DNA of 64,000 nt from an uncultured Clostridia bacterium (GTDB lineage Bacteria; Bacillota; Clostridia; Lachnospirales; CAG-274), in contig CALWOZ010000003.1 in NCBI GenBank assembly GCA_944383305.1, forward strand, positions 1 to 64,000. Direction: 5' to 3'. Below, one piece after another: positions 1 to 64,000 of the stretch (its first letter is position 1; every line of letters starts with the position of its first letter). Both the position numbers and the translations under genes were made by a program. The notes below the pieces were generated by a model that saw nothing but the letters and a program-made list of their open reading frames with translations, did no database searches and was not told the origin of the DNA.

Positions 1-67
1 CCTCGCGCCGCGTTAACGACCTACTCCCTTAGCAGGGGAGCCTCTTCAGCCACTTGAGTAATCCTCC
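1..67 (-). tRNA. tRNA-Ser(GCU), 3' part cut by the window edge
   Basis: Read on the minus strand, the sequence starts GGAGGATTAC at position 67. It has the D-arm region of a class II serine tRNA, an anticodon stem CTCCC/GGGAG closing a seven-base loop CTGCTAA (anticodon GCT), and then the start of a long variable arm. The T-arm and 3' end lie outside the window. It decodes AGC/AGU serine codons. Confidence 0.93.
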
Positions 68-97
68 ATAAGCAATCATCATTTATACTGCTTATTC

Positions 98-126
98 ATT
101 ATATTATACATTTTAATATTTGTCAA
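98..126 (-). promoter_or_regulatory. sigma-A promoter for tRNA-Ser
   Basis: On the minus strand a consensus -35 TTGACA (positions 126-121) and a consensus -10 TATAAT (103-98) are separated by exactly 17 bases. The tRNA begins about 30 bases downstream of the -10. Both hexamers match perfectly, as expected for a strong stable-RNA promoter. Confidence 0.88.
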
Positions 127-143
127 CACTTTTTTTAAATTTT

Positions 144-998
144 TTAAATTTTTAAAATTCCAAAGCCAATAGTCATTTTTCCACCATTTATCAAATGCTG
201 TCTTATAGCCTTTTGTAAAGAAGTTTTAGGTATAAAATCTTGTATATTTCCATCAAATTTATTAAATACCCATTGTAAATAATCATCACTTTCTAAATAA
301 CTTTCAAATATATTATAATCTTTTCTAAAATTTTTTATTCCTGAATTTTCGCATAATAAATCTTCTAATTCTTTTCCTAATAACCAACTAGAACAAAGTA
401 TTTTATATTGTGCATTAAAATGTGTTTTAAAAAATTGTTTTGCTTGTTCATATGATAAATGTAAATTATCTATTTTACAGTTTGCGTCACTAGGTATATG
501 AACATAAATAACTTTCTCATTTTTATATCCATTTATTTTTTTAGCTGTATCATCATCTATATAACAAATTTCAAATTCCAACTCACCTATTCTAAATAAA
601 GAAAGTGAAAGTTGACGCCAAACCCAAAACCCTCTATCAAAGCTCCATTTTCCAGTCCATTTATAATTTTCTAAGACAAATCTAGAAAAACATTTCATTG
701 TATCTATATATATTTTTTCATCTATATTTTTTTCTATATATTTTTCATAGCATTCAATAGAGATAGCTAATAAAACAGTAAGTTCACATATATTATCTTC
801 ATCTAAATTATCTGTATATGTTTTTAAATTTTCATACGCACTTTGGGCTTTATCAAGTTCAAAAAAATCTTTATAGAATATATTTACTTTATCTTCGGCT
901 ATTAAATGAAATTTATCTATAATTTTATTTAATATTTCTTTAGGCATATTTATTTTATTACAAAACTTTATAATATCCTCTTTATTAAAATTTTTCAT
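144..998 (-). CDS. GNAT-like acyltransferase domain protein
   Basis: The 284-residue protein resembles the clostridial 'acyltransferase domain-containing protein' family (NAT_N plus GNAT-like C-terminal domain). Supporting segments are the WVWRQLSLSLFRIGELEFE block near the middle, the IPSDANCKID strand, and the CSSWLLGKELEDLL and GIKNFRKDYNI blocks. The substrate is unknown. The ATG at 998 is preferred to an upstream TTG because GAGG lies 7 bases before it. It follows the anti-sigma gene by 19 bases, so it is probably the last gene of the sigma/anti-sigma transcript. No signal peptide or membrane segment is seen. Family membership rests on remembered sequence patterns. Confidence 0.68.
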   Translation of the reverse strand: MKNFNKEDIIKFCNKINMPKEILNKIIDKFHLIAEDKVNIFYKDFFELDKAQSAYENLKTYTDNLDEDNICELTVLLAISIECYEKYIEKNIDEKIYIDTMKCFSRFVLENYKWTGKWSFDRGFWVWRQLSLSLFRIGELEFEICYIDDDTAKKINGYKNEKVIYVHIPSDANCKIDNLHLSYEQAKQFFKTHFNAQYKILCSSWLLGKELEDLLCENSGIKNFRKDYNIFESYLESDDYLQWVFNKFDGNIQDFIPKTSLQKAIRQHLINGGKMTIGFGILKI

Positions 999-1017
999 AG
1001 TCAAACCTCTATAACCA

Positions 1018-2010
1018 CTAATTTTGTAAAACTTCTACTTTTAAATATCCAGTTATAATATTTTTATCTAAACTTTCAACGTTTATTGTATATATACCTT
1101 GCTCTAAATTTTCATCTACTATATAAAATTTCATAACATTGTTAGAGTTTTTTTCTACAATTGTATCTTGGCTTACTTTATTTCCATCTATATCTTCAAC
1201 ATAAAGAATAACCTCTTCATTAGATGTATTTTCAAAATATACACTACACACCTGATTTTTATATAATAGTATATCGTGTTTAAATAGTTGTAAATTACTT
1301 TCTTCGTCTAAAGTTTTCTCATATAAATAATTATTATTTACATCTTGTTGTAGCATTCTAGAGTTATTAAATGGTTGTATATTTTCATTTTGTAAATCAG
1401 GTTCTTGATTTGCTACTCTAGGTGTTGCTATATTTTCTGTATCTGTAATAGTTTGTGTTGTATTTTCACTATATACATTTGTTTGTTCTTGACTATAACT
1501 TTCTTGTTTAACCGTATCATTGCTACTAGATGGTTCATCTATTTTATTTGTTATATTTTTCTGTACTTCTGTTATATTTTCGCTTGTTGATTGTTCAAAT
1601 GTTTCCACACTTTTTAAGGTATTATTTTCATTATTTGTTTGTGTGTATTTTTCTATATTATTTTCATTATAAAGTTCACTTTTAATAGGGCTATTTTCTA
1701 TTGCAGTCAAAATATAAAATCCACCGATAAAAATAGCGATAGTTGCTGCTACATAAGAATATTTTTTAAAATATAATATTTTAGGTTTTTGTTCTTTTTT
1801 AATATTGTCTAATATTTTATACTTTAAATCTGCTGGTGGTTCTATATCTTTTATATTTTTAAGTTTGACAATTAATTTTTCTAAGTTATAGTATTCATCT
1901 TGACAATGTTTACACTCTTTCATATGTTCTTCAAATTGTTTTGTTTCTTCTTCAGAAAGTTGATATTCTATATAGTCAGGCATTTTTTCACAAACTTCTT
2001 TGCAATCCAT
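1018..2010 (-). CDS. membrane anti-sigma factor with zinc-finger (zf-HC2) head
   Basis: The 330-residue protein starts with a zinc-dependent anti-sigma domain (HMKECKHC, the H-x3-C-x2-C signature, around residues 29-36). One transmembrane helix follows near residues 84-103, then a long Asn/Gln/Ser/Thr-rich linker, then a beta-rich extracellular domain of about 90 residues at the C terminus. This is the layout of a factor that holds an ECF sigma at the membrane and senses an envelope signal outside. It lies 79 bases downstream of the ECF sigma gene on the same strand, so the two are very likely partners. AGGAGG precedes the ATG by 8 bases. The signal sensed cannot be told. Confidence 0.85.
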   Translation of the reverse strand: MDCKEVCEKMPDYIEYQLSEEETKQFEEHMKECKHCQDEYYNLEKLIVKLKNIKDIEPPADLKYKILDNIKKEQKPKILYFKKYSYVAATIAIFIGGFYILTAIENSPIKSELYNENNIEKYTQTNNENNTLKSVETFEQSTSENITEVQKNITNKIDEPSSSNDTVKQESYSQEQTNVYSENTTQTITDTENIATPRVANQEPDLQNENIQPFNNSRMLQQDVNNNYLYEKTLDEESNLQLFKHDILLYKNQVCSVYFENTSNEEVILYVEDIDGNKVSQDTIVEKNSNNVMKFYIVDENLEQGIYTINVESLDKNIITGYLKVEVLQN

Positions 2011-2089
2011 TAGCTATACCTCCTTCTACGTATTTTAAGAAATAAAACCTATATAGTTTTAAACGTTTTTTATTAAATTTTGTTCCATA

Positions 2090-2644
2090 TTAAATTTTCA
2101 ATATATTTTTAAGTGCATTTCTTGCCCGATTTAGTCTGGACTTTACTGTACCAATATTAAGTCCCATTATTTCGCTTATTTCATTATAACTAAATCCTTT
2201 TATATCTCTTAAAAATATAAGTGACTTATTAATTTCATTTAAACTATTTATAGCCTGTTCTATTTCTAAAAGTCCCTCTTTTTGAATAAGGACATTTTCT
2301 GGTGTAGGCTCATTAGAGGCAATTTCTAAAGAAAAGTTATCTTCTTCACCTTCTAAATCCATATCAAGAGATATATTATTTTTACCTTTTCTTTTTCTAA
2401 CTTCGTCTATGCAAGTATTGTAAGCAATAGTATAAATCCAAGTTTTTATACTTTGTTTTCCTTCACATTTATAAATATTTTTATATACTTTAATAAATAC
2501 TTCTTGTGTTATATCTTCTGCATCAGAAGTATTATTAAATATTCTATAAGCAAGGTTATAAATCATTTTTTCATATTTATCTATTAGTTCTGAAAAAGCT
2601 TCTATATCACCTTTTAAAACCTTTTCTACAATTTCTATATCCAT
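2090..2644 (-). CDS. ECF-type RNA polymerase sigma factor
   Basis: At 184 residues this has the two-domain ECF form. Region 2 contains the DAEDITQEVFIKVYKNI block (about residues 41-57) that contacts core polymerase and the -10. Region 4 carries a helix-turn-helix around FSYNEISEIMGLNIGTVKSR (about 150-170). It directs RNA polymerase to a small regulon, typically envelope stress, when released by its anti-sigma, encoded next. It is 12 bases downstream of the PAP2 gene, so basal expression probably comes from the dapF transcript. Which ECF subgroup it belongs to is not clear from sequence alone. Confidence 0.93.
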   Translation of the reverse strand: MDIEIVEKVLKGDIEAFSELIDKYEKMIYNLAYRIFNNTSDAEDITQEVFIKVYKNIYKCEGKQSIKTWIYTIAYNTCIDEVRKRKGKNNISLDMDLEGEEDNFSLEIASNEPTPENVLIQKEGLLEIEQAINSLNEINKSLIFLRDIKGFSYNEISEIMGLNIGTVKSRLNRARNALKNILKI

Positions 2645-2656
2645 ATAAACCCTCTT

Positions 2657-3157
2657 TTAAAATAAGATAAAAAATCCTAAAACACCTATTAATATACCTA
2701 TAAAAAATCCAAATAAAACATCTATAGGATAATGTAATCCTGCTATAATTCTAAACACCCCTGTTATTATTGCTAAAATAATAAAAACCATAGCGTATTG
2801 GGGAATTATATATGTAAGAGATATAGCCAACACCATAGCACTAGCTGAGTGGTTACTTGGCATAGAATTACCACCTTTATGCTTTACTAAACTTACTATA
2901 TTCATTTTTTCAAATGGTCTTTTAGAATTTATCTTTTTTCTAAGTATTTTTGCTATAATAATTGTAATTAATGGTACTAATATATATTTTACTAAAGTTT
3001 TATATCCATATTGTTTAAAATTAAAAAAAATATAAAAATATCCTATTAAATACATAATAAAAAATAAATAACAAGAATATATAGTAATAAAAATAGTTAA
3101 TTTTTTATGCTTATTACCAAAATTAAATAATATATCAAATATTTTTTGATTTAGCAT
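2657..3157 (-). CDS. PAP2-family membrane phosphatase
   Basis: A 166-residue polytopic membrane protein with the three-part PAP2 acid phosphatase signature: a KINSKRPFE block, PSNHSASA (catalytic histidine motif) and RIIAGLHYPIDVLFG. This family dephosphorylates lipid phosphates such as undecaprenyl-pyrophosphate or phosphatidylglycerol phosphate; the substrate here is undetermined. The ATG at 3157 overlaps the dapF stop by one base (TAATG), which suggests translational coupling. A TTG 12 bases upstream is rejected because it sits only one base from the GGAG. Confidence 0.85.
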   Translation of the reverse strand: MLNQKIFDILFNFGNKHKKLTIFITIYSCYLFFIMYLIGYFYIFFNFKQYGYKTLVKYILVPLITIIIAKILRKKINSKRPFEKMNIVSLVKHKGGNSMPSNHSASAMVLAISLTYIIPQYAMVFIILAIITGVFRIIAGLHYPIDVLFGFFIGILIGVLGFFILF

Positions 3158-3996
3158 TATAAAAGCCAATCTCCTTCAAAAACAAATCTTGCAGGTCCTG
3201 TCATATATACATTATTGTCTTCTTCAGACCAAGATATATTTAATATTCCTCCTAAAAGCTTTACAGAAACATTTGCTCTATTACATTTACCATTTAAAAA
3301 TGTTGCGACAACAGTTGCGCAAGTTCCTGTACCACAAGCAAATGTTTCTCCGCTTCCTCTTTCAAACACACGCATTTTAAGACTATTTTTATCAACAACT
3401 TCTACAAATTCTATATTAGCTCTTTTAGGAAAGGCTTCGTTGCTTTCTAATATAGCTCCATATTTATCTACATCAAAGTTGTCTACATCATCTACAAAAG
3501 TAACTGCGTGGGGATTGCCCATTGATAAACAAGTAAAAGTAAACTCTCTATCTAAAGCTTTAAGTTTTAAATTTTTAACAATTTCTTCATTAGATATAAC
3601 TGGTATATCTTTAGGATTAAATATAGGTTCTCCCATATTTACTTTTACATCTGTTACCATATTGTTATTATCTTTAAAAAATTGTAAAGTTTTTATACCT
3701 GCTAATGTTTCAACAGTTATTATATCTTTTTTAACTATATTTTTATCGTGTACAAACTTACCAACACATCTTATACCATTACCACACATTTCAGACTCTG
3801 AGCCATCACTATTAAACATTCTCATTCTACAATCTGCTACATTAGATGGCATAACAAGTATAAGTCCATCAGAGCCTACTCCAAAATTTCTGTTGCTCAT
3901 TTTTATAGCCAATTCATTTGGATTTTGTATATTTTCTTCAAAACAGTTTATATATACATAATCATTTCCACAGCCTTGCATTTTTGTAAATTTCAT
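3157..3996 (-). CDS. dapF: diaminopimelate epimerase
   Basis: DapF converts LL- to meso-diaminopimelate, the last-but-one step of lysine synthesis and the source of the peptidoglycan cross-linking residue. The 279-residue protein has both catalytic cysteines in their usual settings: EMCGNGIRC (Cys71) and FACGTGTC near residue 222. GNDY/SDG substrate-loop motifs are present in the N-terminal half. Length is normal for the family. It sits 20 bases downstream of the flavodoxin/SCP2 gene and overlaps the PAP2 gene. Confidence 0.96.
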   Translation of the reverse strand: MKFTKMQGCGNDYVYINCFEENIQNPNELAIKMSNRNFGVGSDGLILVMPSNVADCRMRMFNSDGSESEMCGNGIRCVGKFVHDKNIVKKDIITVETLAGIKTLQFFKDNNNMVTDVKVNMGEPIFNPKDIPVISNEEIVKNLKLKALDREFTFTCLSMGNPHAVTFVDDVDNFDVDKYGAILESNEAFPKRANIEFVEVVDKNSLKMRVFERGSGETFACGTGTCATVVATFLNGKCNRANVSVKLLGGILNISWSEEDNNVYMTGPARFVFEGDWLL

Positions 3997-4016
3997 AATA
4001 AATCACTCCAAACTAC

Positions 4017-5324
4017 TTATATAATTTTAAAAAATTGTTCAAATTTGCTTATAATAACAAAATTACCTTTTACTTTTAATCTTCCTAACATAAATGCCTT
4101 TTGTAAGGTACATTTACCGTCTAATATTTCTTCCCATACAGAACTATCTGATATAATAGTCACATCTGCTGATGGGTGAATACCTTCTGTATAATTACAT
4201 TCTCCATTATTTATAACAAAAAAACCATTAAAGTTTTCTTTACCAGATATACTAACTTGCATAATAATATTTATTCCATTAGCAAGTTGTGGTTGAAAAT
4301 AATGATATAAACTTTGAGTTTTTTGTTTTAGACTACTTATACTTGGGGATATGTTAGAAGATTTATCTACATTATTATAATAATTATTTAATTGTTTTTG
4401 TATATTGTTTTCTTCTTCATATTTTTGTCCTAATAACTTAGCTATATAACTTATGTCATCTTCTTTATTTGTATTATTATCTAAATTTTGTTTACCTATA
4501 TATTCATTATTATTAGATATATTTTTATTATATCCTGTTTGTTGATTTTTATATTGATTTAATATTTCATTAATATTATTTTTTTGAATGTTATTAATAG
4601 TTTGTCTATCTACATTATTATCGACTTCTTTTTTATATAAATTAGCAACCTGTGCTCCTGTTAAATTTCTTATTTGTTTATTATCATCTTGTTTTATAAT
4701 ATTTTCTATTGTAATATTATCGTTACTATTTTGAGATTGAAAACTATTGTTAAATTGTTGATTTGGCACGTTACCATAATTAAAAGGATTTGTTATAAAA
4801 AACTTACGGTTTTGTTTAACTAGACGATAATAATCTTCTGCATATTTTTCTATCATTTCTTTAATTTCATTAGATATTTCTATGTTAGTTAAATAATCTT
4901 TACCTATAAGCATATTATTAACATTAATACCACCCAAAGCCCCAATAATCATTTTCATATAATTACCAGTAATGTATTCGCTATTATCTGAAGATGTTAT
5001 TATAGATATACAATGCTTATCTTTTAATATATCTTTATATAAATTATAGTCTAGATGTTCTAAAAATACTTGCATAGCACCATTAGGGGCAAATCTCTGT
5101 GCTGTCATAGCAAATATAATTCCTTGAGCACTTTTAATATGATTAAGTATATTTTCTACAATAGGTTGTTTCATTCCATTATAATAACCTATATCTACTT
5201 TTGTTATATCTAATGTATCAACTTTAACACCTATTTCATTTAATGTATTTTTAAAAATATTAAAAACATAATCTAATTTTTGCTCAAAAGGAGAAACTCC
5301 AGAATATATACAAATTATTTGCAT
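4017..5324 (-). CDS. flavodoxin-like reductase fused to an SCP2 sterol-carrier-like domain
   Basis: The 435-residue protein has an N-terminal flavodoxin/NADPH-dependent FMN reductase fold (about residues 1-165, with the phosphate-loop-like segment CIYSGVSPFEQK and a FAMTAQRFAPNGAMQ loop). An Asn/Gln-rich linker of about 170 residues follows, then a C-terminal SCP2-type lipid-binding domain (about 345-435, with GINIIMQVSISGKENFNG and the LDGKCTLQKAFMLGRLKVKG core). A redox reaction on a hydrophobic substrate is plausible but unproven. AGGAGG precedes the ATG. It is the first gene of the transcript that continues into dapF. Confidence 0.75.
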   Translation of the reverse strand: MQIICIYSGVSPFEQKLDYVFNIFKNTLNEIGVKVDTLDITKVDIGYYNGMKQPIVENILNHIKSAQGIIFAMTAQRFAPNGAMQVFLEHLDYNLYKDILKDKHCISIITSSDNSEYITGNYMKMIIGALGGINVNNMLIGKDYLTNIEISNEIKEMIEKYAEDYYRLVKQNRKFFITNPFNYGNVPNQQFNNSFQSQNSNDNITIENIIKQDDNKQIRNLTGAQVANLYKKEVDNNVDRQTINNIQKNNINEILNQYKNQQTGYNKNISNNNEYIGKQNLDNNTNKEDDISYIAKLLGQKYEEENNIQKQLNNYYNNVDKSSNISPSISSLKQKTQSLYHYFQPQLANGINIIMQVSISGKENFNGFFVINNGECNYTEGIHPSADVTIISDSSVWEEILDGKCTLQKAFMLGRLKVKGNFVIISKFEQFFKII

Positions 5325-5372
5325 AATAACCCTCCTATTTAAACTATTTTGTTAAATTCGTAAATTATTTTA

Positions 5373-5401
5373 ATTATATCATAGTATGAAGTATATATAA
5401 A
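5373..5401 (-). promoter_or_regulatory. probable extended -10 promoter for the flavodoxin/dapF transcript
   Basis: On the minus strand TGATATAAT contains a consensus -10 (5378-5373) preceded by the TG extension. The -35 region (TTTATA, 17 bases upstream) is poor, as is usual for extended -10 promoters. The gene starts about 50 bases downstream. Confidence 0.5.
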
Positions 5402-5469
5402 GACATAATTAAATAATTTTTTATTTAACCTTTATTATTTAAAACTTAATATAATATAAAAAAATAATA

Positions 5470-5498
5470 TTGACAAAAAAACTTTGTTATGTTAAACT
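5470..5498 (+). promoter_or_regulatory. promoter of the iron-siderophore ABC operon
   Basis: TTGACA at 5470-5475 is followed after 17 bases by TAAACT at 5493-5498. It lies just upstream of the Fur-type palindrome and about 95 bases before the first permease start codon. An inverted repeat CTAAC-TATC-GTTAG (5497-5510) overlaps the -10 and the start point. Confidence 0.7.
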
Positions 5499-5515
5499 AA
5501 CTATCGTTAGCAGTG

Positions 5516-5534
5516 AATAATTATGATAATTATT
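5516..5534 (+). promoter_or_regulatory. Fur box (perfect 9-1-9 inverted repeat)
   Basis: AATAATTATGATAATTATT is a perfect 19-base palindrome with one central base, the classical Fur-box layout (consensus GATAATGATAATCATTATC). It sits 18 bases downstream of the -10 of the siderophore-uptake operon. Bound Fur-Fe would block transcription in iron-replete cells. The motif is seen; binding by Fur is inferred. Confidence 0.8.
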
Positions 5535-5591
5535 TTTTAGTAATTGTTATTTTTATATTTGCTTATAATCAAAGATTTTTATGGAGGTAGT

Positions 5592-6548
5592 ATGAAACAA
5601 ATCTATAAAAAATTTACATATATTATTATACTTATAGCCTTAAGTTTAATTTCTATTCAAATAGGTGTTAAAGATTTTAGTTTGATAGGTGCTTTATTTA
5701 ATAATCCTGAAGATGTTTTTTTAATAACTATAAGTCGATTACCTAGGCTTTTAGCTATTATTATTACTGGAGCTGGTCTTAGTATATGTGGGCTTATAAT
5801 GCAAACTGTTACTAATAATAAGTTTGTATCACCTTCAACTGCTGGTACTATGGAATGGTGTAAACTTGGTGTATTAATATCAATACTATTTTTTGGTGGA
5901 GAACATAAGTTAATAAAAATAATAGTTGCATTTATAATAGCTTTAGTTGGTAACTTTTTCTTTATGTTAATATTAAAAAATATAAAGTTTAAAAATAGTC
6001 TTTTAGTTCCTCTTATAGGTATGATGCTTGGAAGTGTTGTTTCTTCCATTACAAGTTTTATCTCATATAAATATGAGTTAATACAAAATATATCTGCTTG
6101 GTTACAAGGTAACTTTTCTACAGTAATAAAAGGTAATTATGAAATACTATATTTAGGCATACCAACTGCTATAATAACTTATATATATGCAAATAAATTT
6201 ACTATTGCAAGTATGGGTGAAGAATTTGCAATAAATCTTGGTGTAAATTATCAAAAAATAGTAACTATTGGTCTTATACTTGTTTCTTTTATTACTTCAT
6301 TAATCGTAGTAACTATCGGTAGTATACCATTTGTTGGTCTTATTATACCTAATATAGTTTCTATGATGAAAGGAGATAGTATAAAAAACACTATTTTTGA
6401 TATTTCAATAATAGGTTCTATATTTGTGTTATTATGTGACATTTTAGGTAGAATTATTATTTATCCTTATGAAATAAGCGTAAGTACAATAATAAGTATT
6501 GTTGGAAGTATTATTTTCTTATTTATATTATTTAAAAAAGAAAAATAA
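5592..6548 (+). CDS. iron-siderophore ABC transporter permease 1 (YclN/FatD/CeuB type)
   Basis: A 318-residue polytopic FecCD-family permease. Hallmarks are SRLPRLLAIIITGAGLSICG near residues 43-62 and the cytoplasmic coupling segment around GEEFAINLGVNYQK (about 210-225). Partnered with a second permease, an ATPase and a lipoprotein, it forms an importer for ferric catecholate-type siderophores. Order and sequence resemble Bacillus yclNOPQ (petrobactin) and Campylobacter ceuBCDE. The ATG at 5592 is chosen because GGAGG lies 5 bases upstream; the open frame extends further 5' without a site. First gene of the operon. Confidence 0.9.
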   Translation: MKQIYKKFTYIIILIALSLISIQIGVKDFSLIGALFNNPEDVFLITISRLPRLLAIIITGAGLSICGLIMQTVTNNKFVSPSTAGTMEWCKLGVLISILFFGGEHKLIKIIVAFIIALVGNFFFMLILKNIKFKNSLLVPLIGMMLGSVVSSITSFISYKYELIQNISAWLQGNFSTVIKGNYEILYLGIPTAIITYIYANKFTIASMGEEFAINLGVNYQKIVTIGLILVSFITSLIVVTIGSIPFVGLIIPNIVSMMKGDSIKNTIFDISIIGSIFVLLCDILGRIIIYPYEISVSTIISIVGSIIFLFILFKKEK

Positions 6549-6575
6549 TTGTAATAATTGTAAAGGAAGGAAATT

Positions 6576-7526
6576 ATGTCTAATAAAAAGAAAATTTTTA
6601 TATTAACTATATTAGTATTAATATCTTGTGGCTTATCTCTATTTTTAGGCATAAATAAAGATAACATAGGCTTTTTTTTACCTAGAAGAGCTACAAAGCT
6701 TTTAGCAATATTACTTTCTAGTTATTGTATAGGCTATTCTACGGTAAGTTTTCAAACTATAACAAATAATAGAATATTAACCCCTAGCGTCATAGGATTA
6801 GATTCTCTATATATGTTTGTTCAAACAATTATTGTTTACTTTTTTGGTTCTAAAACACTATCGATGATGAGTGGATACACTAATTACTTTTTATCTATAT
6901 GCTTTATGATATTCTTTTCTTTAATATTGTTTTTAATACTGTTTTTAAAAGAAAATCGAAATTTATACTTTTTAATATTAGCAGGTATGATTGTAGGTAA
7001 TCTTTTTGGTGGCTTGTCTACTTTTATGCAAGTTATATTAGACCCAAATGAGTTTTTAGTTTTACAAGGTAAAATGTTTGCTAGTTTTTCTAACATAAAC
7101 GAAGATTTATTATTTATAAGTGTTTTAATAATATTAGCTTTATTTATAATAAGCATAAGAGATTATAACACACTTGATGTTTTATCCCTTGGTAAAGAAC
7201 ATTCTATAAATCTTGGTGTAAAATATAATAGTTTTGTATTAAAAAACCTAATTATTATAACTGTACTAATATCTGTATCTACTGCTTTAACAGGACCTAT
7301 AACATTTCTTGGTATATTAGTAGCAAGTATAGCAAGAGAGCTTATGAAAACTTATAAACATACGTATAGAATAACTTGCTCTGTTCTTATTGGATGTTTT
7401 GCTTTAGTTTTTGGTCAATTTTTAGTAGAGAAAGTATTTAGATTTACAACAACTGTTAGTGTAATTATAAACTTTATTGGTGGAGTATACTTTATATATT
7501 TAATATTAAAGGAGGCTAAAAGATAA
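6576..7526 (+). CDS. iron-siderophore ABC transporter permease 2 (YclO/FatC/CeuC type)
   Basis: A 316-residue FecCD-family permease, the second half of the membrane channel. LPRRATKLLAILLSSYCIGYS near the N terminus and the coupling helix GKEHSINLGVKYNS (about 206-219) match permease 1 in position. AAGGAAGG precedes the ATG. Its TAA shares a base with the ATG of the ATPase (TAATG), so the two are translationally coupled. It makes a heterodimer with the upstream permease. Confidence 0.9.
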   Translation: MSNKKKIFILTILVLISCGLSLFLGINKDNIGFFLPRRATKLLAILLSSYCIGYSTVSFQTITNNRILTPSVIGLDSLYMFVQTIIVYFFGSKTLSMMSGYTNYFLSICFMIFFSLILFLILFLKENRNLYFLILAGMIVGNLFGGLSTFMQVILDPNEFLVLQGKMFASFSNINEDLLFISVLIILALFIISIRDYNTLDVLSLGKEHSINLGVKYNSFVLKNLIIITVLISVSTALTGPITFLGILVASIARELMKTYKHTYRITCSVLIGCFALVFGQFLVEKVFRFTTTVSVIINFIGGVYFIYLILKEAKR

Positions 7527-8284
7527 TGATAAAATTAAAAAATATAATAAAAAAATATGGCGATAAGCCAATTATAGATAATGTTTCTTTAGATATACCA
7601 AAAGGTCAAGTTATAGCATTTATTGGTGCTAATGGTGCTGGTAAAAGTACATTAATATCTATAATAAGCCGTACTTTATCTAAAAATAGTGGAGAAGTTT
7701 TTATCGATGAAAAAGAACTTTCAAAATGGGACACTGGTGAATTATCTAAAAAAATGTCTATATTAAAACAATCTAACAATCTAAACATAAGGCTTACTGT
7801 TAAAGAATTAGTTAGTTTTGGGCGTTTTCCTTATTCTAAAGGCAGACTTACTAAAGAAGATAATGAGCATATAGATAATGCTATTAAATATATGGGTATA
7901 GAACATCTTAAAGACAGATATTTAGATGAATTATCTGGTGGTCAAAAGCAAATGGCTTTTATATCTATGATTATAGCTCAAGATACTGAATATATCTTTT
8001 TAGATGAACCTCTTAATAATCTTGATATGCACCATTGTGTTAAAATAATGAAAAATGTTAAAAAACTTGCTAGAGAAATGGGTAAAACTGTTATTATTGT
8101 TATCCACGATATAAACTTTGTATCTTTATATGCAGACCATATTATTGCAATGAAAGATGGCAAAATAATAAAAAATAGTAAAAAAGAAGAAATTATTCAA
8201 GAACCTATACTAAAAGAAATATATGGTATGGATATACAAGTAAAAAATATAGATGGTAAAAACATTTGTTTATATTATTCATAA
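7526..8284 (+). CDS. iron-siderophore ABC transporter ATPase (YclP/FatE/CeuD type)
   Basis: A 252-residue ABC ATPase. Walker A is GANGAGKST (residues 33-41), the Q-loop is near LKQSNNLNIRLTV, the signature is LSGGQ (about 136-140), Walker B is YIFLDEP (about 154-160), and the switch histidine is in VIHDINF. It powers siderophore import by the two upstream permeases. It overlaps the previous gene by one base. An 86-base gap separates it from the binding-protein gene. Confidence 0.93.
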   Translation: MIKLKNIIKKYGDKPIIDNVSLDIPKGQVIAFIGANGAGKSTLISIISRTLSKNSGEVFIDEKELSKWDTGELSKKMSILKQSNNLNIRLTVKELVSFGRFPYSKGRLTKEDNEHIDNAIKYMGIEHLKDRYLDELSGGQKQMAFISMIIAQDTEYIFLDEPLNNLDMHHCVKIMKNVKKLAREMGKTVIIVIHDINFVSLYADHIIAMKDGKIIKNSKKEEIIQEPILKEIYGMDIQVKNIDGKNICLYYS

Positions 8285-8370
8285 ATAGATAATATAAACA
8301 AAAAACATTTATAATTTTTATTAAAAAATAAAATCAAAATTTAATTATAAATATAAAGGAGATTTTTAAA

Positions 8371-9369
8371 ATGAAAAAATTAGTAAAACTTTCAATTACA
8401 CTTTTAATGGCATCAAGCCTTTTTGCTTGTAGTGCTAACACAACTCAAACTGATACTTCTAGTCAGACAGAAGTTACATCTAACCAATCTTCAGATGCTA
8501 CTGATAATAATCAAGCTACTGAAGGTGAGATTACTATTACTCATTCTAAAGGAACAACTACTGTAAAAACAAATCCTAAAAAAGTTGTAGTTTTTGATAT
8601 GGGTGCTTTAGACATAATGGATAAATTAGGAGTTGATGCTGAGTTTGCAGTTCCTGTAAGTAGTGTACCTTCTTATTTACCAGAATATGAAAATGCTACT
8701 AATGCTGGTGGTATAAAAGAACCAGATTTAGAAACTATTTACACATTTGCACCAGATGCAATCTTTATAAGTGGTAGACAATCTGATTATTATGACCAAT
8801 TAAATGAAATTGCTCCTACTGTATATGTAGATTTAGATACTACAAAATATATGGAAGATTTAAAAACTAATGTTCTTAACATTGGTAAAATCTTTGGTAA
8901 AGAAGACTTAGCTTTAGAAGAATATAATAAAATTGAAATTAAAGTAAATGAAGCTAAAGAAAAAATTAGTAATATTGATGATAGAGCCCTTATTATATTA
9001 ACAAACAGTGGTAAAATTAGTGCTTATGGTGCTGGTTCAAGATTTGGTATTATCCACGATACTTTAGGCTTTAAAGAAGCTGATGAAAATATGTACGCTG
9101 ATACAGAAATTACTACTCACGGTAAAGAAGTTTCTTATGAATATATTTCTGAAATCAATCCAGATATTTTATTTGTAGTAGATAGAGATGCTGTTACAGG
9201 TGGTGAAAGTGATGCTACTTCTACGTTAAATAATGATTTAGTTAATAATACAAATGCTGGTAAAAATGGAAAAATTGTTATGCTTGATCCAGAAGTTTGG
9301 TATATAGTTGCTGGTGGTTTAAGCTCAGTTAATACTATGATTGATGAAGCAACAAGTGTATTACAATAA
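8371..9369 (+). CDS. siderophore-binding lipoprotein (YclQ/FatB/CeuE type)
   Basis: A 332-residue periplasmic-binding-protein-family lipoprotein. The signal peptide ends in the lipobox LFAC with Cys20 as the lipidated residue; a Ser/Thr/Gln-rich tether follows, then a bilobed Fe-siderophore domain. The blocks VVVFDMGALDIMDKLGV, GGIKEPDLETIYTFAPD and VMLDPEVWYIVAGGLSSV match CeuE/FatB/YclQ. It captures the ferric siderophore at the outer face of the membrane and hands it to the permeases. AAAGGAG precedes the ATG. Last gene of the operon. Confidence 0.92.
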   Translation: MKKLVKLSITLLMASSLFACSANTTQTDTSSQTEVTSNQSSDATDNNQATEGEITITHSKGTTTVKTNPKKVVVFDMGALDIMDKLGVDAEFAVPVSSVPSYLPEYENATNAGGIKEPDLETIYTFAPDAIFISGRQSDYYDQLNEIAPTVYVDLDTTKYMEDLKTNVLNIGKIFGKEDLALEEYNKIEIKVNEAKEKISNIDDRALIILTNSGKISAYGAGSRFGIIHDTLGFKEADENMYADTEITTHGKEVSYEYISEINPDILFVVDRDAVTGGESDATSTLNNDLVNNTNAGKNGKIVMLDPEVWYIVAGGLSSVNTMIDEATSVLQ

Positions 9370-9393
9370 AAATCAATTTTTTTAATAATTAAT

Positions 9394-9430
9394 GGAAAAC
9401 GGCGTAGCCTATAAGGCTACGTCGTTTTCC
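9394..9430. terminator. 17-bp near-perfect hairpin after the siderophore operon
   Basis: Arms 9394-9410 and 9414-9430 pair over 17 bases with a single G-T wobble and a three-base loop. There is no clean T-run on the plus side, so it may be a terminator or the end of the decayed mobile element whose debris starts right here. It is unusually GC-rich for this genome. Confidence 0.55.
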
Positions 9431-9720
9431 ACTTTATAGGGTATTAAACACAGCTTAATTCCTATAATGTCATAAGAAATATCAATTTCTACACTGTCCC
9501 CTTTGACTTGTATGGTGTAGACATATATCACCTTGTCTGTTATTTCTGCTCCTGTTCATAAGGTTGGAGAGAATTTGAAATCTACTGTCGCATAATTTTC
9601 CGTTGGCATCGTCTTGGTAAATACGCTTAAATAATCTTAAGTTTCTCTATCTAGTGTTACGCTTGTGTCAGTTTCCACCACTTTGGATTTCTGTTTTCCC
9701 TCGTATCTTTACATAGTAGA
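9431..9720 (-). pseudogene. remnant of a large serine recombinase (C-terminal region)
   Basis: No open frame survives. Minus-strand translation gives, in shifting frames, LRLFKRIYQDDANGKLCDSR (about 9570-9640) and VIYVYTIQVKGDSVEIDIS (about 9460-9530). The first resembles the coiled coil of DUF4368-type serine recombinases (LYEDNVxGKLSDERF); the second resembles their C-terminal beta segment. In-frame stops and frameshifts separate the pieces. It fits the recombinase end of an integrative element that has decayed. Confidence 0.5.
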
Positions 9721-10248
9721 TTTTCTTGTTTATATAACGGTAATGCCATTTATTGATAATATTCAAAAAAGGTGTAAATATTGTTTTGTACTATATATGA
9801 TATCTATAAACTACACTCATATAGTCACACAAACTCCGACATTTATCTTCAATTATGGTGACTAATTTAGGGGTATTCAAAATTTGCTTCCGAATATCCA
9901 TCGTCTATAAAAAATTGAAAATTGGCAAAATGACTTTATTTTGAGTATTTACTTAAAATCACTTTTTGATTAATAATGCTGTTGCTATCCCTCTATAACT
10001 GGCAATCACACGACAAATATCATAGAAGATGGTAATTTTATCATACTGCATTAACATAATTTCTGTTACTTTTATGAGATGGAATCACATACAATTTACG
10101 AGTTATATGTTCTCTTTCTATGATTATTATATATTAAAATTAATATATAATTTTAATATTGTAATCTTAATATTTTCCAATAATATAGATTATTTTTTAT
10201 TTTTATAATATAATTAGTACAACAAACAAATCGTTATGGAATTGATTT
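9721..10248. other. non-coding stretch, probably further mobile-element debris
   Basis: No convincing gene is seen on either strand. A short minus-strand fragment around 10000-10050 (reading YDKITIFYDICRVIASYRG) is not recognised. An A/T-rich palindromic stretch lies near 10130-10165. Base composition is mixed compared with ordinary intergenic DNA here, consistent with decayed foreign coding sequence. Confidence 0.4.
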
Positions 10249-10640
10249 ATGAGAATTTTGTTATATATAATAATTCAATGTACTTTGGGAATAGCACAAA
10301 CATTATTGGGCTTTATAGTATTTTTAATAAATATAAAAAATAAACATTATTTTTATAATGGTGCAATTATTACTGAAAGAAATGTCCCATCAAGTGTATC
10401 ATTAGGAATATTTGTTTTTACAACAACAAATCCTATGAAAGATAAAAGAATCAAAAATAAAATTCCAGATAAAGAGTTAAGTATAAGACTTTTAATTCAT
10501 TAATATGGACATACAATTCATTCACTTATATTTGAGCCATTATATAAATTATAATTTATTAATCAGATTATTTGTAAGCTTATCAGAAATGATAGACTCT
10601 TTTTATACCCAAAATGGAAGGAGTAAGGGAAATTGCAATA
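10249..10640 (+). pseudogene. inactivated HExxH membrane metalloprotease-like gene
   Basis: The frame opens at ATG 10249 with a hydrophobic N-terminal helix and runs 84 codons to a TAA at 10501-10503. Reading through, the frame gives H-stop-YGHTIHSLIF, so the stop occupies the place of the glutamate of an HEYGHT zinc-protease motif (one base change, GAA to TAA). A second stop follows within 20 codons and the rest is out of frame. The intact ancestor was probably a small membrane metalloprotease. Its function is unknown. Confidence 0.65.
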
Positions 10641-10661
10641 ATATTATACCTTAATAATTAT

Positions 10662-10940
10662 TTAAAATTGATTGATTTGCTTAATGATGAAATTAAAATA
10701 ATCACCATATCTGAAAAAATCCATCTGTCTTTTTAATAAAGATAAATCTTCAATTATTTTTAATAGTTTTCCCTTTTCTTCTTCTATATCGTTTTTAATA
10801 ACATCATCATTTGTATAATCATTAATTAATTTTCTAATAAAGTCAGATTTAGATAGTCTGGATTTATTAGATTTTTATACTGACATTTACTTTTCATCTT
10901 CATTTAAAAATACATTAATTTTAATATTTCTTTTTGTCAT
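10662..10940 (-). pseudogene. MobC-like mobilization (ribbon-helix-helix) protein with two internal stops
   Basis: From ATG at 10940 a single uninterrupted frame of 92 codons reads MTKRNIKINVFLNEDEK, then TAA, MSV, TAA, then KSNKSRLSKSDFIRKLINDY and a charged helical tail ending with TAA at 10664-10662. N-terminal beta strand plus RLSKSDFIRKLI helix is the pattern of relaxosome accessory proteins of the MobC type. The two stops (codons 18 and 22) are explained by CAA/AAA or TTA to TAA changes. It marks the region as derived from a mobilizable element. Confidence 0.72.
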
Positions 10941-11109
10941 AATTAGCTTTATCCTTTCAAAATAAGGATATGTGAAATTCCCATAATAGAATTTGTGTAG
11001 GATCACAAATTTAGTGCTGGCTAGTACAGGTATTTTAATTTGTCCTCACTATGATAAGAAGTACACAACCAATCCAAAATAAACTTTTTATTAACTTTGT
11101 CTACTCATC

Positions 11110-11138
11110 TTCATTTTTTCTCTAATGTCTGCTATAAT
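11110..11138 (+). promoter_or_regulatory. possible promoter of the TetR gene
   Basis: A consensus TATAAT is present at 11133-11138, with a weak TTCATT 17 bases upstream. Downstream, GAAAC-AATA-GTTTC (about 11155-11168) and an overlapping TGTT-GCGA-AACA form short inverted repeats that could be the operator of the TetR protein itself. Confidence 0.45.
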
Positions 11139-11189
11139 AAGAAACAAATGTTGCGAAACAATAGTTTCCAATTATAAGGGAGGATAATT

Positions 11190-11771
11190 ATGCCGCCGAA
11201 ATGCAAGTTTACACGAGAAGAAATCATCAAAACAGCATTGGATTTAACAAGATCAGAAGGAATTGACGCCCTAACAGCAAGGTCGCTAGGAGCAAAGCTA
11301 GGCTCATCACCAAAACCCATTTTTACAGTCTTTGAAAATATGGAGGAAGTGCAGGAAGAAGTCTGGAAAGCTGCTAAACAACTGTATGCCCAATATATTG
11401 AAATGGGTTTGCAAGAAACCCCAGCTTTTAAAGGTGTAGGTATGCAGTATATCCTATTTGCTATTAAGGAGTCCAAGCTATTTCAGCTTCTCTTTATGAC
11501 GGAGTGGCCACAGAAGCCGTCTATCTATAGCGTACTTCCTGTTATCGAAGAAAACTACCTACAAATTCTCGCATCTGTTCAGGATAGTTATGGCTTAGAC
11601 CAGCCTGCCGCCGAAGTCCTTTACCGTCATTTGTGGACATATTCCCACGGAATAGCAGCACTTTGCGCCACCAATCTCTGCTCATTTACAACAAATGAGA
11701 TTGGAAAAATGATGAGTGTGGTATTTAATGGTGTATTAAAAGAAATACAAAATCAAAATACGGAGGTATAA
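11190..11771 (+). CDS. TetR/AcrR-family transcriptional regulator
   Basis: The 193-residue protein has a typical TetR DNA-binding head (about residues 8-50: FTREEIIKTALDLTRSEGID, then ALTARSLGAKLGSSPKPIFT) and an all-helical ligand domain. GGGAGG lies 6 bases before the ATG. Codon choice is richer in G and C (GCC, CTC, CCG, GTC) than in neighbouring genes, which suggests transfer from another low-GC bacterium. It is intact although every neighbour for 2 kb on each side is broken. Its likely regulatory target, the membrane-protein gene starting 3 bases downstream, is dead. Confidence 0.9.
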   Translation: MPPKCKFTREEIIKTALDLTRSEGIDALTARSLGAKLGSSPKPIFTVFENMEEVQEEVWKAAKQLYAQYIEMGLQETPAFKGVGMQYILFAIKESKLFQLLFMTEWPQKPSIYSVLPVIEENYLQILASVQDSYGLDQPAAEVLYRHLWTYSHGIAALCATNLCSFTTNEIGKMMSVVFNGVLKEIQNQNTEV

Positions 11772-11773
11772 AA

Positions 11774-12211
11774 ATGGAACAATTTGGATTTTCTATGTTA
11801 TGGTATTGGCTTGCCTATTTTATCGTCACAGGTATCGGTATAGCACATACAATTTTTAATATTTTGGTTCTCCATATGAAATCTATGAAAGATGGATCGG
11901 GTATGGGAGAAGGATATGAAAAAACAAAGCCGTAGCACCCTTTATACAATATAATTATCTTTCCGATTTTTGCCTTACTCTATCTAAAAGATCTGCCAAC
12001 AGTGACATTATCTAATGTGATTGCCACATCTCTTTTATGGGGAACAATTACAATTGTCTTTGACCTTGTATGATGGGTACTTATCAAGCATCCGTGGTCT
12101 ATGTCTTTTAAAGAATTTTATGTGGATTATCAACCTTGGATTACCCTTGTCTATCTTACTATCTACGCAAGTCCGTTTATGGCTTACTTTATCATAAGAG
12201 GTATATCATAG
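11774..12211 (+). pseudogene. polytopic membrane protein gene with two in-frame stops
   Basis: A single frame of 145 codons runs from ATG 11774 to TAG 12209-12211. It is interrupted by TAG at 11933-11935 (codon 54) and TGA at 12071-12073 (codon 100). The translation shows about four hydrophobic helices with segments such as YWLAYFIVTGIGIAHTIFNI, TSLLWGTITIVFDLV and WITLVYLTIYASPFM, plus a conserved-looking EFYVDYQPW. No shift in frame has occurred, so decay is recent. It was probably co-transcribed with, and controlled by, the TetR gene. The family is not recognised by name. Confidence 0.78.
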
Positions 12212-12260
12212 CGACAAATATAATGATTACAGGCAAAAATTAAGGATTTTATATACAATC

Positions 12261-12934
12261 AAACCACCTGTTAAACTGGTGGTTTGTTCAGCTTTATAAG
12301 TACTTTTTTCTTGTTGTAAAATGGCCTGACAACTACACTACTATTTTGTAGCTGTCACTAAAGTGGATATTTTTTTGTCTACTTATTCTCTCTAGGGTCA
12401 ATATATTCTCTTAAACTTGATTCCTCGATACATCTTCTTATAATTGATTTTTTATATATTCTTTTATAGCATTTTGATTTCTTTCCATTATATATCACAT
12501 CCTCTATCAAAAATCTCTATTACCATATTTATATTTTAAATTTGCATGCCTATCGAATATCATCAAACTACTTTTACTTTTTAAATATCCCATAAATTGT
12601 GATACACTCAAATGTGGTGGTATTTCTAATAACATATGTATATGGTCTTTACATACTTCTGCTTCTATTATTTTAACTCTCTTCCTTTCGCATAACATTC
12701 TTAATATTTTTCCTATATCAGCTTTTAGCTTTCCATATATTTCTTGTCTCCTATATTTTGGTGCAAATACTATATGATATTTGCATCTCCATTTAGAATG
12801 TGATAAACTATTTATGTCACTCATGACAAAACCTCCTATGATTTTATTTTCGGTTGCCAGTCCATCTTTATTTTATCATAGGAGGTTTTTCCTTTTCTAT
12901 AAGAATTTTTACCTACCACCAGCATAGCTGATGG
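12261..12934 (-). mobile_element. degenerate IS200/IS605-type element (copy 1)
   Basis: A dead tnpA is bracketed by hairpins: AAACCACC/GGTGGTTT (12261-12268 with 12278-12285) and a second stem (12327-12337 with 12347-12357) on the low side, and CCACCAGC/GCTGATGG (12916-12934) on the high side. Length of about 0.67 kb and subterminal hairpins instead of terminal inverted repeats fit the single-gene IS200 group. Confidence 0.7.
12391..12824 (-). pseudogene. tnpA: IS200-type transposase tnpA, disrupted
   Basis: The first 105 codons from ATG 12824 encode the HUH-transposase core, including KDHIHMLLEIPP (HUH motif) and FMGYLKSKSSLMIFDRHANL. The frame then stops just after KYKYGNRDF, where the intact copy continues with the FWCKGYYVDTVG segment. 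Further downstream, RNQNAIKEYIKNQL and a degenerate C terminus can be read with stops and shifts. The catalytic tyrosine region is therefore lost from the product. About 75% identical in protein to the intact neighbour by eye. Confidence 0.85.
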
Positions 12935-12967
12935 TTTATATCAAGCCTATTCGGTGTGTAGTCAAGA

Positions 12968-13674
12968 CCACCCGTTCAACGGGTGGCTTGCTCTAAACCT
13001 ATAAGGATATGTTGCTTGCTATGCCTAAAGGCATATTGAAAAGATTTGTAGGCAGCATTTTATTTTCAAGCAACTCCTTAAGGGGTTTTTTATGCTTTGG
13101 TATTCTTATCACCCGTAAACGGGTCTACGTATTCTTTTAACGTCATTTGATCTGTTGCTATATCTTCTTGTAATTGATTTCTTATATATTCTTCTATTAC
13201 TTTTTTGTTTCTTCCTACTGTATCTACATAGTATCCTTTACACCAAAAATTTCTATTACCATATTTATACTTTAAATTTGCGTGCCTATCAAATATCATT
13301 AAACTACTTTTCCCTTTTAAATATCCCATAAAACTTGAAACACTCAATTTAGGGGGGATACTTACTAACATATGTATATGGTCTTTGCAAGCCTCTGCTT
13401 CTATTATTTCTACTCCTTTTTGCTCACATAATTTTCTTAGTATTTTTCCTATATCTTCTTTAATTTTTCCATATATCACTTGTCTTCTATATTTTGATGC
13501 AAATACTATATGATATTTGCAATTCCATTTAGTATGTGCTAAACTATCATTATCCATTTTGCATACCTCCTTTGTTCTTATATGGCCTCTAAACTATATA
13601 TATTTTACAATTGGAGGTTATTTTTTTCTACTCATCGGCACGGCCTTTTTTGAACCACGTGTAGAACACGTGGT
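12968..13674 (-). mobile_element. IS200/IS605-type insertion sequence (copy 2, intact tnpA)
   Basis: One tnpA gene lies between subterminal hairpins. On the low side are a nine-base-pair stem (12968-12976 with 12978-12986), TATGCC-TAAA-GGCATA (13020-13035) and a short terminator-like stem near 13070-13092. On the high side is a perfect nine-base-pair stem ACCACGTGT/ACACGTGGT (13654-13674). About 0.7 kb, with no terminal inverted repeats, is typical of IS200. It lies immediately downstream of the rplQ terminator. Confidence 0.75.
13090..13557 (-). CDS. tnpA: IS200-type single-strand transposase TnpA
   Basis: A 155-residue Y1 HUH transposase that cuts and joins single-stranded DNA at subterminal hairpins. 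The HUH metal site is H60-I-H62 in KDHIHML, and the probable nucleophile is Tyr124 in VIEEYIRNQ. Full length for the family and an undamaged frame suggest that it is or was recently active. AGGAGG lies 8 bases before the ATG. The start region is close in sequence to the broken copy 0.7 kb away. Confidence 0.93.
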   Translation of the reverse strand: MDNDSLAHTKWNCKYHIVFASKYRRQVIYGKIKEDIGKILRKLCEQKGVEIIEAEACKDHIHMLVSIPPKLSVSSFMGYLKGKSSLMIFDRHANLKYKYGNRNFWCKGYYVDTVGRNKKVIEEYIRNQLQEDIATDQMTLKEYVDPFTGDKNTKA

Positions 13675-13690
13675 ATTCTGCATACAAAAA

Positions 13691-13721
13691 TTAAGCTGTA
13701 ATATAAAATATTACAGCTTAA
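13691..13721 (-). terminator. terminator of the ribosomal superoperon
   Basis: A perfect 14-base-pair stem (13691-13704 with 13708-13721) around a three-base loop begins 5 bases beyond the rplQ stop. On the minus strand it is followed by TTTTTG, so it is a good intrinsic terminator for the rpsJ-rplQ transcript. Confidence 0.85.
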
Positions 13722-13725
13722 AAAA

Positions 13726-14262
13726 TTAAATAAGTTCTATAATAACTTCTTCTGCACCATCACCACGTCTAGCACCAAGTTTAATTATACGAGTATAACC
13801 ACCTGGTCTTCCAACATATTTTGGAGCAATTTCTTCAAACATTTTTTTAGGCATATCAACAACAACTGTGTTGCTTCTTTTCTTTCTACCATCTGCAGGT
13901 ACTTCAGTTACAGGATAAAGTACGCTAAGCATTTTTCTTCTAGCATTTAATCTTGAAGGAAGATCTTTTTTAATAGTTTTATCAACTTCATCAAAAACAG
14001 TAACTTTTTTACCATTTACAACTTCCTTAATTCTTCTACCTTCAGAATCTTTTTTAGCTACTTTAGCTTTAACAGTAACTTCTTCAAAATTATCTTTTTC
14101 TTTAATAGCAAGAGTTATTAACTTTTCAGCTATTCTTCTAATTTCTTTAGCTTTGGCTTCAGTAGTTTTAATTTTGCCATGATATAAAAGGTTAGTTACT
14201 TGATTACGAAGTAACGCCTTACGTTGGCTTGATGTACGCCCAAGTTTTCTATATCCAGCCAT
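13726..14262 (-). CDS. rplQ: 50S ribosomal protein L17
   Basis: L17 lies near the exit-tunnel side of the large subunit. The protein begins [20 protein letters not shown] as expected and ends in the [19 protein letters not shown] block. At 178 residues it is longer than the 112-130 of most bacteria, because of a charged insertion of about 50 residues in the middle ([19 protein letters not shown] and flanks), as seen in several Lachnospirales. Two ATGs are adjacent; the second (14262) is preferred since it lies 7 bases from GGAGG. Last gene of the superoperon, 22 bases after rpoA. Confidence 0.95.
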
Positions 14263-14284
14263 CATTAATCCTCCTTAATAATAA

Positions 14285-15244
14285 TTATTCATCACTAGGA
14301 CTTAAAGCAAGCCCAAGTTCTGCCATTTTTCCAAGAACTTCTTCTAAAGACTTACGTCCTAGATTACGCACTTTCATCATATCATCTTCAGTTTTATTTG
14401 CAAGGTCTTCAACTGTGTTAATACCTGCACGTTTAAGACAGTTATAAGAACGAACAGAAAGGTCAAGCTCCTCTATGCTAAGCTCAAGAACCTTTTCTTT
14501 CTTGCCTTCTTCTTTTTCGACCATAATTTCTGTGTTTTTAGCGTTATCAGATAAATCAATAAATAATGCTAAATGTTCATTAAGTACTTTAGCAGCTAAA
14601 CTTACTGCATCATCAGGACTAATAGTACCGTTAGTCCAAATTTCAAAAGTAAGCTTATCATAGTCAGTTATTTGTCCTACACGAGTATCTTCAACAAGAA
14701 AGTTAACTCTTTCTACAGGTGTATATAAAGAATCTACAGGAATCATTCTAATAGATTGGTCTGGTTTTTTATTTTTAGCAGCCTCTACATATCCTCTACC
14801 TTTAGTAATAGTTATTTCCATAAAAAGTTTACTTTCAGGTCCACCACTTAATGTAGCAATGTGTAAATCAGGATTTACTATTTCTATATCCGAATCTACT
14901 TTGATATCACTAGCCTTAATTTCACCTTCACCACTAAAATCTATATAAGCCATTTTAGGTTCATCACTGCTACTATTATTTTTAATAGCAAGATTTTTAA
15001 GATTTAAAATAATTTCTGTAACATCTTCTTTAACACCTGGAATAACGCTAAATTCGTGTGGAACGCCATCAATTTTTATATTGCTAACAGCAGCTCCTGG
15101 CAAAGTAGATAAAAGTATCCTTCTTAAAGAGTTACCAAGAGTAGTACCATATCCTCTTTCTAAAGGTTGGGCAATAAATTTACCATATCTTTTATCCTCT
15201 GATATTTCAGCAATTTCAATGCGAGGTTTTTCAAATCCTAACAC
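14285..15244 (-). CDS. rpoA: DNA-directed RNA polymerase alpha subunit
   Basis: The 319-residue alpha subunit dimerises to nucleate polymerase assembly and carries the C-terminal domain that reads UP elements. The N-terminal domain contains [19 protein letters not shown] (about residues 31-49). The C-terminal domain has the helix-hairpin-helix [19 protein letters not shown] and [10 protein letters not shown]. The start is GTG at 15244, 8 bases after GGGAGG; no ATG fits the expected [11 protein letters not shown] start. It lies between rpsD and rplQ as is usual in Firmicutes. Confidence 0.97.
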
Positions 15245-15325
15245 TAATTTAACCTCCCTTATAAATATCTTAAACTAATAATATTTTTTAGGAAAAAAAT
15301 ATTTTTCCTAAAAAATATTAAATTA

Positions 15326-15916
15326 TTATTTAGAATATAACTCAACGATAAGTGTTTCGTTAATAGGTAAGTCAAGTTGTTCTCTAGAAGGCATAGTAAC
15401 AACACTACCTTTAAGATTTTCTGTATCTGCAGTTAACCAAGCTGGAACAACTCTTGAACCTGTAACCTCAAGTACATCTTTAAATCTTTGTAAGTCTTTT
15501 TTATTTTCTTTTACTTCAATAACATCGCCTACTTTAACTTGATAAGAAGGAATGTTAACTTTTTGTCCATTTACACGGATTAAATTGTGACGAACAATTT
15601 GTCTAGCTTCTTTTCTAGTACGACCAAGACCTAATCTATAAACTACATTATCAAGTCTAAGTTCAAGGAGCATAAGAAGGTTTTCACCAGTAATACCGTG
15701 CATATTATCTGCTACTTTGTAGTAGTTTCTAAATTGTTTTTCTAAAACACCATATATAAACTTAACTTTTTGTTTTTCTTTTAATTGAATACCATATTCG
15801 CTTAATTTTCTCATTGTTCTTTTACGTTTACTAGGTTTTTTAGTAACACCAAGAACAATAGGGTCGATACCAAGGTATCTGCATCTTTTAAGAACAGGAC
15901 CCATATCTCTAGCCAT
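15326..15916 (-). CDS. rpsD: 30S ribosomal protein S4
   Basis: S4 initiates 30S assembly by binding 16S rRNA. The 196-residue protein has the N-terminal S4 region, here lacking the CxxC zinc site found in some relatives (it begins MARDMGPVLKRCRYLGIDP), and the S4 RNA-binding domain around LELRLDNVVYRLGLGRTRKE (about residues 89-108). In many Firmicutes rpsD stands elsewhere, so its place between rpsK and rpoA follows the enteric/clostridial alpha-operon order. AGGAGG precedes the ATG. Confidence 0.95.
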   Translation of the reverse strand: MARDMGPVLKRCRYLGIDPIVLGVTKKPSKRKRTMRKLSEYGIQLKEKQKVKFIYGVLEKQFRNYYKVADNMHGITGENLLMLLELRLDNVVYRLGLGRTRKEARQIVRHNLIRVNGQKVNIPSYQVKVGDVIEVKENKKDLQRFKDVLEVTGSRVVPAWLTADTENLKGSVVTMPSREQLDLPINETLIVELYSK

Positions 15917-15949
15917 CTTTAAATAGCACCTCCTAATTTATATTAATGA

Positions 15950-16351
15950 TTAAACTCTTCTTCTTTTTGGTGGTCTACAACCGTTGTGAGGAACTGGTGT
16001 AACATCTTTAATCATAGTTACATCAAGACCAGCTGCTTGTAAAGCACGAATAGCAGCTTCTCTACCACTTCCAGGACCTTTTACAAAAACTTCAACTGTT
16101 TTTAAGCCATAATCTTTAGCAGCAAGAGCGGCTTTATCAGCAGCCATTTGAGCTGCATAAGGAGTAGATTTTCTAGAGCCTCTAAACCCTAATTCACCAG
16201 CACTTGCCCACGAAAGAGCATTACCAGAAGCATCTGTAATAGTTACAATTGTATTATTAAAAGTTGACTGAATATGTGCTTGACCACGCTCAACAACTTT
16301 TCTGTCGCGACGTCTACGGCCTGTAGATTTTTTCACTGTCTTTTTAGCCAT
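15950..16351 (-). CDS. rpsK: 30S ribosomal protein S11
   Basis: S11 sits on the platform of the 30S subunit near the E site. The 133-residue protein has the family pattern [40 protein letters not shown] and the C-terminal [13 protein letters not shown]. The N-terminal 17 residues are strongly basic ([16 protein letters not shown]). It lies 33 bases upstream of rpsD in the same transcript. Confidence 0.97.
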
Positions 16352-16376
16352 TTAACTCTAAACCTCCTTCAAAAGA

Positions 16377-16745
16377 TTATTTTTTCTTATTAGCAACAGT
16401 TCTTCTAGGACCTTTTCTAGTTCTAGCATTAGTTTTAGTTTTTTGTCCTCTAACAGGAAGACCTTTTCTATGACGGATACCTCTATAGCATCCAATCTCA
16501 ACAAGGCGTTTAATATTAAGAGCAATTTCTCTTCTTAAATCACCTTCAACAGTTTGAGTAGCATCGATTACTTCACGAATTTTAGCTACTTCATCGTCAG
16601 ATAAATCTCTTACTCTAGTGTTTGGGTCAATGCCAGCTTCAGCTAATATTCTGTTAGAACTAGCACGTCCGATGCCATATACATAAGTAAGACCAATTTC
16701 TATACGTTTCTCTCTTGGTAAGTCAACACCCGCAATACGAGCCAT
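16377..16745 (-). CDS. rpsM: 30S ribosomal protein S13
   Basis: S13 lies in the 30S head and bridges to the 50S. The 122-residue product begins [20 protein letters not shown] and ends in the basic tail [12 protein letters not shown]. The ATG at 16745 is used: an in-frame GTG 12 bases upstream directly abuts the GGAG and would add residues absent from the family. [20 protein letters not shown] is the rRNA-contacting segment. Confidence 0.97.
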
Positions 16746-16901
16746 TAATTCTTGCACCTCCTGAAAATTAGGTTATTAATAACCTTTAAGATTATATTTT
16801 TCTTTTATAAACATATATTTAACATACTTTAAATATTAAAATTAAAGTATTAGTATCAGTTTGACTGATTTTTAAAGGTTCTCGTACCCTTAAATACCAT
16901 A
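16746..16901. other. spacer upstream of rpsM with several short palindromes
   Basis: This 155-base gap between rpmJ and rpsM is one of the widest in the cluster. It holds a 16-base perfect palindrome (16770-16785), a TACTTTAA/TTAAAGTA stem near 16820-16850 and ATCAGT-TTG-ACTGAT near 16855-16870. A secondary promoter or an attenuating structure for the alpha part of the operon is possible. No gene is seen. Confidence 0.35.
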
Positions 16902-17015
16902 TTAACCTTGTTTTTGTTTATGTTTAGGGTTTTCACAAATAACTCTGATAGCCCCTTTTCTTCTAATTATTCTGCATTTTTCACACATAGGTTTAACAGA
17001 TGGTCTAACTTTCAT
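16902..17015 (-). CDS. rpmJ: 50S ribosomal protein L36, zinc-ribbon form
   Basis: A 37-residue protein starting [19 protein letters not shown]. Cys11, Cys14, Cys27 and His32 form the zinc ribbon of the C+ form of L36. AAAGGAG lies 7 bases before the ATG (17015). It stands between infA and rpsM, its normal place in Firmicutes. Confidence 0.96.
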
Positions 17016-17032
17016 TTTCTAAACTCCTTTCA

Positions 17033-17251
17033 TCATTTATCTCTCCAAGTAATCCTACCTTTAGTTAAATCATAAGGAGACATTTCTATCATAACTTTAT
17101 CTCCAGGGATAATTCTAATAAAGTTCATACGTAGTTTACCTGATATATGAGCTAGGATTTGATGTCCGTTTTCAAGCTCCACTTTAAAAGTAGCGTTAGG
17201 AAGCTTTTCAAGGACAGTACCTTCCACTTCGATAACATCGTTTTTAGACAA
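17033..17251 (-). CDS. infA: translation initiation factor IF-1
   Basis: IF-1 is a single OB-fold that occupies the 30S A site during initiation. The 72-residue product matches the family end to end: [39 protein letters not shown] and [13 protein letters not shown]. The start is TTG at 17251, 9 bases after AAGGAGG; no ATG is available at the expected N terminus. Confidence 0.97.
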
Positions 17252-17280
17252 GGTATAAAACCTCCTTAATACTATTACAA

Positions 17281-17538
17281 TTAAATTTTAAAAGATTCTA
17301 ATGCTTTTCTAATATCTGCATCTAGCAAATAAAGATTTTCATCAAGCTTCTTTTTTATATTATAATCTATTTTGTTAACAATTTGAACATGTTTTTTCTT
17401 TTTTTTCTTAGGTTTTTCTAATTTTCTTAGTTCACCATCAACCAAGTATAAAAATTCGTCATCAAGACCAAAAATTATAAAAGGTCGTCTTTTGTCACGT
17501 CCACATTTAGAATAAACAACTTGACCTTTGGTATACAA
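17281..17538 (-). CDS. KOW-domain RNA-binding protein (L14e-like)
   Basis: An 85-residue protein beginning [20 protein letters not shown], the KOW beta-barrel start seen in the small clostridial protein that regularly lies between map and infA. The middle has a lysine-rich stretch (KPKKKKKK). It is presumed to bind RNA or the ribosome, but its role is not established. The start is TTG at 17538 behind AGGTG. It follows map by 25 bases. Confidence 0.8.
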
Positions 17539-17563
17539 CCTAATTCACCTCAACATAAAAATC

Positions 17564-18313
17564 TTAAAGTGTTAGAATTTCTGGTTCTTCTTCTGTTATA
17601 AGTATAGTATTTTCATAATGAGCACATAAAGAACCATCTTTTGTAACAACTGTCCAGCCATCTTGAAGCACTTTTATATCTTTTGCTCCAAAATTCACCA
17701 TAGGCTCAATAGCTAAAGTCATTCCTTTTATAAGTTTAGGACCTTTTTTTCCAAATGGTCTATAATTAGGAACTTGAGGATCTTCGTGCAAATTTTTGCC
17801 AATACCGTGTCCCACATAATCTCTAACTATTGAAAATCCGTTATTTTCAACATATTTTTCTATACTATCAGATATATCATATAGATAATATCCAACTTTT
17901 GCAAATTTTATCCCTTCAAAGAAAGATTGTTCAGTAACTTCTATAAGCTTATTAGCTTCTTTAGATATATTACCAACTGGAAAAGTTCTAGCTGCATCTG
18001 CGTGAAAACCATTTTTATATGTTCCCACATCAATACTAATAATATCGCCTTCTTTAAGAATAATATCTGAAGGTATTCCATGTATTAATTGATTATTAAC
18101 TGATGCACATATAGTAGCTGGAAAACCACCATAACCTTTAAAAGAAGGTATAGCATCTTTAGATTTAATAAAATCAAAAGCTATTTTGTCAAGTTCTTTT
18201 GTAGAGATACCTGGTTTAATATATGATTTTAAAAGTTCTAAAACTTCTGCATTTATTTTACCAGCTTCTCTCATACTTTTTATATGCTTTTCATTTTTTA
18301 TTGTAATAGCCAT
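17564..18313 (-). CDS. map: methionine aminopeptidase, type I
   Basis: This enzyme removes the initiator methionine from nascent proteins whose second residue is small. The 249-residue protein keeps the metal ligands: Asp and Asp in SIDVGTYKNGFHADAART, His in GHGIGKNLHED, Glu in LAIEPMVNFG and Glu in HYENTILITEE. It also has the substrate histidine in QLIHGIPSD. Its ATG overlaps the adk stop by one base (TAATG). Confidence 0.97.
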   Translation of the reverse strand: MAITIKNEKHIKSMREAGKINAEVLELLKSYIKPGISTKELDKIAFDFIKSKDAIPSFKGYGGFPATICASVNNQLIHGIPSDIILKEGDIISIDVGTYKNGFHADAARTFPVGNISKEANKLIEVTEQSFFEGIKFAKVGYYLYDISDSIEKYVENNGFSIVRDYVGHGIGKNLHEDPQVPNYRPFGKKGPKLIKGMTLAIEPMVNFGAKDIKVLQDGWTVVTKDGSLCAHYENTILITEEEPEILTL

Positions 18314-18951
18314 TATTTAGCTCCTTCTAAAGCATCTATTAGTTGCTTACTTATATCATCAATGTTACCAACACCACTTACTTCTAAAAGGAGTCCTTTG
18401 TTTTTATAATAATCAATTATAGGTGATGTAGATTTATGATAAACTAAAAGCCTGTTTTTAACAGTTTCTTCATTATCATCTTTACGCTGAACAAGCTTAG
18501 AACCACATTCACCACAAATACCATCTTCTTTAGGTGGGTTATATTTAATATGATACATTTGACCACATTTTGGACAACCACGTCTCCCAACCATACGTTC
18601 TATAATAAGGTCATCATCAACACTTATTAATACTGCCTTATCAATATTACCAACTATGGTGGTTAAATTTTCTGCTTGTTCTACATTACGAGGATATCCA
18701 TCTAGTATAAATCCATTTTTACAATCATTCTTTTTAATTCTATTAGAAAGAAGTGCCTCTACAATCTCATCTGAAACCAGTTCACCAGCATTCATTATAT
18801 CTATAATCTTTAAACCAAGTTCAGTTTTAAGATTAATTTCTTCTCTTAATAAATCACCAGTAGAAATATGTGCTATGTCAAAATGCTTTGATAAAACTTT
18901 AGCCTGTGTACCTTTTCCAGCTCCTGGACTTCCTATAATTACAAGTTTCAT
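18313..18951 (-). CDS. adk: adenylate kinase
   Basis: Adk interconverts ATP plus AMP and two ADP. The 212-residue long-lid form has a P-loop GSPGAGKGTQ (residues 7-16), the NMP-binding DGYPRN motif and a lid with four zinc cysteines (CPKCG at about 128 and CGECG at about 148), typical of Gram-positive Adk. It overlaps map by one base. It is preceded by secY, the normal spc-operon order. Confidence 0.97.
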   Translation of the reverse strand: MKLVIIGSPGAGKGTQAKVLSKHFDIAHISTGDLLREEINLKTELGLKIIDIMNAGELVSDEIVEALLSNRIKKNDCKNGFILDGYPRNVEQAENLTTIVGNIDKAVLISVDDDLIIERMVGRRGCPKCGQMYHIKYNPPKEDGICGECGSKLVQRKDDNEETVKNRLLVYHKSTSPIIDYYKNKGLLLEVSGVGNIDDISKQLIDALEGAK

Positions 18952-19033
18952 ATTTTATCCTTCTTTCAAAATAACATTATAATTGGTTAATATAGAGAAA
19001 GTGCAATGCACTCCCTCGAATTAAAAAATTTCA

Positions 19034-20278
19034 TTAACCTAAAAATCCTTTATAGTTTCTCATTAAAAGTTGAGAATCAAGTTGCTTAACCATCTCTAAT
19101 GCAACACCAGTTACGATAAGAAGTGTTGTTCCACCAAATCCGACATTTATTTTAAATATCCATTCAAATAATACTGGTACCATTGCCATAATAACATAGA
19201 AACAAGCCCCTATTAAAGATATTTTATTTACAACATTTTGTATAAAATCTGAAGTAGGCTTTCCTGGTCTAATACCAGGTATAAATCCACCATTTTTTTT
19301 CATATTTTCTGCAACCTCAATTGGATTGAATGAAAATGATGTATAAAAAGATGTAAAGCAAAAAATTAATATAATATATAATATAGCACCTACCGGATTA
19401 GTTATATTTAAAATACGTACTACTTCTTGTAACCACGTAGGTGGTGTTTGCCAAAGTTGAGCAATAGTTTGCGGAAATTGCAATATAGATATTGCAAAGA
19501 TGATAGACATAACACCTGCAATATTAACCTTAATAGGTATAAATGTAGATTGTCCACCATACATTTTTCTACCAACCATTTTTTTAGAGTATTGTACTGG
19601 AATTCTTCTTTCACCGTCTTGAACAAGAATAACAAATGCTATAAGGAGAATAAATAAAACTACGATTATAACTGCTTTTATATATGCAGTTGCTCCACCA
19701 CCTACAGTATCTACATATAAATTTGTAATAGTTTGTGGTAAACTAGCTAAAATATTAGCAAAGATAATAAAAGATGTACCATTACCAATACCTTTTTCAG
19801 TTAGTCTTTCACCAAGCCACATAACAAATATAGTACCTGCTACCATAGATAATGCTGCTACAAAATATACCCACGCATTTTGATAAACAAAAGCACCTTT
19901 TAAAGATAAGATTTGTCCTATAGCCTGCATAAAAGCTAATACAACTGCTAATATACGAGTATATTTGTTTATAATTTTTCTACCTTGTTCGCCTTCTTTA
20001 TTAAGCTGTTCAAGTTTAGGTATTGCAACTGTTAAAAGTTGCATAATAATTGATGAAGTAATGTATGGACCTATACCTAAAGCAAAAATTGTTCCAAAAG
20101 CACCACCAGTGATAATACTATATAAAGTAGTATTAGCATTTGTGCTTAAATCTGCAATGTTAATACCTGGAACTGTTACTTTTGTACCTATTCTTATAAC
20201 TAAAACCATAAGAACCATAAAAATTATTCTTTTACGTAAATCAGGTACCTTCCAAGCATTTCTAAAGGTTGAAAACAT
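19034..20278 (-). CDS. secY: preprotein translocase subunit SecY
   Basis: SecY is the protein-conducting channel of the Sec system. The 414-residue protein has ten predicted membrane helices, the start FSTFRNAWKVPDLRKRI, the plug/early segment TKVTVPGI, the cytoplasmic loop GERRIPVQYSKKMVGRKMYG that docks SecA and ribosomes, and the EVAENMKKNGGFIPGIRPGK loop. Its ATG overlaps the rplO stop by one base, coupling its translation to that of L15. Confidence 0.97.
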   Translation of the reverse strand: MFSTFRNAWKVPDLRKRIIFMVLMVLVIRIGTKVTVPGINIADLSTNANTTLYSIITGGAFGTIFALGIGPYITSSIIMQLLTVAIPKLEQLNKEGEQGRKIINKYTRILAVVLAFMQAIGQILSLKGAFVYQNAWVYFVAALSMVAGTIFVMWLGERLTEKGIGNGTSFIIFANILASLPQTITNLYVDTVGGGATAYIKAVIIVVLFILLIAFVILVQDGERRIPVQYSKKMVGRKMYGGQSTFIPIKVNIAGVMSIIFAISILQFPQTIAQLWQTPPTWLQEVVRILNITNPVGAILYIILIFCFTSFYTSFSFNPIEVAENMKKNGGFIPGIRPGKPTSDFIQNVVNKISLIGACFYVIMAMVPVLFEWIFKINVGFGGTTLLIVTGVALEMVKQLDSQLLMRNYKGFLG

Positions 20279-20721
20279 TAAATCACCTCAGCTTTTCCGC
20301 CTGCTGCTTCAATTTTTTCAATAGCTGTTTTACTAAATAAATTTACTTTTACAGTAACATTTTTAATATTTAATTCTCCATTACCAAGAATTTTAACACC
20401 ATCTCTAGGATTGCTTACTAAACCTTTTGATTTAAGAGCATCAATATCAATAGTAGCTCCATCTTCAAAAACATTTAAAAGACTTACATTGATAGCAACG
20501 ATTTCTTTATGGTTTCTGCAATGAAATCCTCTTTTAGGTATTCTTCTGTAAAGAGGCATTTGACCACCTTCAAATCCTGGTCTTACACCACCACCAGAAC
20601 GTGCGTTTTGACCTTTATGCCCTCTACCTGCAGTTTTACCATTACCAGAACCGTGTCCTCTTCCTTTACGGAATGCTTTACCTTTTGAACCTTCAGCTGG
20701 TCTTAATTCACTTAAATTCAT
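20278..20721 (-). CDS. rplO: 50S ribosomal protein L15
   Basis: The 147-residue protein has the Gly/Arg-rich N-terminal extension typical of L15 ([20 protein letters not shown]) that threads through 23S rRNA, followed by the globular domain with [18 protein letters not shown]. It lies directly before secY, with which it shares a TAATG junction. Confidence 0.97.
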
Positions 20722-20741
20722 TTAAGGGACACCTCCTTCTA

Positions 20742-20918
20742 TTAGATTTCTTCAACTTTAACTAAATGTTTAACTTGTTGAATCATACCTCTAATAGCAA
20801 CGTTGTCTTCTTTAACAACAGAGCTATTAGTTTTTTTAAGTCCTAAAGCTTCAACAGTTTTTTTATGTTTAGGAATAGCACCAATTGTAGATTTAACTAA
20901 AGTAATTTTTAAACTCAT
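20742..20918 (-). CDS. rpmD: 50S ribosomal protein L30
   Basis: A 58-residue protein beginning [20 protein letters not shown] and containing [19 protein letters not shown], the L30 signature. The start is ATG at 20918 behind GGAGGG, and the stop TAA is at 20744-20742. It sits between rpsE and rplO as expected. Confidence 0.96.
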
Positions 20919-20931
20919 TTATATGCCCTCC

Positions 20932-21438
20932 TTAACCTAAAATTTCTTCAACTGTTTTACCACGAAGTCTAGCAACACGCTCAGGAGTAGTAACTTTGTT
21001 TAATCCTTCAATAGTTGCATTAACAACGTTTTTCTTATTATTAGAACCTAAAGATTTTGTTCTAATATTTCTAATACCTGCAAGTTCAAGAACTGCACGA
21101 GCAGGACCACCAGCGATTACTCCAGTACCTTCTGGAGCTGGTTTTAATAACACAGTTGCACTTCCAAATTTACCAATCATTTCGTGATAAATACTATCAT
21201 CTTTATTACGTTCAACATAAATAAGGTTTTTCATAGCATCTTCTTTACCTTTTCTAATAGCATCAGGTATTTCAGTTGCTTTACCAAGACCAACACCAAC
21301 GTGTCCGTTTTCATCACCAACTACTACTAATGCTGCAAAACGGAAAGTACGACCACCTTTAACAACCTTAGTAACACGTTTAATAGTAACAACCTTATCT
21401 TTTAAATCAAGCGTACTCGCATTAATTTTGTTTCTCAA
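20932..21438 (-). CDS. rpsE: 30S ribosomal protein S5
   Basis: S5 helps shape the mRNA entry channel and affects fidelity. The 168-residue protein has the N-terminal double-stranded-RNA-binding-like domain ([20 protein letters not shown]) and the C-terminal domain with [19 protein letters not shown]. The start is TTG at 21438, 6 bases after GGAGGG; the next ATG would remove half of the conserved N-terminal domain. Confidence 0.96.
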
Positions 21439-21453
21439 GATTTTCCCTCCTTA

Positions 21454-21822
21454 CTAAAATTGTAATCCAGCTTCTCTAGCTGCTTCAGCTAAAGCCATAA
21501 CTTTGCCTTGATATATATAACCGCCACGGTCAAATACTACTGTATTAATACCTTTAGCGATAGCTTTTTTAGCAACTTCAGTACCAACTACTTTAGCTGC
21601 TTCAACATCTGATGTTTTAGAAAGCTTACTTTTAATATCCGCTTCCATAGTAGATGCAGAAACTATTGTATTGCCTACTGTATCATCTATAATTTGAGCA
21701 TAAATATGCTTATTACTTCTAAATACTGCTAGTCTAGGTCTTTGTGCTGTACCACTTACTTTATTACGAATTCTTAAGTGGCGTTTTTCTCTAGCTTCAG
21801 CACGTGATGGCTTTCTTATCAT
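21454..21822 (-). CDS. rplR: 50S ribosomal protein L18
   Basis: L18 binds 5S rRNA in the central protuberance. The 122-residue protein shows [20 protein letters not shown] and the C-terminal [20 protein letters not shown] block. It lies 15 bases upstream of rpsE and 18 bases after rplF. Confidence 0.97.
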
Positions 21823-21840
21823 AGTGTCCTCACCCCTTTA

Positions 21841-22383
21841 TTATTTTTTACCTGTTTTACCAACTTTACGTCTAATGTGTTCAGTAGTATATTTAATACC
21901 TTTACCTTTATAAGGTTCAGGTGGACGTTTAGATCTAATTTCTGCAGCAAACTGCCCAACTTTTTCTTTATCGATACCAGAAACAATAATTTTATTACTT
22001 CCTTCAACAGTAGTAGTTATACCTTCTGGATCAACCATTTCAACAGGGTGAGAATAACCTAAAGTAAGGTTTAATTTGTTACCAGATTTAGCAGCTCTAT
22101 AACCAACCCCGTTTATTTCAAGTTCCTTAGTATAGCCTTCTGTAACACCAACAACCATATTATAAATAAGTGTTCTAGTAAGACCATGTAAAGATTTATA
22201 TCTTTTTAAATCACTAGGTCTAGTAACAACTACTTCGTTGTTTTCAACTGTGATAGTCAAATCGTCAACTAATTTACGAGTTAAAGTACCTTTAGCACCT
22301 TTAACAGTAATAACATTGCCTTCCTCAAGCTTAACATCTACACCAGCTGGGATAGCAATAGGTAATCTACCTATACGTGACAT
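21841..22383 (-). CDS. rplF: 50S ribosomal protein L6
   Basis: L6 lies near the factor-binding site. The 180-residue two-domain protein begins [17 protein letters not shown] and ends with [20 protein letters not shown], the strongly conserved C-terminal block. AGGAGG precedes the ATG. Length is normal. Confidence 0.97.
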
Positions 22384-22406
22384 TTATTGCACCTCCTGTT
22401 TTTTAA

Positions 22407-22808
22407 TTACCAAACAAAAGCGATAATTTCTCCGCCAACACCAAGTTTTCTAGCTTCTTTGTCTGTAACAATTCCTTTATTAGTAGAGATAATAGCAGTA
22501 CCAAGACCGCCTAAAACTCTAGGAAGCTCTTCTTTGTTAGCATAAACTCTAAGACCAGGCTTAGAGATTCTTTTTATACCAGAAATAACCTTTTCGTTTT
22601 TATCTTTTCCATATTTTAAAGTGATACGTAAAGTCTTTTTCACGCCATCTTCAATTAATTCAAAACCTTTTACATAGCCTTCATTTACTAAAATGTTAGC
22701 AATAGCTTCTTTCATTTTAGAAGAAGGTATATCAACTGTATTATGTTTTGCAGTATTTGCATTTCTAATTCTTGTAAGCATATCTGCAATAGGATCGCTC
22801 ATTGACAT
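22407..22808 (-). CDS. rpsH: 30S ribosomal protein S8
   Basis: S8 binds helix 21 of 16S rRNA and in many bacteria autoregulates the spc operon. The 133-residue protein has [20 protein letters not shown] at the N terminus and the C-terminal [20 protein letters not shown]. The first ATG (22808) is chosen because GGAGG is 8 bases away. Confidence 0.97.
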
Positions 22809-22830
22809 TATAAAATCCTCCTTTCCAAAA

Positions 22831-23016
22831 TTACCAACTAGCTTTTTTTACTCCCGGGATTTGACCTTTATAGGCTAATTCACGGAAACAAATACGACAT
22901 ATACCAAATTTTCTTAAATAACCATGTGGTCTACCGCAAATTCTACAACGAGTATAAGCTTGTGTTGAATGTTTTGGTTTTCTTTGTTGCTTCACGACCA
23001 TAGATTTTTTAGCCAT
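22831..23016 (-). CDS. rpsN: 30S ribosomal protein S14, zinc form (type Z)
   Basis: The 61-residue short S14 carries two CxxC pairs (CRICGRPHG and CRIC near residue 40) that bind zinc. This C+ form is typical of Firmicutes and Gram-positive relatives; longer zinc-free paralogs replace it under zinc shortage elsewhere. It lies between rplE and rpsH. Confidence 0.97.
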
Positions 23017-23031
23017 ATCCTTGCTCCTCCC

Positions 23032-23571
23032 TTATTTTTTAAACGGCATACCGAATAATGTTAATAATTCTCTTGCTTCTTCATCTGTTTTAGCAGTAGT
23101 AACAAAAACAATATCCATACCTCTGATTTTATCAATTTTATCATATCTGATTTCAGGGAACATAAGTTGTTCTTTAACACCTAAAGTATAGTTACCTCTA
23201 CCATCAAATGAGTTAGCACTAACACCACGGAAGTCACGAACACGAGGTAAAGCTAAATTTATTAATCTATTAGCAAAGCTATACATTTTTTCGCCTCTAA
23301 GTGTAACTTTACAACCAATAGGCATTCCTGCACGAAGTTTAAACGCAGCGATAGATTTTTTAGCTTTAGTAACAATAGGTTTTTGACCAGCAATAATAGC
23401 TAAGTCTGCAGCTGCATTTTCAATAGCTTTAGCATTTTCTTTTGCTTCACCAAGTCCCATATTGATAACAATTTTTTCAATTTTTGGAACTTCCATTTTA
23501 TTTTTATATGAAAACTTTTTCATCATAGCATCAACGATTTGATTTTCATAGTATTCTCTTAAAGCGTTCAC
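23032..23571 (-). CDS. rplE: 50S ribosomal protein L5
   Basis: L5 binds 5S rRNA and contacts the P-site tRNA. The 179-residue product has [20 protein letters not shown] and [18 protein letters not shown]. The start is GTG at 23571, 11 bases after AGGAGG; it reproduces the usual N terminus ([17 protein letters not shown]), while the internal ATGs would remove it. Confidence 0.97.
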
Positions 23572-23591
23572 AGTAAAATGTACCTCCTTTC

Positions 23592-23906
23592 TTAATCAAT
23601 AACTTCTCCAGTTTTTTTGATTATTCTCTTTTTAACTCTTTTACCATTTACTTCTTCAATTTTATATCCAAGTCTGCTCGCTTTACCATTGTGTAAATAC
23701 ATTACATTAGAAGCATCAATAGGAGCTTCTTTAGTAATAATACCACCAGAATGGTTAATAGCATTTGGTTTTTGGTGTTTTTTAATTTGATTAACACCTT
23801 CAACTACAACTTTGTTATTTTTTCTATCTACAAGAAGAACTTTACCTTCTTTATCTTTGTCTTTACCAGCAATAACAACTACCTTGTCGCCTCTTTTAAT
23901 CTTCAC
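23592..23906 (-). CDS. rplX: 50S ribosomal protein L24
   Basis: L24 is an early assembly protein with an N-terminal KOW motif, here [20 protein letters not shown]. The 104-residue protein is full length. The start is GTG at 23906 behind AAGGAGG. The rplN stop lies 12 bases upstream. Confidence 0.97.
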
Positions 23907-23918
23907 AGTTACACCTCC

Positions 23919-24287
23919 TTATAATACTTCAGGTGCAAGAGATAATATTTTCATAAATTGTTTTTCTCTAAGCTCTCTAGCAACTGGTCCAAATATACGA
24001 GTACCTCTAGGGTTTTTGTCATCTTTAATGATAACAGCAGCGTTCTCATCAAATTTAATATAAGAACCATCTGGTCTTGAAGCACCTTTAACAGTTCTAA
24101 CAACAACAGCCTTAACAACGTCACCTTTTTTAACAACGCCACCAGGTGTTGCATCTTTAACACTAGCAACAATAATGTCACCTATATTTGCATATCTTCT
24201 AGTTGAACCGCCTAATACTCTGATACATAATAATTCTTTAGCACCTGAGTTATCGGCAACAACTAATCTTGATTCTTGTTGTATCAA
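23919..24287 (-). CDS. rplN: 50S ribosomal protein L14
   Basis: L14 takes part in intersubunit bridges and binds the silencing factor RsfS. The 122-residue protein shows [20 protein letters not shown] and [20 protein letters not shown]. The start is TTG at 24287, 8 bases after GGAGG, giving the family N terminus MIQQESRL. Confidence 0.97.
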
Positions 24288-24313
24288 CTTAGTTACCTCC
24301 TTTCATACAGGAA

Positions 24314-24568
24314 CTATTTAGCTTTTTCTACGATATTAACAAGTCTCCATCTTTTATCTTTAGATAAAGGTCTTGTTTCCATAACTTTAACACGGTCACC
24401 AATTTTACATTCATTATTTTCATCGTGAGCTTTTAACTTATAAGTAGTTTTCACAATTTTTTTGTATAATGGATGTCTAACATTGTTTTCAACAGCAACA
24501 ACGATAGTTTTATCCATTTTGTCGCTTATAACTTTACCAATTCTTGTTTTACGAAGATTTCTTTCCAC
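24314..24568 (-). CDS. rpsQ: 30S ribosomal protein S17
   Basis: An 84-residue OB-fold protein with [20 protein letters not shown] and the C-terminal [20 protein letters not shown]. The start is GTG at 24568, 8 bases after AGGAGG. It lies between rpmC and rplN. Confidence 0.97.
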
Positions 24569-24594
24569 TAATGTTACCTCCTTCCATTATACTA

Positions 24595-24801
24595 TTACAT
24601 ACCTTTTTGCTTTTGAGTGATTACAGTTTGAATACGAGCGATATTTTTACGAACTTCTCTTATTCTAGCAGTATTATTTAATTGATTTGTAGCATTTTGA
24701 AATCTTAAATTAAATAATTCTTTTTTAGCAGAAACTAATTCACCGTTTAACTCATCAGCAGATTTATTTTTAAGCTCTAATAAATAATCCTTAGTTTTCA
24801 C
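24595..24801 (-). CDS. rpmC: 50S ribosomal protein L29
   Basis: A 68-residue two-helix protein near the tunnel exit, [20 protein letters not shown] onward with the typical [13 protein letters not shown] segment. The start is GTG at 24801, behind AAGGTG. The open frame extends further upstream, but that part is antiparallel coding for rplP in another frame and does not resemble L29. It overlaps the end of rplP by 11 bases. Confidence 0.95.
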
Positions 24802-25231
24802 TGTTATCACCTTCCATTTCTTGGTCAGCACGTGACACAATTTTACATTTAATAGGTAATTTGTGAATAGCAAGACGAAGAGCTTCACGAGCAACTTCTT
24901 CATTTACTCCAGCTATTTCAAACATAATTCTACCTGGTTTAACAACAGCTACCCAATATTCAGGTGAACCTTTACCAGAACCCATCCTTGTTTCAGCAGG
25001 TTTTTCAGTAATAGGTTTGTCTGGGAAAATTTTAATCCAAACTTTACCACCACGTTTGATATATCTAGTCATAGCGATACGGGCAGCTTCTATTTGATTA
25101 GAAGTAATCCAGCTTGGTTCACAAGCTTGTATACCAAACTCACCATAAGTAATCTTATTACCACGAGTAGCTTTACCTTTTAAACGTCCTCTAAATTGTT
25201 TACGTCTTTTAACTCTTTTAGGCATTAACAT
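24791..25231 (-). CDS. rplP: 50S ribosomal protein L16
   Basis: L16 shapes the A-site tRNA pocket. The 146-residue protein has [39 protein letters not shown] and [20 protein letters not shown]. Its ATG overlaps the rpsC stop by one base. A short acidic tail ([11 protein letters not shown]) follows the conserved core. Confidence 0.97.
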
Positions 25232-25905
25232 TACTCTTCACTCCCTTCCTTAGTAGCTTTTTGAGGAAGAACTTCTCCTTTGTATATCCAAACTTTAACA
25301 CCGATTTTACCATAAGTAGTATCAGCTTCTGCAAATCCATAGTCGATATCTGCTCTTAAAGTTTGAAGAGGGATAGTACCTTCGTGATAGTGTTCAGTAC
25401 GAGCCATTTCAGCACCGCCTAAACGTCCAGAACAAGAAGTTTTGATACCTTTAGCACCTAATCTCATTGTTCTTGTCATAGCTTGTTTCATAGCTCTTCT
25501 AAATGTTACACGATTTTCTAATTGACGTGCAATATCTTCAGCTACTAATTGAGAATCAAGTTCTGGTTTTTTAATTTCTTCTATATTGATTAAAACTTTG
25601 TGAGAAGTCATTTTTTGAAGCTCATTGCTTAAAGCTTGAATAGCTTCACCTTTTCTTCCAATAACATTGCCTGGTTTAGCTGTGCAAATAGTAATTTTCA
25701 CTTTAGCATTGTCATTAGATCCATTAACTCTCTCTATTTGAATTTTAGAAACGCTAGAGTCTTTTAATTTATTTTTAATATAAGTTCTAAGTGCATTATC
25801 TTCTACTAAGTAATCAGCATAACTATGTTTGTCTGCATACCATACTGAATCCCAGTCTTTAATAACACCCACTCTTAAACCGTGTGGATTTACTTTTTGA
25901 CCCAT
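25231..25905 (-). CDS. rpsC: 30S ribosomal protein S3
   Basis: S3 forms part of the mRNA entry site and its helicase. The 224-residue protein begins [20 protein letters not shown], has a type II KH domain with [18 protein letters not shown] (about residues 78-95), and a C-terminal domain with [18 protein letters not shown]. Its stop overlaps the rplP start. Confidence 0.97.
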
Positions 25906-25916
25906 CGTGAACCTCC

Positions 25917-26324
25917 TTATCTTTCTTTAAGATATATTGAAATATGAGCAGTACGTTTGTTAATTCTATAAGCTCTTCCTTGAGCTCTAGGACGAATTCT
26001 TTTAAGAGTTGGTCCTTGATTAGCAACTACTTCATCAACATATAATTTATCAACATCAAATCCTAAGTTATGTTCTGCATTAGCCATAGCAGATTTTAAA
26101 ACTTTTGTTATAATTTCAGCAGCATATCTTGGTGAGTAATTAAGAATTGCTAAAGCTTCTGAAGCATTTTTCCCTTTAATTTGGTCTAAAACTATTCTAG
26201 CTTTAGTGTTAGAAATTCTAGCAAAATTGTGATGAGCTTCGGCTCTTTGTCTTTTAAGTTCTCTAGTAGCTTGATTTCTAACTTTTCTTTTATACTTACT
26301 TCTGCTTTTAATCTGTTCAGACAT
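25917..26324 (-). CDS. rplV: 50S ribosomal protein L22 with N-terminal extension
   Basis: L22 lines the peptide exit tunnel. The core ([20 protein letters not shown] and [20 protein letters not shown]) is standard. The protein is 135 residues, about 20-25 longer than most L22, because of a basic N-terminal extension ([20 protein letters not shown]). GGAGG 8 bases before the ATG supports this long start. Confidence 0.95.
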
Positions 26325-26349
26325 TAAATTAACCTCCTTCCAAATCCGA

Positions 26350-26634
26350 TTAACGTACTTTTGATTTTTTCTCTGCGTCTTTTCCGTGTCCTCTATAAGT
26401 TCTAGTTAAAGCGAACTCTCCTAATTTATGTCCAACCATATCTTCAGTAATGTATACAGGCACATGTTTTCTACCATCGTGAACAGCAATTGTATGACCA
26501 ATCATTTCTGGAAAAATAGTAGAACGACGAGACCAAGTTTTTATAACATTTTTAGTATTAGCAGCATTTTGAGCATCTACCTTTTTAAGAAGGTGTGCAT
26601 CACAAAATGGTCCTTTTTTAAGCGATCTAGCCAT
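26350..26634 (-). CDS. rpsS: 30S ribosomal protein S19
   Basis: The 94-residue protein of the 30S head starts [20 protein letters not shown] and contains [20 protein letters not shown] and [19 protein letters not shown]. It follows rplB by 16 bases. Confidence 0.97.
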
Positions 26635-26650
26635 TTAAACAGCCCTCCTT

Positions 26651-27481
26651 TTATTTATTTCTACCACGGATAATATATTTATTACTTGCTTTGTGTTTCT
26701 TTCTAGTTTTGTATCCAAGTGCTGGTTTACCCCAAGGAGTACAAGGAGATGGTCTACCGATAGGAGTTCTACCTTCACCACCACCGTGAGGATGGTCATT
26801 AGGGTTCATAACAGAACCACGAACAGTAGGACGAATACCCATATGACGTTTTTTACCAGCTTTACCAATGTTTATAAGTTCGTGATCAATATTACCAACT
26901 TGACCAATAGTAGCTCTACAATCAATAGGTAATAATCTCATTTCACCAGAAGGAAGTCTAACAGTAGCATATTTACCTTCTTTAGCCATTAATTGAGCAA
27001 CGTTACCAGCAGCACGAACTAATTGTCCACCTGCACCTGGTTTCATTTCAATATTGTGGATTTCAGACCCAACAGGGATATTTCTCATAGGTAATGCATT
27101 ACCAACTCTAATTTCTGCATCTGGTCCATTAGATAAAATGTCGCCAACTTTTAATCCATTAGGTGCAATGATGTAAGATTTAACACCATCTGCATAACAA
27201 ATTAAAGCAATATTAGACGTTCTATTTGGGTCATATTCAATAGCAACAACTTTAGCGTTGATACCATCTTTATTTCTTTTAAAATCAATAATTCTATATT
27301 TCTTTTTGTGTCCACCACCGTGATGACGAACAGTTATTTTACCCTGATTATTACGCCCAGAAGTTTTTTTGATATGAACAACTAAGCTTTTTTCAGGAGT
27401 TTTTTTAGTAATTTCTGAGAAGTCAGAAACAGTCATCTGTCTTCTTGAAGGTGTATAAGGTTTAAATCTCTTAATACCCAT
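26651..27481 (-). CDS. rplB: 50S ribosomal protein L2
   Basis: L2 is required for subunit joining and peptidyl transfer. The 276-residue protein has the conserved [20 protein letters not shown] loop near residue 230, which holds the functionally important histidine, and the N-terminal [19 protein letters not shown]. Length is normal. It follows rplW by 64 bases. Confidence 0.97.
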
Positions 27482-27545
27482 TAATTACACTCCTTTCGAT
27501 TTTCTTTACAACGTTTCCGTGTGTTTCATAGTTATATTAATTATA

Positions 27546-27845
27546 CTACATTCCTTGGAAGATTTCAATATCTTTACTATCTTCTTTTAATTTAACAATT
27601 GCTTTTTTTCTATTGTTAGTTTTACCAACAGTATAACCACGTCTTTTAGTTTTACCTGTTAAGTTCATAGTATTAACTGAATCTACTTTAACACCATCAA
27701 ACATTTTTTCTACTGCTTGTTTAATTTGTATTTTAGTAGCTTCAGGGTGTACATAAAAAGCATATTTTCTATCTGCCATAAGGGACATACTTTTTTCAGT
27801 AACAACAGGTTTTAAAATAACATCATAGTACTTAATATCAGCCAT
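27546..27845 (-). CDS. rplW: 50S ribosomal protein L23
   Basis: L23 surrounds the tunnel exit and docks SRP and trigger factor. The 99-residue protein has DVILKPVVTEKSMSLMADRK and AYFYVHPEATK-like and KAIVKLKE segments. Its ATG overlaps the rplD stop by one base (TAATG). Confidence 0.96.
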   Translation of the reverse strand: MADIKYYDVILKPVVTEKSMSLMADRKYAFYVHPEATKIQIKQAVEKMFDGVKVDSVNTMNLTGKTKRRGYTVGKTNNRKKAIVKLKEDSKDIEIFQGM

Positions 27846-28468
27846 TATTTGTACACCTCCTCAATTTTAGCTAAAGCTTCTTTTGTAACAACAAAGCTTT
27901 CATATTTTAAGATGTCATATACGTTAATAGTACTAACACCAGCAGTTTTTACATTAGGTATGTTTCTAGCAGATAATAATACATTTTTATTATTTTCTTC
28001 TAAAACAACTAAACCTTTGTTTACATTTAAGTTATCAAGAACTTTTTTCATTTCTTTAGTTTTGATTTCATTTAATTTAAGCTCATCTACAACAACAAAT
28101 TTTTCACTATTAACTTTAGTAGTAAGAGCAGATTTAAGAGCTAATCTTTTAACTTTTTTATTTAATTTAAAAGAAAAATCTCTTGGTTTTGGAGCGAATA
28201 CAACACCACCGCCAGTCCATTGAGGAGCACGGATAGAGCCTTGTCTAGCACGACCAGTACCTTTTTGTCTCCAAGGTTTTCTACCACCACCACGAACTTC
28301 AGCACGTGTTTTAGCACTTTTAGTACCTTGTCTTTGATTAGCTAAGTATTGAACAACTGCTTGATGCATAACGTGTTCATTCACTTCAACTCCAAAAATA
28401 TTTTCATTTAATTCAACAGAACCTACTTCGTTTCCGCTCATATTTAAAACTTTAACAGTTATCGCCAT
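27845..28468 (-). CDS. rplD: 50S ribosomal protein L4
   Basis: L4 extends a loop into the exit tunnel and, in some bacteria, represses the S10 operon. The 207-residue protein has the tunnel-loop block [20 protein letters not shown] (about residues 60-79). It overlaps rplW by one base. AAAGGAGG precedes the ATG. Confidence 0.97.
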
Positions 28469-28497
28469 TTAGGTTTTCCTCCTTTCGTAAAGATTAA

Positions 28498-29127
28498 TTA
28501 AGCCTTTACGCTTTCTTTAATAACAAGCATTGAACCTTTATTGCCAGGAACAGCACCTTTAACAAGAATTAAATTCTTTTCAGCATCTACTCTAACAACT
28601 TCAAGGTTTTGAATAGTAACATTTTCTGCACCCATATGTCCAGGCATTTTTTTACCTTTTTTAACTTTACCAGGAGTAGTAGCAGAAGATAAAGAACCAA
28701 CACCTCTGTGATATTTAGAACCGTGAGCCATAGGTCCTCTATGTTGATTATGTCTTTTGATAGCACCTTGGAACCCTTTTCCTTTAGATACACCACTAAC
28801 ATCAATTTTATCACCAGCGGCAAATACATCAGCTTTTATTAAAGCACCAAGTTCATATTCACTTGCATTTTCAAACTTAAATTCTTTTAATAATTTTGTA
28901 GCAGAAACACCTGCTTTTTCAAAGTGACCTTTTAAAGGTTTGTTCACTTTATTTTCTTTAACGTATCCAAAGCCTACTTGTACAGCTTCGTATCCATCAT
29001 TTTCAATTGTTTTCTTTTGAGTAACAACACAAGGGCCTGCTTCTAAAACAGTAACTGGAATAAGTATACCATTTTCAGCAAAAATTTGTGTCATACCAAT
29101 TTTTTTAGCAATAATGCCTTTTTTCAT
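28498..29127 (-). CDS. rplC: 50S ribosomal protein L3
   Basis: L3 is an early-assembly protein reaching to the peptidyl-transferase centre. The 209-residue protein begins [18 protein letters not shown] and carries the W-finger-like region [20 protein letters not shown] and [18 protein letters not shown]. It is separated from rpsJ by an unusually long 187-base spacer with stable hairpins. Confidence 0.97.
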
Positions 29128-29314
29128 AATTAAATTGCACCTCCGTACTCTACAGCGGATTACCCATTAAAGATTTGGGCAATCATTCTAGGTAAATATA
29201 AGGCGAACTTATATAAACCACATTGGATTAATTACATTTATAAGTATTTGTAATTATTATTTAAGTTATAACCATTTATTGATATTTATTACTAAACATT
29301 CTAATTTATTAAAA
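29128..29314 (-). ncRNA. structured spacer/leader upstream of rplC
   Basis: On the minus strand the spacer folds into at least two hairpins: ATATAAG/CTTATAT around a UUCGC loop (29214-29196) and GATTGCCCA/TGGGTAATC around a nine-base loop (29184-29158), the second ending 20 bases before the rplC ribosome binding site. Other gaps in the operon are mostly 10-30 bases. It may be a ribosomal-protein binding leader or a secondary promoter region. This is inference from folding by eye. Confidence 0.4.
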
Positions 29315-29626
29315 TTATAACATTTTTAAAGTAATATCAACGCCAGCTGGTAAATCAAGACGGCTTAAGCTATCCATAGTTTTTTGAGTTGGCATTAAAA
29401 TATCAATCAATCTTTTATGAGTTCTAAGCTCAAATTGTTCTCTAGAATCTTTGTACTTATGAACTGCTCTAAGAATAGTAACAACTTCTTTTTTAGTTGG
29501 AAGTGGAATAGGTCCACTTACTTGAGCACCTGTTTTTTTAGCAGTTTCGATAATTTGTACAGCAGATTGGTCGATTAACTTATGGTCATAAGCTTTAAGA
29601 CTGATTCTAAGCTTTTGATTAGCCAT
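29315..29626 (-). CDS. rpsJ: 30S ribosomal protein S10
   Basis: S10 sits in the 30S head and, with NusB, in antitermination complexes. The 103-residue protein contains [37 protein letters not shown] and the [20 protein letters not shown] end. It is the first gene of the superoperon. AAGGAGGGGA lies before the ATG. Confidence 0.97.
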
Positions 29627-29868
29627 AAAAAAAGTCCCCTCCTTTTCGCACTTTTAGTTTTTAGTACGACAAGCGGTGACTGCACACATCAATACAATAG
29701 ACATATTATGCCCATAATAAGTATATTACTTTATATAAAGAAAATACTTACAAATATTCGATATACACAGTGACTTGTCGCCCGGTTTCTTGAACTGGAC
29801 ATCGCTCCATAGAAAAACTTACCGACAGGGGTAACAACCTTCTATTTCATCGCTCTTAATGTCACAAC
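29627..29868 (-). ncRNA. 5' leader of the S10 superoperon
   Basis: About 240 nt separate the predicted transcription start from rpsJ with no reading frame. By eye the RNA can form a long-range CGACAAG/CTTGTCG stem (29780-29774 with 29673-29667) enclosing a nested TAAGTAT/ATACTTA plus CTTTATATAAAG hairpin (about 29719-29751), and CCAGTT/AACCGG (about 29780-29796). Such leaders are usual sites for ribosomal-protein feedback or NusB-type control. No named family is assigned. Confidence 0.5.
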
Positions 29869-29874
29869 AAAAAG

Positions 29875-29903
29875 ATTATAGCATATAATATATATATTTG
29901 CAA
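29875..29903 (-). promoter_or_regulatory. main promoter of the ribosomal superoperon
   Basis: On the minus strand TTGCAA (29903-29898) and consensus TATAAT (29880-29875) are spaced by exactly 17 bases, about 250 bases upstream of rpsJ. The region upstream is nearly pure A/T with runs of A and T, like an UP element. Confidence 0.8.
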
Positions 29904-29930
29904 GTATTTTTTTAATTTTTTTAAAATTTT

Positions 29931-30487
29931 TTAATCTTCACCAAAGGTTTTTAAAATAATAGTAACTGATAATACTTCATCATCTTCTATTATATTCTTT
30001 ATTATATTAAAATCTTCTTTTAATATATATTTGATAACTATCAGAACCTAAGTCTATATAAATCAAAATATATCCTAATGATTTTAATTCCTTATGTACT
30101 ATACAACTTACTTATTCAATATAATCATTTTTTGTCATATTCTATATATTCTGAAATTGCATTTATTTTTTGTTTTATAAATAAGTTTTCTAGTGTATCT
30201 AGATAATTTTATGAATATTCTCTCCAGTCAAATGAACAAACAGGAGAATTAAAAAAATCATATTCTTGAAATTTAATGTATCCTTCTATATGCTCTTGAA
30301 AAAAGTCATCACTATTCATAGTATAGATACTATACGATCCCAATACTCTACTTGATGGTTTTCATCATCTTGTTCCATTTTTCATTTTTCTTTACTGTAT
30401 TCTTTTAATTTCTAATATTTTATATTTTTGTTCAGTATTTTTAGAAATAATTTCAGTTATTTTAAATGCTTTATCTTCAAAACTCAT
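29931..30487 (-). pseudogene. decayed gene of unknown function
   Basis: The ATG at 30487 opens a frame of 31 codons (MSFEDKAFKITEIISKNTEQ) ending at TAA. Continuing in other frames one reads QEHIEGYIKFQEYDFFNSPV, CSFDWREYS, GSDSYQIYI and finally a frame ending at TAA 29933-29931 (VLSVTIILKTFGED). At least four stops or shifts interrupt it. The pieces look like one soluble protein of about 180 residues. The family is not recognised. The remains end 28 bases from the S10 promoter. Confidence 0.6.
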
Positions 30488-30599
30488 TTTTATCACTCAT
30501 ATATGTTATATAATTTTGCTTACATTATATAATATATATTTAATTTTTTCAATACTATTTTTAAAGTTATGATATAAATTATAAAAGCTAATTTTAATT

Positions 30600-31211
30600 T
30601 TATAATTTTTTATAAACTACTTGATACCACTCATTTATTTCACGGTTTAATTCTTTAGTTACTTTTTGACTAGCTATTATTTCATATCCTTCTAATATAC
30701 ATTCTTCTTCATTAAATGAAGTATAAGATAATCCATTTAATACGTGTCCTTCTTTATTTATAATAACTTCATTTTCAGATAAAATTATATTATTCTCAAA
30801 ATGATTAAATGAATTATTTTTTGTACGCCAATCTAATATAATATAGTCAGCTGGAATATTTTTAGGTATTGTTTTAGATATATTCATACTTTTAGGTACT
30901 ACCATACTAAAGCCCCAACCTATTGCAAGCTTTATTTTTTTATTTGTTTTAAAATTTTCTAACGTAGACAAATATGCTTCTACACCATTATTTTTACAAG
31001 CTTCTATCATATTTTTATCAGCGTCTATACCAAAGGCATTATATCCTATTTCATTTAAAAATTTTATATGCCTACCAGTGCCACAGCCTATATCTATAGC
31101 AATATCATTTTTATTAGGTTTAGCAAACTTCATAACTAAGCCTATTAAATCACTATCTGGATATTTGAGACCATACCATTTTTTGGGATTTACAATTTTT
31201 ATATTTTCCAT
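30600..31211 (-). CDS. class I SAM-dependent methyltransferase
   Basis: The 203-residue protein has the Rossmann SAM-binding motif DIGCGTGRHIKFLNE (about residues 40-54), the acidic strand end FGIDAD and a motif IV-like LAIGWGFSMVVPK. The substrate is unknown. It follows the deacetylase-like gene by 17 bases, so the two are probably co-transcribed and may act on the same glycan or metabolite. GGAG precedes the ATG. Confidence 0.8.
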   Translation of the reverse strand: MENIKIVNPKKWYGLKYPDSDLIGLVMKFAKPNKNDIAIDIGCGTGRHIKFLNEIGYNAFGIDADKNMIEACKNNGVEAYLSTLENFKTNKKIKLAIGWGFSMVVPKSMNISKTIPKNIPADYIILDWRTKNNSFNHFENNIILSENEVIINKEGHVLNGLSYTSFNEEECILEGYEIIASQKVTKELNREINEWYQVVYKKL

Positions 31212-31228
31212 ATTTTAATCTCCTTAAA

Positions 31229-32122
31229 TTAGAATTGAAAATAATTTTCAATATTTTTAGCATCTATTCTTTCAATAATAAAAGATTTTTTATCCCATTC
31301 TCCATCATTAGTAAACATTCCTTTTATTCCTATATCTTTAAGTGGTTGTATCAAATCTGTATCTTTAGCTCCAAACATTGGTTTAACAGGTAAAACAAAA
31401 AAATCTTTTAAATTTAATTTTTCTTCTAAAATAATATTTTTACAAGGTATTATTTCATTTTCAATATAATCTTTAGTATCTCCTGTAAAAGCCTTGTGTG
31501 TAACTGTATGTATGCTATATTCTGCATATTTAAACTTTTTATAGGCTTCTGGCTTAGCAAACCTTTGTTTTAATAAATCACTTTCTAAATATTGCTTATT
31601 ATCTATTAATATATAACCTTCTTCATTAAAATCTAAAACTTTGCTAGCATCTTTAAAATCAAATAGTAAATTACAACACCCTTTTACATATCTTCTAGTT
31701 TCATCTTGTTCGTGAGCGTACATTTTATCTATATATGATTTTTGTTCATTTGATAATTTAGGTATATTAAACTTTCTATTTTTCATCATTAATGCTATTT
31801 GTACTCTATGAGCAATAGGATAAATAGGATTTTCTAGCCAAGGTCCTGTTATTAATGCTGTATTTGTTATTATTCCTTCTTTTTCACACCAAGGTAAAAC
31901 ATTTTCACACCAATCTACTGTTCCATCATCACTCATAATATAGACTGTATTTTTGGATACTTCTTTGTGTATATTAGATATAGATTCTATATCCCAATCA
32001 TTAATTCTAAACAGGTTAATTTGTGACTTAAATCTATCTAAACTTATAGGAAAGGCGCCTATAACGGCTGGCACCTCCTTACTACCAATAGAATGGTAAA
32101 CTAATACAACTTTTCTAAACAT
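31229..32122 (-). CDS. polysaccharide-deacetylase-like (CE4 family) protein
   Basis: The 297-residue protein starts VVLVYHSIGSKEVP, the usual opening of cytoplasmic/secreted NodB-fold esterases. It keeps a catalytic/metal aspartate pair in YIMSDDGTVDW (about residue 76) and the metal histidines in HTVTH (about 207). The motif is SDDG instead of the usual FDDG, and the domain is divergent, so activity is uncertain. No signal peptide is seen. The closest functional idea is deacetylation of a sugar precursor. First gene of a two-gene unit with the methyltransferase. Confidence 0.7.
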   Translation of the reverse strand: MFRKVVLVYHSIGSKEVPAVIGAFPISLDRFKSQINLFRINDWDIESISNIHKEVSKNTVYIMSDDGTVDWCENVLPWCEKEGIITNTALITGPWLENPIYPIAHRVQIALMMKNRKFNIPKLSNEQKSYIDKMYAHEQDETRRYVKGCCNLLFDFKDASKVLDFNEEGYILIDNKQYLESDLLKQRFAKPEAYKKFKYAEYSIHTVTHKAFTGDTKDYIENEIIPCKNIILEEKLNLKDFFVLPVKPMFGAKDTDLIQPLKDIGIKGMFTNDGEWDKKSFIIERIDAKNIENYFQF

Positions 32123-32330
32123 TATTTTCTCCTTTCATTTTTTCGACAAACTATAATTCTATTATATATGAAATTTATATTTTGTCAATTTATTTATACA
32201 TATAAAGATATTTTTGATTGACATAAGTGTAATATATTTTGTCAATTAAGACATACTATTAATGATATTTCAATATCAATTATATATTGTAATAATATCT
32301 ATATATAAATTTTTTAGGAGTTGATTTGTC

Positions 32331-32621
32331 ATTTTAAGCGATAAAATAAAAGAATTAAGATTAAAAAGTGGACTATCTCAAGCAGAAGTAGCAAGAAGAT
32401 TACAAGTCACTAGAAGTTCTGTCAATGCTTGGGAAATGGGATTAAATGTACCTACAACACAATATATAGTAGAACTAAGTAAACTATTTAATGTTTCATC
32501 AGATTATATTTTAGGTATTGAAAACAATATGAAATTAGATGTAAGTTCTTTAAATGCAGAAGAATTAAATATAATATATAATCTTATTAATTATTTTCAA
32601 AATAAAAAAAGTACCCAATAG
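32331..32621 (+). CDS. small XRE-type HTH regulator, apparent ATT start
   Basis: The conserved frame reads ILSDKIKELRLKSGLSQAEV, ARRLQVTRSSVNAWEMGLN and SKLFNVSSDYILGIE, a complete Cro/CI helix-turn-helix plus a 25-residue tail (96 residues). No ATG, GTG or TTG exists at the N terminus in frame; an in-frame TGA is four codons upstream of ATT 32331. AGGAG at 32316-32320 lies 10 bases before that ATT. Either ATT initiates or the start codon has mutated. An internal ATG (32436) would delete most of the HTH. The last codons lie inside the hairpin at 32610-32656. Confidence 0.7.
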   Translation: MLSDKIKELRLKSGLSQAEVARRLQVTRSSVNAWEMGLNVPTTQYIVELSKLFNVSSDYILGIENNMKLDVSSLNAEELNIIYNLINYFQNKKSTQ

Positions 32622-32656
32622 GCACTATCAATAATTGATAGTGCCTATTGGGTACT
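32610..32656 (-). terminator. 22-bp perfect hairpin terminator
   Basis: Arms 32610-32631 and 32635-32656 pair perfectly around a TAA loop. On the minus strand the stem is followed by TTTTTTTATT, so it terminates the upstream PepSY gene. It overlaps the last four codons of the convergent HTH gene and could also stop that transcript. Confidence 0.9.
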
Positions 32657-32688
32657 AAGATATAAAATATTTTTATAATTTGTTTATT

Positions 32689-33258
32689 TTAGTCTATGTC
32701 AAAGTCTTTAACAACACCTGTTAAAGCATTTATCTCTACTTCATAAACTCTGTTATCTTTCATTATTTTAAAGTCATATGTAGGAAGGTCATCACGTTCA
32801 TAAGTATCTGATTCCTTCCAAATAACAGTTCCACCACCTACAGCTTTAATAGCTGCATTTTGTGCAGTATCAATACTTATTAATTTTTGTCCATTCCAAG
32901 TACCATTATTGGTAACAGAAGGTATTTGATTTGATATATTTGTTCCTGTTGAAGATACTGGTGGTAAATCAGTTGGTTCTCCACTAGTAGAAGTACTATT
33001 GCTTGTATTTATATAGATAGTTTTTGTATTAGAGTCCCAAGAGATATCGTGACCTAAAGCATCACTTACTGTTCTTAAAGGAACATATGTTGTCCCCTCA
33101 CTAACAAAAGCTGTATTACCTTTACCTGTGTCTACACCATTAACAATAAGACTTTTAACTGAATATATAGCTTGTATATTTTTAGCTGTTGCAGCTAATG
33201 CAGTAACAGAAGTTGTTACCATAGCACCAATTATAATACCACTTATAAATCTTTTCAT
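32689..33258 (-). CDS. secreted copper-amine-oxidase-like (stalk) domain plus PepSY domain protein
   Basis: The 189-residue protein has a signal peptide (cleavage near ALAA, residue 23) and an N-terminal stalk-type domain of the copper amine oxidase N-domain family (FVSEGTTYVPLRTVSDALGH, then WDSNTKTIYI). A linker with GEPTDLPP follows, then a C-terminal PepSY-like domain (about residues 125-189, KLISIDTAQNAAIKAVGG to NALTGVVKDFDID). PepSY domains often inhibit or chaperone proteases in the wall. The C-terminal half is a paralog of the next gene. It is 60 bases downstream of it, in one transcript. Confidence 0.8.
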   Translation of the reverse strand: MKRFISGIIIGAMVTTSVTALAATAKNIQAIYSVKSLIVNGVDTGKGNTAFVSEGTTYVPLRTVSDALGHDISWDSNTKTIYINTSNSTSTSGEPTDLPPVSSTGTNISNQIPSVTNNGTWNGQKLISIDTAQNAAIKAVGGGTVIWKESDTYERDDLPTYDFKIMKDNRVYEVEINALTGVVKDFDID

Positions 33259-33318
33259 AATAATCTTCCTCCTAAAATTATATTAAATTAATACTATTTT
33301 TATAAATAATTTCTTTAA

Positions 33319-33807
33319 TTAGTCAATGTCAAAATCTATTACGCTTCCTGTCAAAGCATCCATTTCTACTTCATAGATTTTATTACCATTTTTAATTTTA
33401 AAATCATATGTAGGATTATCGTCTAAATCATAAATATCTTCTTCTTGAAAGATAACATCTCCACCACCTACAGTTTCAATAGCTATTTTTTTAGCTTCTT
33501 CAATGTCAATTAATGTTTTTCCATTCCAAGTGTTGCCTTGTTGTGTTTGCTGTACATCAGAGGTTTGTTCTGTTTGAGCATCTCCTTGATATGGTGGCAA
33601 ATCAGTTGGCTCACCTAAATTTTCATCTACTTGAGTTGTTTCTTGATTATATATAGCAATATTATTTTTCTGTATTCTTCCTTGTATTTGTCTTTCTTCC
33701 ATAAAGTTTGTAAATTTATTTATAACAAATAATGCCACTAAGGCTACTGCAATACCTATAATAATGCCTATAATCATTTTATTAGATTTGGGGTCATTAT
33801 TGTTCAT
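33319..33807 (-). CDS. membrane-anchored PepSY domain protein
   Basis: The 162-residue protein has one N-terminal membrane helix (about residues 11-33, MIIGIIIGIAVALVALFVI), a polar linker including GEPTDLPP, and a PepSY domain (KTLIDIEEAKKIAIETVGGG to DALTGSVIDFDID). The ATG at 33807 follows GGAGG by 4 bases; the frame opens 18 bases further up, but there the ribosome site would lie inside the gene. It and the next gene share the linker motif and the PepSY domain, so they arose by duplication with different membrane/wall modules. Confidence 0.8.
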   Translation of the reverse strand: MNNNDPKSNKMIIGIIIGIAVALVALFVINKFTNFMEERQIQGRIQKNNIAIYNQETTQVDENLGEPTDLPPYQGDAQTEQTSDVQQTQQGNTWNGKTLIDIEEAKKIAIETVGGGDVIFQEEDIYDLDDNPTYDFKIKNGNKIYEVEMDALTGSVIDFDID

Positions 33808-34027
33808 ACTTCCTCCTAAAAACATTATTTTATTTTATTTTTATATTATATATAACGATAATATTTTTTAAAAGTTTATTATTTTATTAAAAATTTTTTT
33901 GTAATATTTTTTTAATTTTATTGTAATCATTTTTAAATAATTTTGATATATAATAAATATATTATTTATTAAAAATTATTATTGTATATTAATAATTAAA
34001 ATATCAAACTTAAAGGTGATTTATATT

Positions 34028-35323
34028 ATGAAATTTTTTAAAATAACTATTACCAGTATACTTTTTATTTTATTTCTATTTAATATAAGTGTGTTTGCAG
34101 ATGAACTTAAAGTGTATTCTACATATACAGCAAATAATCTTACAATTACAAGTTATAGTAAAAATTGGTCAAAATCTATGCTAAAAGACTTGTATCTAGA
34201 ACTTTTAAATAATTTTCATAGCGACGAATTTGATTATTTAAGTAATATATATATTTATCCAGATTCTCCAGAGGGAGTGAATGGTCTTTATTATGATGAT
34301 ATCTTTTTAGAAAATGGGAAATACAAACTAGGTAATAACGCATATATAAATCTTTATAATGGTGACGAAAATAATACTATACGTAAAATATCTTATACTC
34401 TATCTCATGAATATGGACATCATTATATGGTATATAACCTTATGAAAACAGAAAATATATATTATCATAATTTACAAGATTCTAAATATGTTAAAATTAG
34501 AAACTTAAATGGTACTCCTGTTATATACGATGCTACAAAAAAAGATTATTTATACCATTGGGATATAATGGAAATAATGGCTGATGATTATGTTCAACTT
34601 TTAGGATCTTCTAATGCTAAAATGTCATATGACTATAAATCAGTAGATGAAATTTTAAAAGAAAACACAACTCCTTATAATAATCCAAATAGTTTTAATT
34701 TAAAACCTCAATTAAATCCATATATACCTTTAGCTGCAGACATTTCTGGATTATATAACTATTTATTAAATATAGGAGGATTTACTGTAGCTTCTCCTAA
34801 AATACCAGAAAAGCCAAAATTAAATAATGTTACTGGATATATGTCATTAAATAATGAACCAACATATAATATAACGTGGAATAATCCTAATAAAAATGAA
34901 GTTTTTGAATATACATTAGTTATATACCCAGAGAACAATCCTTTTGTTGCATATCCACTAAAGACTGTAACCTCTAAAGAACCTTTAAATGTTATCTTTG
35001 GAAGTTATAGTATAAAACAAAAAGATGGTACAATAAAATCTATATCCCAAATATATGAAGGCAAATATACTTTAAAACTATATATAAAAGATTCAAATGG
35101 ATTTATGTATTCTTCAACACCTGTAACATACAATTTTACTCAACTCTCAAACAATATAACATCTAACAATACAAAATCTAGTAATACAAAATCTAATGAT
35201 ACTACTAAAACTAATAATGTTGTTAATGATAATAAACCTAGTGCTACACCAGATAGCAAACCTATTGGTCCTAGCTCTAGTGGTTCTTTAAATGATTTAT
35301 TTTATTTAGTATCTAAAAGTTAA
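34028..35323 (+). CDS. secreted HExxH zinc metallopeptidase with fibronectin-like domain
   Basis: The 431-residue protein has a signal peptide (cleavage near VFA-DE, residue 24) and a peptidase-like domain with HEYGHH (His127, Glu128, His131). A possible third ligand is in HWDIMEIMADDYVQ about 55 residues on. A beta-sandwich region (about 270-375) with TYNITWNNPNKNEVFEYTLV follows, resembling fibronectin type III, and then an Asn/Ser/Thr-rich tail ending in a short hydrophobic patch. ATG 34028 is preferred to GTG 34016, since AAAGGTG overlaps the latter. The specific peptidase family is not recognised. Confidence 0.75.
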   Translation: MKFFKITITSILFILFLFNISVFADELKVYSTYTANNLTITSYSKNWSKSMLKDLYLELLNNFHSDEFDYLSNIYIYPDSPEGVNGLYYDDIFLENGKYKLGNNAYINLYNGDENNTIRKISYTLSHEYGHHYMVYNLMKTENIYYHNLQDSKYVKIRNLNGTPVIYDATKKDYLYHWDIMEIMADDYVQLLGSSNAKMSYDYKSVDEILKENTTPYNNPNSFNLKPQLNPYIPLAADISGLYNYLLNIGGFTVASPKIPEKPKLNNVTGYMSLNNEPTYNITWNNPNKNEVFEYTLVIYPENNPFVAYPLKTVTSKEPLNVIFGSYSIKQKDGTIKSISQIYEGKYTLKLYIKDSNGFMYSSTPVTYNFTQLSNNITSNNTKSSNTKSNDTTKTNNVVNDNKPSATPDSKPIGPSSSGSLNDLFYLVSKS

Positions 35324-35334
35324 ACATAAGGTTA

Positions 35335-35389
35335 TAATTAAAAATAAAAAAGCTAGCTTTTATATAGCTAGCTTTTTTATTTTTAATTA
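35335..35389. terminator. bidirectional terminator between the metallopeptidase gene and ftsZ
   Basis: A perfect 23-base-pair stem (35335-35357 with 35367-35389) around a nine-base loop has a GCTAGC core, with A-runs on one arm and T-runs on the other. This gives a T-tract in both directions and serves both convergent genes. Confidence 0.92.
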
Positions 35390-35418
35390 TACTATGAATT
35401 TATTGTTCAAGATAAAAA

Positions 35419-35453
35419 TTATAAACTTACTTTTGTTTTAATCCTATTGCAAT
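35419..35453 (-). repeat. 35-bp dispersed repeat, copy A
   Basis: The minus strand of this segment is identical over 35 bases to the plus strand at 59308-59342. Weaker similarity extends about 25 bases upstream of the element on that strand. It lies between ftsZ and a terminator, 30 bases before the stem in the element's own direction. In both copies one frame ends ...IAIGLKQK-stop, but no start codon is shared. Confidence 0.8.
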
Positions 35454-35497
35454 ACGTAATTCATTTTTTGGCACAAAATATCAAAAAAAATAATTGA

Positions 35498-36736
35498 TTA
35501 TCTATTTTTTCTTAAAAATGTAGGTATGTTTAATTTAGTACCTTCATTTTCATTGTTGTTTTGTCTATTTAGTCCATAGTTATTATTTTCCTGATTTGTA
35601 AATATAGGCTCTTGTGTGTGATTTATTATAGGTTGTTGTTCTATTTGTTGATTATTAGAAAATCCATTTTGTAAATGCTGTGGTTGTATGTTGTAATGTT
35701 GATTGTTCATACCTTGATTTATAGGTTGTTGAATAGTAGGTTGTATCGTTTGTTGAGATGATATGTCTTGTTGATTTTCAGAAATATCTTTAAGGTCTGT
35801 AGCTACAATAGTAATAATAACTCTGTCTTTAAGATTTTCTTCAATAGAAGAACCATAAATAATATTAGCAGATGCATCTAGCATATCAGTTATACTTGAC
35901 ACACCTCTATTTATCTCTTTAAGTGCAAGGTCAGGGCCACCAGCAACATTAATAAGAAGACTTTTAGCACCTTCAATAGAAGTCTCTAATAATGGACTAT
36001 TAATAGCTTCATTAACTGCGTCTTGTATTTTATTTTTACCACTGCCTTCACCAACACCAAGATGTGCATATCCTTTGTCTTTCATAATAGTAGTAACGTC
36101 GGCAAAGTCTACGTTTATTTCTGCTGGATTTTTTATAATGTTTGCAATGCCTGTAACGCCTTGTCTTAACACTTCATCTACTTTATGAAACGCCTCTATT
36201 TGAGTAGCATCATCTTCTATAATGTCTAATATACGCTCATTAGGTATAACTATAAGAGTATCTACATTTTCTCTTAATTTTTCTATACCCTCCATAGCAT
36301 TTAAGGCTCTTTTTTTACCTTCAAAATTAAAAGGTTTAGTAACTACTGCTACTGTTAAGACACCTTGACTTTTGGCAATGTTAGCAACTACAGCAGCAGC
36401 ACCAGTACCAGTACCACCACCCATACCAGCTGTTACAAACACCATATCTGCTCCCTGTATGGCTTGAGCTATATCATCTTTAGACTCTTCTGCAGCAATT
36501 CTCCCAACCTCTGGATTACCACCTGCTCCAAGACCACGAGTAGATTTTTCACCTATAACAATCGTTTTTTGTGCTAAACTTTTGTTAAGAGCTTGTCTAT
36601 CTGTATTTATAGCAATAAAATCTATATCTGATGCACCAAATTCTACCATTCTATCTACTGCATTATTTCCTGCTCCACCAACACCTATAACAATTATTTT
36701 TTCTTCTTCGTTATTTATATTTTCTAAACCTATCAA
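35498..36736 (-). CDS. ftsZ: cell division protein FtsZ
   Basis: FtsZ is the tubulin-like GTPase that forms the division ring. The 412-residue protein has the [13 protein letters not shown] loop (about residues 18-30), the tubulin signature [11 protein letters not shown] (about 104-114) and the T7 synergy loop NVDFADV. A Gln/Asn-rich flexible linker of about 85 residues precedes the C-terminal peptide IPTFLRKNR, the docking site for FtsA/SepF-type partners. The start is TTG at 36736, 6 bases after AGGAGGG. A 206-base gap from ftsQ suggests its own promoter. Confidence 0.97.
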
Positions 36737-36942
36737 GATAAACCCTCCTAATAATAATCTGTCTTATTTTTTCTATTATACACTATATATTTTAATAATT
36801 CAATTCATTTTTTAAGCTATAATTAAATATATATTATAGTATATATATTTTTTTATATTTTTTCAAGTATAATATTAAATTTATGCTATAATTTTAATTA
36901 TTGTATAAATAATATAGTGGTTTAAATCTGCTATAATAAATA

Positions 36943-37656
36943 TTAAGTCATATATTTAAAAATAGGTGGTTTATTTATATCATCTATATATAAAAATCCT
37001 TTTTCTTCTGGCTTAAAATTTTTAACTATTTCATTTAAAGTATTTATTTTTATATTTAAGCCTTCTCTATTTCCCAAAATAATATCTAAATTTTCCATAT
37101 ACAGATGAATATCTTCTAAATTTGATATATCTATTTTTAATATTTGTTTTAAATCTTCTTTATCTTTTATAGCATTTGTAATCTCCATAACAATTGAAAA
37201 TGCTTCGTCATTATCGGTTTTTAACTTTTTACCAATAGTAAAGCTATCAAAATTTAATCCATAAATTATAGGTAATGGTTCTGTATAACTAGACTTAATA
37301 TCTACAACCATACCACTTTCATCTATATACATATAGTCATTTATATATGGTACATAGCCAACTATTTGTCTTTCAGTAATATCTATTGTTACAGTATCGG
37401 GTAACTTTTTTGTTAATTTAACACTTTCTATGTAATAATTATTTTTTAGTCTTCTTTTGACTATAAAATTATTAAAACTAAGAATATTAGTAGTTTTATC
37501 TAATTTTATTTGTCGTATAATATCTGCTTTTTCTAATGTTTCTAATCCATTTATTTCTATATTTTTTATATTAAGCCACGGAGATAGCATTAATAACATA
37601 ACTATAAAAATTAATAACGCTATCCCCATTAAAATATAAGTATATATTTTTTTCAT
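36943..37656 (-). CDS. ftsQ: cell division protein FtsQ/DivIB
   Basis: The 237-residue bitopic protein has a short cytoplasmic start, one membrane helix (about residues 5-27), a POTRA domain (IKNIEINGLETLEKADIIRQ) and the FtsQ beta domain with ESVKLTKKLPDTVTIDITER. It links FtsL/FtsB to peptidoglycan synthases at the septum. It begins 9 bases after murA, so both are in one unit, a trimmed version of the division-and-wall cluster. Confidence 0.9.
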   Translation of the reverse strand: MKKIYTYILMGIALLIFIVMLLMLSPWLNIKNIEINGLETLEKADIIRQIKLDKTTNILSFNNFIVKRRLKNNYYIESVKLTKKLPDTVTIDITERQIVGYVPYINDYMYIDESGMVVDIKSSYTEPLPIIYGLNFDSFTIGKKLKTDNDEAFSIVMEITNAIKDKEDLKQILKIDISNLEDIHLYMENLDIILGNREGLNIKINTLNEIVKNFKPEEKGFLYIDDINKPPIFKYMT

Positions 37657-37664
37657 TAGCTCAC

Positions 37665-38924
37665 CTAATCTTTAATGTATTTTATATCTGCTCCTAATAA
37701 ATTAAGCTTTTTGTCTAAATTTTCATATCCTCTGTTTATATAGCAAGCGCCTTCTACAACAGTCTTTCCTTTAGCAAAAAGTCCAGCTGTTATAAGACCT
37801 GCGCCTCCTCTTAAATCTTTTGAAAAGACAGTGGTTCCTGTTAAGTTATCTACTCCATTTATAATAAATGTATTGTCATTTTCTAAAATATTACACCCTA
37901 ATTTATTAAGCTCTGCTATATGCTTGTTTCTAGCCTCAAATATATTTTCTTTTATAGTACTTGTTCCCTTTGCAACAGCCAAAAGGCTCATAATTTGTGG
38001 TTGAAGGTCTGTTGGGAAATATGGATAAGGCTTTGTTTCTAAAAATTCTATTGGCTTTATTACGTTGGGTGCTTTTATGTTTATGCTATTTTTATTAGTG
38101 TGTATTATACAACCAGTACTTTCTAAAATTTCTATTAAAGATGTTAAATACTGTGGGTTTATTCCATCTATTTTTGTATGTCCATTTGTTATAGCACTCA
38201 TACATAAAAAAGTCCCTGCTTCTATTCTATCTGGCATTATTGTATATTCTACTAATTCTTTTAATTTATCTACACCTGTTATAGTTATAGTATCTGTACC
38301 AGCTCCACTTATATTAGCTCCCATTTTTATTAAGAAGTTTGCCATATCTATTATTTCTGGCTCTCTAGCACAATTTTTTATAATAACTTTACCATTTACA
38401 AAAATAGAGGCAAGAATAATATTTTGAGTAGCTCCTACACTAGCAAAAGGTAAATTTATAGTAGTAGGCGTTATATTATTTACACTAGCTTTTATAATTT
38501 CATTTTCTTCATTTATGTTTATTCCCATTTTTTCAAAGGCTAAAAGGTGAAAATCTATTGGTCTTTTTCCAAGATTACAACCACCAGGATAGCATATACT
38601 AGCCTCTTTAAATCTAGATATTATAGCACCTAAAAATACTATGGAAGAACGCATTTTTTTGACTAAATCTTGATTAACAGTTGTCTTATTCATATTTTTA
38701 GAATTTACGATTACTGTATTTTCTCCATAGTCAACATCACAGCCTAAATCCCTTAATATATCTATGGCTACCATTGTATCTAAAAGCATAGGTACATTTT
38801 TTAAAATTGATATACCACTGTTTAAAACCGTTGAGGCAAGTATAGGTAAAACAGCATTTTTAGCCCCACTTACAAAAATTTGACCACTTAGTTTGTTTCC
38901 ACCTTGTACTATATATTTACCCAT
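37665..38924 (-). CDS. murA: UDP-N-acetylglucosamine 1-carboxyvinyltransferase
   Basis: MurA transfers enolpyruvate from PEP to UDP-GlcNAc, the first committed step of peptidoglycan synthesis and the target of fosfomycin. The 419-residue protein carries the catalytic cysteine in YPGGCNLGKRPIDFHL (near residue 118), so it should be fosfomycin-sensitive in principle. YFPTDLQPQIMSLLAVAKG is another family block. Firmicutes often have two paralogs; which one this is cannot be told. It precedes ftsQ by 9 bases. Confidence 0.95.
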   Translation of the reverse strand: MGKYIVQGGNKLSGQIFVSGAKNAVLPILASTVLNSGISILKNVPMLLDTMVAIDILRDLGCDVDYGENTVIVNSKNMNKTTVNQDLVKKMRSSIVFLGAIISRFKEASICYPGGCNLGKRPIDFHLLAFEKMGININEENEIIKASVNNITPTTINLPFASVGATQNIILASIFVNGKVIIKNCAREPEIIDMANFLIKMGANISGAGTDTITITGVDKLKELVEYTIMPDRIEAGTFLCMSAITNGHTKIDGINPQYLTSLIEILESTGCIIHTNKNSINIKAPNVIKPIEFLETKPYPYFPTDLQPQIMSLLAVAKGTSTIKENIFEARNKHIAELNKLGCNILENDNTFIINGVDNLTGTTVFSKDLRGGAGLITAGLFAKGKTVVEGACYINRGYENLDKKLNLLGADIKYIKD

Positions 38925-38990
38925 ATATAACCCTCCAAAAAATTCATATTTTATATTATGAAAGGTTATATATTTTGGTTACATATTTTA

Positions 38991-41207
38991 TTAAGCTTTT
39001 TTTAGTTTAGATAAATTTGCCATAAGTTTCTTTTCTCCAACGTTGTCAAAACTTATAGTTACCTCATAGTCTGCACCTGCTGGTTCTATTTTTAGAACAG
39101 TACCTTGTCCAAATTTAAAGTGTTTTACTGTATCTCCAACTTGAAAATCTAAAAAGACATTTTTAGGTGCAGGTATATCTCTTTTTAAATATGCAGATAC
39201 GTTAGGCTTATAAGATGGCTGTGGTCTATATTTATTTGAAGTTTCCTCACTTGTAGAAAAAGAAATTTTTTGTTTTTCTGGTTTTTCTTTTATATTTATT
39301 AATTCTTGTGGCATCTCTTTAAAAAATGATGATGTAGCATTATTAATGTATCTACCGTGTTGTAATCTGGATTTTGCATTTGTAATATATAATTCTTTTT
39401 TAGCTCGTGTTATACCTACATATAAAAGTCTTCTTTCTTCTTCTATATCAGTTGGATTTCCACTAGTTAATGCACGATATGTAGGGAATATTCCCTCTTC
39501 AAATCCAACTATAAAAACAACAGGAAACTCAAGACCTTTAGAACTATGTAATGTCATTAAAGTTACTACATTATCTCCATCTTCCATAGAATCTATATCT
39601 GCCACTAAAGATACTTCTTCTAAAAACTTTGTAAGAGATACATCTTCTTCACTTTCTTCATATTCAACTGCTTTACTAACAAATTCTTCTAAGTTTGATA
39701 TACGTCCTAAGGCTTCATCTGTGCCTTCTTTTCTAAGTTCTTCTGTATATTCTGTTTTATATAATATATAGTCTATTAAATCTGGTATTGATAATTCCCC
39801 AGCTTTTTTTATAAAGTCGGATATAAGACTATAAAAATCTACTACACTTTTTGTTTTTCTACCTAAATCTGATATTTCATCTGCTTTAGATAAAGCTTCA
39901 AAAAGTGTTATATTATTGTTTAAAGCATACTCACTAGCTTTTAGTATAGTAGCATCACCTATACCTCTTTTAGGAACATTTATTATTCTTTTTAAAGATA
40001 TTTCATCATCAGGATTTTCTAATACTTTTAAATAGCTTATAATATCTTTTATTTCTTTTCTTCCATAAAAGTTTACACCGCCGTATAACTTATATGGTAT
40101 AGACAAAAATACAAGTTGTTCTTCTAAAATCCTAGACAAACTATTATTTCTGTATAATATAGCAAAATCTTTATAACTATATCCATCTTTCATTTTATTT
40201 AGTATTTCATTTGCTACAAATACAGCCTCTTCTCTGTCTGAATTACACTTTTCATAATTTATAAGAGAGCCTTGTTCATTTTCTGTCCAAAGATTTTTTT
40301 CTTTTCTTCCAAAATTATTTTTTATAACAAAGTTTGCCGTATCTAATATAGTTTTACTTGAACGATAATTTTGTTCAAGTTTTATAACTTGTGCATCTTT
40401 AAAGTCCTTTTCAAAGTCTAATATATTATTTATATCAGCACCTCTCCAACCATATATACTTTGGTCATCATCACCTACTACACAAATATTTTTATATTTA
40501 TTAGCTAAAAGTTTTATTAATGTGTATTGGCTAGTACTAGTGTCTTGATATTCATCTACCATTATGTACTTAAAACGTTCTTGATAATATTCTAAAACAT
40601 CTGGGTTATTTACAAAAAGTTGTACTGTTTTAAATATAAGGTCGTCAAAGTCTAAAGAATTGTTAGCTTTTAATCTCTCTTCATATGCTATGTATATATC
40701 AGCTATTAATTTTTTTCTAAAATCTGAATCTACATTTTGAGCATATGTAGTAGCTGTAATAAGTTTATCTTTTTGTCTGCCTATTTCATTTAATGCTGCT
40801 TTGGGACTTAGTAAGTCATCATTTATTTTATAATCTTTCATTATGTCCTTTATAAGACGCTCTGAATCATCTGAATCATATATTGTAAACTTGTTTGTAT
40901 AACCTATTTTATCTATATCTCTTCTTAAGATACGAACACAAAGAGAATGAAAAGTAGATACTAATACTTGATTTCCCTCTTCACATATATTAAATACCCT
41001 TTCTTTCATTTCTCTTGCGGCTTTGTTTGTAAAGGTAATAGCTAATATATTAAAAGGTCTTACTCCTTGTTCTATAAGATATGCTATTCTATGTGTTAAA
41101 ACTCTAGTCTTTCCAGATCCAGCCCCTGCTAACAAGAGAAGAGCTCCATCTGTTTTTAAAACTGCTTCTCTTTGCATAGGGTTTAATGTATTTAATCGTT
41201 CTTTCAT
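38991..41207 (-). CDS. pcrA: UvrD/PcrA-type superfamily 1 DNA helicase
   Basis: The 738-residue 3'-5' helicase works in repair and in removing RecA or RNA polymerase from DNA. Motifs in order: AGAGSGKTRVL (Walker A, about 30-40), DEYQDTS (motif II, about 220), GDDDQSIYGWRGA (motif III), QNYRSS (motif IV), LMTLHSSKGLEFPVVFI (motif V) and ERRLLYVGITRAK (motif VI). The C-terminal FQVGDTVKHFKFGQGTVLKI tail is the PcrA tail that binds RNA polymerase, which separates it from Rep. It precedes the VanZ-like gene's position on the minus strand: VanZ-like starts upstream, 17 bases away. Confidence 0.95.
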   Translation of the reverse strand: MKERLNTLNPMQREAVLKTDGALLLLAGAGSGKTRVLTHRIAYLIEQGVRPFNILAITFTNKAAREMKERVFNICEEGNQVLVSTFHSLCVRILRRDIDKIGYTNKFTIYDSDDSERLIKDIMKDYKINDDLLSPKAALNEIGRQKDKLITATTYAQNVDSDFRKKLIADIYIAYEERLKANNSLDFDDLIFKTVQLFVNNPDVLEYYQERFKYIMVDEYQDTSTSQYTLIKLLANKYKNICVVGDDDQSIYGWRGADINNILDFEKDFKDAQVIKLEQNYRSSKTILDTANFVIKNNFGRKEKNLWTENEQGSLINYEKCNSDREEAVFVANEILNKMKDGYSYKDFAILYRNNSLSRILEEQLVFLSIPYKLYGGVNFYGRKEIKDIISYLKVLENPDDEISLKRIINVPKRGIGDATILKASEYALNNNITLFEALSKADEISDLGRKTKSVVDFYSLISDFIKKAGELSIPDLIDYILYKTEYTEELRKEGTDEALGRISNLEEFVSKAVEYEESEEDVSLTKFLEEVSLVADIDSMEDGDNVVTLMTLHSSKGLEFPVVFIVGFEEGIFPTYRALTSGNPTDIEEERRLLYVGITRAKKELYITNAKSRLQHGRYINNATSSFFKEMPQELINIKEKPEKQKISFSTSEETSNKYRPQPSYKPNVSAYLKRDIPAPKNVFLDFQVGDTVKHFKFGQGTVLKIEPAGADYEVTISFDNVGEKKLMANLSKLKKA

Positions 41208-41224
41208 TTTTATTTCTCCTAAAT

Positions 41225-41680
41225 TTAATATTTATTTTTTATTTTTTTATTTAAGACAAAAAATAAGCTTACTATTATTATGCCTATCATAGCTCCAAAA
41301 AAATCTAATAAAACATCTTTTACAGAAGAAGTTCTTCCGTCAGAATATATTTGTATATATTCATCTATAACAGGTATAAATATAGCCAAAAACATAGGAA
41401 ACCCTATTATACTAAAAATTTTATTTGTAAATGCTTCAAAAGTAAGCATAAGAAAAACACCTAATGTAAAAAACTCTACAAAATGTGCAAGCTTTCTTAT
41501 AAAATACCCTTCTAACTTAAAGTTTAATCCTATACTATTTATTATATTATTTATAAAATTTAAAACAGTTGTACTAGCATTTGATGAACTTTCACCATTT
41601 TGAATAGAGTTATAAAATATAAACATTACTACTAATATTGTAACTATCAAATAAACTATTTTTTTTAAATTTAGACGCAT
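41225..41680 (-). CDS. VanZ-like family membrane protein
   Basis: The 151-residue protein has four predicted membrane helices and the VanZ pattern: an early FYNSIQNGESS stretch, RKLAHFVEFFTLGVFLML (about residues 62-79) and DEYIQIYSDGRTSSVKDVLL. VanZ confers low teicoplanin resistance in enterococci, but most VanZ-like proteins have unknown roles. AGGAGG precedes the ATG. pcrA begins 17 bases downstream, so the two are probably co-transcribed. Confidence 0.88.
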   Translation of the reverse strand: MRLNLKKIVYLIVTILVVMFIFYNSIQNGESSSNASTTVLNFINNIINSIGLNFKLEGYFIRKLAHFVEFFTLGVFLMLTFEAFTNKIFSIIGFPMFLAIFIPVIDEYIQIYSDGRTSSVKDVLLDFFGAMIGIIIVSLFFVLNKKIKNKY

Positions 41681-41830
41681 ATAGCCTCCTTTAAAACTCT
41701 TTTATAATATTATATTTAAAAATATAATATTTGTAAATAACCAATCTATAATCAATTTATTTTTTTAATATTTTTTAGTATTATTATTTAAAAATATAAT
41801 ATTTTAATTAAATATGATTTATAATTTTAA

Positions 41831-42107
41831 AGACCATAGATTTATCTATAGTCTCAGATTGTAGACAAAATAGATAGTGGTCTTTATATTAGTTTTACAT
41901 TTTTAAATGCTTTGCATTTAAAAATTTTAATCACAAGACGGGGCTTTGCCTCGGATTGTGTAAAAAGCTAGATTTTTAGGGGCTTTAGCCCTTGTACGAG
42001 AAAATCAGCTTTTTTACTTTAATTCAGTTTCTAAAAGATGAAAATTCATCTTTTAGAAAGGCTGTAGACTTTGTCTACAGCCTAGACCATAGATTTATCT
42101 ATAGTCT
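41831..42107. repeat. array of seven hairpins flanked by identical 24-bp palindromic repeats
   Basis: The 24-base hairpin at 41831-41854 recurs identically at 42084-42107. Between them lie perfect or near-perfect stems at 41900-41924 (11 bp), 41932-41960, 41962-42015 (long arms with an inner GGGGC-TTTA-GCCC), 42028-42059 (15 bp) and 42060-42082 (10 bp). Several close on CTTTG or TTT loops. The high end overlaps the last codons of ispE. No reading frame is present. It may be an intergenic repeat element or a structured RNA processed from the ispE transcript. Confidence 0.75.
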
Positions 42108-42986
42108 TATGTCTTTACTATAAACATTAAATGGTTTAGTAATAAACACTTCTTTTATGTTTAATTTATATTCTAAATTTCTTTTAGCAATTGCTGCTTG
42201 CTTTTTTTGTTTAAATATTCCAAAAACAGCAGAACCACTCCCACTCATAAGACTTCCCAAAGCACCATTTTTAATCATCGAGTTTTTTATGTCTGCTATT
42301 ATAGGGTATTTTTGTATTGATACAGTTTCTAAAACATTACATAAATTTTTGCTAATGCCTTCTATGTCTTGCTTTTCTAAATAATATATTATTTTTTCTA
42401 TATCTGGTCTTTCTTTTATATTAGATAAATCTAAACTTTTAAAAACAGAGGCAGTAGATATACTAATATTAGGTTTAGCTATTAGTATATAACAATGAGG
42501 AAAAGGACTTAAAGGGGATAACTTTTCTCCTATTCCTTTAGCAAGATACGTCCCTCTTTTGATACAAAATGGAACATCTGCTCCAAAGTCTTGTCCTATT
42601 TTTAATAATTCCTCGTTAGATATTGGAAGTTTAAATAACTTTCTCATACCAATTAAAGTGGCAGCACAGTCTGCACTTCCCCCAGCAAGACCAGCACATA
42701 TTGGTATACTTTTTATTAACTTTATATTTATACCATATTTTATATTGTAATTTTCTTTTAAATATTTTGCCGTTTTATAAACTAAGTTTTTACTATCTGT
42801 TGGTAACCAATAAATATTTGTATTTATAACTATGTCATTTGTAAATGTTTTAGATATAGTTATAGAATCTGATAAGTTTATAGACTGCATAACCATCTCT
42901 AAATTGTGATATCCATTTTCTAATCTTTCCACAACATCTAAAGCAGGATTTATCTTTGCCTTTGCATATAACTTTATTCTTTCCAT
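42099..42986 (-). CDS. ispE: 4-diphosphocytidyl-2-C-methyl-D-erythritol kinase
   Basis: IspE phosphorylates CDP-methylerythritol in the MEP route to isoprenoids. The 295-residue GHMP kinase has the N-terminal AKAKINPALDVVERLENGYH, the ATP-binding PICAGLAGGSADCAA loop (about residues 94-108) and the C-terminal SGSGSAVFGIF. ATG 42986 behind AGGGTG is used; the open frame extends 22 codons further, but these are A/T-rich and unlike the family. Its last codons lie in a hairpin repeat. Confidence 0.95.
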   Translation of the reverse strand: MERIKLYAKAKINPALDVVERLENGYHNLEMVMQSINLSDSITISKTFTNDIVINTNIYWLPTDSKNLVYKTAKYLKENYNIKYGINIKLIKSIPICAGLAGGSADCAATLIGMRKLFKLPISNEELLKIGQDFGADVPFCIKRGTYLAKGIGEKLSPLSPFPHCYILIAKPNISISTASVFKSLDLSNIKERPDIEKIIYYLEKQDIEGISKNLCNVLETVSIQKYPIIADIKNSMIKNGALGSLMSGSGSAVFGIFKQKKQAAIAKRNLEYKLNIKEVFITKPFNVYSKDIRL

Positions 42987-43112
42987 ATTTATCACCCTAA
43001 CTTTGTTTACTTTCATATATTTTAACACATAAATTATAAAATAAAAACACAAATTTTAATAAAATATAAGAAAAAAATAATAAAAATATAAAAAAAAATA
43101 AATTAAAAACAC

Positions 43113-43141
43113 TTGACGTTTTTGCAAAGTAATAATATACT
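43113..43141 (+). promoter_or_regulatory. promoter of the fatty-acid synthesis operon
   Basis: TTGACG (43113-43118) and TATACT (43136-43141) are spaced by 17 bases, about 50 bases upstream of the fabT start codon. Confidence 0.82.
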
Positions 43142-43153
43142 TTGAATATCAAA
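43141..43153 (+). promoter_or_regulatory. FabT-type operator
   Basis: TTTGA-ATA-TCAAA is an inverted repeat with a three-base centre. It matches the TTTGAxxxTCAAA core bound by FabT in streptococci and lactococci. It begins at the last base of the -10, so a bound repressor would block transcription start. The adjacent first gene encodes a FabT-like regulator, giving an autoregulatory loop. Motif seen; binding inferred. Confidence 0.75.
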
Positions 43154-43191
43154 AGATTTTTTAAACCTTTGTATTATATGGAGGATATAAT

Positions 43192-43641
43192 ATGAAAAAA
43201 ACTTTAGATACTATTAGTGGACTTATATCTAGCGTCTTTTATGACATAATTAAGCTAGAAGAAAATTTTTTAAAAAATAATAAATATAAAGATGTGTCCT
43301 CTAAAGAGATAAGAACTATTGAGGCAATAGGTATTAATAGACCTAAAAGTATGGGCTCTATTGCTAAAAACCTTGATATAACTCTTGGCACACTAACAGT
43401 TTCTATCACAAACCTTGAAAAGAAAGGATATGTTAGACGTGAAAAATCTCTTAATGATAAAAGAGTTGTAAACGTAATGCTTACAGAAAAAGGTAAAAAG
43501 CTTTTTAGACTTCATAAAAAATTTAAACAAAATATTATGAAATCAATAGTTATAGACCTTACTAATCAAGAAAAAGAGATTTTTAATGGTGCATTAAATA
43601 GAGTTAGTCAAATATTGCATAAGCAATATATAAATACTTAA
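43192..43641 (+). CDS. fabT: MarR-family regulator of fatty-acid synthesis (FabT-like)
   Basis: A 149-residue MarR protein with a winged helix (about residues 45-110): KSMGSIAKNLDITLGTLTVS as recognition region and a wing around RREKSLNDKRVVNVMLTEKG. FabT represses fab genes when bound to acyl-ACP carrying long chains. The assignment rests on being the first gene before fabH, on the size and on the FabT-like operator in its promoter. GGAGG precedes the ATG. Confidence 0.87.
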   Translation: MKKTLDTISGLISSVFYDIIKLEENFLKNNKYKDVSSKEIRTIEAIGINRPKSMGSIAKNLDITLGTLTVSITNLEKKGYVRREKSLNDKRVVNVMLTEKGKKLFRLHKKFKQNIMKSIVIDLTNQEKEIFNGALNRVSQILHKQYINT

Positions 43642-43653
43642 AAGGAGAAATAT

Positions 43654-44628
43654 ATGTTTAATTCAAAAATAATCTGTTTTGAAAGCTATGTGCCTGAAAA
43701 AATCATAACAAACGATGAACTTTCTAACATTGTAGATACTTCTCACGAATGGATATATACACGAACAGGTATATCTAAAAGACGTATTTCTACTGTTGAA
43801 AATACTTCTGACTTAGCTATAAATGTAGGTAAAGCACTTATTAAAAACTCTAATATAGCACCAGAGGATATAGATATAATAATTGTAGCTACAATAACAC
43901 CTGACCATCTTACTCCCTCTACTGCTTGTATAGTACAAGGAGCAATAGGTGCAAAAAATGCTTTGGCTTTTGATATAAACGTAGCTTGTTCTGGTTTTGT
44001 TTATGCTTTATCTGTTGCTGATAAGTTTTTAAAATCTGGTCTATACAAAACTGCTTTAGTTATAGGGGCTGAAACCTTATCTAAAATAGTAGACTGGTCT
44101 GACAGAGGAACTTGTGTATTATTTGGAGATGGCTCTGGTGGAGCTCTACTAGTAGCTAGTGAAGATGAAAATAGTATTATTGCAGAAGATTTAAAGGCTG
44201 ATGGTATGTGTTGGCAAGCCATAACAGGAGGTAGCATAGGAATAAATAATGCCTTTATAAAAGATAAAAAAGAAAATCCATTTTATTTACAAATGAATGG
44301 TAGAGATGTATTTAAGTTTGCTACAAAAACTGTTCCAAAAAGTGTACAACAAGTTTTAGACAAATCAAACCTTAGCTTAGATGATATAAAATATATAGTA
44401 CCTCATCAAGCTAACTTAAGAATAGTAGAGGTAGTAGCTAAAAAGTTAGAAGTTGACTTAGATAAGTTTTACTTAAACTTACAAGACTATGGTAATACTT
44501 CTGCTGCTAGTATACCTATTGCATTAGCCGAAATGTCAAAAAAAGGTATATTAAAAAAAGATGATAAAATAATTATTACAGGCTTTGGAGGCGGACTTAC
44601 GTGGGCTTCTATGCTTATAAAAATATAG
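43654..44628 (+). CDS. fabH: 3-oxoacyl-ACP synthase III
   Basis: FabH condenses acetyl- or branched acyl-CoA with malonyl-ACP to start chains. The 324-residue protein has the triad Cys112 (VACSGFVYAL), His (VPHQANLRI, near 245) and Asn (YGNTSAASIP, near 275). AGGAG lies before the ATG, 12 bases after fabT. The last segment GFGGGLTWASMLIK is typical. Confidence 0.97.
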   Translation: MFNSKIICFESYVPEKIITNDELSNIVDTSHEWIYTRTGISKRRISTVENTSDLAINVGKALIKNSNIAPEDIDIIIVATITPDHLTPSTACIVQGAIGAKNALAFDINVACSGFVYALSVADKFLKSGLYKTALVIGAETLSKIVDWSDRGTCVLFGDGSGGALLVASEDENSIIAEDLKADGMCWQAITGGSIGINNAFIKDKKENPFYLQMNGRDVFKFATKTVPKSVQQVLDKSNLSLDDIKYIVPHQANLRIVEVVAKKLEVDLDKFYLNLQDYGNTSAASIPIALAEMSKKGILKKDDKIIITGFGGGLTWASMLIKI

Positions 44629-44634
44629 GTTACT

Positions 44635-44730
44635 ATGGATAAAATAAAGTTACTTATATCTATTATACTAGGTATGGCTCTTGGTAGTATATTAGGTATA
44701 ATAGTTTATAATATTTTTAATAAAATATAA
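44635..44730 (+). CDS. putative 31-residue membrane peptide
   Basis: ATG 44635 opens a 31-codon frame that begins 6 bases after the fabH stop and ends at TAA 44728-44730. The product is MDKIK followed by one hydrophobic helix with small-residue motifs (GMALGSILG) and a short polar end. Only AGG upstream serves as a weak ribosome site. It occupies the slot where acpP normally lies in this operon type. It could be a real small membrane protein or chance; no family is known to me. Confidence 0.4.
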   Translation: MDKIKLLISIILGMALGSILGIIVYNIFNKI

Positions 44731-44767
44731 ACTTAATAAAATATAAAAAGGTTAAAAAGGTGATAAT

Positions 44768-45709
44768 ATGAAATCAAATTTATGTGATATATTAGGTATT
44801 AAATACCCTATTTTTCAAGGAGCAATGGCTTGGATATCTGACGGAGAGTTAGCAGCTAGTGTATCTAATGCTGGTGGACTTGGTATAATAGCTGGAGGTA
44901 ACGCTCCAGGTGAGGTTGTTCGTGAAGAGATAAAAAAGGCAAAATCTTTAACAGATAAACCTTTTGCAGTAAACATTATGCTTTTATCTCCTTTTGCAGA
45001 AGAGGTTGTAAAAGTAGTATGTGAAGAAGGTGTAAAAGTTGTAACAACAGGAGCTGGTAACCCTGCTAAATATATGGATTTATTTAATGAACATAATATT
45101 TCTGTAATTCCTGTTATTCCTTCAGTTGCTCTTGCTCAAAAAATGGAAAAAATAGGTGCAAAAGCAGTTGTAGCAGAAGGTATGGAAGCCGGAGGACACA
45201 TTGGTAAGCTTACTACTATGGCTTTAGTTCCACAAGTGGTAGACGCTGTTAATATACCAGTTATTGCAGCAGGTGGTATAGCAGACGGAAGAGGTTGTGC
45301 TGCTGGATTTATGCTAGGTGCTCAAGGTGTACAAATTGGTACAAGATTTTTACTTGCAAATGAATGTAACATACACGAAAACTATAAAGAAAAAGTAGCT
45401 AAAGCTAAAGATATAGATACTGTTATTACAGGACAAATAACAGGACACCCTGTTCGTGTATTAAGAAATAAACTAGCTAGACTTTATGATACAGTAGAAA
45501 GAGAAGAACTAAGAAAAGAATCTCCAGATATAGAAAGAATAGAAAAATTAGGTTCTGGTGCTTTACAAAGAGCCGTAAAAGAAGGAGATGTAGAAAACGG
45601 TTCTGTTATGGCAGGTCAAATCGCTGGTATGGTTTCTAAAAGACAAAGCTGTGAAGAAATTATACAAGAACTTGTTAGTGAATTTGACGCTTTAATGGGT
45701 AATAAATAA
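44768..45709 (+). CDS. fabK: enoyl-ACP reductase II (FMN-dependent FabK)
   Basis: FabK reduces the enoyl-ACP double bond with NAD(P)H and FMN. It is unrelated to and naturally insensitive to inhibitors of FabI. The 313-residue TIM barrel of the nitronate monooxygenase/FabK family has YPIFQGAMAWISDGELAASV at the start, AEGMEAGGHIGKLTTMAL (about residues 137-154) and GGIADGRGCAAGFMLGAQGV for the FMN phosphate. AAAAAGGTG precedes the ATG. No fabI occurs in the window. Confidence 0.95.
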   Translation: MKSNLCDILGIKYPIFQGAMAWISDGELAASVSNAGGLGIIAGGNAPGEVVREEIKKAKSLTDKPFAVNIMLLSPFAEEVVKVVCEEGVKVVTTGAGNPAKYMDLFNEHNISVIPVIPSVALAQKMEKIGAKAVVAEGMEAGGHIGKLTTMALVPQVVDAVNIPVIAAGGIADGRGCAAGFMLGAQGVQIGTRFLLANECNIHENYKEKVAKAKDIDTVITGQITGHPVRVLRNKLARLYDTVEREELRKESPDIERIEKLGSGALQRAVKEGDVENGSVMAGQIAGMVSKRQSCEEIIQELVSEFDALMGNK

Positions 45710-45739
45710 TTTTAAGTTATATTATTAAGGAGAAAAACA

Positions 45740-46666
45740 ATGAAAATATGTTTTATATTTAGTGGTCAAGGTGCTCAATACAACGGTATGGGTAAAGAAC
45801 TTTATGACAACTTTTCAGTATGTAAAAAAGTATTTGAAGATGCAAACAATGCTTTAGATTTTAATATAACAGATATATGTTTTAATGAAGATGACAGACT
45901 TAATGAAACAGAATATACTCAACCAGCTATTTTAACAACAAGCTATGCTATATTTAAACTAATGGAAGAAAAAGGCATAAAAGCAGACTATATGGCTGGG
46001 CTTAGTCTTGGAGAATACTCTGCTCTTTGTGCTAGTGGTGCAATAGATTTTAAAGAAGGTGTAGCCTTAGTTAGAAAAAGAGGTAAATATATGACAGAGG
46101 CAGTTCCTGTTGGAGTTGGTGCTATGTCGGCTGTTATGAATACTGATGAAGATATTATAAATAAAGTATTAAAAGAAGCATCTAATGATACAGAACTTGC
46201 TATGATAGCCAATTATAACGCACCAGGACAAATTGTAATAGCAGGACATACTAAAGCCATAGAACGAGCAGAAAATATTTTTAAAGAAAAAGGTATAAAA
46301 AAAGTTATAAGACTTAATGTAAGTGGTCCTTTTCATACTTCATTATTAAAACCTGCTAGTGATAAACTTAAAATAGAACTTGAAAATATAACTATTAACA
46401 CACCTAATGTAGATGTGTTTACAAACTTAACAGGTGAAAAGGTAGAAAACATAAAAGATACATTAATTAAACAAGTAAAAAGTCCTGTTAAATGGGAACA
46501 AACTATAAAAAATCTTATTAATCTTGGGGTTGACACTTTTATAGAGTTAGGACCTGGAAAAACTTTATCATCTTTTGTTAAAAAAGTTAGTAAAGAAGTT
46601 AATGTATACAACGTAGAAGACTTATCTAGTTTAGAAAAAACTTGTAAAGGAATAGGTATAGAATAA
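45740..46666 (+). CDS. fabD: malonyl-CoA:ACP transacylase
   Basis: FabD loads malonate onto ACP. The 308-residue protein has FIFSGQGAQYNGMGKELYD at the start, the nucleophile serine in AGLSLGEYSALC (near residue 89), and the catalytic histidine in SGPFHTSLLKPA (near 198). AAGGAG precedes the ATG. The stop overlaps the fabG start (TAATG). Confidence 0.97.
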   Translation: MKICFIFSGQGAQYNGMGKELYDNFSVCKKVFEDANNALDFNITDICFNEDDRLNETEYTQPAILTTSYAIFKLMEEKGIKADYMAGLSLGEYSALCASGAIDFKEGVALVRKRGKYMTEAVPVGVGAMSAVMNTDEDIINKVLKEASNDTELAMIANYNAPGQIVIAGHTKAIERAENIFKEKGIKKVIRLNVSGPFHTSLLKPASDKLKIELENITINTPNVDVFTNLTGEKVENIKDTLIKQVKSPVKWEQTIKNLINLGVDTFIELGPGKTLSSFVKKVSKEVNVYNVEDLSSLEKTCKGIGIE

Positions 46667-47397
46667 TGTTAAAAGAAAAAACAGTAATAGTTACAGGTGG
46701 TGCTAAAGGTATAGGAAAGGCTATTGCAATAGCTTTTGCTAAAGAAGGTGCAAACATTGTTTTAAATTATAGAAGCACAAGTCCAGATGATGTAGTTAAA
46801 GAAATAGAAGCCCTTGGCGTAAAATGTTTAACCGTTATGGCAGATATTAGTGATTTTAATCAAGCTAAAGAATTAGTAGATAACGCAATAGAAGAATTTA
46901 AAACAATAGATGTTTTAATAAATAATGCTGGTATAACAAAAGACAATCTTCTTTTAAAAATGTCTGAAGATGATTTTGATATGGTTATAAACACAAATCT
47001 TAAAGGTGCTTTTAATATGATAAAACACACAAGTAAAATAATGCTTAAACAAAAAAGTGGAACTATTATAAATATGAGTAGCGTTGTTGGTTTAACTGGT
47101 AATATTGGTCAAGTAAACTACTCTGCTAGTAAGGCTGGTATGATAGGTATGACATTTTCTACTGCTAGAGAGCTTGCATCTCGTGGCATAACTTGCAATG
47201 CTATTGCTCCTGGATTTATAAAAACAGATATGACAGAGGTTTTATCTGATAACATAAAAGAAAGTATTTTAAATACAATACCTTTAAAAAGATTTGGTAC
47301 AACAGATGAAATAGCTAGTACCGCAATATTTTTAGCTAAAAATAAATATATAACAGGACAAGTGATTACTGTCGATGGTGGTATGGTAATGGCTTAA
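46666..47397 (+). CDS. fabG: 3-oxoacyl-ACP reductase
   Basis: FabG reduces 3-ketoacyl-ACP with NADPH. The 243-residue short-chain dehydrogenase has TGGAKGIGKAIA (cofactor loop, about residues 11-22), NNAG, and the catalytic Ser-Tyr-Lys in MSSVVG and YSASKAGMIG (Tyr near 150). It overlaps fabD by one base. Confidence 0.97.
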   Translation: MLKEKTVIVTGGAKGIGKAIAIAFAKEGANIVLNYRSTSPDDVVKEIEALGVKCLTVMADISDFNQAKELVDNAIEEFKTIDVLINNAGITKDNLLLKMSEDDFDMVINTNLKGAFNMIKHTSKIMLKQKSGTIINMSSVVGLTGNIGQVNYSASKAGMIGMTFSTARELASRGITCNAIAPGFIKTDMTEVLSDNIKESILNTIPLKRFGTTDEIASTAIFLAKNKYITGQVITVDGGMVMA

Positions 47398-47413
47398 TCC
47401 TTAGGAGGTTAAT

Positions 47414-48652
47414 ATGGAAAGACGAGTAGTAATAACAGGTATGGGATTAGTTACACCTGTTGGTAATAATGTTAATGAATTTTGGGATAGTATAAAAAAT
47501 GGTAAACACGGTATAGGACATATTACACATTTTGACACTTCAGATTCTAAAGTAAAAATAGCAGCTGAACTTAAAAATTTTGAACCAGAAAAAGTTTTAG
47601 ATAAAAAAGAAATAAGAAGACTTGAGCCTTTTAGTGTATATGCTTTATATGCAGCTCAAGAAGCAGTTGATAATAGTGGTCTTGACTTAAATAAAATAGA
47701 CCCATATAGATTTGGAACAATTATTGGATCTGGTATGGGTGGTATTGGTATGATTGAAGACCAAATGATTAAAATGGTAGAAAAAGGTCCTTCAAGACTT
47801 GCTCCTTTATTTATCCCTAGTGTTATAACAAATATGGCAGCAGGACACGTTGCTATACGTTTTGGTGCAAAAGGTTCTTGTGAAACTGCTATAACTGCTT
47901 GTGCAACAAGTACCAGTTGTATTGGTATGGCTTTTAGAAATATAAAATATGGATATGAAGATATTATATTAGCTGGTGGTACAGAAAGTACAATTACAAA
48001 AGCTGGTATTGGTGGCTTTGCCGCTTTAAAAGCCTTATCTACATCTGAAGATTTAGACAGAGCATCTATCCCATTTGATAAAGAGAGAAATGGCTTTGTT
48101 ATGGGTGAAGGTGCTGGTATATTAGTTTTAGAAGAGTTAGAACACGCCAAAAAACGTGGTGCAAAAATATTAGCAGAAGTTGTTGGATATGGTGCTACTT
48201 GTGATGCTTATCATATGACTGCTCCTTGTGAAGATGGTGATGGTGCTGCTCGTGCTATGATTAAAGCTATGGAAGAAGCTAATGTAAGTCCATCGGATAT
48301 TACATATATAAATGCTCACGGCACAAGCACACCTGCTAATGATGTAGGCGAAACTAAAGCCATTAAAACTGCCCTTAAAGACAATGCTTATAATGTTTCT
48401 ATAAGCTCTACAAAGTCTATGACTGGTCATCTTTTAGGTGCAACAGGTGCGGTTGAGGCTATTGCTTGTATATTAGCTCTACAAAATAACTTTGTACCAC
48501 CAACAGCTAATTATAAAGTGCCAGACGAAGAATGTGACTTAGATTATACACCAAATGTTGGTAAAGAACGTGAAATGAAATATGCTTTATCTAACACTCT
48601 TGGTTTTGGTGGACATAATGCTGTGTTATGTCTAAAAAAATGGGAGGAGTAA
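47414..48652 (+). CDS. fabF: 3-oxoacyl-ACP synthase II
   Basis: FabF elongates acyl-ACP with malonyl-ACP. The 412-residue protein has the Cys-His-His triad in TACATSTSCIG (Cys near residue 164), NAHGTSTPANDVGE and GHLLGATGAVEA. AGGAGG precedes the ATG, 16 bases after fabG. Confidence 0.97.
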   Translation: MERRVVITGMGLVTPVGNNVNEFWDSIKNGKHGIGHITHFDTSDSKVKIAAELKNFEPEKVLDKKEIRRLEPFSVYALYAAQEAVDNSGLDLNKIDPYRFGTIIGSGMGGIGMIEDQMIKMVEKGPSRLAPLFIPSVITNMAAGHVAIRFGAKGSCETAITACATSTSCIGMAFRNIKYGYEDIILAGGTESTITKAGIGGFAALKALSTSEDLDRASIPFDKERNGFVMGEGAGILVLEELEHAKKRGAKILAEVVGYGATCDAYHMTAPCEDGDGAARAMIKAMEEANVSPSDITYINAHGTSTPANDVGETKAIKTALKDNAYNVSISSTKSMTGHLLGATGAVEAIACILALQNNFVPPTANYKVPDEECDLDYTPNVGKEREMKYALSNTLGFGGHNAVLCLKKWEE

Positions 48653-48656
48653 TAAA

Positions 48657-49145
48657 ATGGAATTTGAAAAAATTAAAGATTTAATGCAAAGTTTAGATAA
48701 TTCTAGTCTTATGGATTTTGAACTTAAATTAAACGATGGCTTTTATCTTAGAATGAATAAATATAATAGCCAACCTACACAAAATCATACGTTTATACAA
48801 GAACAACCAGTACAAAAAACTCCTGAACATTCTCATACTATTAATAACATAGCAGAAAACATATCAGAACCTATAACTATAATTCCTGAAACAAAACAAG
48901 AAGTAAAAGAAGGCAACATTATATCTAGTCCAATAGTAGGAACGTTTTATTCTAGTAGCTCCCCTACTAAACCTGCCTATGTAAAAGTAGGTGACAAGGT
49001 AAAAGAAGGCGATGTTTTATGTATTATAGAAGCTATGAAAGTTATGAATGAAATAACAAGCCAATATAGTGGAGAAATTGTAGAAATAATGGTTGAAAAT
49101 GAAGATATGGTTGAATATAACCAACCTTTATTTAGAATAGTATAA
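48657..49145 (+). CDS. accB: biotin carboxyl carrier protein of acetyl-CoA carboxylase
   Basis: The 162-residue protein has a small N-terminal domain, a Pro/Thr/Glu-rich linker (about residues 45-85) and a biotinyl domain with the lysine in EAMKVMNEI (about residues 126-134). The carried biotin shuttles CO2 between AccC and AccD/AccA. It begins 4 bases after fabF. A terminator-like hairpin lies downstream, before fabZ. Confidence 0.96.
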   Translation: MEFEKIKDLMQSLDNSSLMDFELKLNDGFYLRMNKYNSQPTQNHTFIQEQPVQKTPEHSHTINNIAENISEPITIIPETKQEVKEGNIISSPIVGTFYSSSSPTKPAYVKVGDKVKEGDVLCIIEAMKVMNEITSQYSGEIVEIMVENEDMVEYNQPLFRIV

Positions 49146-49204
49146 TTATTTTAAACTAATTTATATTTTATATAAAAATTTTTTAATAGATAGTCATATA
49201 ATAC

Positions 49205-49251
49205 TGTTATTAATATAGGTACTTTGCTACCTATATTAATAACAATTTTTA
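49205..49251 (+). terminator. terminator-like hairpin inside the fab operon
   Basis: Arms 49205-49221 and 49228-49244 pair perfectly over 17 bases around CTTTGC and are followed by ATTTTTAT. It lies between accB and fabZ, the only gap over 100 bases apart from those before fabK and accA. It may attenuate transcription of fabZ-accCDA or protect a processed 3' end. Confidence 0.7.
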
Positions 49252-49266
49252 TAAAGGAGAAATATT

Positions 49267-49686
49267 ATGAATATTAAAGAAATAATGGAAATTATCCCTC
49301 ATAGATACCCTTTTCTTCTAATAGATAAAATAGTAGAAATAGAAGAAGGTAAAAAAATAGTCGCTATAAAAAACGTAACTATGAACGAACAGTTTTTTCA
49401 AGGTCACTTTCCTGTTGAACCTGTTATGCCTGGTGTATTAATAATAGAGGCTATGGCTCAAGCTGGTGCTTGTGCAATTTTATCTTTAGATGAGTATAAA
49501 GGCAAAATTGCATATTTCGGTGCAATAAATAACGCAAAGTTTAGAGATAAAGTTGTTCCTGGAGATACTTTAAGACTAGAAGTAGAACTTTTAAAACTTA
49601 AAAAAGTAGCTGGCATTGGCAAGGGTATAGCTTATGTTGGAGATAAAAAAGTAGCCGAAGCTGAATTTACTTTTATGATTGGATAG
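49267..49686 (+). CDS. fabZ: 3-hydroxyacyl-ACP dehydratase
   Basis: FabZ removes water from 3-hydroxyacyl-ACP. The 139-residue hot-dog protein has IIPHRYPFLLIDKI with the catalytic histidine (near residue 12) and HFPVEPVMPGVLIIEAMAQA with the glutamate (near 64). AAAGGAG precedes the ATG. No FabA/FabM-type isomerase is seen nearby. Confidence 0.97.
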   Translation: MNIKEIMEIIPHRYPFLLIDKIVEIEEGKKIVAIKNVTMNEQFFQGHFPVEPVMPGVLIIEAMAQAGACAILSLDEYKGKIAYFGAINNAKFRDKVVPGDTLRLEVELLKLKKVAGIGKGIAYVGDKKVAEAEFTFMIG

Positions 49687-49697
49687 AGGTGGATTTT

Positions 49698-51044
49698 ATG
49701 TTTAATAAAATATTAATAGCAAATCGTGGTGAAATAGCAGTTAGGATAATTAGAGCTTGTAGAGAAATGGGCATAGCTACTGTGGCTGTATACTCTGAGG
49801 CAGATAAAAACGCATTACATACACAACTTGCAGATGAGGCTATTTGTATAGGTGGTAATAAAAGTTCATCTAGCTATCTTAATATGAATAACATTATAAG
49901 TGCTGCTTGTCTTACTGGTGCTAATGCTATACACCCTGGATTTGGATTTTTATCAGAAAATACAAAATTTGCAGATATGTGTAAAGAATGTAACATAAAA
50001 TTTATAGGACCAGACGCTAAAACAATAGACCTTATGGGTAACAAGGCTAACGCTAGAAAACTTATGATAGAAGCAGGCGTTCCAGTCACTCCAGGTAGCG
50101 ACGGCGTTGTCGAAAGCATAGAAAAAGCAAAAGAGCTTGCTAAAGAATTTGGATATCCTGTTATGATAAAGGCATCGGCTGGTGGTGGTGGTCGTGGCAT
50201 AAGAATAGTTAGAGAGGAAAAAGACTTAGAAGAAGCTTATAACTCTGCTAAAAGTGAAGCTAAAGTAGCCTTTGGTGATGATAGCATATATATGGAAAAA
50301 GTTATAGAAAATGCTAGACATATAGAAGTTCAAGTATTGGCAGATGAATATGGTAATGCTATACACTTAGGAGAAAGAGATTGCTCTTTACAAAGAAGAA
50401 ATCAAAAAGTATTAGAAGAAGCCCCTTCTATTGCTCTTAACGAAGAAACTAGAAAAGCTATGGGTGAGGCTGCTATTAAGGCTGTTAAAGCATCTAATTA
50501 TAAAAATGCTGGTACAATAGAGTTTTTATACGGTAAAGATAATAAATTTTATTTTATGGAAATGAATACTCGTATACAAGTAGAACACCCTGTTACTGAA
50601 ATGATAACCGATATAGATATTGTTAAAGAACAAATAAGAATAGCTTATGGTGAAAAGCTAAGATACACTCAAGAAGACGTTAAGTTTAATGGACATAGTA
50701 TAGAATGTAGAATAAATGCAGAAGACCCTTACAATAACTTTGCCCCTTCTCCAGGTAAAATAGACTATCTCTTTTTACCTAGTGGTTGTAACGGACTTAG
50801 AGTAGATAGTGCTGTTTATGCTGGATATACAATTCCTAGTTTTTATGATTCTATGATAGCCAAAGTTATAACAAAGGGAAAGACTAGAGAAGAAGCTATA
50901 CAAAAAATGAAAAGAGCTTTAAATGAGTTTGTTATAGAAGGAATTAAAACTAATATAGACTTTCATATGGAGCTTTTAGAAGATGAAGATTACTTAAATG
51001 GAGATTTTGATACATCATTTATAAATAATAAAATATTAAAATAG
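49698..51044 (+). CDS. accC: biotin carboxylase subunit of acetyl-CoA carboxylase
   Basis: AccC carboxylates the biotin of AccB using ATP and bicarbonate. The 448-residue ATP-grasp protein has NKILIANRGEIAVRIIRACR, the glycine-rich loop KASAGGGGRGIRIV (about residues 159-172), and MEMNTRIQVEHPVTE with metal and catalytic residues. ATG 49698 is preferred to GTG 49689, which lies within the GAGGTGG ribosome site. Confidence 0.97.
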   Translation: MFNKILIANRGEIAVRIIRACREMGIATVAVYSEADKNALHTQLADEAICIGGNKSSSSYLNMNNIISAACLTGANAIHPGFGFLSENTKFADMCKECNIKFIGPDAKTIDLMGNKANARKLMIEAGVPVTPGSDGVVESIEKAKELAKEFGYPVMIKASAGGGGRGIRIVREEKDLEEAYNSAKSEAKVAFGDDSIYMEKVIENARHIEVQVLADEYGNAIHLGERDCSLQRRNQKVLEEAPSIALNEETRKAMGEAAIKAVKASNYKNAGTIEFLYGKDNKFYFMEMNTRIQVEHPVTEMITDIDIVKEQIRIAYGEKLRYTQEDVKFNGHSIECRINAEDPYNNFAPSPGKIDYLFLPSGCNGLRVDSAVYAGYTIPSFYDSMIAKVITKGKTREEAIQKMKRALNEFVIEGIKTNIDFHMELLEDEDYLNGDFDTSFINNKILK

Positions 51045-51065
51045 GCTTTTGAAAGGAAGATTAAT

Positions 51066-51926
51066 ATGGATTTATTTAAAAACAAAAAAAGTCCTAATAA
51101 TATAGATAAAAAAGGTGTAAAACAAAAGCTTTTTGCAAAGCCAGAAGTGCCAACAGGACTTTGTATAAAATGTAGTGGTTGTGGTACTACTATATACTCC
51201 AAAGAACTAGGCTTATATAACGTTTGTCCAGAATGTAACTTTTATTTTAGATTATCTGCTAGAGATAGAATAAAAACTATTGCCGATAAAAATATTTTTG
51301 TAGAATTTGATAAGGATATGCATGCAAAAAATCCTTTAAATTATCCTAACTATGATGAAAAAATTCAAAATTTAAAAGAGAAAACTGGTCTTAATGACGC
51401 CGTAGTTACTGGTAAATGTCAAATATACGGCAAAGATTGTGTATTATGTGTAATGGATTCTAAATTTATAATGGGTAGTATGGGTTCTGTGGTAGGTGAA
51501 AAAATAACACGAGCTTTTGAATATGCCACAGAACACAAATTGCCTATTATTATATTCACCGCATCTGGTGGAGCTAGAATGCAAGAAGGTATAGTATCTC
51601 TTATGCAAATGGCAAAAGTTAGTGCTGCTGCTAGCAGACATTCTGATGCTGGTCTTTTATATGTAACTGTATTGACAGACCCTACAACTGGTGGTGTTAC
51701 GGCAAGCTTTGGTATGCTTGGTGATATAATCTTAGCTGAACCTAACACACTTATTGGATTTGCTGGTCCTCGAGTTATAGAACAAACTATTAAACAAAAA
51801 TTACCTGAAGGTTTTCAAAAAGCTGAATTTTTATTAGAACACGGATTTGTAGATGCTATTGTTGAAAGGCAAAATATTAAAAAGACTTTATCTACTATAT
51901 TAAAAATACACAAAAACCCTGTATAA
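51066..51926 (+). CDS. accD: acetyl-CoA carboxylase carboxyltransferase beta subunit
   Basis: AccD forms the carboxyltransferase with AccA. The 286-residue protein has the four-cysteine zinc ribbon (CIKCSGCG and CPECN, about residues 33-57) and the crotonase-like core with [28 protein letters not shown] precedes the ATG, 21 bases after accC. Confidence 0.96.
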
Positions 51927-52002
51927 AACTAACTTAATATTTATTGTAAAAAATTTGGTTATATAATAAACAAAATATAAATATTATTAATCAAAATTAA
52001 CA

Positions 52003-52018
52003 AATTGACCAATCAATT
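52003..52018 (+). promoter_or_regulatory. possible second FabT-like operator upstream of accA
   Basis: AATTGA-CCAA-TCAATT is a perfect inverted repeat, 20 bases before the accA start in the 112-base gap after accD. It differs from the FabT core in the first base of each half and in the spacing of four, so the assignment is weak. Confidence 0.3.
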
Positions 52019-52038
52019 AAAAATTAGGAGGTATTAAA

Positions 52039-52839
52039 ATGTCCACTGCTTTTGAAACAGTTAGATTAGCAAGACGAGTGACTAGACCTAATGCTAAAGA
52101 ATATATAGACTATATATTTACAAATTTTGTAGAATTACACGGAGATAGAGTATATAAAGATGACAAAGCTGTCATAGGTGGCATTGCTCTTTTAGACCAT
52201 CAACCAGTTACTATTGTTGGTATACAAAAAGGTTCTACAATAGAAGAAAATATAGAGAGAAACTTTGGTTCACCTCATCCAGAAGGATACAGAAAAGCAC
52301 TAAGACTTATGAAACAAGCAGAAAAATTTAATAGACCTATAATAACTTTTATAAACACATCTGGTGCATACTGTGGCATAGGTGCTGAAGAACGTGGTCA
52401 AGGTGAGGCTATCGCTAGAAATCTCTTTGAAATGGCTAATTTAAAAGTACCTATTATAGCTATCGTTATAGGCGAAGGTGGTAGTGGTGGTGCTTTAGCT
52501 CTTGGTGTAGCTGATAAAGTATGGATGCTTGAAAACTCTGTTTATTCTATATTATCTCCAGAGGGATTTGCAAGTATTTTATGGAAAGATGCAACAAAGG
52601 CTCCAGAAGCTGCCCAGCTTATGAAAATAACAGCTAAAGACCTTTTAGAGTTAGGTATTATAGAAAAAGTTATTCCTGAAGTAGACGGTGGTGTAGAAAT
52701 GGATTTTATGTATACTGCACACATTTTAAAAGAAGAACTTATAAAAGAAGTAAATGCCCTTTTAAATATAGATAAAAATAAATTATTAGATGATAGATAT
52801 AATCGCTTTAGAAAAATGGGCGAATTTGAAGAGTTTTAA
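52039..52839 (+). CDS. accA: acetyl-CoA carboxylase carboxyltransferase alpha subunit
   Basis: The 266-residue alpha subunit completes the carboxyltransferase. It has [40 protein letters not shown] and the oxyanion-hole [20 protein letters not shown]. It is shorter than the enteric form (about 319) because the N-terminal helix pair is trimmed, as in many Firmicutes. AGGAGG precedes the ATG. Last gene of the operon. Confidence 0.96.
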
Positions 52840-52851
52840 TAAATTTCATAG

Positions 52852-52909
52852 GTTATATACTGTTATAGCAAACGTTAAATAGCAAAGCTAAATAGTATAT
52901 AACTTTTTT
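52852..52909 (+). terminator. terminator of the fab/acc operon
   Basis: GTTATATACT (52852-52861) pairs with AGTATATAAC (52894-52903), with a smaller AGC-AAA-GCT hairpin inside, followed by TTTTTT. It begins 12 bases beyond the accA stop. Confidence 0.8.
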
Positions 52910-53052
52910 ATTAAAATTTATATAAAATAAATAATAACTAAATTTTAATATTAAAATAAAAATTAGTTATTAATAATCTATTTTTTAATAAAATTATTGT
53001 AAATAATATTTATATTTGATAAAATATAATAAAAATCTAATGAGGTGATATT

Positions 53053-53601
53053 ATGAAAAATTTATTAATTATTATAGACTATCAATATGACTTTGTTGCA
53101 GATGATGGACTTTTAACAGCTGGTAAGCCTGCTCAAATTATAGAAGATAATATATATAATTTATCTAGTACATATATAAAAAATAAACAAGATATAATAT
53201 TTACATTAGATACACATATTAAAGAAGAATGGCATATACACCCAGAAAGTAAAAGCTTTAATATTCATTGTGAAAAGGGTACAAAAGGATATGAACCATA
53301 TGGTAAATTAAAAGAGATTTTATCCTATGAAAATTGTAAAATGTTAGAAAAAAAAGGATACTCTCCTACAACACAAGATATAGAAAAAGTAATAAATAAC
53401 TATGACCATATAGAGTTATGTGGTGTTGTTACAGACATATGTGTTTTACAAACTGCTATTATGCTCTATAATACTTGTGTTAATATGGGTAAAAATATTA
53501 AATTTAAAGTAAATTCTAAGGCTTGTGCTTCTTTTAATGAACAAGGTCATACATTTGCCATTGAATATATGAAAAATATTCTAGGATTTGAAATTGTTTA
53601 A
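53053..53601 (+). CDS. cysteine hydrolase of the isochorismatase/nicotinamidase family
   Basis: The 182-residue protein has the catalytic aspartate in IIIDYQYDF (Asp9), the metal-site region LDTHIKEEWHIHPES as in nicotinamidases, and the nucleophile cysteine in CGVVTDICVLQTA (near residue 133). The DTHxxxxxxxHPE layout favours a PncA-like nicotinamidase (nicotinamide to nicotinate), but other amidases share it. AGGTG precedes the ATG. It is followed 36 bases later by a Nudix gene. Confidence 0.82.
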   Translation: MKNLLIIIDYQYDFVADDGLLTAGKPAQIIEDNIYNLSSTYIKNKQDIIFTLDTHIKEEWHIHPESKSFNIHCEKGTKGYEPYGKLKEILSYENCKMLEKKGYSPTTQDIEKVINNYDHIELCGVVTDICVLQTAIMLYNTCVNMGKNIKFKVNSKACASFNEQGHTFAIEYMKNILGFEIV

Positions 53602-53637
53602 TAAAAATTAATTGAGTCTTTAATAGAAAGGTAATTT

Positions 53638-54042
53638 ATGGAAGAAAAATTTGGTATTGCTATTAAATGTCTTTTAAAAAATGAATATAACAAATATCTT
53701 ATTCTAAAAAAGACAGAAGAAGAAGCAAAAAATGATGCAAGTGAAAATTTATACGACATACCCGGTGGTAGAATGGAATATGGTGAGGACATAATCGATA
53801 CACTTGTTAGAGAGGTTTTTGAAGAAACTGGTATTAAACTTAAGTTAAATCAAATAGAAAAAATATTAAATGCTAAATCTATTATTAGAAAAGATGGATT
53901 AAATTTAGTTGTTATTACATATATTGCTAATGTAAAAAATTGTAGTGTTAAAATTAGCTCAGAACATAGTGAATTTTATTGGATTGATAAAAATTTTAAA
54001 GATTTACCTAAATGGATAATAGATATTATATCTATGGTATAA
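53638..54042 (+). CDS. Nudix hydrolase
   Basis: The 134-residue protein has a complete Nudix box, GGRMEYGEDIIDTLVREV continuing FEETGI (about residues 39-62), with all metal-binding glutamates. Substrates are nucleoside diphosphate derivatives; the exact one is unknown. Its place next to a nicotinamidase-like gene is compatible with NAD-related housekeeping. The TAA lies at the start of a terminator stem. Confidence 0.88.
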   Translation: MEEKFGIAIKCLLKNEYNKYLILKKTEEEAKNDASENLYDIPGGRMEYGEDIIDTLVREVFEETGIKLKLNQIEKILNAKSIIRKDGLNLVVITYIANVKNCSVKISSEHSEFYWIDKNFKDLPKWIIDIISMV

Positions 54043-54080
54043 ACAAAGGCTACTTAATTAAGTAGCCTTTGTTTGTTTTT
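54041..54080 (+). terminator. terminator after the Nudix gene
   Basis: A 34-base perfect palindrome (54041-54074) followed by GTTTTTA. A-runs on the other side make it usable for the convergent glmM transcript as well. Confidence 0.9.
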
Positions 54081-54107
54081 AAATCTTTAACTTATTAAAT
54101 AAATTAA

Positions 54108-55457
54108 TTATTTTAATTTTTCTTCTATTAATTTGGCTAATTTTTTAGCCTCTGTTTCTAACACATTTTGGTCATTTCCCTCTATCATAACTCTAACTAA
54201 AGGTTCTGTTCCAGAAGGTCTTATTAAAACTCGACCATTGCCTTCAAACATTTTTTCAAGGTTATCAATTGCATTTTTTATATCTTCATTTTCAAGATAG
54301 CTATATTTATTTTTATTATTAACTTTAGCATTAATAAGTACTTGTGGTAAAACTTTTATAATACTTCTAAGTTCTGACAATGTTTTACCTGTTTTTTTCA
54401 TAACTTCTAAAATTTTAATAGCAGTTAATAGTCCATCACCTGTCGTATTATAATCTAAATATATAATATGTCCAGATTGTTCTCCACCAAAATTAAGTCC
54501 TTTTAAAAGCATTTCTTCTAGGACATATCTATCCCCTACTTTTGTTTTTAAAATATTTATATTATTTTTTTCACCCATTATAAAAAGACCTAAATTACTC
54601 ATAACAGTAGCTACAATAGTATTATCCTTAAGCTTACCTTGTTCTTTAAGATAGTTGCCACATATAGCCATTATTTCATCTCCATCTACTATGCTTCCAT
54701 TTTCATCTACTACAAGGCATCTATCTCCATCGCCATCAAAGGCTATACCTATGTTAGATTTATTATTTAAAACTTCTTTACATAAACTTTCCATATGAGT
54801 AGAGCCACAATTATCATTTATATTTAATCCATTAGGATCTCTAAATATAACATTGGTATTGGCTTTTAATTGTTCAAAAAGTATAGGAGCAACTTGATAT
54901 GTTGCGCCATTAGCACAGTCTATGGTAATGTTTAATCCTTCAAAGGTAGTAGATATTGTATTTTTTAAAAACTCTACATAGTCTTCAATAGCTTCTTCTT
55001 TTACTTGTCTATATCCTAAGTCTTTACCCTCTACATAAGGTATTTTATCATAGTTATTATCTATATAATCCTCTATTTCTTGCTCTATGCTATCATTAAG
55101 TTTAAATCCGTCGCTATTAAAAAATTTTATACCATTATCTTGAAAAGGATTATGACTAGCACTTATCATAACACCTGCATCTGCGTTATATTTTTTAACA
55201 AGATATGCTACTGCTGGTGTAGGTATAACCCCTAAAGATATAACTTTAGCACCAACAGAGCACATACCAGATATAAGACTTGCCTCTAACATATCACCAG
55301 ATATTCTTGTATCCATACCAACAATAATAGTTGGATTATGTTGATTTTGTTTATTTAAGACATATGCCCCTGCTCTTCCAATTTTATAAGCAAGTTCTGG
55401 AGTAAGTTCTATATTTGCAATACCACGAACACCATCTGTACCAAAATATTTTCCCAT
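54108..55457 (-). CDS. glmM: phosphoglucosamine mutase
   Basis: GlmM interconverts glucosamine-6- and -1-phosphate on the way to UDP-GlcNAc, the substrate of MurA. The 449-residue protein has MGKYFGTDGVRGIANIELTP, the phosphoserine loop ISASHNPFQDNGIKFF (Ser near residue 101), the metal loop DGDGDRC and the C-terminal RPSGTEPLVRVMIEG. ATG 55457 behind AGGAGG is used; the open frame runs 22 codons further into A/T-rich sequence. Confidence 0.96.
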   Translation of the reverse strand: MGKYFGTDGVRGIANIELTPELAYKIGRAGAYVLNKQNQHNPTIIVGMDTRISGDMLEASLISGMCSVGAKVISLGVIPTPAVAYLVKKYNADAGVMISASHNPFQDNGIKFFNSDGFKLNDSIEQEIEDYIDNNYDKIPYVEGKDLGYRQVKEEAIEDYVEFLKNTISTTFEGLNITIDCANGATYQVAPILFEQLKANTNVIFRDPNGLNINDNCGSTHMESLCKEVLNNKSNIGIAFDGDGDRCLVVDENGSIVDGDEIMAICGNYLKEQGKLKDNTIVATVMSNLGLFIMGEKNNINILKTKVGDRYVLEEMLLKGLNFGGEQSGHIIYLDYNTTGDGLLTAIKILEVMKKTGKTLSELRSIIKVLPQVLINAKVNNKNKYSYLENEDIKNAIDNLEKMFEGNGRVLIRPSGTEPLVRVMIEGNDQNVLETEAKKLAKLIEEKLK

Positions 55458-55788
55458 TTTTGTCCTCCTATCAAAATATTTATTATATTTTATATATTTT
55501 TTTGTAAAAAATATTAATAACAATTAATATTTATTATAACATTTATAATATTTTTGTTCAATAATTTTATTTTATACTATTGGTTATGCTTAATATTACT
55601 AAATATTTAAAATTAAAAAATAAATTTATATTTTTGTTAAATAAAATTTTTAAAATAATTTTTTAAGCATATGTTAATTATAAAAGAAAAGGCACCCAAA
55701 AGGTGCCTTCAGAAAAGAGAGAATTTTGAGGTTAGCCCTTTTAATAGGGCTAGGAGAGGAGTATCTATATCAATTAAAAACTTGTAAA
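55458..55788. other. intergenic region between glmM and an HtrA gene, with two hairpins
   Basis: No gene is seen. On the minus strand downstream of the HtrA stop are TTAGCCC/GGGCTA (55752-55732) and AAGGCACC/GGTGCCTT (55709-55689). The second is followed on that strand by TTTTCTTTT and is the probable terminator. The rest is A/T-rich and should hold the glmM promoter. Confidence 0.7.
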
Positions 55789-56994
55789 CTAATTTGTAGT
55801 AGGGAGAAACTTAACTTTAATATTTTTTAGTTCTCCATTTCTAATAAATTTTAACTTAACGGTGTCACCAACTTTATACTTTTTAATTTCTTCTACTAAT
55901 TGAGAAGAACTAAGTATAGGTACATCATTTATACTTGTGATAATATCACCTGATTTAAGCCCTGCTTTGTCTGCAGAACCATTTTGTACAACTTCTATGA
56001 CTAAAGCACCAACAGAGATATCTTGATTACCTACGTTTGAATTATTCACATCAGTAACAGTAACTCCTAAAGAAGTTGGATTTAAATTGCTCATTATATC
56101 TTCAATAATAGGCATTGCTACGCTTGAACCTATTGTATAAGCAATATTTTCAACATTATTATCGGCAATTTTTGCAGTATTTATACCTATAACTTCACCT
56201 TTTAAGTTAATTAATGCACCACCACTATTACCAGGGTTTATAGCAGCAGTAGTTTGTAAAACATTTAACTGTTTATTGTCAGTAACTATGTCAGTAGAGG
56301 TTGAACTTATCATACCAAATGTTGAAGTGATACCTTCACCTAAAGTATTTCCAATAGCTATAACATAGTCACCTACCATAACATCTGTTGAATTAGCAAA
56401 GTTTGCTACACGAATATTATTTATATCTTGACTATCTAAATTATCATAACTAATAGATAAGACAGCTAAATCTGAATTTGCATCTTTACCTACAAGCTTA
56501 GCTTGAACAGGTTGGTTGTCATCTATAGCTATTCCTATTGTACTAGCATTTTCTATAACGTGATAGTTAGTAACGATAAATATGTCTGTTGAGGTTTTAT
56601 GAAAGATAATACCAGAACCGGCTCCTTCATATTGTGTAGCACCTCTAAACCAATCTACATCATTTGTTAAGGTTGTTATACTAACAATAGATGGTTTTAC
56701 ATTTTCTATTATAGTTTTTACTAAATCATTAGAGGTTTCTATAACATTGTTTTCCTCTGCTGAAGCTTGTATTATACTATCATTAGCATAATTAGGGATA
56801 ATTATGTTTTTACAAAATACATAAGTAAAGCTAATAGCTAATCCTAATATTAAACAAAAAGCAACTGAACATACATATATAAAAAATTTTTTAAAAATTT
56901 TTGATATTTTATTTTGTTTTTTAATTTCTTCTTTATAAAATGTATGGGTTTTGTTATTGCTATTATTCTCTACTAGATTATTATTATCATTCAT
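55789..56994 (-). CDS. HtrA/DegP-type membrane serine protease (second copy)
   Basis: The 401-residue protein has a cytoplasmic start, one membrane helix (about residues 36-60), a trypsin-like domain with His in TNYHVIENA, Asp in NSDLAVL and Ser in GNSGGAL, and one PDZ domain (about 310-400, KAGLKSGDIITSINDVPI). It degrades or refolds damaged proteins at the outer face of the membrane. It is a diverged paralog of the gene 103 bases upstream. GGAGG lies 7 bases before the ATG. Confidence 0.92.
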   Translation of the reverse strand: MNDNNNLVENNSNNKTHTFYKEEIKKQNKISKIFKKFFIYVCSVAFCLILGLAISFTYVFCKNIIIPNYANDSIIQASAEENNVIETSNDLVKTIIENVKPSIVSITTLTNDVDWFRGATQYEGAGSGIIFHKTSTDIFIVTNYHVIENASTIGIAIDDNQPVQAKLVGKDANSDLAVLSISYDNLDSQDINNIRVANFANSTDVMVGDYVIAIGNTLGEGITSTFGMISSTSTDIVTDNKQLNVLQTTAAINPGNSGGALINLKGEVIGINTAKIADNNVENIAYTIGSSVAMPIIEDIMSNLNPTSLGVTVTDVNNSNVGNQDISVGALVIEVVQNGSADKAGLKSGDIITSINDVPILSSSQLVEEIKKYKVGDTVKLKFIRNGELKNIKVKFLPTTN

Positions 56995-57096
56995 AATATG
57001 TCCTCCCTATATATATAATAAATCAAATAAATGAATAAATTATGAATTAAATGTTAACAATTTAAAATTATTTTTTAACTTATTTAAAATTATTTT

Positions 57097-58485
57097 TTAA
57101 AAAGAAGTATTAGAAGGTGTTAATGTTACATTTAAAGTCATTTTTTGAGCACCATTTCTAATAATATCAAATGATACAGTGTCATTTGCCTTACAATTGT
57201 TTATAGCAACAGAAAGATCATCTACACTTTTTATTGTTTGTCCATTAAAGCTTACAATTATATCTCCAGCTTGAAGCCCTGCTCTTTGTGCATTACTGTC
57301 TTCCTCTACTTCTACTACTATAACTCCATCTGTATTTAAGCCATATATATATTTAACATTTTCTGTTATAGTTTTTCCCATTATACCAAAATATGGTCTT
57401 TCTACATATCCATTATTTATAATTTGGTCTACGATATCTATGGCTATATTAGAAGGAATAGCATATCCAATTCCTTCTATGGCAGAACTAGATAATTTAG
57501 CTGTGTTTATACCTACAACTTGACCATCTGTGTTCATTAATGCTCCACCGCTATTACCAGGATTTATAGCTGCATCTGTTTGTAACACAGTAAGATTTTT
57601 ACCGTCTATATTTATTTGTTTATTCTGAGCACTTATCATACCTTGAGTCATTGTTTTGCCCCTACCTAGAGCATTACCTATTGGGAAAACAAAATCTCCT
57701 ACCTCAACTGTATCCGAATCTGCAAATTCAGCAACTGTAATGTTTTCTATACCAGCTTTATTCATATCCTGCTTGCTTACACTAAGGACAGCTAAATCTG
57801 AACTTGGGTCTGTACCGATAAAATTAGCTTCTATTTGTTCTTCCCCTGTGACAGATATTGTAACATATTGAGCTCCTTCTATAACGTGATTATTTGTTAT
57901 AATATAAACTTTATCTCCATCTACTTTATAAATAATTCCTGAGCCAGAACCTAAATCTTGTAGCTGGCTAGAGAAAAATCCACTAGCAGCCTTTGTAGAT
58001 ATATTTACAACCGAATCCCCTACTTCTTTAAAAATAGAAGACGCACTAGCTGAGGTAAGCATAATATTTTCTTTTGAACTTGCCTCTGTTATTTCAGGAA
58101 CTTGAAATTTAAAACTAGACTGTTCTTGTTTAGAAATAACATTTTTTGATATTATAGCACCGGCTCCTACACCTACACCTAAAAATACACAACAAGATGC
58201 AACTGCACCGGATTTTAAAAATACTTTAGTTACTTTTTTTCTTCTTTGTCTATTTTTTTCTTTTTTCTCAAGCCTTTCTTTAATCATTAAGGCTTTCATT
58301 TCTTCTTTTTGAATATCTTCTAATGTTTTTTCTTGATTATTTTCTAAATATATTTTTTCTACACTTTGTTGATTATTATCTAAATTTTCATCTATTATAT
58401 CCGCTCCATTAGATATATTAGTATCCTCAACTGTATAATTTTCATTGTTATCTATATTATTAATTTTATCTTTATCTGTACTCAT
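57097..58485 (-). CDS. HtrA/DegP-type membrane serine protease (first copy)
   Basis: The 462-residue protein has a long acidic cytoplasmic N terminus (about 100 residues, rich in Asp, Glu, Asn and Lys) and a membrane helix (about 105-130). The protease domain has His in TNNHVIEGA, Asp in SSDLAVL and Ser in GNSGGAL, and a PDZ domain follows (QRAGLQAGDIIVSFNGQTI). ATG 58485 is preferred to a TTG 15 bases upstream that overlaps GGAGG. The two copies are tandem, about 45% identical over the protease domain by eye, with different cytoplasmic tails. Confidence 0.92.
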   Translation of the reverse strand: MSTDKDKINNIDNNENYTVEDTNISNGADIIDENLDNNQQSVEKIYLENNQEKTLEDIQKEEMKALMIKERLEKKEKNRQRRKKVTKVFLKSGAVASCCVFLGVGVGAGAIISKNVISKQEQSSFKFQVPEITEASSKENIMLTSASASSIFKEVGDSVVNISTKAASGFFSSQLQDLGSGSGIIYKVDGDKVYIITNNHVIEGAQYVTISVTGEEQIEANFIGTDPSSDLAVLSVSKQDMNKAGIENITVAEFADSDTVEVGDFVFPIGNALGRGKTMTQGMISAQNKQINIDGKNLTVLQTDAAINPGNSGGALMNTDGQVVGINTAKLSSSAIEGIGYAIPSNIAIDIVDQIINNGYVERPYFGIMGKTITENVKYIYGLNTDGVIVVEVEEDSNAQRAGLQAGDIIVSFNGQTIKSVDDLSVAINNCKANDTVSFDIIRNGAQKMTLNVTLTPSNTSF

Positions 58486-58500
58486 AATTATTACCTCCAA

Positions 58501-58859
58501 AATCTATTTGCTAATTTATATTATTATTATATATACATAATTTGAATAAAATATTAATAATATGTAAACAATTGTAATAAATTTTAAAATCCCTATATAT
58601 AATGATAACATTTGTAAAAATAGACTTTTGTAAATAACTATTATTTTAATAAAAATTAAGGTATATGTATAAATAATATATATTGTAATATAAAAATATA
58701 CTATTTAAAATCTTTTAATATTATTAGGAAATAGACTTCTATATCCTTTTATATAGATAATACTTAAACTAAAATTAAAGTACAAAGATACCCCTTTTAT
58801 ATAAAGTTTATATATTATTCATAAATATATTAGATTAAAATTATCTATAATAAGTAATA
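58501..58859. other. A/T-rich intergenic region, promoter side of the HtrA gene
   Basis: No reading frame, repeat or stable hairpin is recognised. It must hold the promoter for the minus-strand HtrA gene, but no convincing -35/-10 pair stands out in the A/T-rich background. Confidence 0.5.
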
Positions 58860-59115
58860 CTTGGCTTATGGCTAAAGGCATATTAAAATAATTTATACTT
58901 TTATATTTTTATAATATATAAACTTAATATCATTGTTCTATGGTTATATTTTTTATAATTGATTTTTTATACTATTCTATTATCTTTTTATTTCTTACTA
59001 TATTTATACCTCTTTTTTAGTATAATTTTCTTAATATTTTCCTATATATTAGTGTAACTTATTTTCAATTTTACTTTATATGTGCTATTTTTGATATTTC
59101 CTTGTATTTTAATAA
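58860..59115 (-). pseudogene. scar of an IS200-type element
   Basis: CTAAAGGCATATTAAAA near 58873 matches the low end of the intact IS200 copy (13026-13042), including the imperfect TATGGC-TAAA-GGCATA stem. The stretch at 58945-59005 aligns with the tnpA 3' part of the other copies (about 13163-13225). The stretch at 59020-59110 aligns with the tnpA 5' part (about 13425-13525). The middle is deleted. No coding capacity remains. The alignment is by eye and imperfect, but runs in order and on the same strand. Confidence 0.6.
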
Positions 59116-59307
59116 TCCTTAATCTATATTTATCTTACAACACAAAATTTTTAAAACTATATATCAACATACCATATTTTATATATAATTTGACACAAGG
59201 TATGAAAATAAACAACTATTCCTATTATTCTTATTTGATAATGTGGTAATTTTATAAATTCCTTATTGCAATTTTATTTATTTTGACACTTTGCGCAAAA
59301 AAAATTA

Positions 59308-59342
59308 ATTGCAATAGGATTAAAACAAAAGTAAGTTTATAA
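59308..59342 (+). repeat. 35-bp dispersed repeat, copy B
   Basis: Identical over 35 bases to the minus strand at 35453-35419, with weaker similarity for about 25 bases before it (both have TTTTGAxAxTTTGxGC). As with copy A, an intrinsic terminator follows (41 bases downstream in the element's direction). The two copies are therefore [element]-[terminator] units in opposite orientation. Confidence 0.8.
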
Positions 59343-59382
59343 ATTTTATCTCAAACCATAGCTTAATTGAAATTAATAATAA

Positions 59383-59410
59383 AAAAAGGTTAGAATAATC
59401 TAACCTTTTT
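59383..59410. terminator. bidirectional terminator at the end of the riboswitch RNA
   Basis: Arms 59383-59394 and 59399-59410 form a 12-base-pair stem AAAAAGGTTAGA/TCTAACCTTTTT around ATAA, with T-runs on either strand. On the minus strand it ends the c-di-GMP-controlled RNA; on the plus strand it follows repeat copy B. Confidence 0.88.
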
Positions 59411-59566
59411 TGTTTTCCGCTCATATTACCCTTAAATATATTAACAAGTGTAATTATATATTATTATCCCCCAACAATAATATATAATATATTAATACTT
59501 CCCCAAATAAGTATTAACAAATAAAACACTTTTTATCCCCAAAAAGTAGTTTTAAATCTTTTTTAC
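59411..59566 (-). ncRNA. putative c-di-GMP-gated small RNA with three G-rich-loop hairpins
   Basis: Reading on the minus strand after the riboswitch terminator, three perfect hairpins follow one another. Hairpin 1 is 59547-59528 (7 bp, loop GGGGAT). Hairpin 2 is 59517-59492 (9 bp, loop ATTTGGGG). Hairpin 3 is 59488-59453 (13 bp, loop GTTGGGGGAT). All stems are A/T only, while all loops present four or five G followed by A, so the G runs are held unpaired. No credible reading frame exists. GGA in a hairpin loop is the recognition element of CsrA/RsmA, so a sponge RNA is one possible role. The existence of the RNA is inferred. Confidence 0.6.
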
Positions 59567-59603
59567 GAAAAAAAGAGCTCTGTTTTGGCTACCATACAGA
59601 ACT
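59567..59603 (-). terminator. intrinsic terminator downstream of the c-di-GMP riboswitch
   Basis: AGTTCTGT (59603-59596) pairs with ACAGAGCT (59583-59576), with an inner TGG-TAG-CCA, followed on the minus strand by C and seven T. It lies about 70 nt after the aptamer and before the G-loop hairpins. It is the natural expression platform by which ligand binding could set read-through. Confidence 0.85.
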
Positions 59604-59671
59604 TGTTAATAAATATGAAATATTAATACTATATCATTGTCATAATCTTAATATTATATATTATAAATAAG

Positions 59672-59756
59672 TTTGGTAACCCAGCCATCATATGTAAAAC
59701 ATTTAGACCTGTGGCTTTGCGTCCTTATTTTTCAATAAGTTTGCCTTTTTTCAATT
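59672..59756 (-). ncRNA. cyclic-di-GMP-I riboswitch (GEMM-I)
   Basis: The minus strand carries the conserved GEMM-I blocks in order: GGCAAAC (59745-59739), a stem TTATT-GAAA-AATAA with the GAAA tetraloop, GGACGCAAAGCC (59724-59713), AGGTCTAAA (59710-59702), a variable arm, and ATGGCTGGGTTACC (59688-59675). These match the c-di-GMP aptamer of Vibrio Vc2 type, including the tetraloop and its receptor side. It senses the second messenger that controls motility, adhesion and toxin genes in clostridia. No protein gene lies downstream on this strand for 900 bases. Confidence 0.93.
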
Positions 59757-59773
59757 TATTTTAAAAACTACAA

Positions 59774-59811
59774 AATAATAGTGTAGCTGATATCTTAACT
59801 ACACTATTATT
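59774..59811 (-). terminator. terminator of the metNIQ operon
   Basis: A perfect 13-base-pair stem (59774-59786 with 59799-59811) around a 12-base loop, followed on the minus strand by TTTTG and then TTTTT. It lies 100 bases beyond the metQ stop and directly upstream of the riboswitch, so the riboswitch RNA should have its own promoter or depend on leak-through. Confidence 0.8.
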
Positions 59812-59913
59812 CTATCACACTAACATATATTAGTCAATATACGTTTTAACAATTTTTTACTAATATTATTACAAAAATTATACATTTTAAACAAATATTT
59901 CTATAAATTTATA

Positions 59914-60768
59914 TTAAAAAGCTGGAACTACAGCCCCTTGATATTTTTCTTCTATAAAAGTTTTTACTTCTTCACTTGTTAAAGCTTTATATAATGCTTG
60001 TATTTCTGGTTTTGTTTCATTGCCTTCTTTAACAACTAATATATTAGCAAAAGGAGAATCACTTCCTTCTATTGCTATTGCGTCTACCATAGGATTAAAT
60101 CCTGCTTCTAAAGCATAGTTTGTGTTTATAACAGCTATTTTTACATCATCTAAAGCTCTTGGAAGTGCTGCTGCGTCCATTTCTACAATTTCAAGGTTTT
60201 TAGTATTTTCTTCTATATCAAATATAGTAGCTTTATCGCCAACACCTTCTTTTAATTTTATAACACCATTACTTTCTAAAAGAAGTAATGCTCTAGCACC
60301 ATTTGTTGCATCATTAGGTACTGCAACTTTATCTCCATCTACTAATTCATCTAAAGATTTTATACTTTTAGAATAAATCCCCATTGGTTCTGTATGTACT
60401 GGTCCAACAGAAACAAGTTTTTCTCCTGTTTCTTCAATATAATTATTTAAGTAAGACGTATGTTGAAAGAAATTAGCATCTATTTCTTCAGATGTCAAAC
60501 TTGGGTTTAATACAGTATATTCAGAAAACTCTTTTACATTAAGTGTAATTCCCTCAGAAGCTAAATTATCTACTACTTCATTTAATATTTCTGCGTGTGG
60601 AACACTTGTCGCTCCAACTGTAATAGTCACTCCTTGTTCGGTGTTAGTGCTTTCTGAGCTAGATTGAGTGTTATCTGTTGATTGTCCACTTTCATTTGTA
60701 GAACTACAAGCTGTAAGTCCAAAACAAAGTGTTAAAGCTAATAAAGATGTTGTTAATAGTTTTTTCAT
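59914..60768 (-). CDS. metQ: methionine ABC transporter binding lipoprotein
   Basis: The 284-residue lipoprotein has a signal peptide with lipobox LTAC (Cys21), a Ser/Thr-rich tether and a NlpA/MetQ-type domain. Family blocks are VGATSVPHAEILNEVVDNL, DANFFQHTSYLNNYIEETGE and DKVAVPNDATNGARALLLLE. It delivers methionine to MetN/MetI. It lies 61 bases after metI. Methionine as substrate is by family; related NlpA proteins carry other amino acids. Confidence 0.92.
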   Translation of the reverse strand: MKKLLTTSLLALTLCFGLTACSSTNESGQSTDNTQSSSESTNTEQGVTITVGATSVPHAEILNEVVDNLASEGITLNVKEFSEYTVLNPSLTSEEIDANFFQHTSYLNNYIEETGEKLVSVGPVHTEPMGIYSKSIKSLDELVDGDKVAVPNDATNGARALLLLESNGVIKLKEGVGDKATIFDIEENTKNLEIVEMDAAALPRALDDVKIAVINTNYALEAGFNPMVDAIAIEGSDSPFANILVVKEGNETKPEIQALYKALTSEEVKTFIEEKYQGAVVPAF

Positions 60769-60829
60769 AATACATTACCTCTTTTCTTTTTAATATATAT
60801 TTAAACTTATTAAATTTTTATTAATAAGT

Positions 60830-61501
60830 TTATTTTTTGTTTAATCTTTTACATAAAATATTACCTATTGTTTGTACTATTTGGACTAATATAACCATTA
60901 GTACAACACTTATTATTAATATGTCATCTCTATATCTTTGGTATCCATACGTAATAGCAATACTCCCAAGTCCACCTCCGCCGATAGTCCCTGCCATAGC
61001 TGAATATCCTATTATACTTATAATTGTAGTAGTAATAGTAGAAATAATAGATGATATACTTTCAGGTATTAATACTTTATATATTATTTGCCATTCACTA
61101 GCTCCCATAGATATAGATGCTTCTACTACACCTTTGTCTATTTCTTTTAAACAGCTTTCAATCATTCTTGCTACAAAGGGTGTGGCTGCTACTGTTAAAG
61201 GTACTATGGCTGCTTTAGAGCCTAAAACTGTTCCTACGATAAATTTTGATAATGGAAATACTGCAATCATTAATATTACAAATGGGATACTTCTTCCAAT
61301 ATTTATTATTACTCCCAAAACTCTATTTATAAATATATTTTCTAATATACCATCTTTTTCTGTTATGTACAAAACAACTCCTATAATTATGCCTAATAAT
61401 ACAGAAAAAAGACTAGAGAAAAATACCATATATAATGTTTCATTAAGAGATGGTAAAACTATTTTTTTAAGTTGCATTAAATATTCAGAATTAATATTCA
61501 T
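60830..61501 (-). CDS. metI: methionine ABC transporter permease
   Basis: The 223-residue protein has five to six membrane helices and the MetI blocks NIGRSIPFVILMIAVFPLSK and the coupling loop EASISMGASEWQIIYKVLIP (EAA motif, about residues 133-152), then YSAMAGTIGGGGLGSIAITY. Its ATG lies inside the end of metN (11-base overlap), so translation is coupled. Confidence 0.94.
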   Translation of the reverse strand: MNINSEYLMQLKKIVLPSLNETLYMVFFSSLFSVLLGIIIGVVLYITEKDGILENIFINRVLGVIINIGRSIPFVILMIAVFPLSKFIVGTVLGSKAAIVPLTVAATPFVARMIESCLKEIDKGVVEASISMGASEWQIIYKVLIPESISSIISTITTTIISIIGYSAMAGTIGGGGLGSIAITYGYQRYRDDILIISVVLMVILVQIVQTIGNILCKRLNKK

Positions 61502-62510
61502 AATCTACCTCCTCTACTAAAACATTGTTTTCTTTTAAATAATTTATAGCATCTTTTATATTGCTATTTTCTCCTGTTATTTTTATAACAAGTGTACCTA
61601 TTAAAGTGTCATCCATATGTTGTATATTACCTAATAAAATAGATGCTTCTACGTTATACTTTACTATCATTTTAGAAATATACGGTGAAGTGGAATTTTC
61701 TCCTATAAATATTGCTTTTATAACAACCCCTTTACCATCTAATGCCTTTTTATAAATATCATTTTCTAATTTTACATCGACAGAATCAAAAAAGCTTCTT
61801 GCTATTTTAGTTTTTGGATTTATAAATATATCAGATACTAATCCACATTCTGCTATTTTCCCCTCTTCTAATATGGCAACTCTGTTACAAATATGCTTTA
61901 TAACGTCCATTTCGTGAGTTATTATAATAATAGTAATACCTAATTTTTTATTTATATCTTTTAAAAGGCTTAAAATAGACTTTGTAGTTTCTGGGTCTAA
62001 AGCACTTGTGGCTTCGTCACAAACAATAATACTAGGATTATTAGCTATGGCTCTAGCTATACCAACTCTCTGCTTTTGTCCACCAGATAACATAGAAGGA
62101 TACATATTTTTTTTATCATTAAGTCCAACAAGTTCTAAAAGTTCATTTACTCTTTTGTCTATAAAATCTTTTGGTTTATTGTCTATACGCATAGGGAAAG
62201 CTACATTTTCATATATAGTAGAGTTCATTAAAAGATTAAAATGTTGAAACACCATACCAATCTTTTTTCTAGCCTGTCTAAGTTCTTTTTTAGATAGCTT
62301 TATTATCTCTTGACCGTCTATTTTTATGCTTCCACTTGTAGGGGTTTCTAATAGGTTTATACATCTTACAAGAGAACTTTTACCAGCTCCGCTAAGACCA
62401 ATTATTCCAAAAATTTCACCTTTTTCTATATGTAAGTCTATACCTTTTAATGCACTAACTACATTTTCTCCCTCTCCATATGTTTTAACAAGCTGTTCTA
62501 TTAAAACCAT
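61491..62510 (-). CDS. metN: methionine ABC transporter ATPase with NIL domain
   Basis: The 339-residue protein has Walker A GLSGAGKSSL (about residues 38-47), signature LSGGQKQR, Walker B IIVCDEATSALD, and the C-terminal NIL domain (about 265-339) that binds methionine and inhibits transport when the cell is replete. It is the first gene of metN-metI-metQ. Confidence 0.95.
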   Translation of the reverse strand: MVLIEQLVKTYGEGENVVSALKGIDLHIEKGEIFGIIGLSGAGKSSLVRCINLLETPTSGSIKIDGQEIIKLSKKELRQARKKIGMVFQHFNLLMNSTIYENVAFPMRIDNKPKDFIDKRVNELLELVGLNDKKNMYPSMLSGGQKQRVGIARAIANNPSIIVCDEATSALDPETTKSILSLLKDINKKLGITIIIITHEMDVIKHICNRVAILEEGKIAECGLVSDIFINPKTKIARSFFDSVDVKLENDIYKKALDGKGVVIKAIFIGENSTSPYISKMIVKYNVEASILLGNIQHMDDTLIGTLVIKITGENSNIKDAINYLKENNVLVEEVDYEY

Positions 62511-62588
62511 CTTTTCACCTCACTTATTAGACTAAGTTTTTACGTTTAATAGTTATTAAATTTTACTTAAATAAATATTTATTTTTGT

Positions 62589-62616
62589 ATTATATCACTA
62601 TATATATATTTGTCAA
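62589..62616 (-). promoter_or_regulatory. promoter of metNIQ
   Basis: On the minus strand TTGACA (62616-62611) and TATAAT (62594-62589) are both consensus, with 16 bases between. The leader of about 75 nt is too short for a SAM or T-box riboswitch, and none of their motifs is seen. Confidence 0.8.
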
Positions 62617-62675
62617 GTTAAACATAAATTATATTTATTTTTTATTATAAACTAACATTATATATTTTTGTATAA

Positions 62676-62706
62676 TTTTAGAGATAAATAATATTTATCT
62701 CTAAAA
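62676..62706. terminator. terminator of ftsY
   Basis: Arms 62676-62689 and 62693-62706 form a 14-base-pair perfect stem TTTTAGAGATAAAT/ATTTATCTCTAAAA with a three-base loop, about 65 bases beyond the ftsY stop. Its T-run at one end makes it usable in the minus direction. Between it and the stop, ATTGTTTTATTAAA is repeated twice. Confidence 0.75.
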
Positions 62707-62770
62707 TATGACTATATTATTTTATTAAGCTATTGTTTTATTAAACAATTGTTTTATTAAAAACAATACT

Positions 62771-64000
62771 TTATTCAAACAATGCTTTAGAAAACTCTTT
62801 AGCATCAAATGGTCTTAAATCTTCTATACCCTCACCTACACCAATAAATCTAACTGGTATTTTTAACTCATTTTTTATAGCTATAACAACTCCACCTTTA
62901 GCTGTACCATCTAATTTTGTAAGTACAATTCCTGTAATGTCTGATACTTCACTAAATAGTTTTGCTTGTTGCAGTGCATTTTGACCTGTTGTAGCATCTA
63001 AAACAAGTAAGGTTTCTATTTGAGCATCTGGATTTTCTCTGTTTACAATTCTAGCTATTTTTTTAAGTTCTTCCATAAGATTTTTTTTATTATGCAACCT
63101 ACCTGCTGTGTCACATATTAAAAGGTCTGCTCCTCTGGCTTTGCCTGCTTGTATAGCATCAAAGACAACTGCCGCTGGGTCTGAACCTTCTTGATGCTTT
63201 ATAACGTCTATATCGCTTCTTTCTCCCCATACTTGTAATTGGTCAATAGCCGCTGCTCTAAAAGTATCCCCTGCTGCTAATATTACTTTTTTACCCTCTT
63301 TTTTATAATTATTAGCAAGCTTTCCTATGGTAGTTGTTTTTCCTACTCCGTTTACTCCTATAACAAGTATTACAGTAGGAGATTTTAAACTAAATTCTTG
63401 TGTATCTTCTTCTAATATATTTGATATAACTCTAATTATTACATTTTTAATTTCTGATACTTCTTTTATTCTTTCTTCTTTTACAATTTCTCTAACTTTG
63501 TTCATTATATAAATAGAAGTTTCTACACCTATATCTGACATAATAAGAGATTCTTCTAATTCTTCAAAAAGTTCTTCGTCTATTTTAGTAAAACTACTTA
63601 AAACTTGCTCTACACCATTTAATATGCTAGCTCTAGTTTTAGATAGTCCCATTTTTATTTTAGCAAAAAAACCTTTCTTTTTAGGCTCTTCCTCTGGCTC
63701 TTGTTTATTTACTTCTTCTACTTCTTGAATTTCTTCTCTTTCATCTTTTATTTCTTGTACTTCTTTTTCACTTTCTATTTCTTGTGTCTTTTCTTCACTT
63801 TCTTCTACTTCTTGTATTTCTTCTTGTCTTTCATCTTCTATTTCTTGTACTTCTTTTTCACTTTCTATTTCTTGTGTCTTTTCTTCACTTTCTTCTACTT
63901 CTTGTATTTCTTCTCTTTCATCTTCTACTTCTTGTATTTCTTCTCTTTCATCTTCTACTTCTTGTATTTCTTCTTGTCTTTCATCTTCTATTTCTTGTGT
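62771..64000 (-). CDS. ftsY: signal recognition particle receptor FtsY, N terminus cut by window edge
   Basis: The visible 409 residues comprise an acidic repetitive A domain (about 115 residues up to the edge), a KKKGFFAKIKMGLSKTRASI linker and the NG GTPase domain. G motifs: GVNGVGKTTTIGKLA (G1), DTFRAAAIDQL (G2), DTAGRLHNK (G3), LTKLDGTAKGG (G4) and FIGVGEGIEDLRPF (G5). It receives ribosome-SRP complexes at SecYEG. A start at the internal ATG 63652 is possible but unlikely, because the same frame stays open and acidic to the window end, as in other FtsY proteins. Confidence 0.95.
   Translation of the reverse strand, partial: TQEIEDERQEEIQEVEDEREEIQEVEDEREEIQEVEESEEKTQEIESEKEVQEIEDERQEEIQEVEESEEKTQEIESEKEVQEIKDEREEIQEVEEVNKQEPEEEPKKKGFFAKIKMGLSKTRASILNGVEQVLSSFTKIDEELFEELEESLIMSDIGVETSIYIMNKVREIVKEERIKEVSEIKNVIIRVISNILEEDTQEFSLKSPTVILVIGVNGVGKTTTIGKLANNYKKEGKKVILAAGDTFRAAAIDQLQVWGERSDIDVIKHQEGSDPAAVVFDAIQAGKARGADLLICDTAGRLHNKKNLMEELKKIARIVNRENPDAQIETLLVLDATTGQNALQQAKLFSEVSDITGIVLTKLDGTAKGGVVIAIKNELKIPVRFIGVGEGIEDLRPFDAKEFSKALFE
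63712..64000 (-). repeat. tandem coding repeats in the FtsY acidic domain
   Basis: A 73-base segment at 63751-63823 recurs identically at 63841-63913 (90-base period). A 30-base unit occurs twice in tandem at 63901-63930 and 63931-63960. The protein repeats are of the type EEIQEVEDER and EKTQEIESEKEVQEI. All periods are multiples of three, so repeat number can change without loss of frame. Confidence 0.9.

Follow-up and report, generated by a model that had tools for sequence, protein, structure and literature searches.

A predicted stand-alone RNA with UUGGGG hairpin loops behind a c-di-GMP-I riboswitch in a clostridial genus

Introduction

Trans-acting RNAs under riboswitch control are rare, the model being EutX/Rli55. 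The locus described here raises the question of what purpose is served by three consecutive minus-strand hairpins, each presenting a run of Gs in its loop, within an A/T-rich intergenic region. An initial annotation, made from the letters of this DNA, took the repetition of one motif on successive stem-loops as the mark of a functional RNA, either a protein sponge such as CsrB/RsmY or an RNA that pairs with C-rich targets. Here, the hairpins were examined in the context of their transcript, of its homologues in the genus and of related riboswitch loci in the family.

Results

The three perfect hairpins, with stems of 7, 9 and 13 bp, are present on the minus strand (Table 1). The stems had been described as composed of A-T pairs only; the 7- and 9-bp stems hold one G-C pair each, so that the 13-bp stem alone is pure A-T. 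All three minus-strand runs of four or more Gs do lie in loops as annotated, although in hairpin 2 the A that follows GGGG is paired and falls outside the loop. That the arrangement exceeds chance was confirmed. Among the 54 runs of at least four Gs found on both strands of the window (the whole 64-kb stretch of DNA analysed), only these three occupy loops closed by perfect stems of 7 or more bp. When the 1.4-kb intergenic region (18% GC) was shuffled 5000 times with its dinucleotides preserved, three such loops never arose and two arose once. Folding of the hairpin segment on the minus strand, one of the checks suggested by the annotation, gave z = -7.07 relative to its own shuffles.

Table 1. 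Features of the RNA locus, with positions numbered from the first letter of the window
Feature	Position	Strand	Details
Promoter TTGACT-17 nt-TAGAAT, TG ahead of -10	59809..59837	(-)	top minus-strand promoter match in the region, 10/12
Predicted 5' hairpin at predicted transcript start	59778..59807	(-)	folds in 7/7 species, stem sequences differ
c-di-GMP-I riboswitch aptamer, RF01051	59672..59755	(-)	cmscan 83.3 bits, gathering threshold 35
Antiterminator 5' strand GGUUACCAAACU, 3' edge of aptamer	59670..59681	(-)	pairs with 59587-59597 at -14.4 kcal/mol; equivalent in 7/7
Riboswitch terminator hairpin and U tract, containing antiterminator 3' strand UAUGGUAGCC (59587-59596)	59568..59604	(-)	-10.5 kcal/mol
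Hairpin 1	59528..59547	(-)	ACTTTTT[GGGGAT]AAAAAGT; loop GGGGAU; perfect 7-bp stem
Hairpin 2	59492..59517	(-)	TTAATACTT[ATTTGGGG]AAGTATTAA; loop AUUUGGGG; perfect 9-bp stem
Hairpin 3	59453..59488	(-)	ATTATATATTATT[GTTGGGGGAT]AATAATATATAAT; loop GUUGGGGGAU; perfect 13-bp stem
Conserved tail AAGGGUA...CGGA, last hairpin to final terminator	59416..59433	(-)	sequence AAGGGUAAUAUGAGCGGA
Final intrinsic terminator	59382..59411	(-)	13-bp stem and U tract

A context that the annotation lacked emerged from an Rfam scan of the window, which returned two matches, a c-di-GMP-I riboswitch and an S10-Clostridia ribosomal protein leader; at a relaxed threshold, nothing but sub-threshold matches appeared beside the riboswitch. 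No other RF01051 match occurs in the genome. The riboswitch adjoins the hairpins on their upstream side and on the same strand, and is predicted to govern the hairpin RNA. Transcription is predicted to start at ~59802 from a promoter that occupies the same place, as TTGACT-17-TAnnAT, in all seven species with the RNA, and a terminator-like hairpin closes the RNA in every species carrying it. The predicted transcripts are a full form of ~420 nt (~59802 to 59382) and a terminated form of ~235 nt. No conserved ORF was found in the RNA when the seven homologues were compared. A tiny ORF starting from the conserved AAGGG...NTG was also considered; the frames (MSGKQK.., MGGK* and MYG*) are unrelated between species, and it is thus not coding.

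The RNA unit was found in six of the seven other congeners, i.e. in 7/8 species of the genus when the window species is included. The exception is G002, which has no RNA yet possesses flagellins, csrA and GGDEF genes. The RNA always lies behind metNIQ, with metQ directly upstream in 7/7 (only the metQ end is visible in G007), while the downstream neighbour is htrA in four species and otherwise aroE, a glycosidase on the opposite strand or hrcA. The constancy of metQ upstream, combined with differing genes downstream, indicates that the unit stands alone. Additional BLAST-like matches on other contigs proved on inspection to be AT-rich or coding chance matches, and no second copy was retained. 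Judged from these comparisons of sequence, the locus is a conserved, riboswitch-fronted, stand-alone non-coding RNA with UUGGGG loops.

Behind the aptamer, a terminator is predicted in 7/7 species, with energies of -8.8 to -13.0 kcal/mol; its formation precludes that of an antiterminator, and vice versa. The 3' edge of the aptamer (GGUUACC and a few further bases) is complementary to GGUAGCC/GGUAAUC in the terminator hairpin, likewise in 7/7, and in the extension of this pairing both partners change sequence together in several species. By sequence as well as by energy, the aptamer is thus coupled to an expression platform with a conserved antiterminator and terminator in all seven species. 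Ligand binding would retain GGUUACC within the aptamer, so that c-di-GMP should favour termination, and the conservation of the antiterminator in 7/7 provides good support for a switch that c-di-GMP would turn off. An OFF role is also the one that class I c-di-GMP switches have in C. difficile (PMC3649979, PMC11477304). Eight GGDEF matches were found in the genome.

The annotation had named as refuting evidence homologous loci that lack the G runs or show no covariation in the stems. Global alignment of the seven RNAs was reliable only in the switch and the tail, and RNAalifold on this alignment recovered the last terminator only; the stems were therefore assessed loop by loop, by comparing the best stem enclosing each G run with shuffles of its flanks and combining the results by Fisher's method. 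G runs are kept in 6/6 homologues, at one to three per RNA, which gives 13 runs of four or more Gs in the seven RNAs (three each in the window species and G001, two each in G005 and G006, one each in G003, G004 and G007). The combined statistic for the 13 loops is chi2 84 on 26 df, and in most cases the stems are rebuilt from differing sequence. The expectation held to this extent; two of the 13 loops, that of G004 and one of G006, have weak stems that are not convincing on their own. In G006, moreover, the stem of hairpin 1 is kept and its G run is replaced by AGAU.

Every one of the 13 runs is preceded by UU, and an A follows GGGG in 10/13. Since the UU and the G run are invariant while the stems change sequence, the fixed element appears to be the exposed UUGGGG, with stem sequences free to vary. 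The tail is similarly constant (AAGGGUA in 6/7, AAGGGU in 7/7, then CGG in 7/7). An intramolecular G-quadruplex was considered and rejected, as three species have only one G4 loop. These patterns also bear on whether the hairpins have any function in trans, or merely stabilise the decaying leader of a riboswitch that has lost its gene. The variable number of hairpins, the unconserved downstream gene and the absence of the locus from one congener would suit such decay, but UUGGGG and the tail AAGGGU/CGG persist while the remainder diverges to unalignability, and the promoter and switch are intact in 7/7, which makes a decaying leader highly improbable.

The comparison with CsrB/RsmY could be addressed through CsrA itself. 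A single csrA was found in the genome, where it neighbours fliW within a group of flagellar genes, and csrA is present in 8/8 congeners. CsrA sites carry A(N)GGA, as in RUACARGGAUGU (PMC7652899), whereas no repeated A(N)GGA was found in the loops, where UUGGGG is invariant and no A precedes GGA. In most congeners the leader of the major flagellin gene hag (L085-L091) has a hairpin, UUAAUAAUCAAGGAAGAUUAUUAA, and a Shine-Dalgarno sequence, CAAGGAGG, with the CsrA motif CAAGGA; hairpin and Shine-Dalgarno sequence together form a B. subtilis-like pair of CsrA sites. It would be conceivable that the GGGGA loops titrate CsrA in the manner of CsrB/RsmY, low c-di-GMP then freeing flagellin translation. 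GGA does occur in 10/13 loops, hairpin 1 is a GGA hexaloop, csrA is shared by the genus and sits beside fliW in the organism's own genome, and the regulatory sense fits, as low c-di-GMP would set both the RNA and flagellin on. However, GGA is missing from loops of G003, G005 and G006, the A is paired in hairpin 2 and others, and UUGGGGA does not supply the A of A(N)GGA that the hag leaders of the same genus use as CAAGGA, a motif not seen in the RNA. The invariant UU and the fourth G correspond to no CsrA requirement, and the extra Gs would be left unexplained. With GGA unconserved and the flagellin leaders carrying a normal CAAGGA, a sponge of CsrB type is unlikely and the RNA does not appear, on present evidence, to be a member of the CsrB family; titration of CsrA is retained as a decidedly unlikely reading because its regulatory sense fits.

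A different RNA-binding protein could recognise the UUGGGG loops, the RNA being its sponge or scaffold. A motif repeated from loop to loop, on stems whose sequence can vary, is what protein sites typically show, and a riboswitch-terminated RNA, EutX/Rli55, is known to sequester a protein (PMC5821096). Conversely, no bacterial protein with UUGGGG specificity was identified in this analysis, and three species are down to one site, so we regard a protein partner of this kind as unlikely.

Pairing with other RNAs is suggested by the motif itself, since UUGGGG is the complement of CCCCAA. Its invariance in 13/13 loops and G runs of at least four, exceeding what CsrA needs, argue for this mode of action, as do the several G-rich regions predicted to be exposed, which in the window are three G4-5 loops together with a GGG tail; the congeners have between one and three such loops. 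Of the functions that the annotation proposed for the repeated stem-loops, the pairing with C-rich targets thus fits better than the protein sponge. C-rich partners in the genus were sought by two patterns, three C runs within 15-45 nt and CCCCAA with a second C run. Neither revealed a C-rich array partner in the genus, the hits listed beyond this locus and its homologues looking coding or ribosomal as judged by eye. Only one CCCCAA hit recurred, CCCCAA...CTGTAAACCCC, and its translation is a conserved peptide, GFTVELIG. Likewise, among mRNA leaders of the genus with CCCCAA before the Shine-Dalgarno sequence none recurs between species, and several of those from G005 resemble copies of 23S rRNA.

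The leader search is of direct relevance to the possibility that the RNA acts as an antisense regulator on mRNAs, its G loops pairing with C-rich leader stretches (e.g. anti-Shine-Dalgarno) and altering translation. The pairing logic is the same as for the sponging of C-rich RNAs, and single candidate mRNAs do exist in individual species; the failure of these leaders to recur across species and the scarcity of C4 runs in such AT-rich genomes make direct action on mRNAs quite improbable.

Related riboswitches in the family were found to precede hairpins of the opposite composition. Among the same-family RF01051 loci that were read, those of sister genus g4 (G010, G018 and G025) and of G008 and G071 have no gene directly behind the aptamer; its place is taken by hairpins whose loops are C-rich, e.g. 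UAUCCUCCCCCCUAUUGGAUA and GCAUCCCCAACG. The loci with the C-loop UAUCCUCCCCCUAUUGGAUA are L023 (G018), L025 (G025), L026 (G010), L037 (G071) and L048 (G008). A scan of 48 family genomes for this C-loop hairpin yielded 12 matches and none in the window's own genus. Of the 12, nine directly follow the riboswitches named above and one is in G031; the other two are on a different contig of G025, probably as a continuation of the array that the contig end interrupts. In the genomes bearing it, the motif is thus almost confined to the riboswitch loci. The arrays of g4, g2 and g7 share with the present RNA a related aptamer subtype, a terminator and tandem hairpins with a homopolymer loop run, but their loops are C-rich (CCUCCCCC) and able to pair with Shine-Dalgarno sequences. 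The aptamers of C-loop and G-loop RNAs group together, apart from those preceding genes, with a local support of 0.90 over only 85 positions. No csrA is present in G010, G018 and G025 (g4) or in G071 (g7). Of a further 80 riboswitches sampled in the order, the majority lie ahead of an ORF. Behind none of them was an array seen with two or more G- or C-run loops, 7/80 not being oriented because the aptamer core was unrecognised. We tentatively propose, at somewhat less than an even chance, that in one clostridial family a lineage of c-di-GMP-I riboswitches controls RNAs with arrays of homopolymer-loop hairpins rather than genes, with G4 loops here and C4-6 loops in three sister genera.

Discussion

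The best explanation overall, to which we give about an even chance, is a G-rich RNA, gated by c-di-GMP, that captures C-rich RNAs by base-pairing, most likely as a sponge. The G-loop hairpins would then form the effector portion of an independent non-coding transcript, a reading that taken as a whole stands at the same even level. At high c-di-GMP the bound aptamer would keep GGUUACC, allowing the terminator to form and halting the RNA at ~235 nt, and at low c-di-GMP the full ~420-nt RNA would be produced. Its exposed UUGGGG loops could then base-pair with CCCCAA-like stretches in other RNAs, a step for which the loop evidence offers moderate support. In the likeliest role, C-rich small RNAs would be sponged and low c-di-GMP would relieve their repression. 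The negative outcome of the pattern searches for a C-rich partner in the genus, the variation in the number of G loops from one to three, the weak stems in G004 and in one G006 loop, and the G002 genome, with its flagellins, csrA and GGDEF genes but no RNA, count against the proposal.

The closest functional analogue is RosA of B. subtilis, in which three G-rich regions bind the C-rich sRNAs RoxS and FsrA, and to which RsaI of S. aureus is described as similar (PMC8216469). Both are stand-alone Firmicute RNAs with several exposed G-rich regions, a likeness of features; neither is riboswitch-gated, and RsaI is CcpA-regulated. For the gating, the best analogue is EutX/Rli55, a sponge RNA cut short by a B12 riboswitch (PMC5821096). 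There too, a riboswitch OFF terminator is followed by trans-acting hairpins and a second terminator with no ORF, but the aptamer binds adenosylcobalamin rather than c-di-GMP; the G-rich loops here are of another kind and imply no ANTAR partner.

The aptamer itself is a full member of the c-di-GMP-I (GEMM-I) family RF01051, with the terminator/antiterminator OFF layout of C. difficile, and differs in that a hairpin-array RNA, and no protein gene, is controlled. In C. difficile, c-di-GMP-I riboswitches do precede protein-less RNAs, namely RCd11/RCd12 and an orphan switch between CD2517 and CD2517.1 (PMC11477304). However, RCd11/RCd12 serve type I toxin-antitoxin systems as antisense antitoxins, and a G-loop array is not described for these RNAs. 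CsrB/RsmY/RsmZ likewise repeat one short G-containing motif on stem-loops and are set apart by ANGGA in place of UUGGGG, by the riboswitch gating seen here and by the presence in this organism of FliW, the CsrA antagonist. A literature search for c-di-GMP coupled to a sponge-type RNA found no case. On present evidence, the RNA would combine two known kinds, the riboswitch-gated sponge RNA and the G-rich sponge RNA.

If the proposal holds, the motile/sessile signal would reach other RNAs directly at the RNA level, c-di-GMP acting directly on a small-RNA pairing network or, in the case of the G loops, on CsrA alongside FliW. Were CsrA the target, the RNA would show whether CsrA is ever under the joint action of sRNAs and FliW, a point on which PMC7652899 gives no answer. 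In addition, related riboswitches followed in one genus by G-loop arrays and in others by C-loop arrays would offer a testable system for the change of targets by such RNAs.

The survey also yielded observations on other loci. Two flagellin genes stand side by side in G002 and in G007, and one of each pair has a G run upstream, of 12 Gs in G002 (L093, G002:C1 near 361531) and of 10 Gs in G007 (L092, G007:C7 near 12365); the run in G002 directly precedes a sigma-28-like -10 element; this looks like a phase-variable flagellin promoter. Elsewhere in the window, the S10-Clostridia ribosomal protein leader (29775-29858, minus strand, 63.3 bits) is ordinary, and an FtsY-like GTPase-domain protein is encoded at 63650-64000 on the minus strand, its long N-terminal acidic repeat (EEIQEVEDER units) exiting at the window end.
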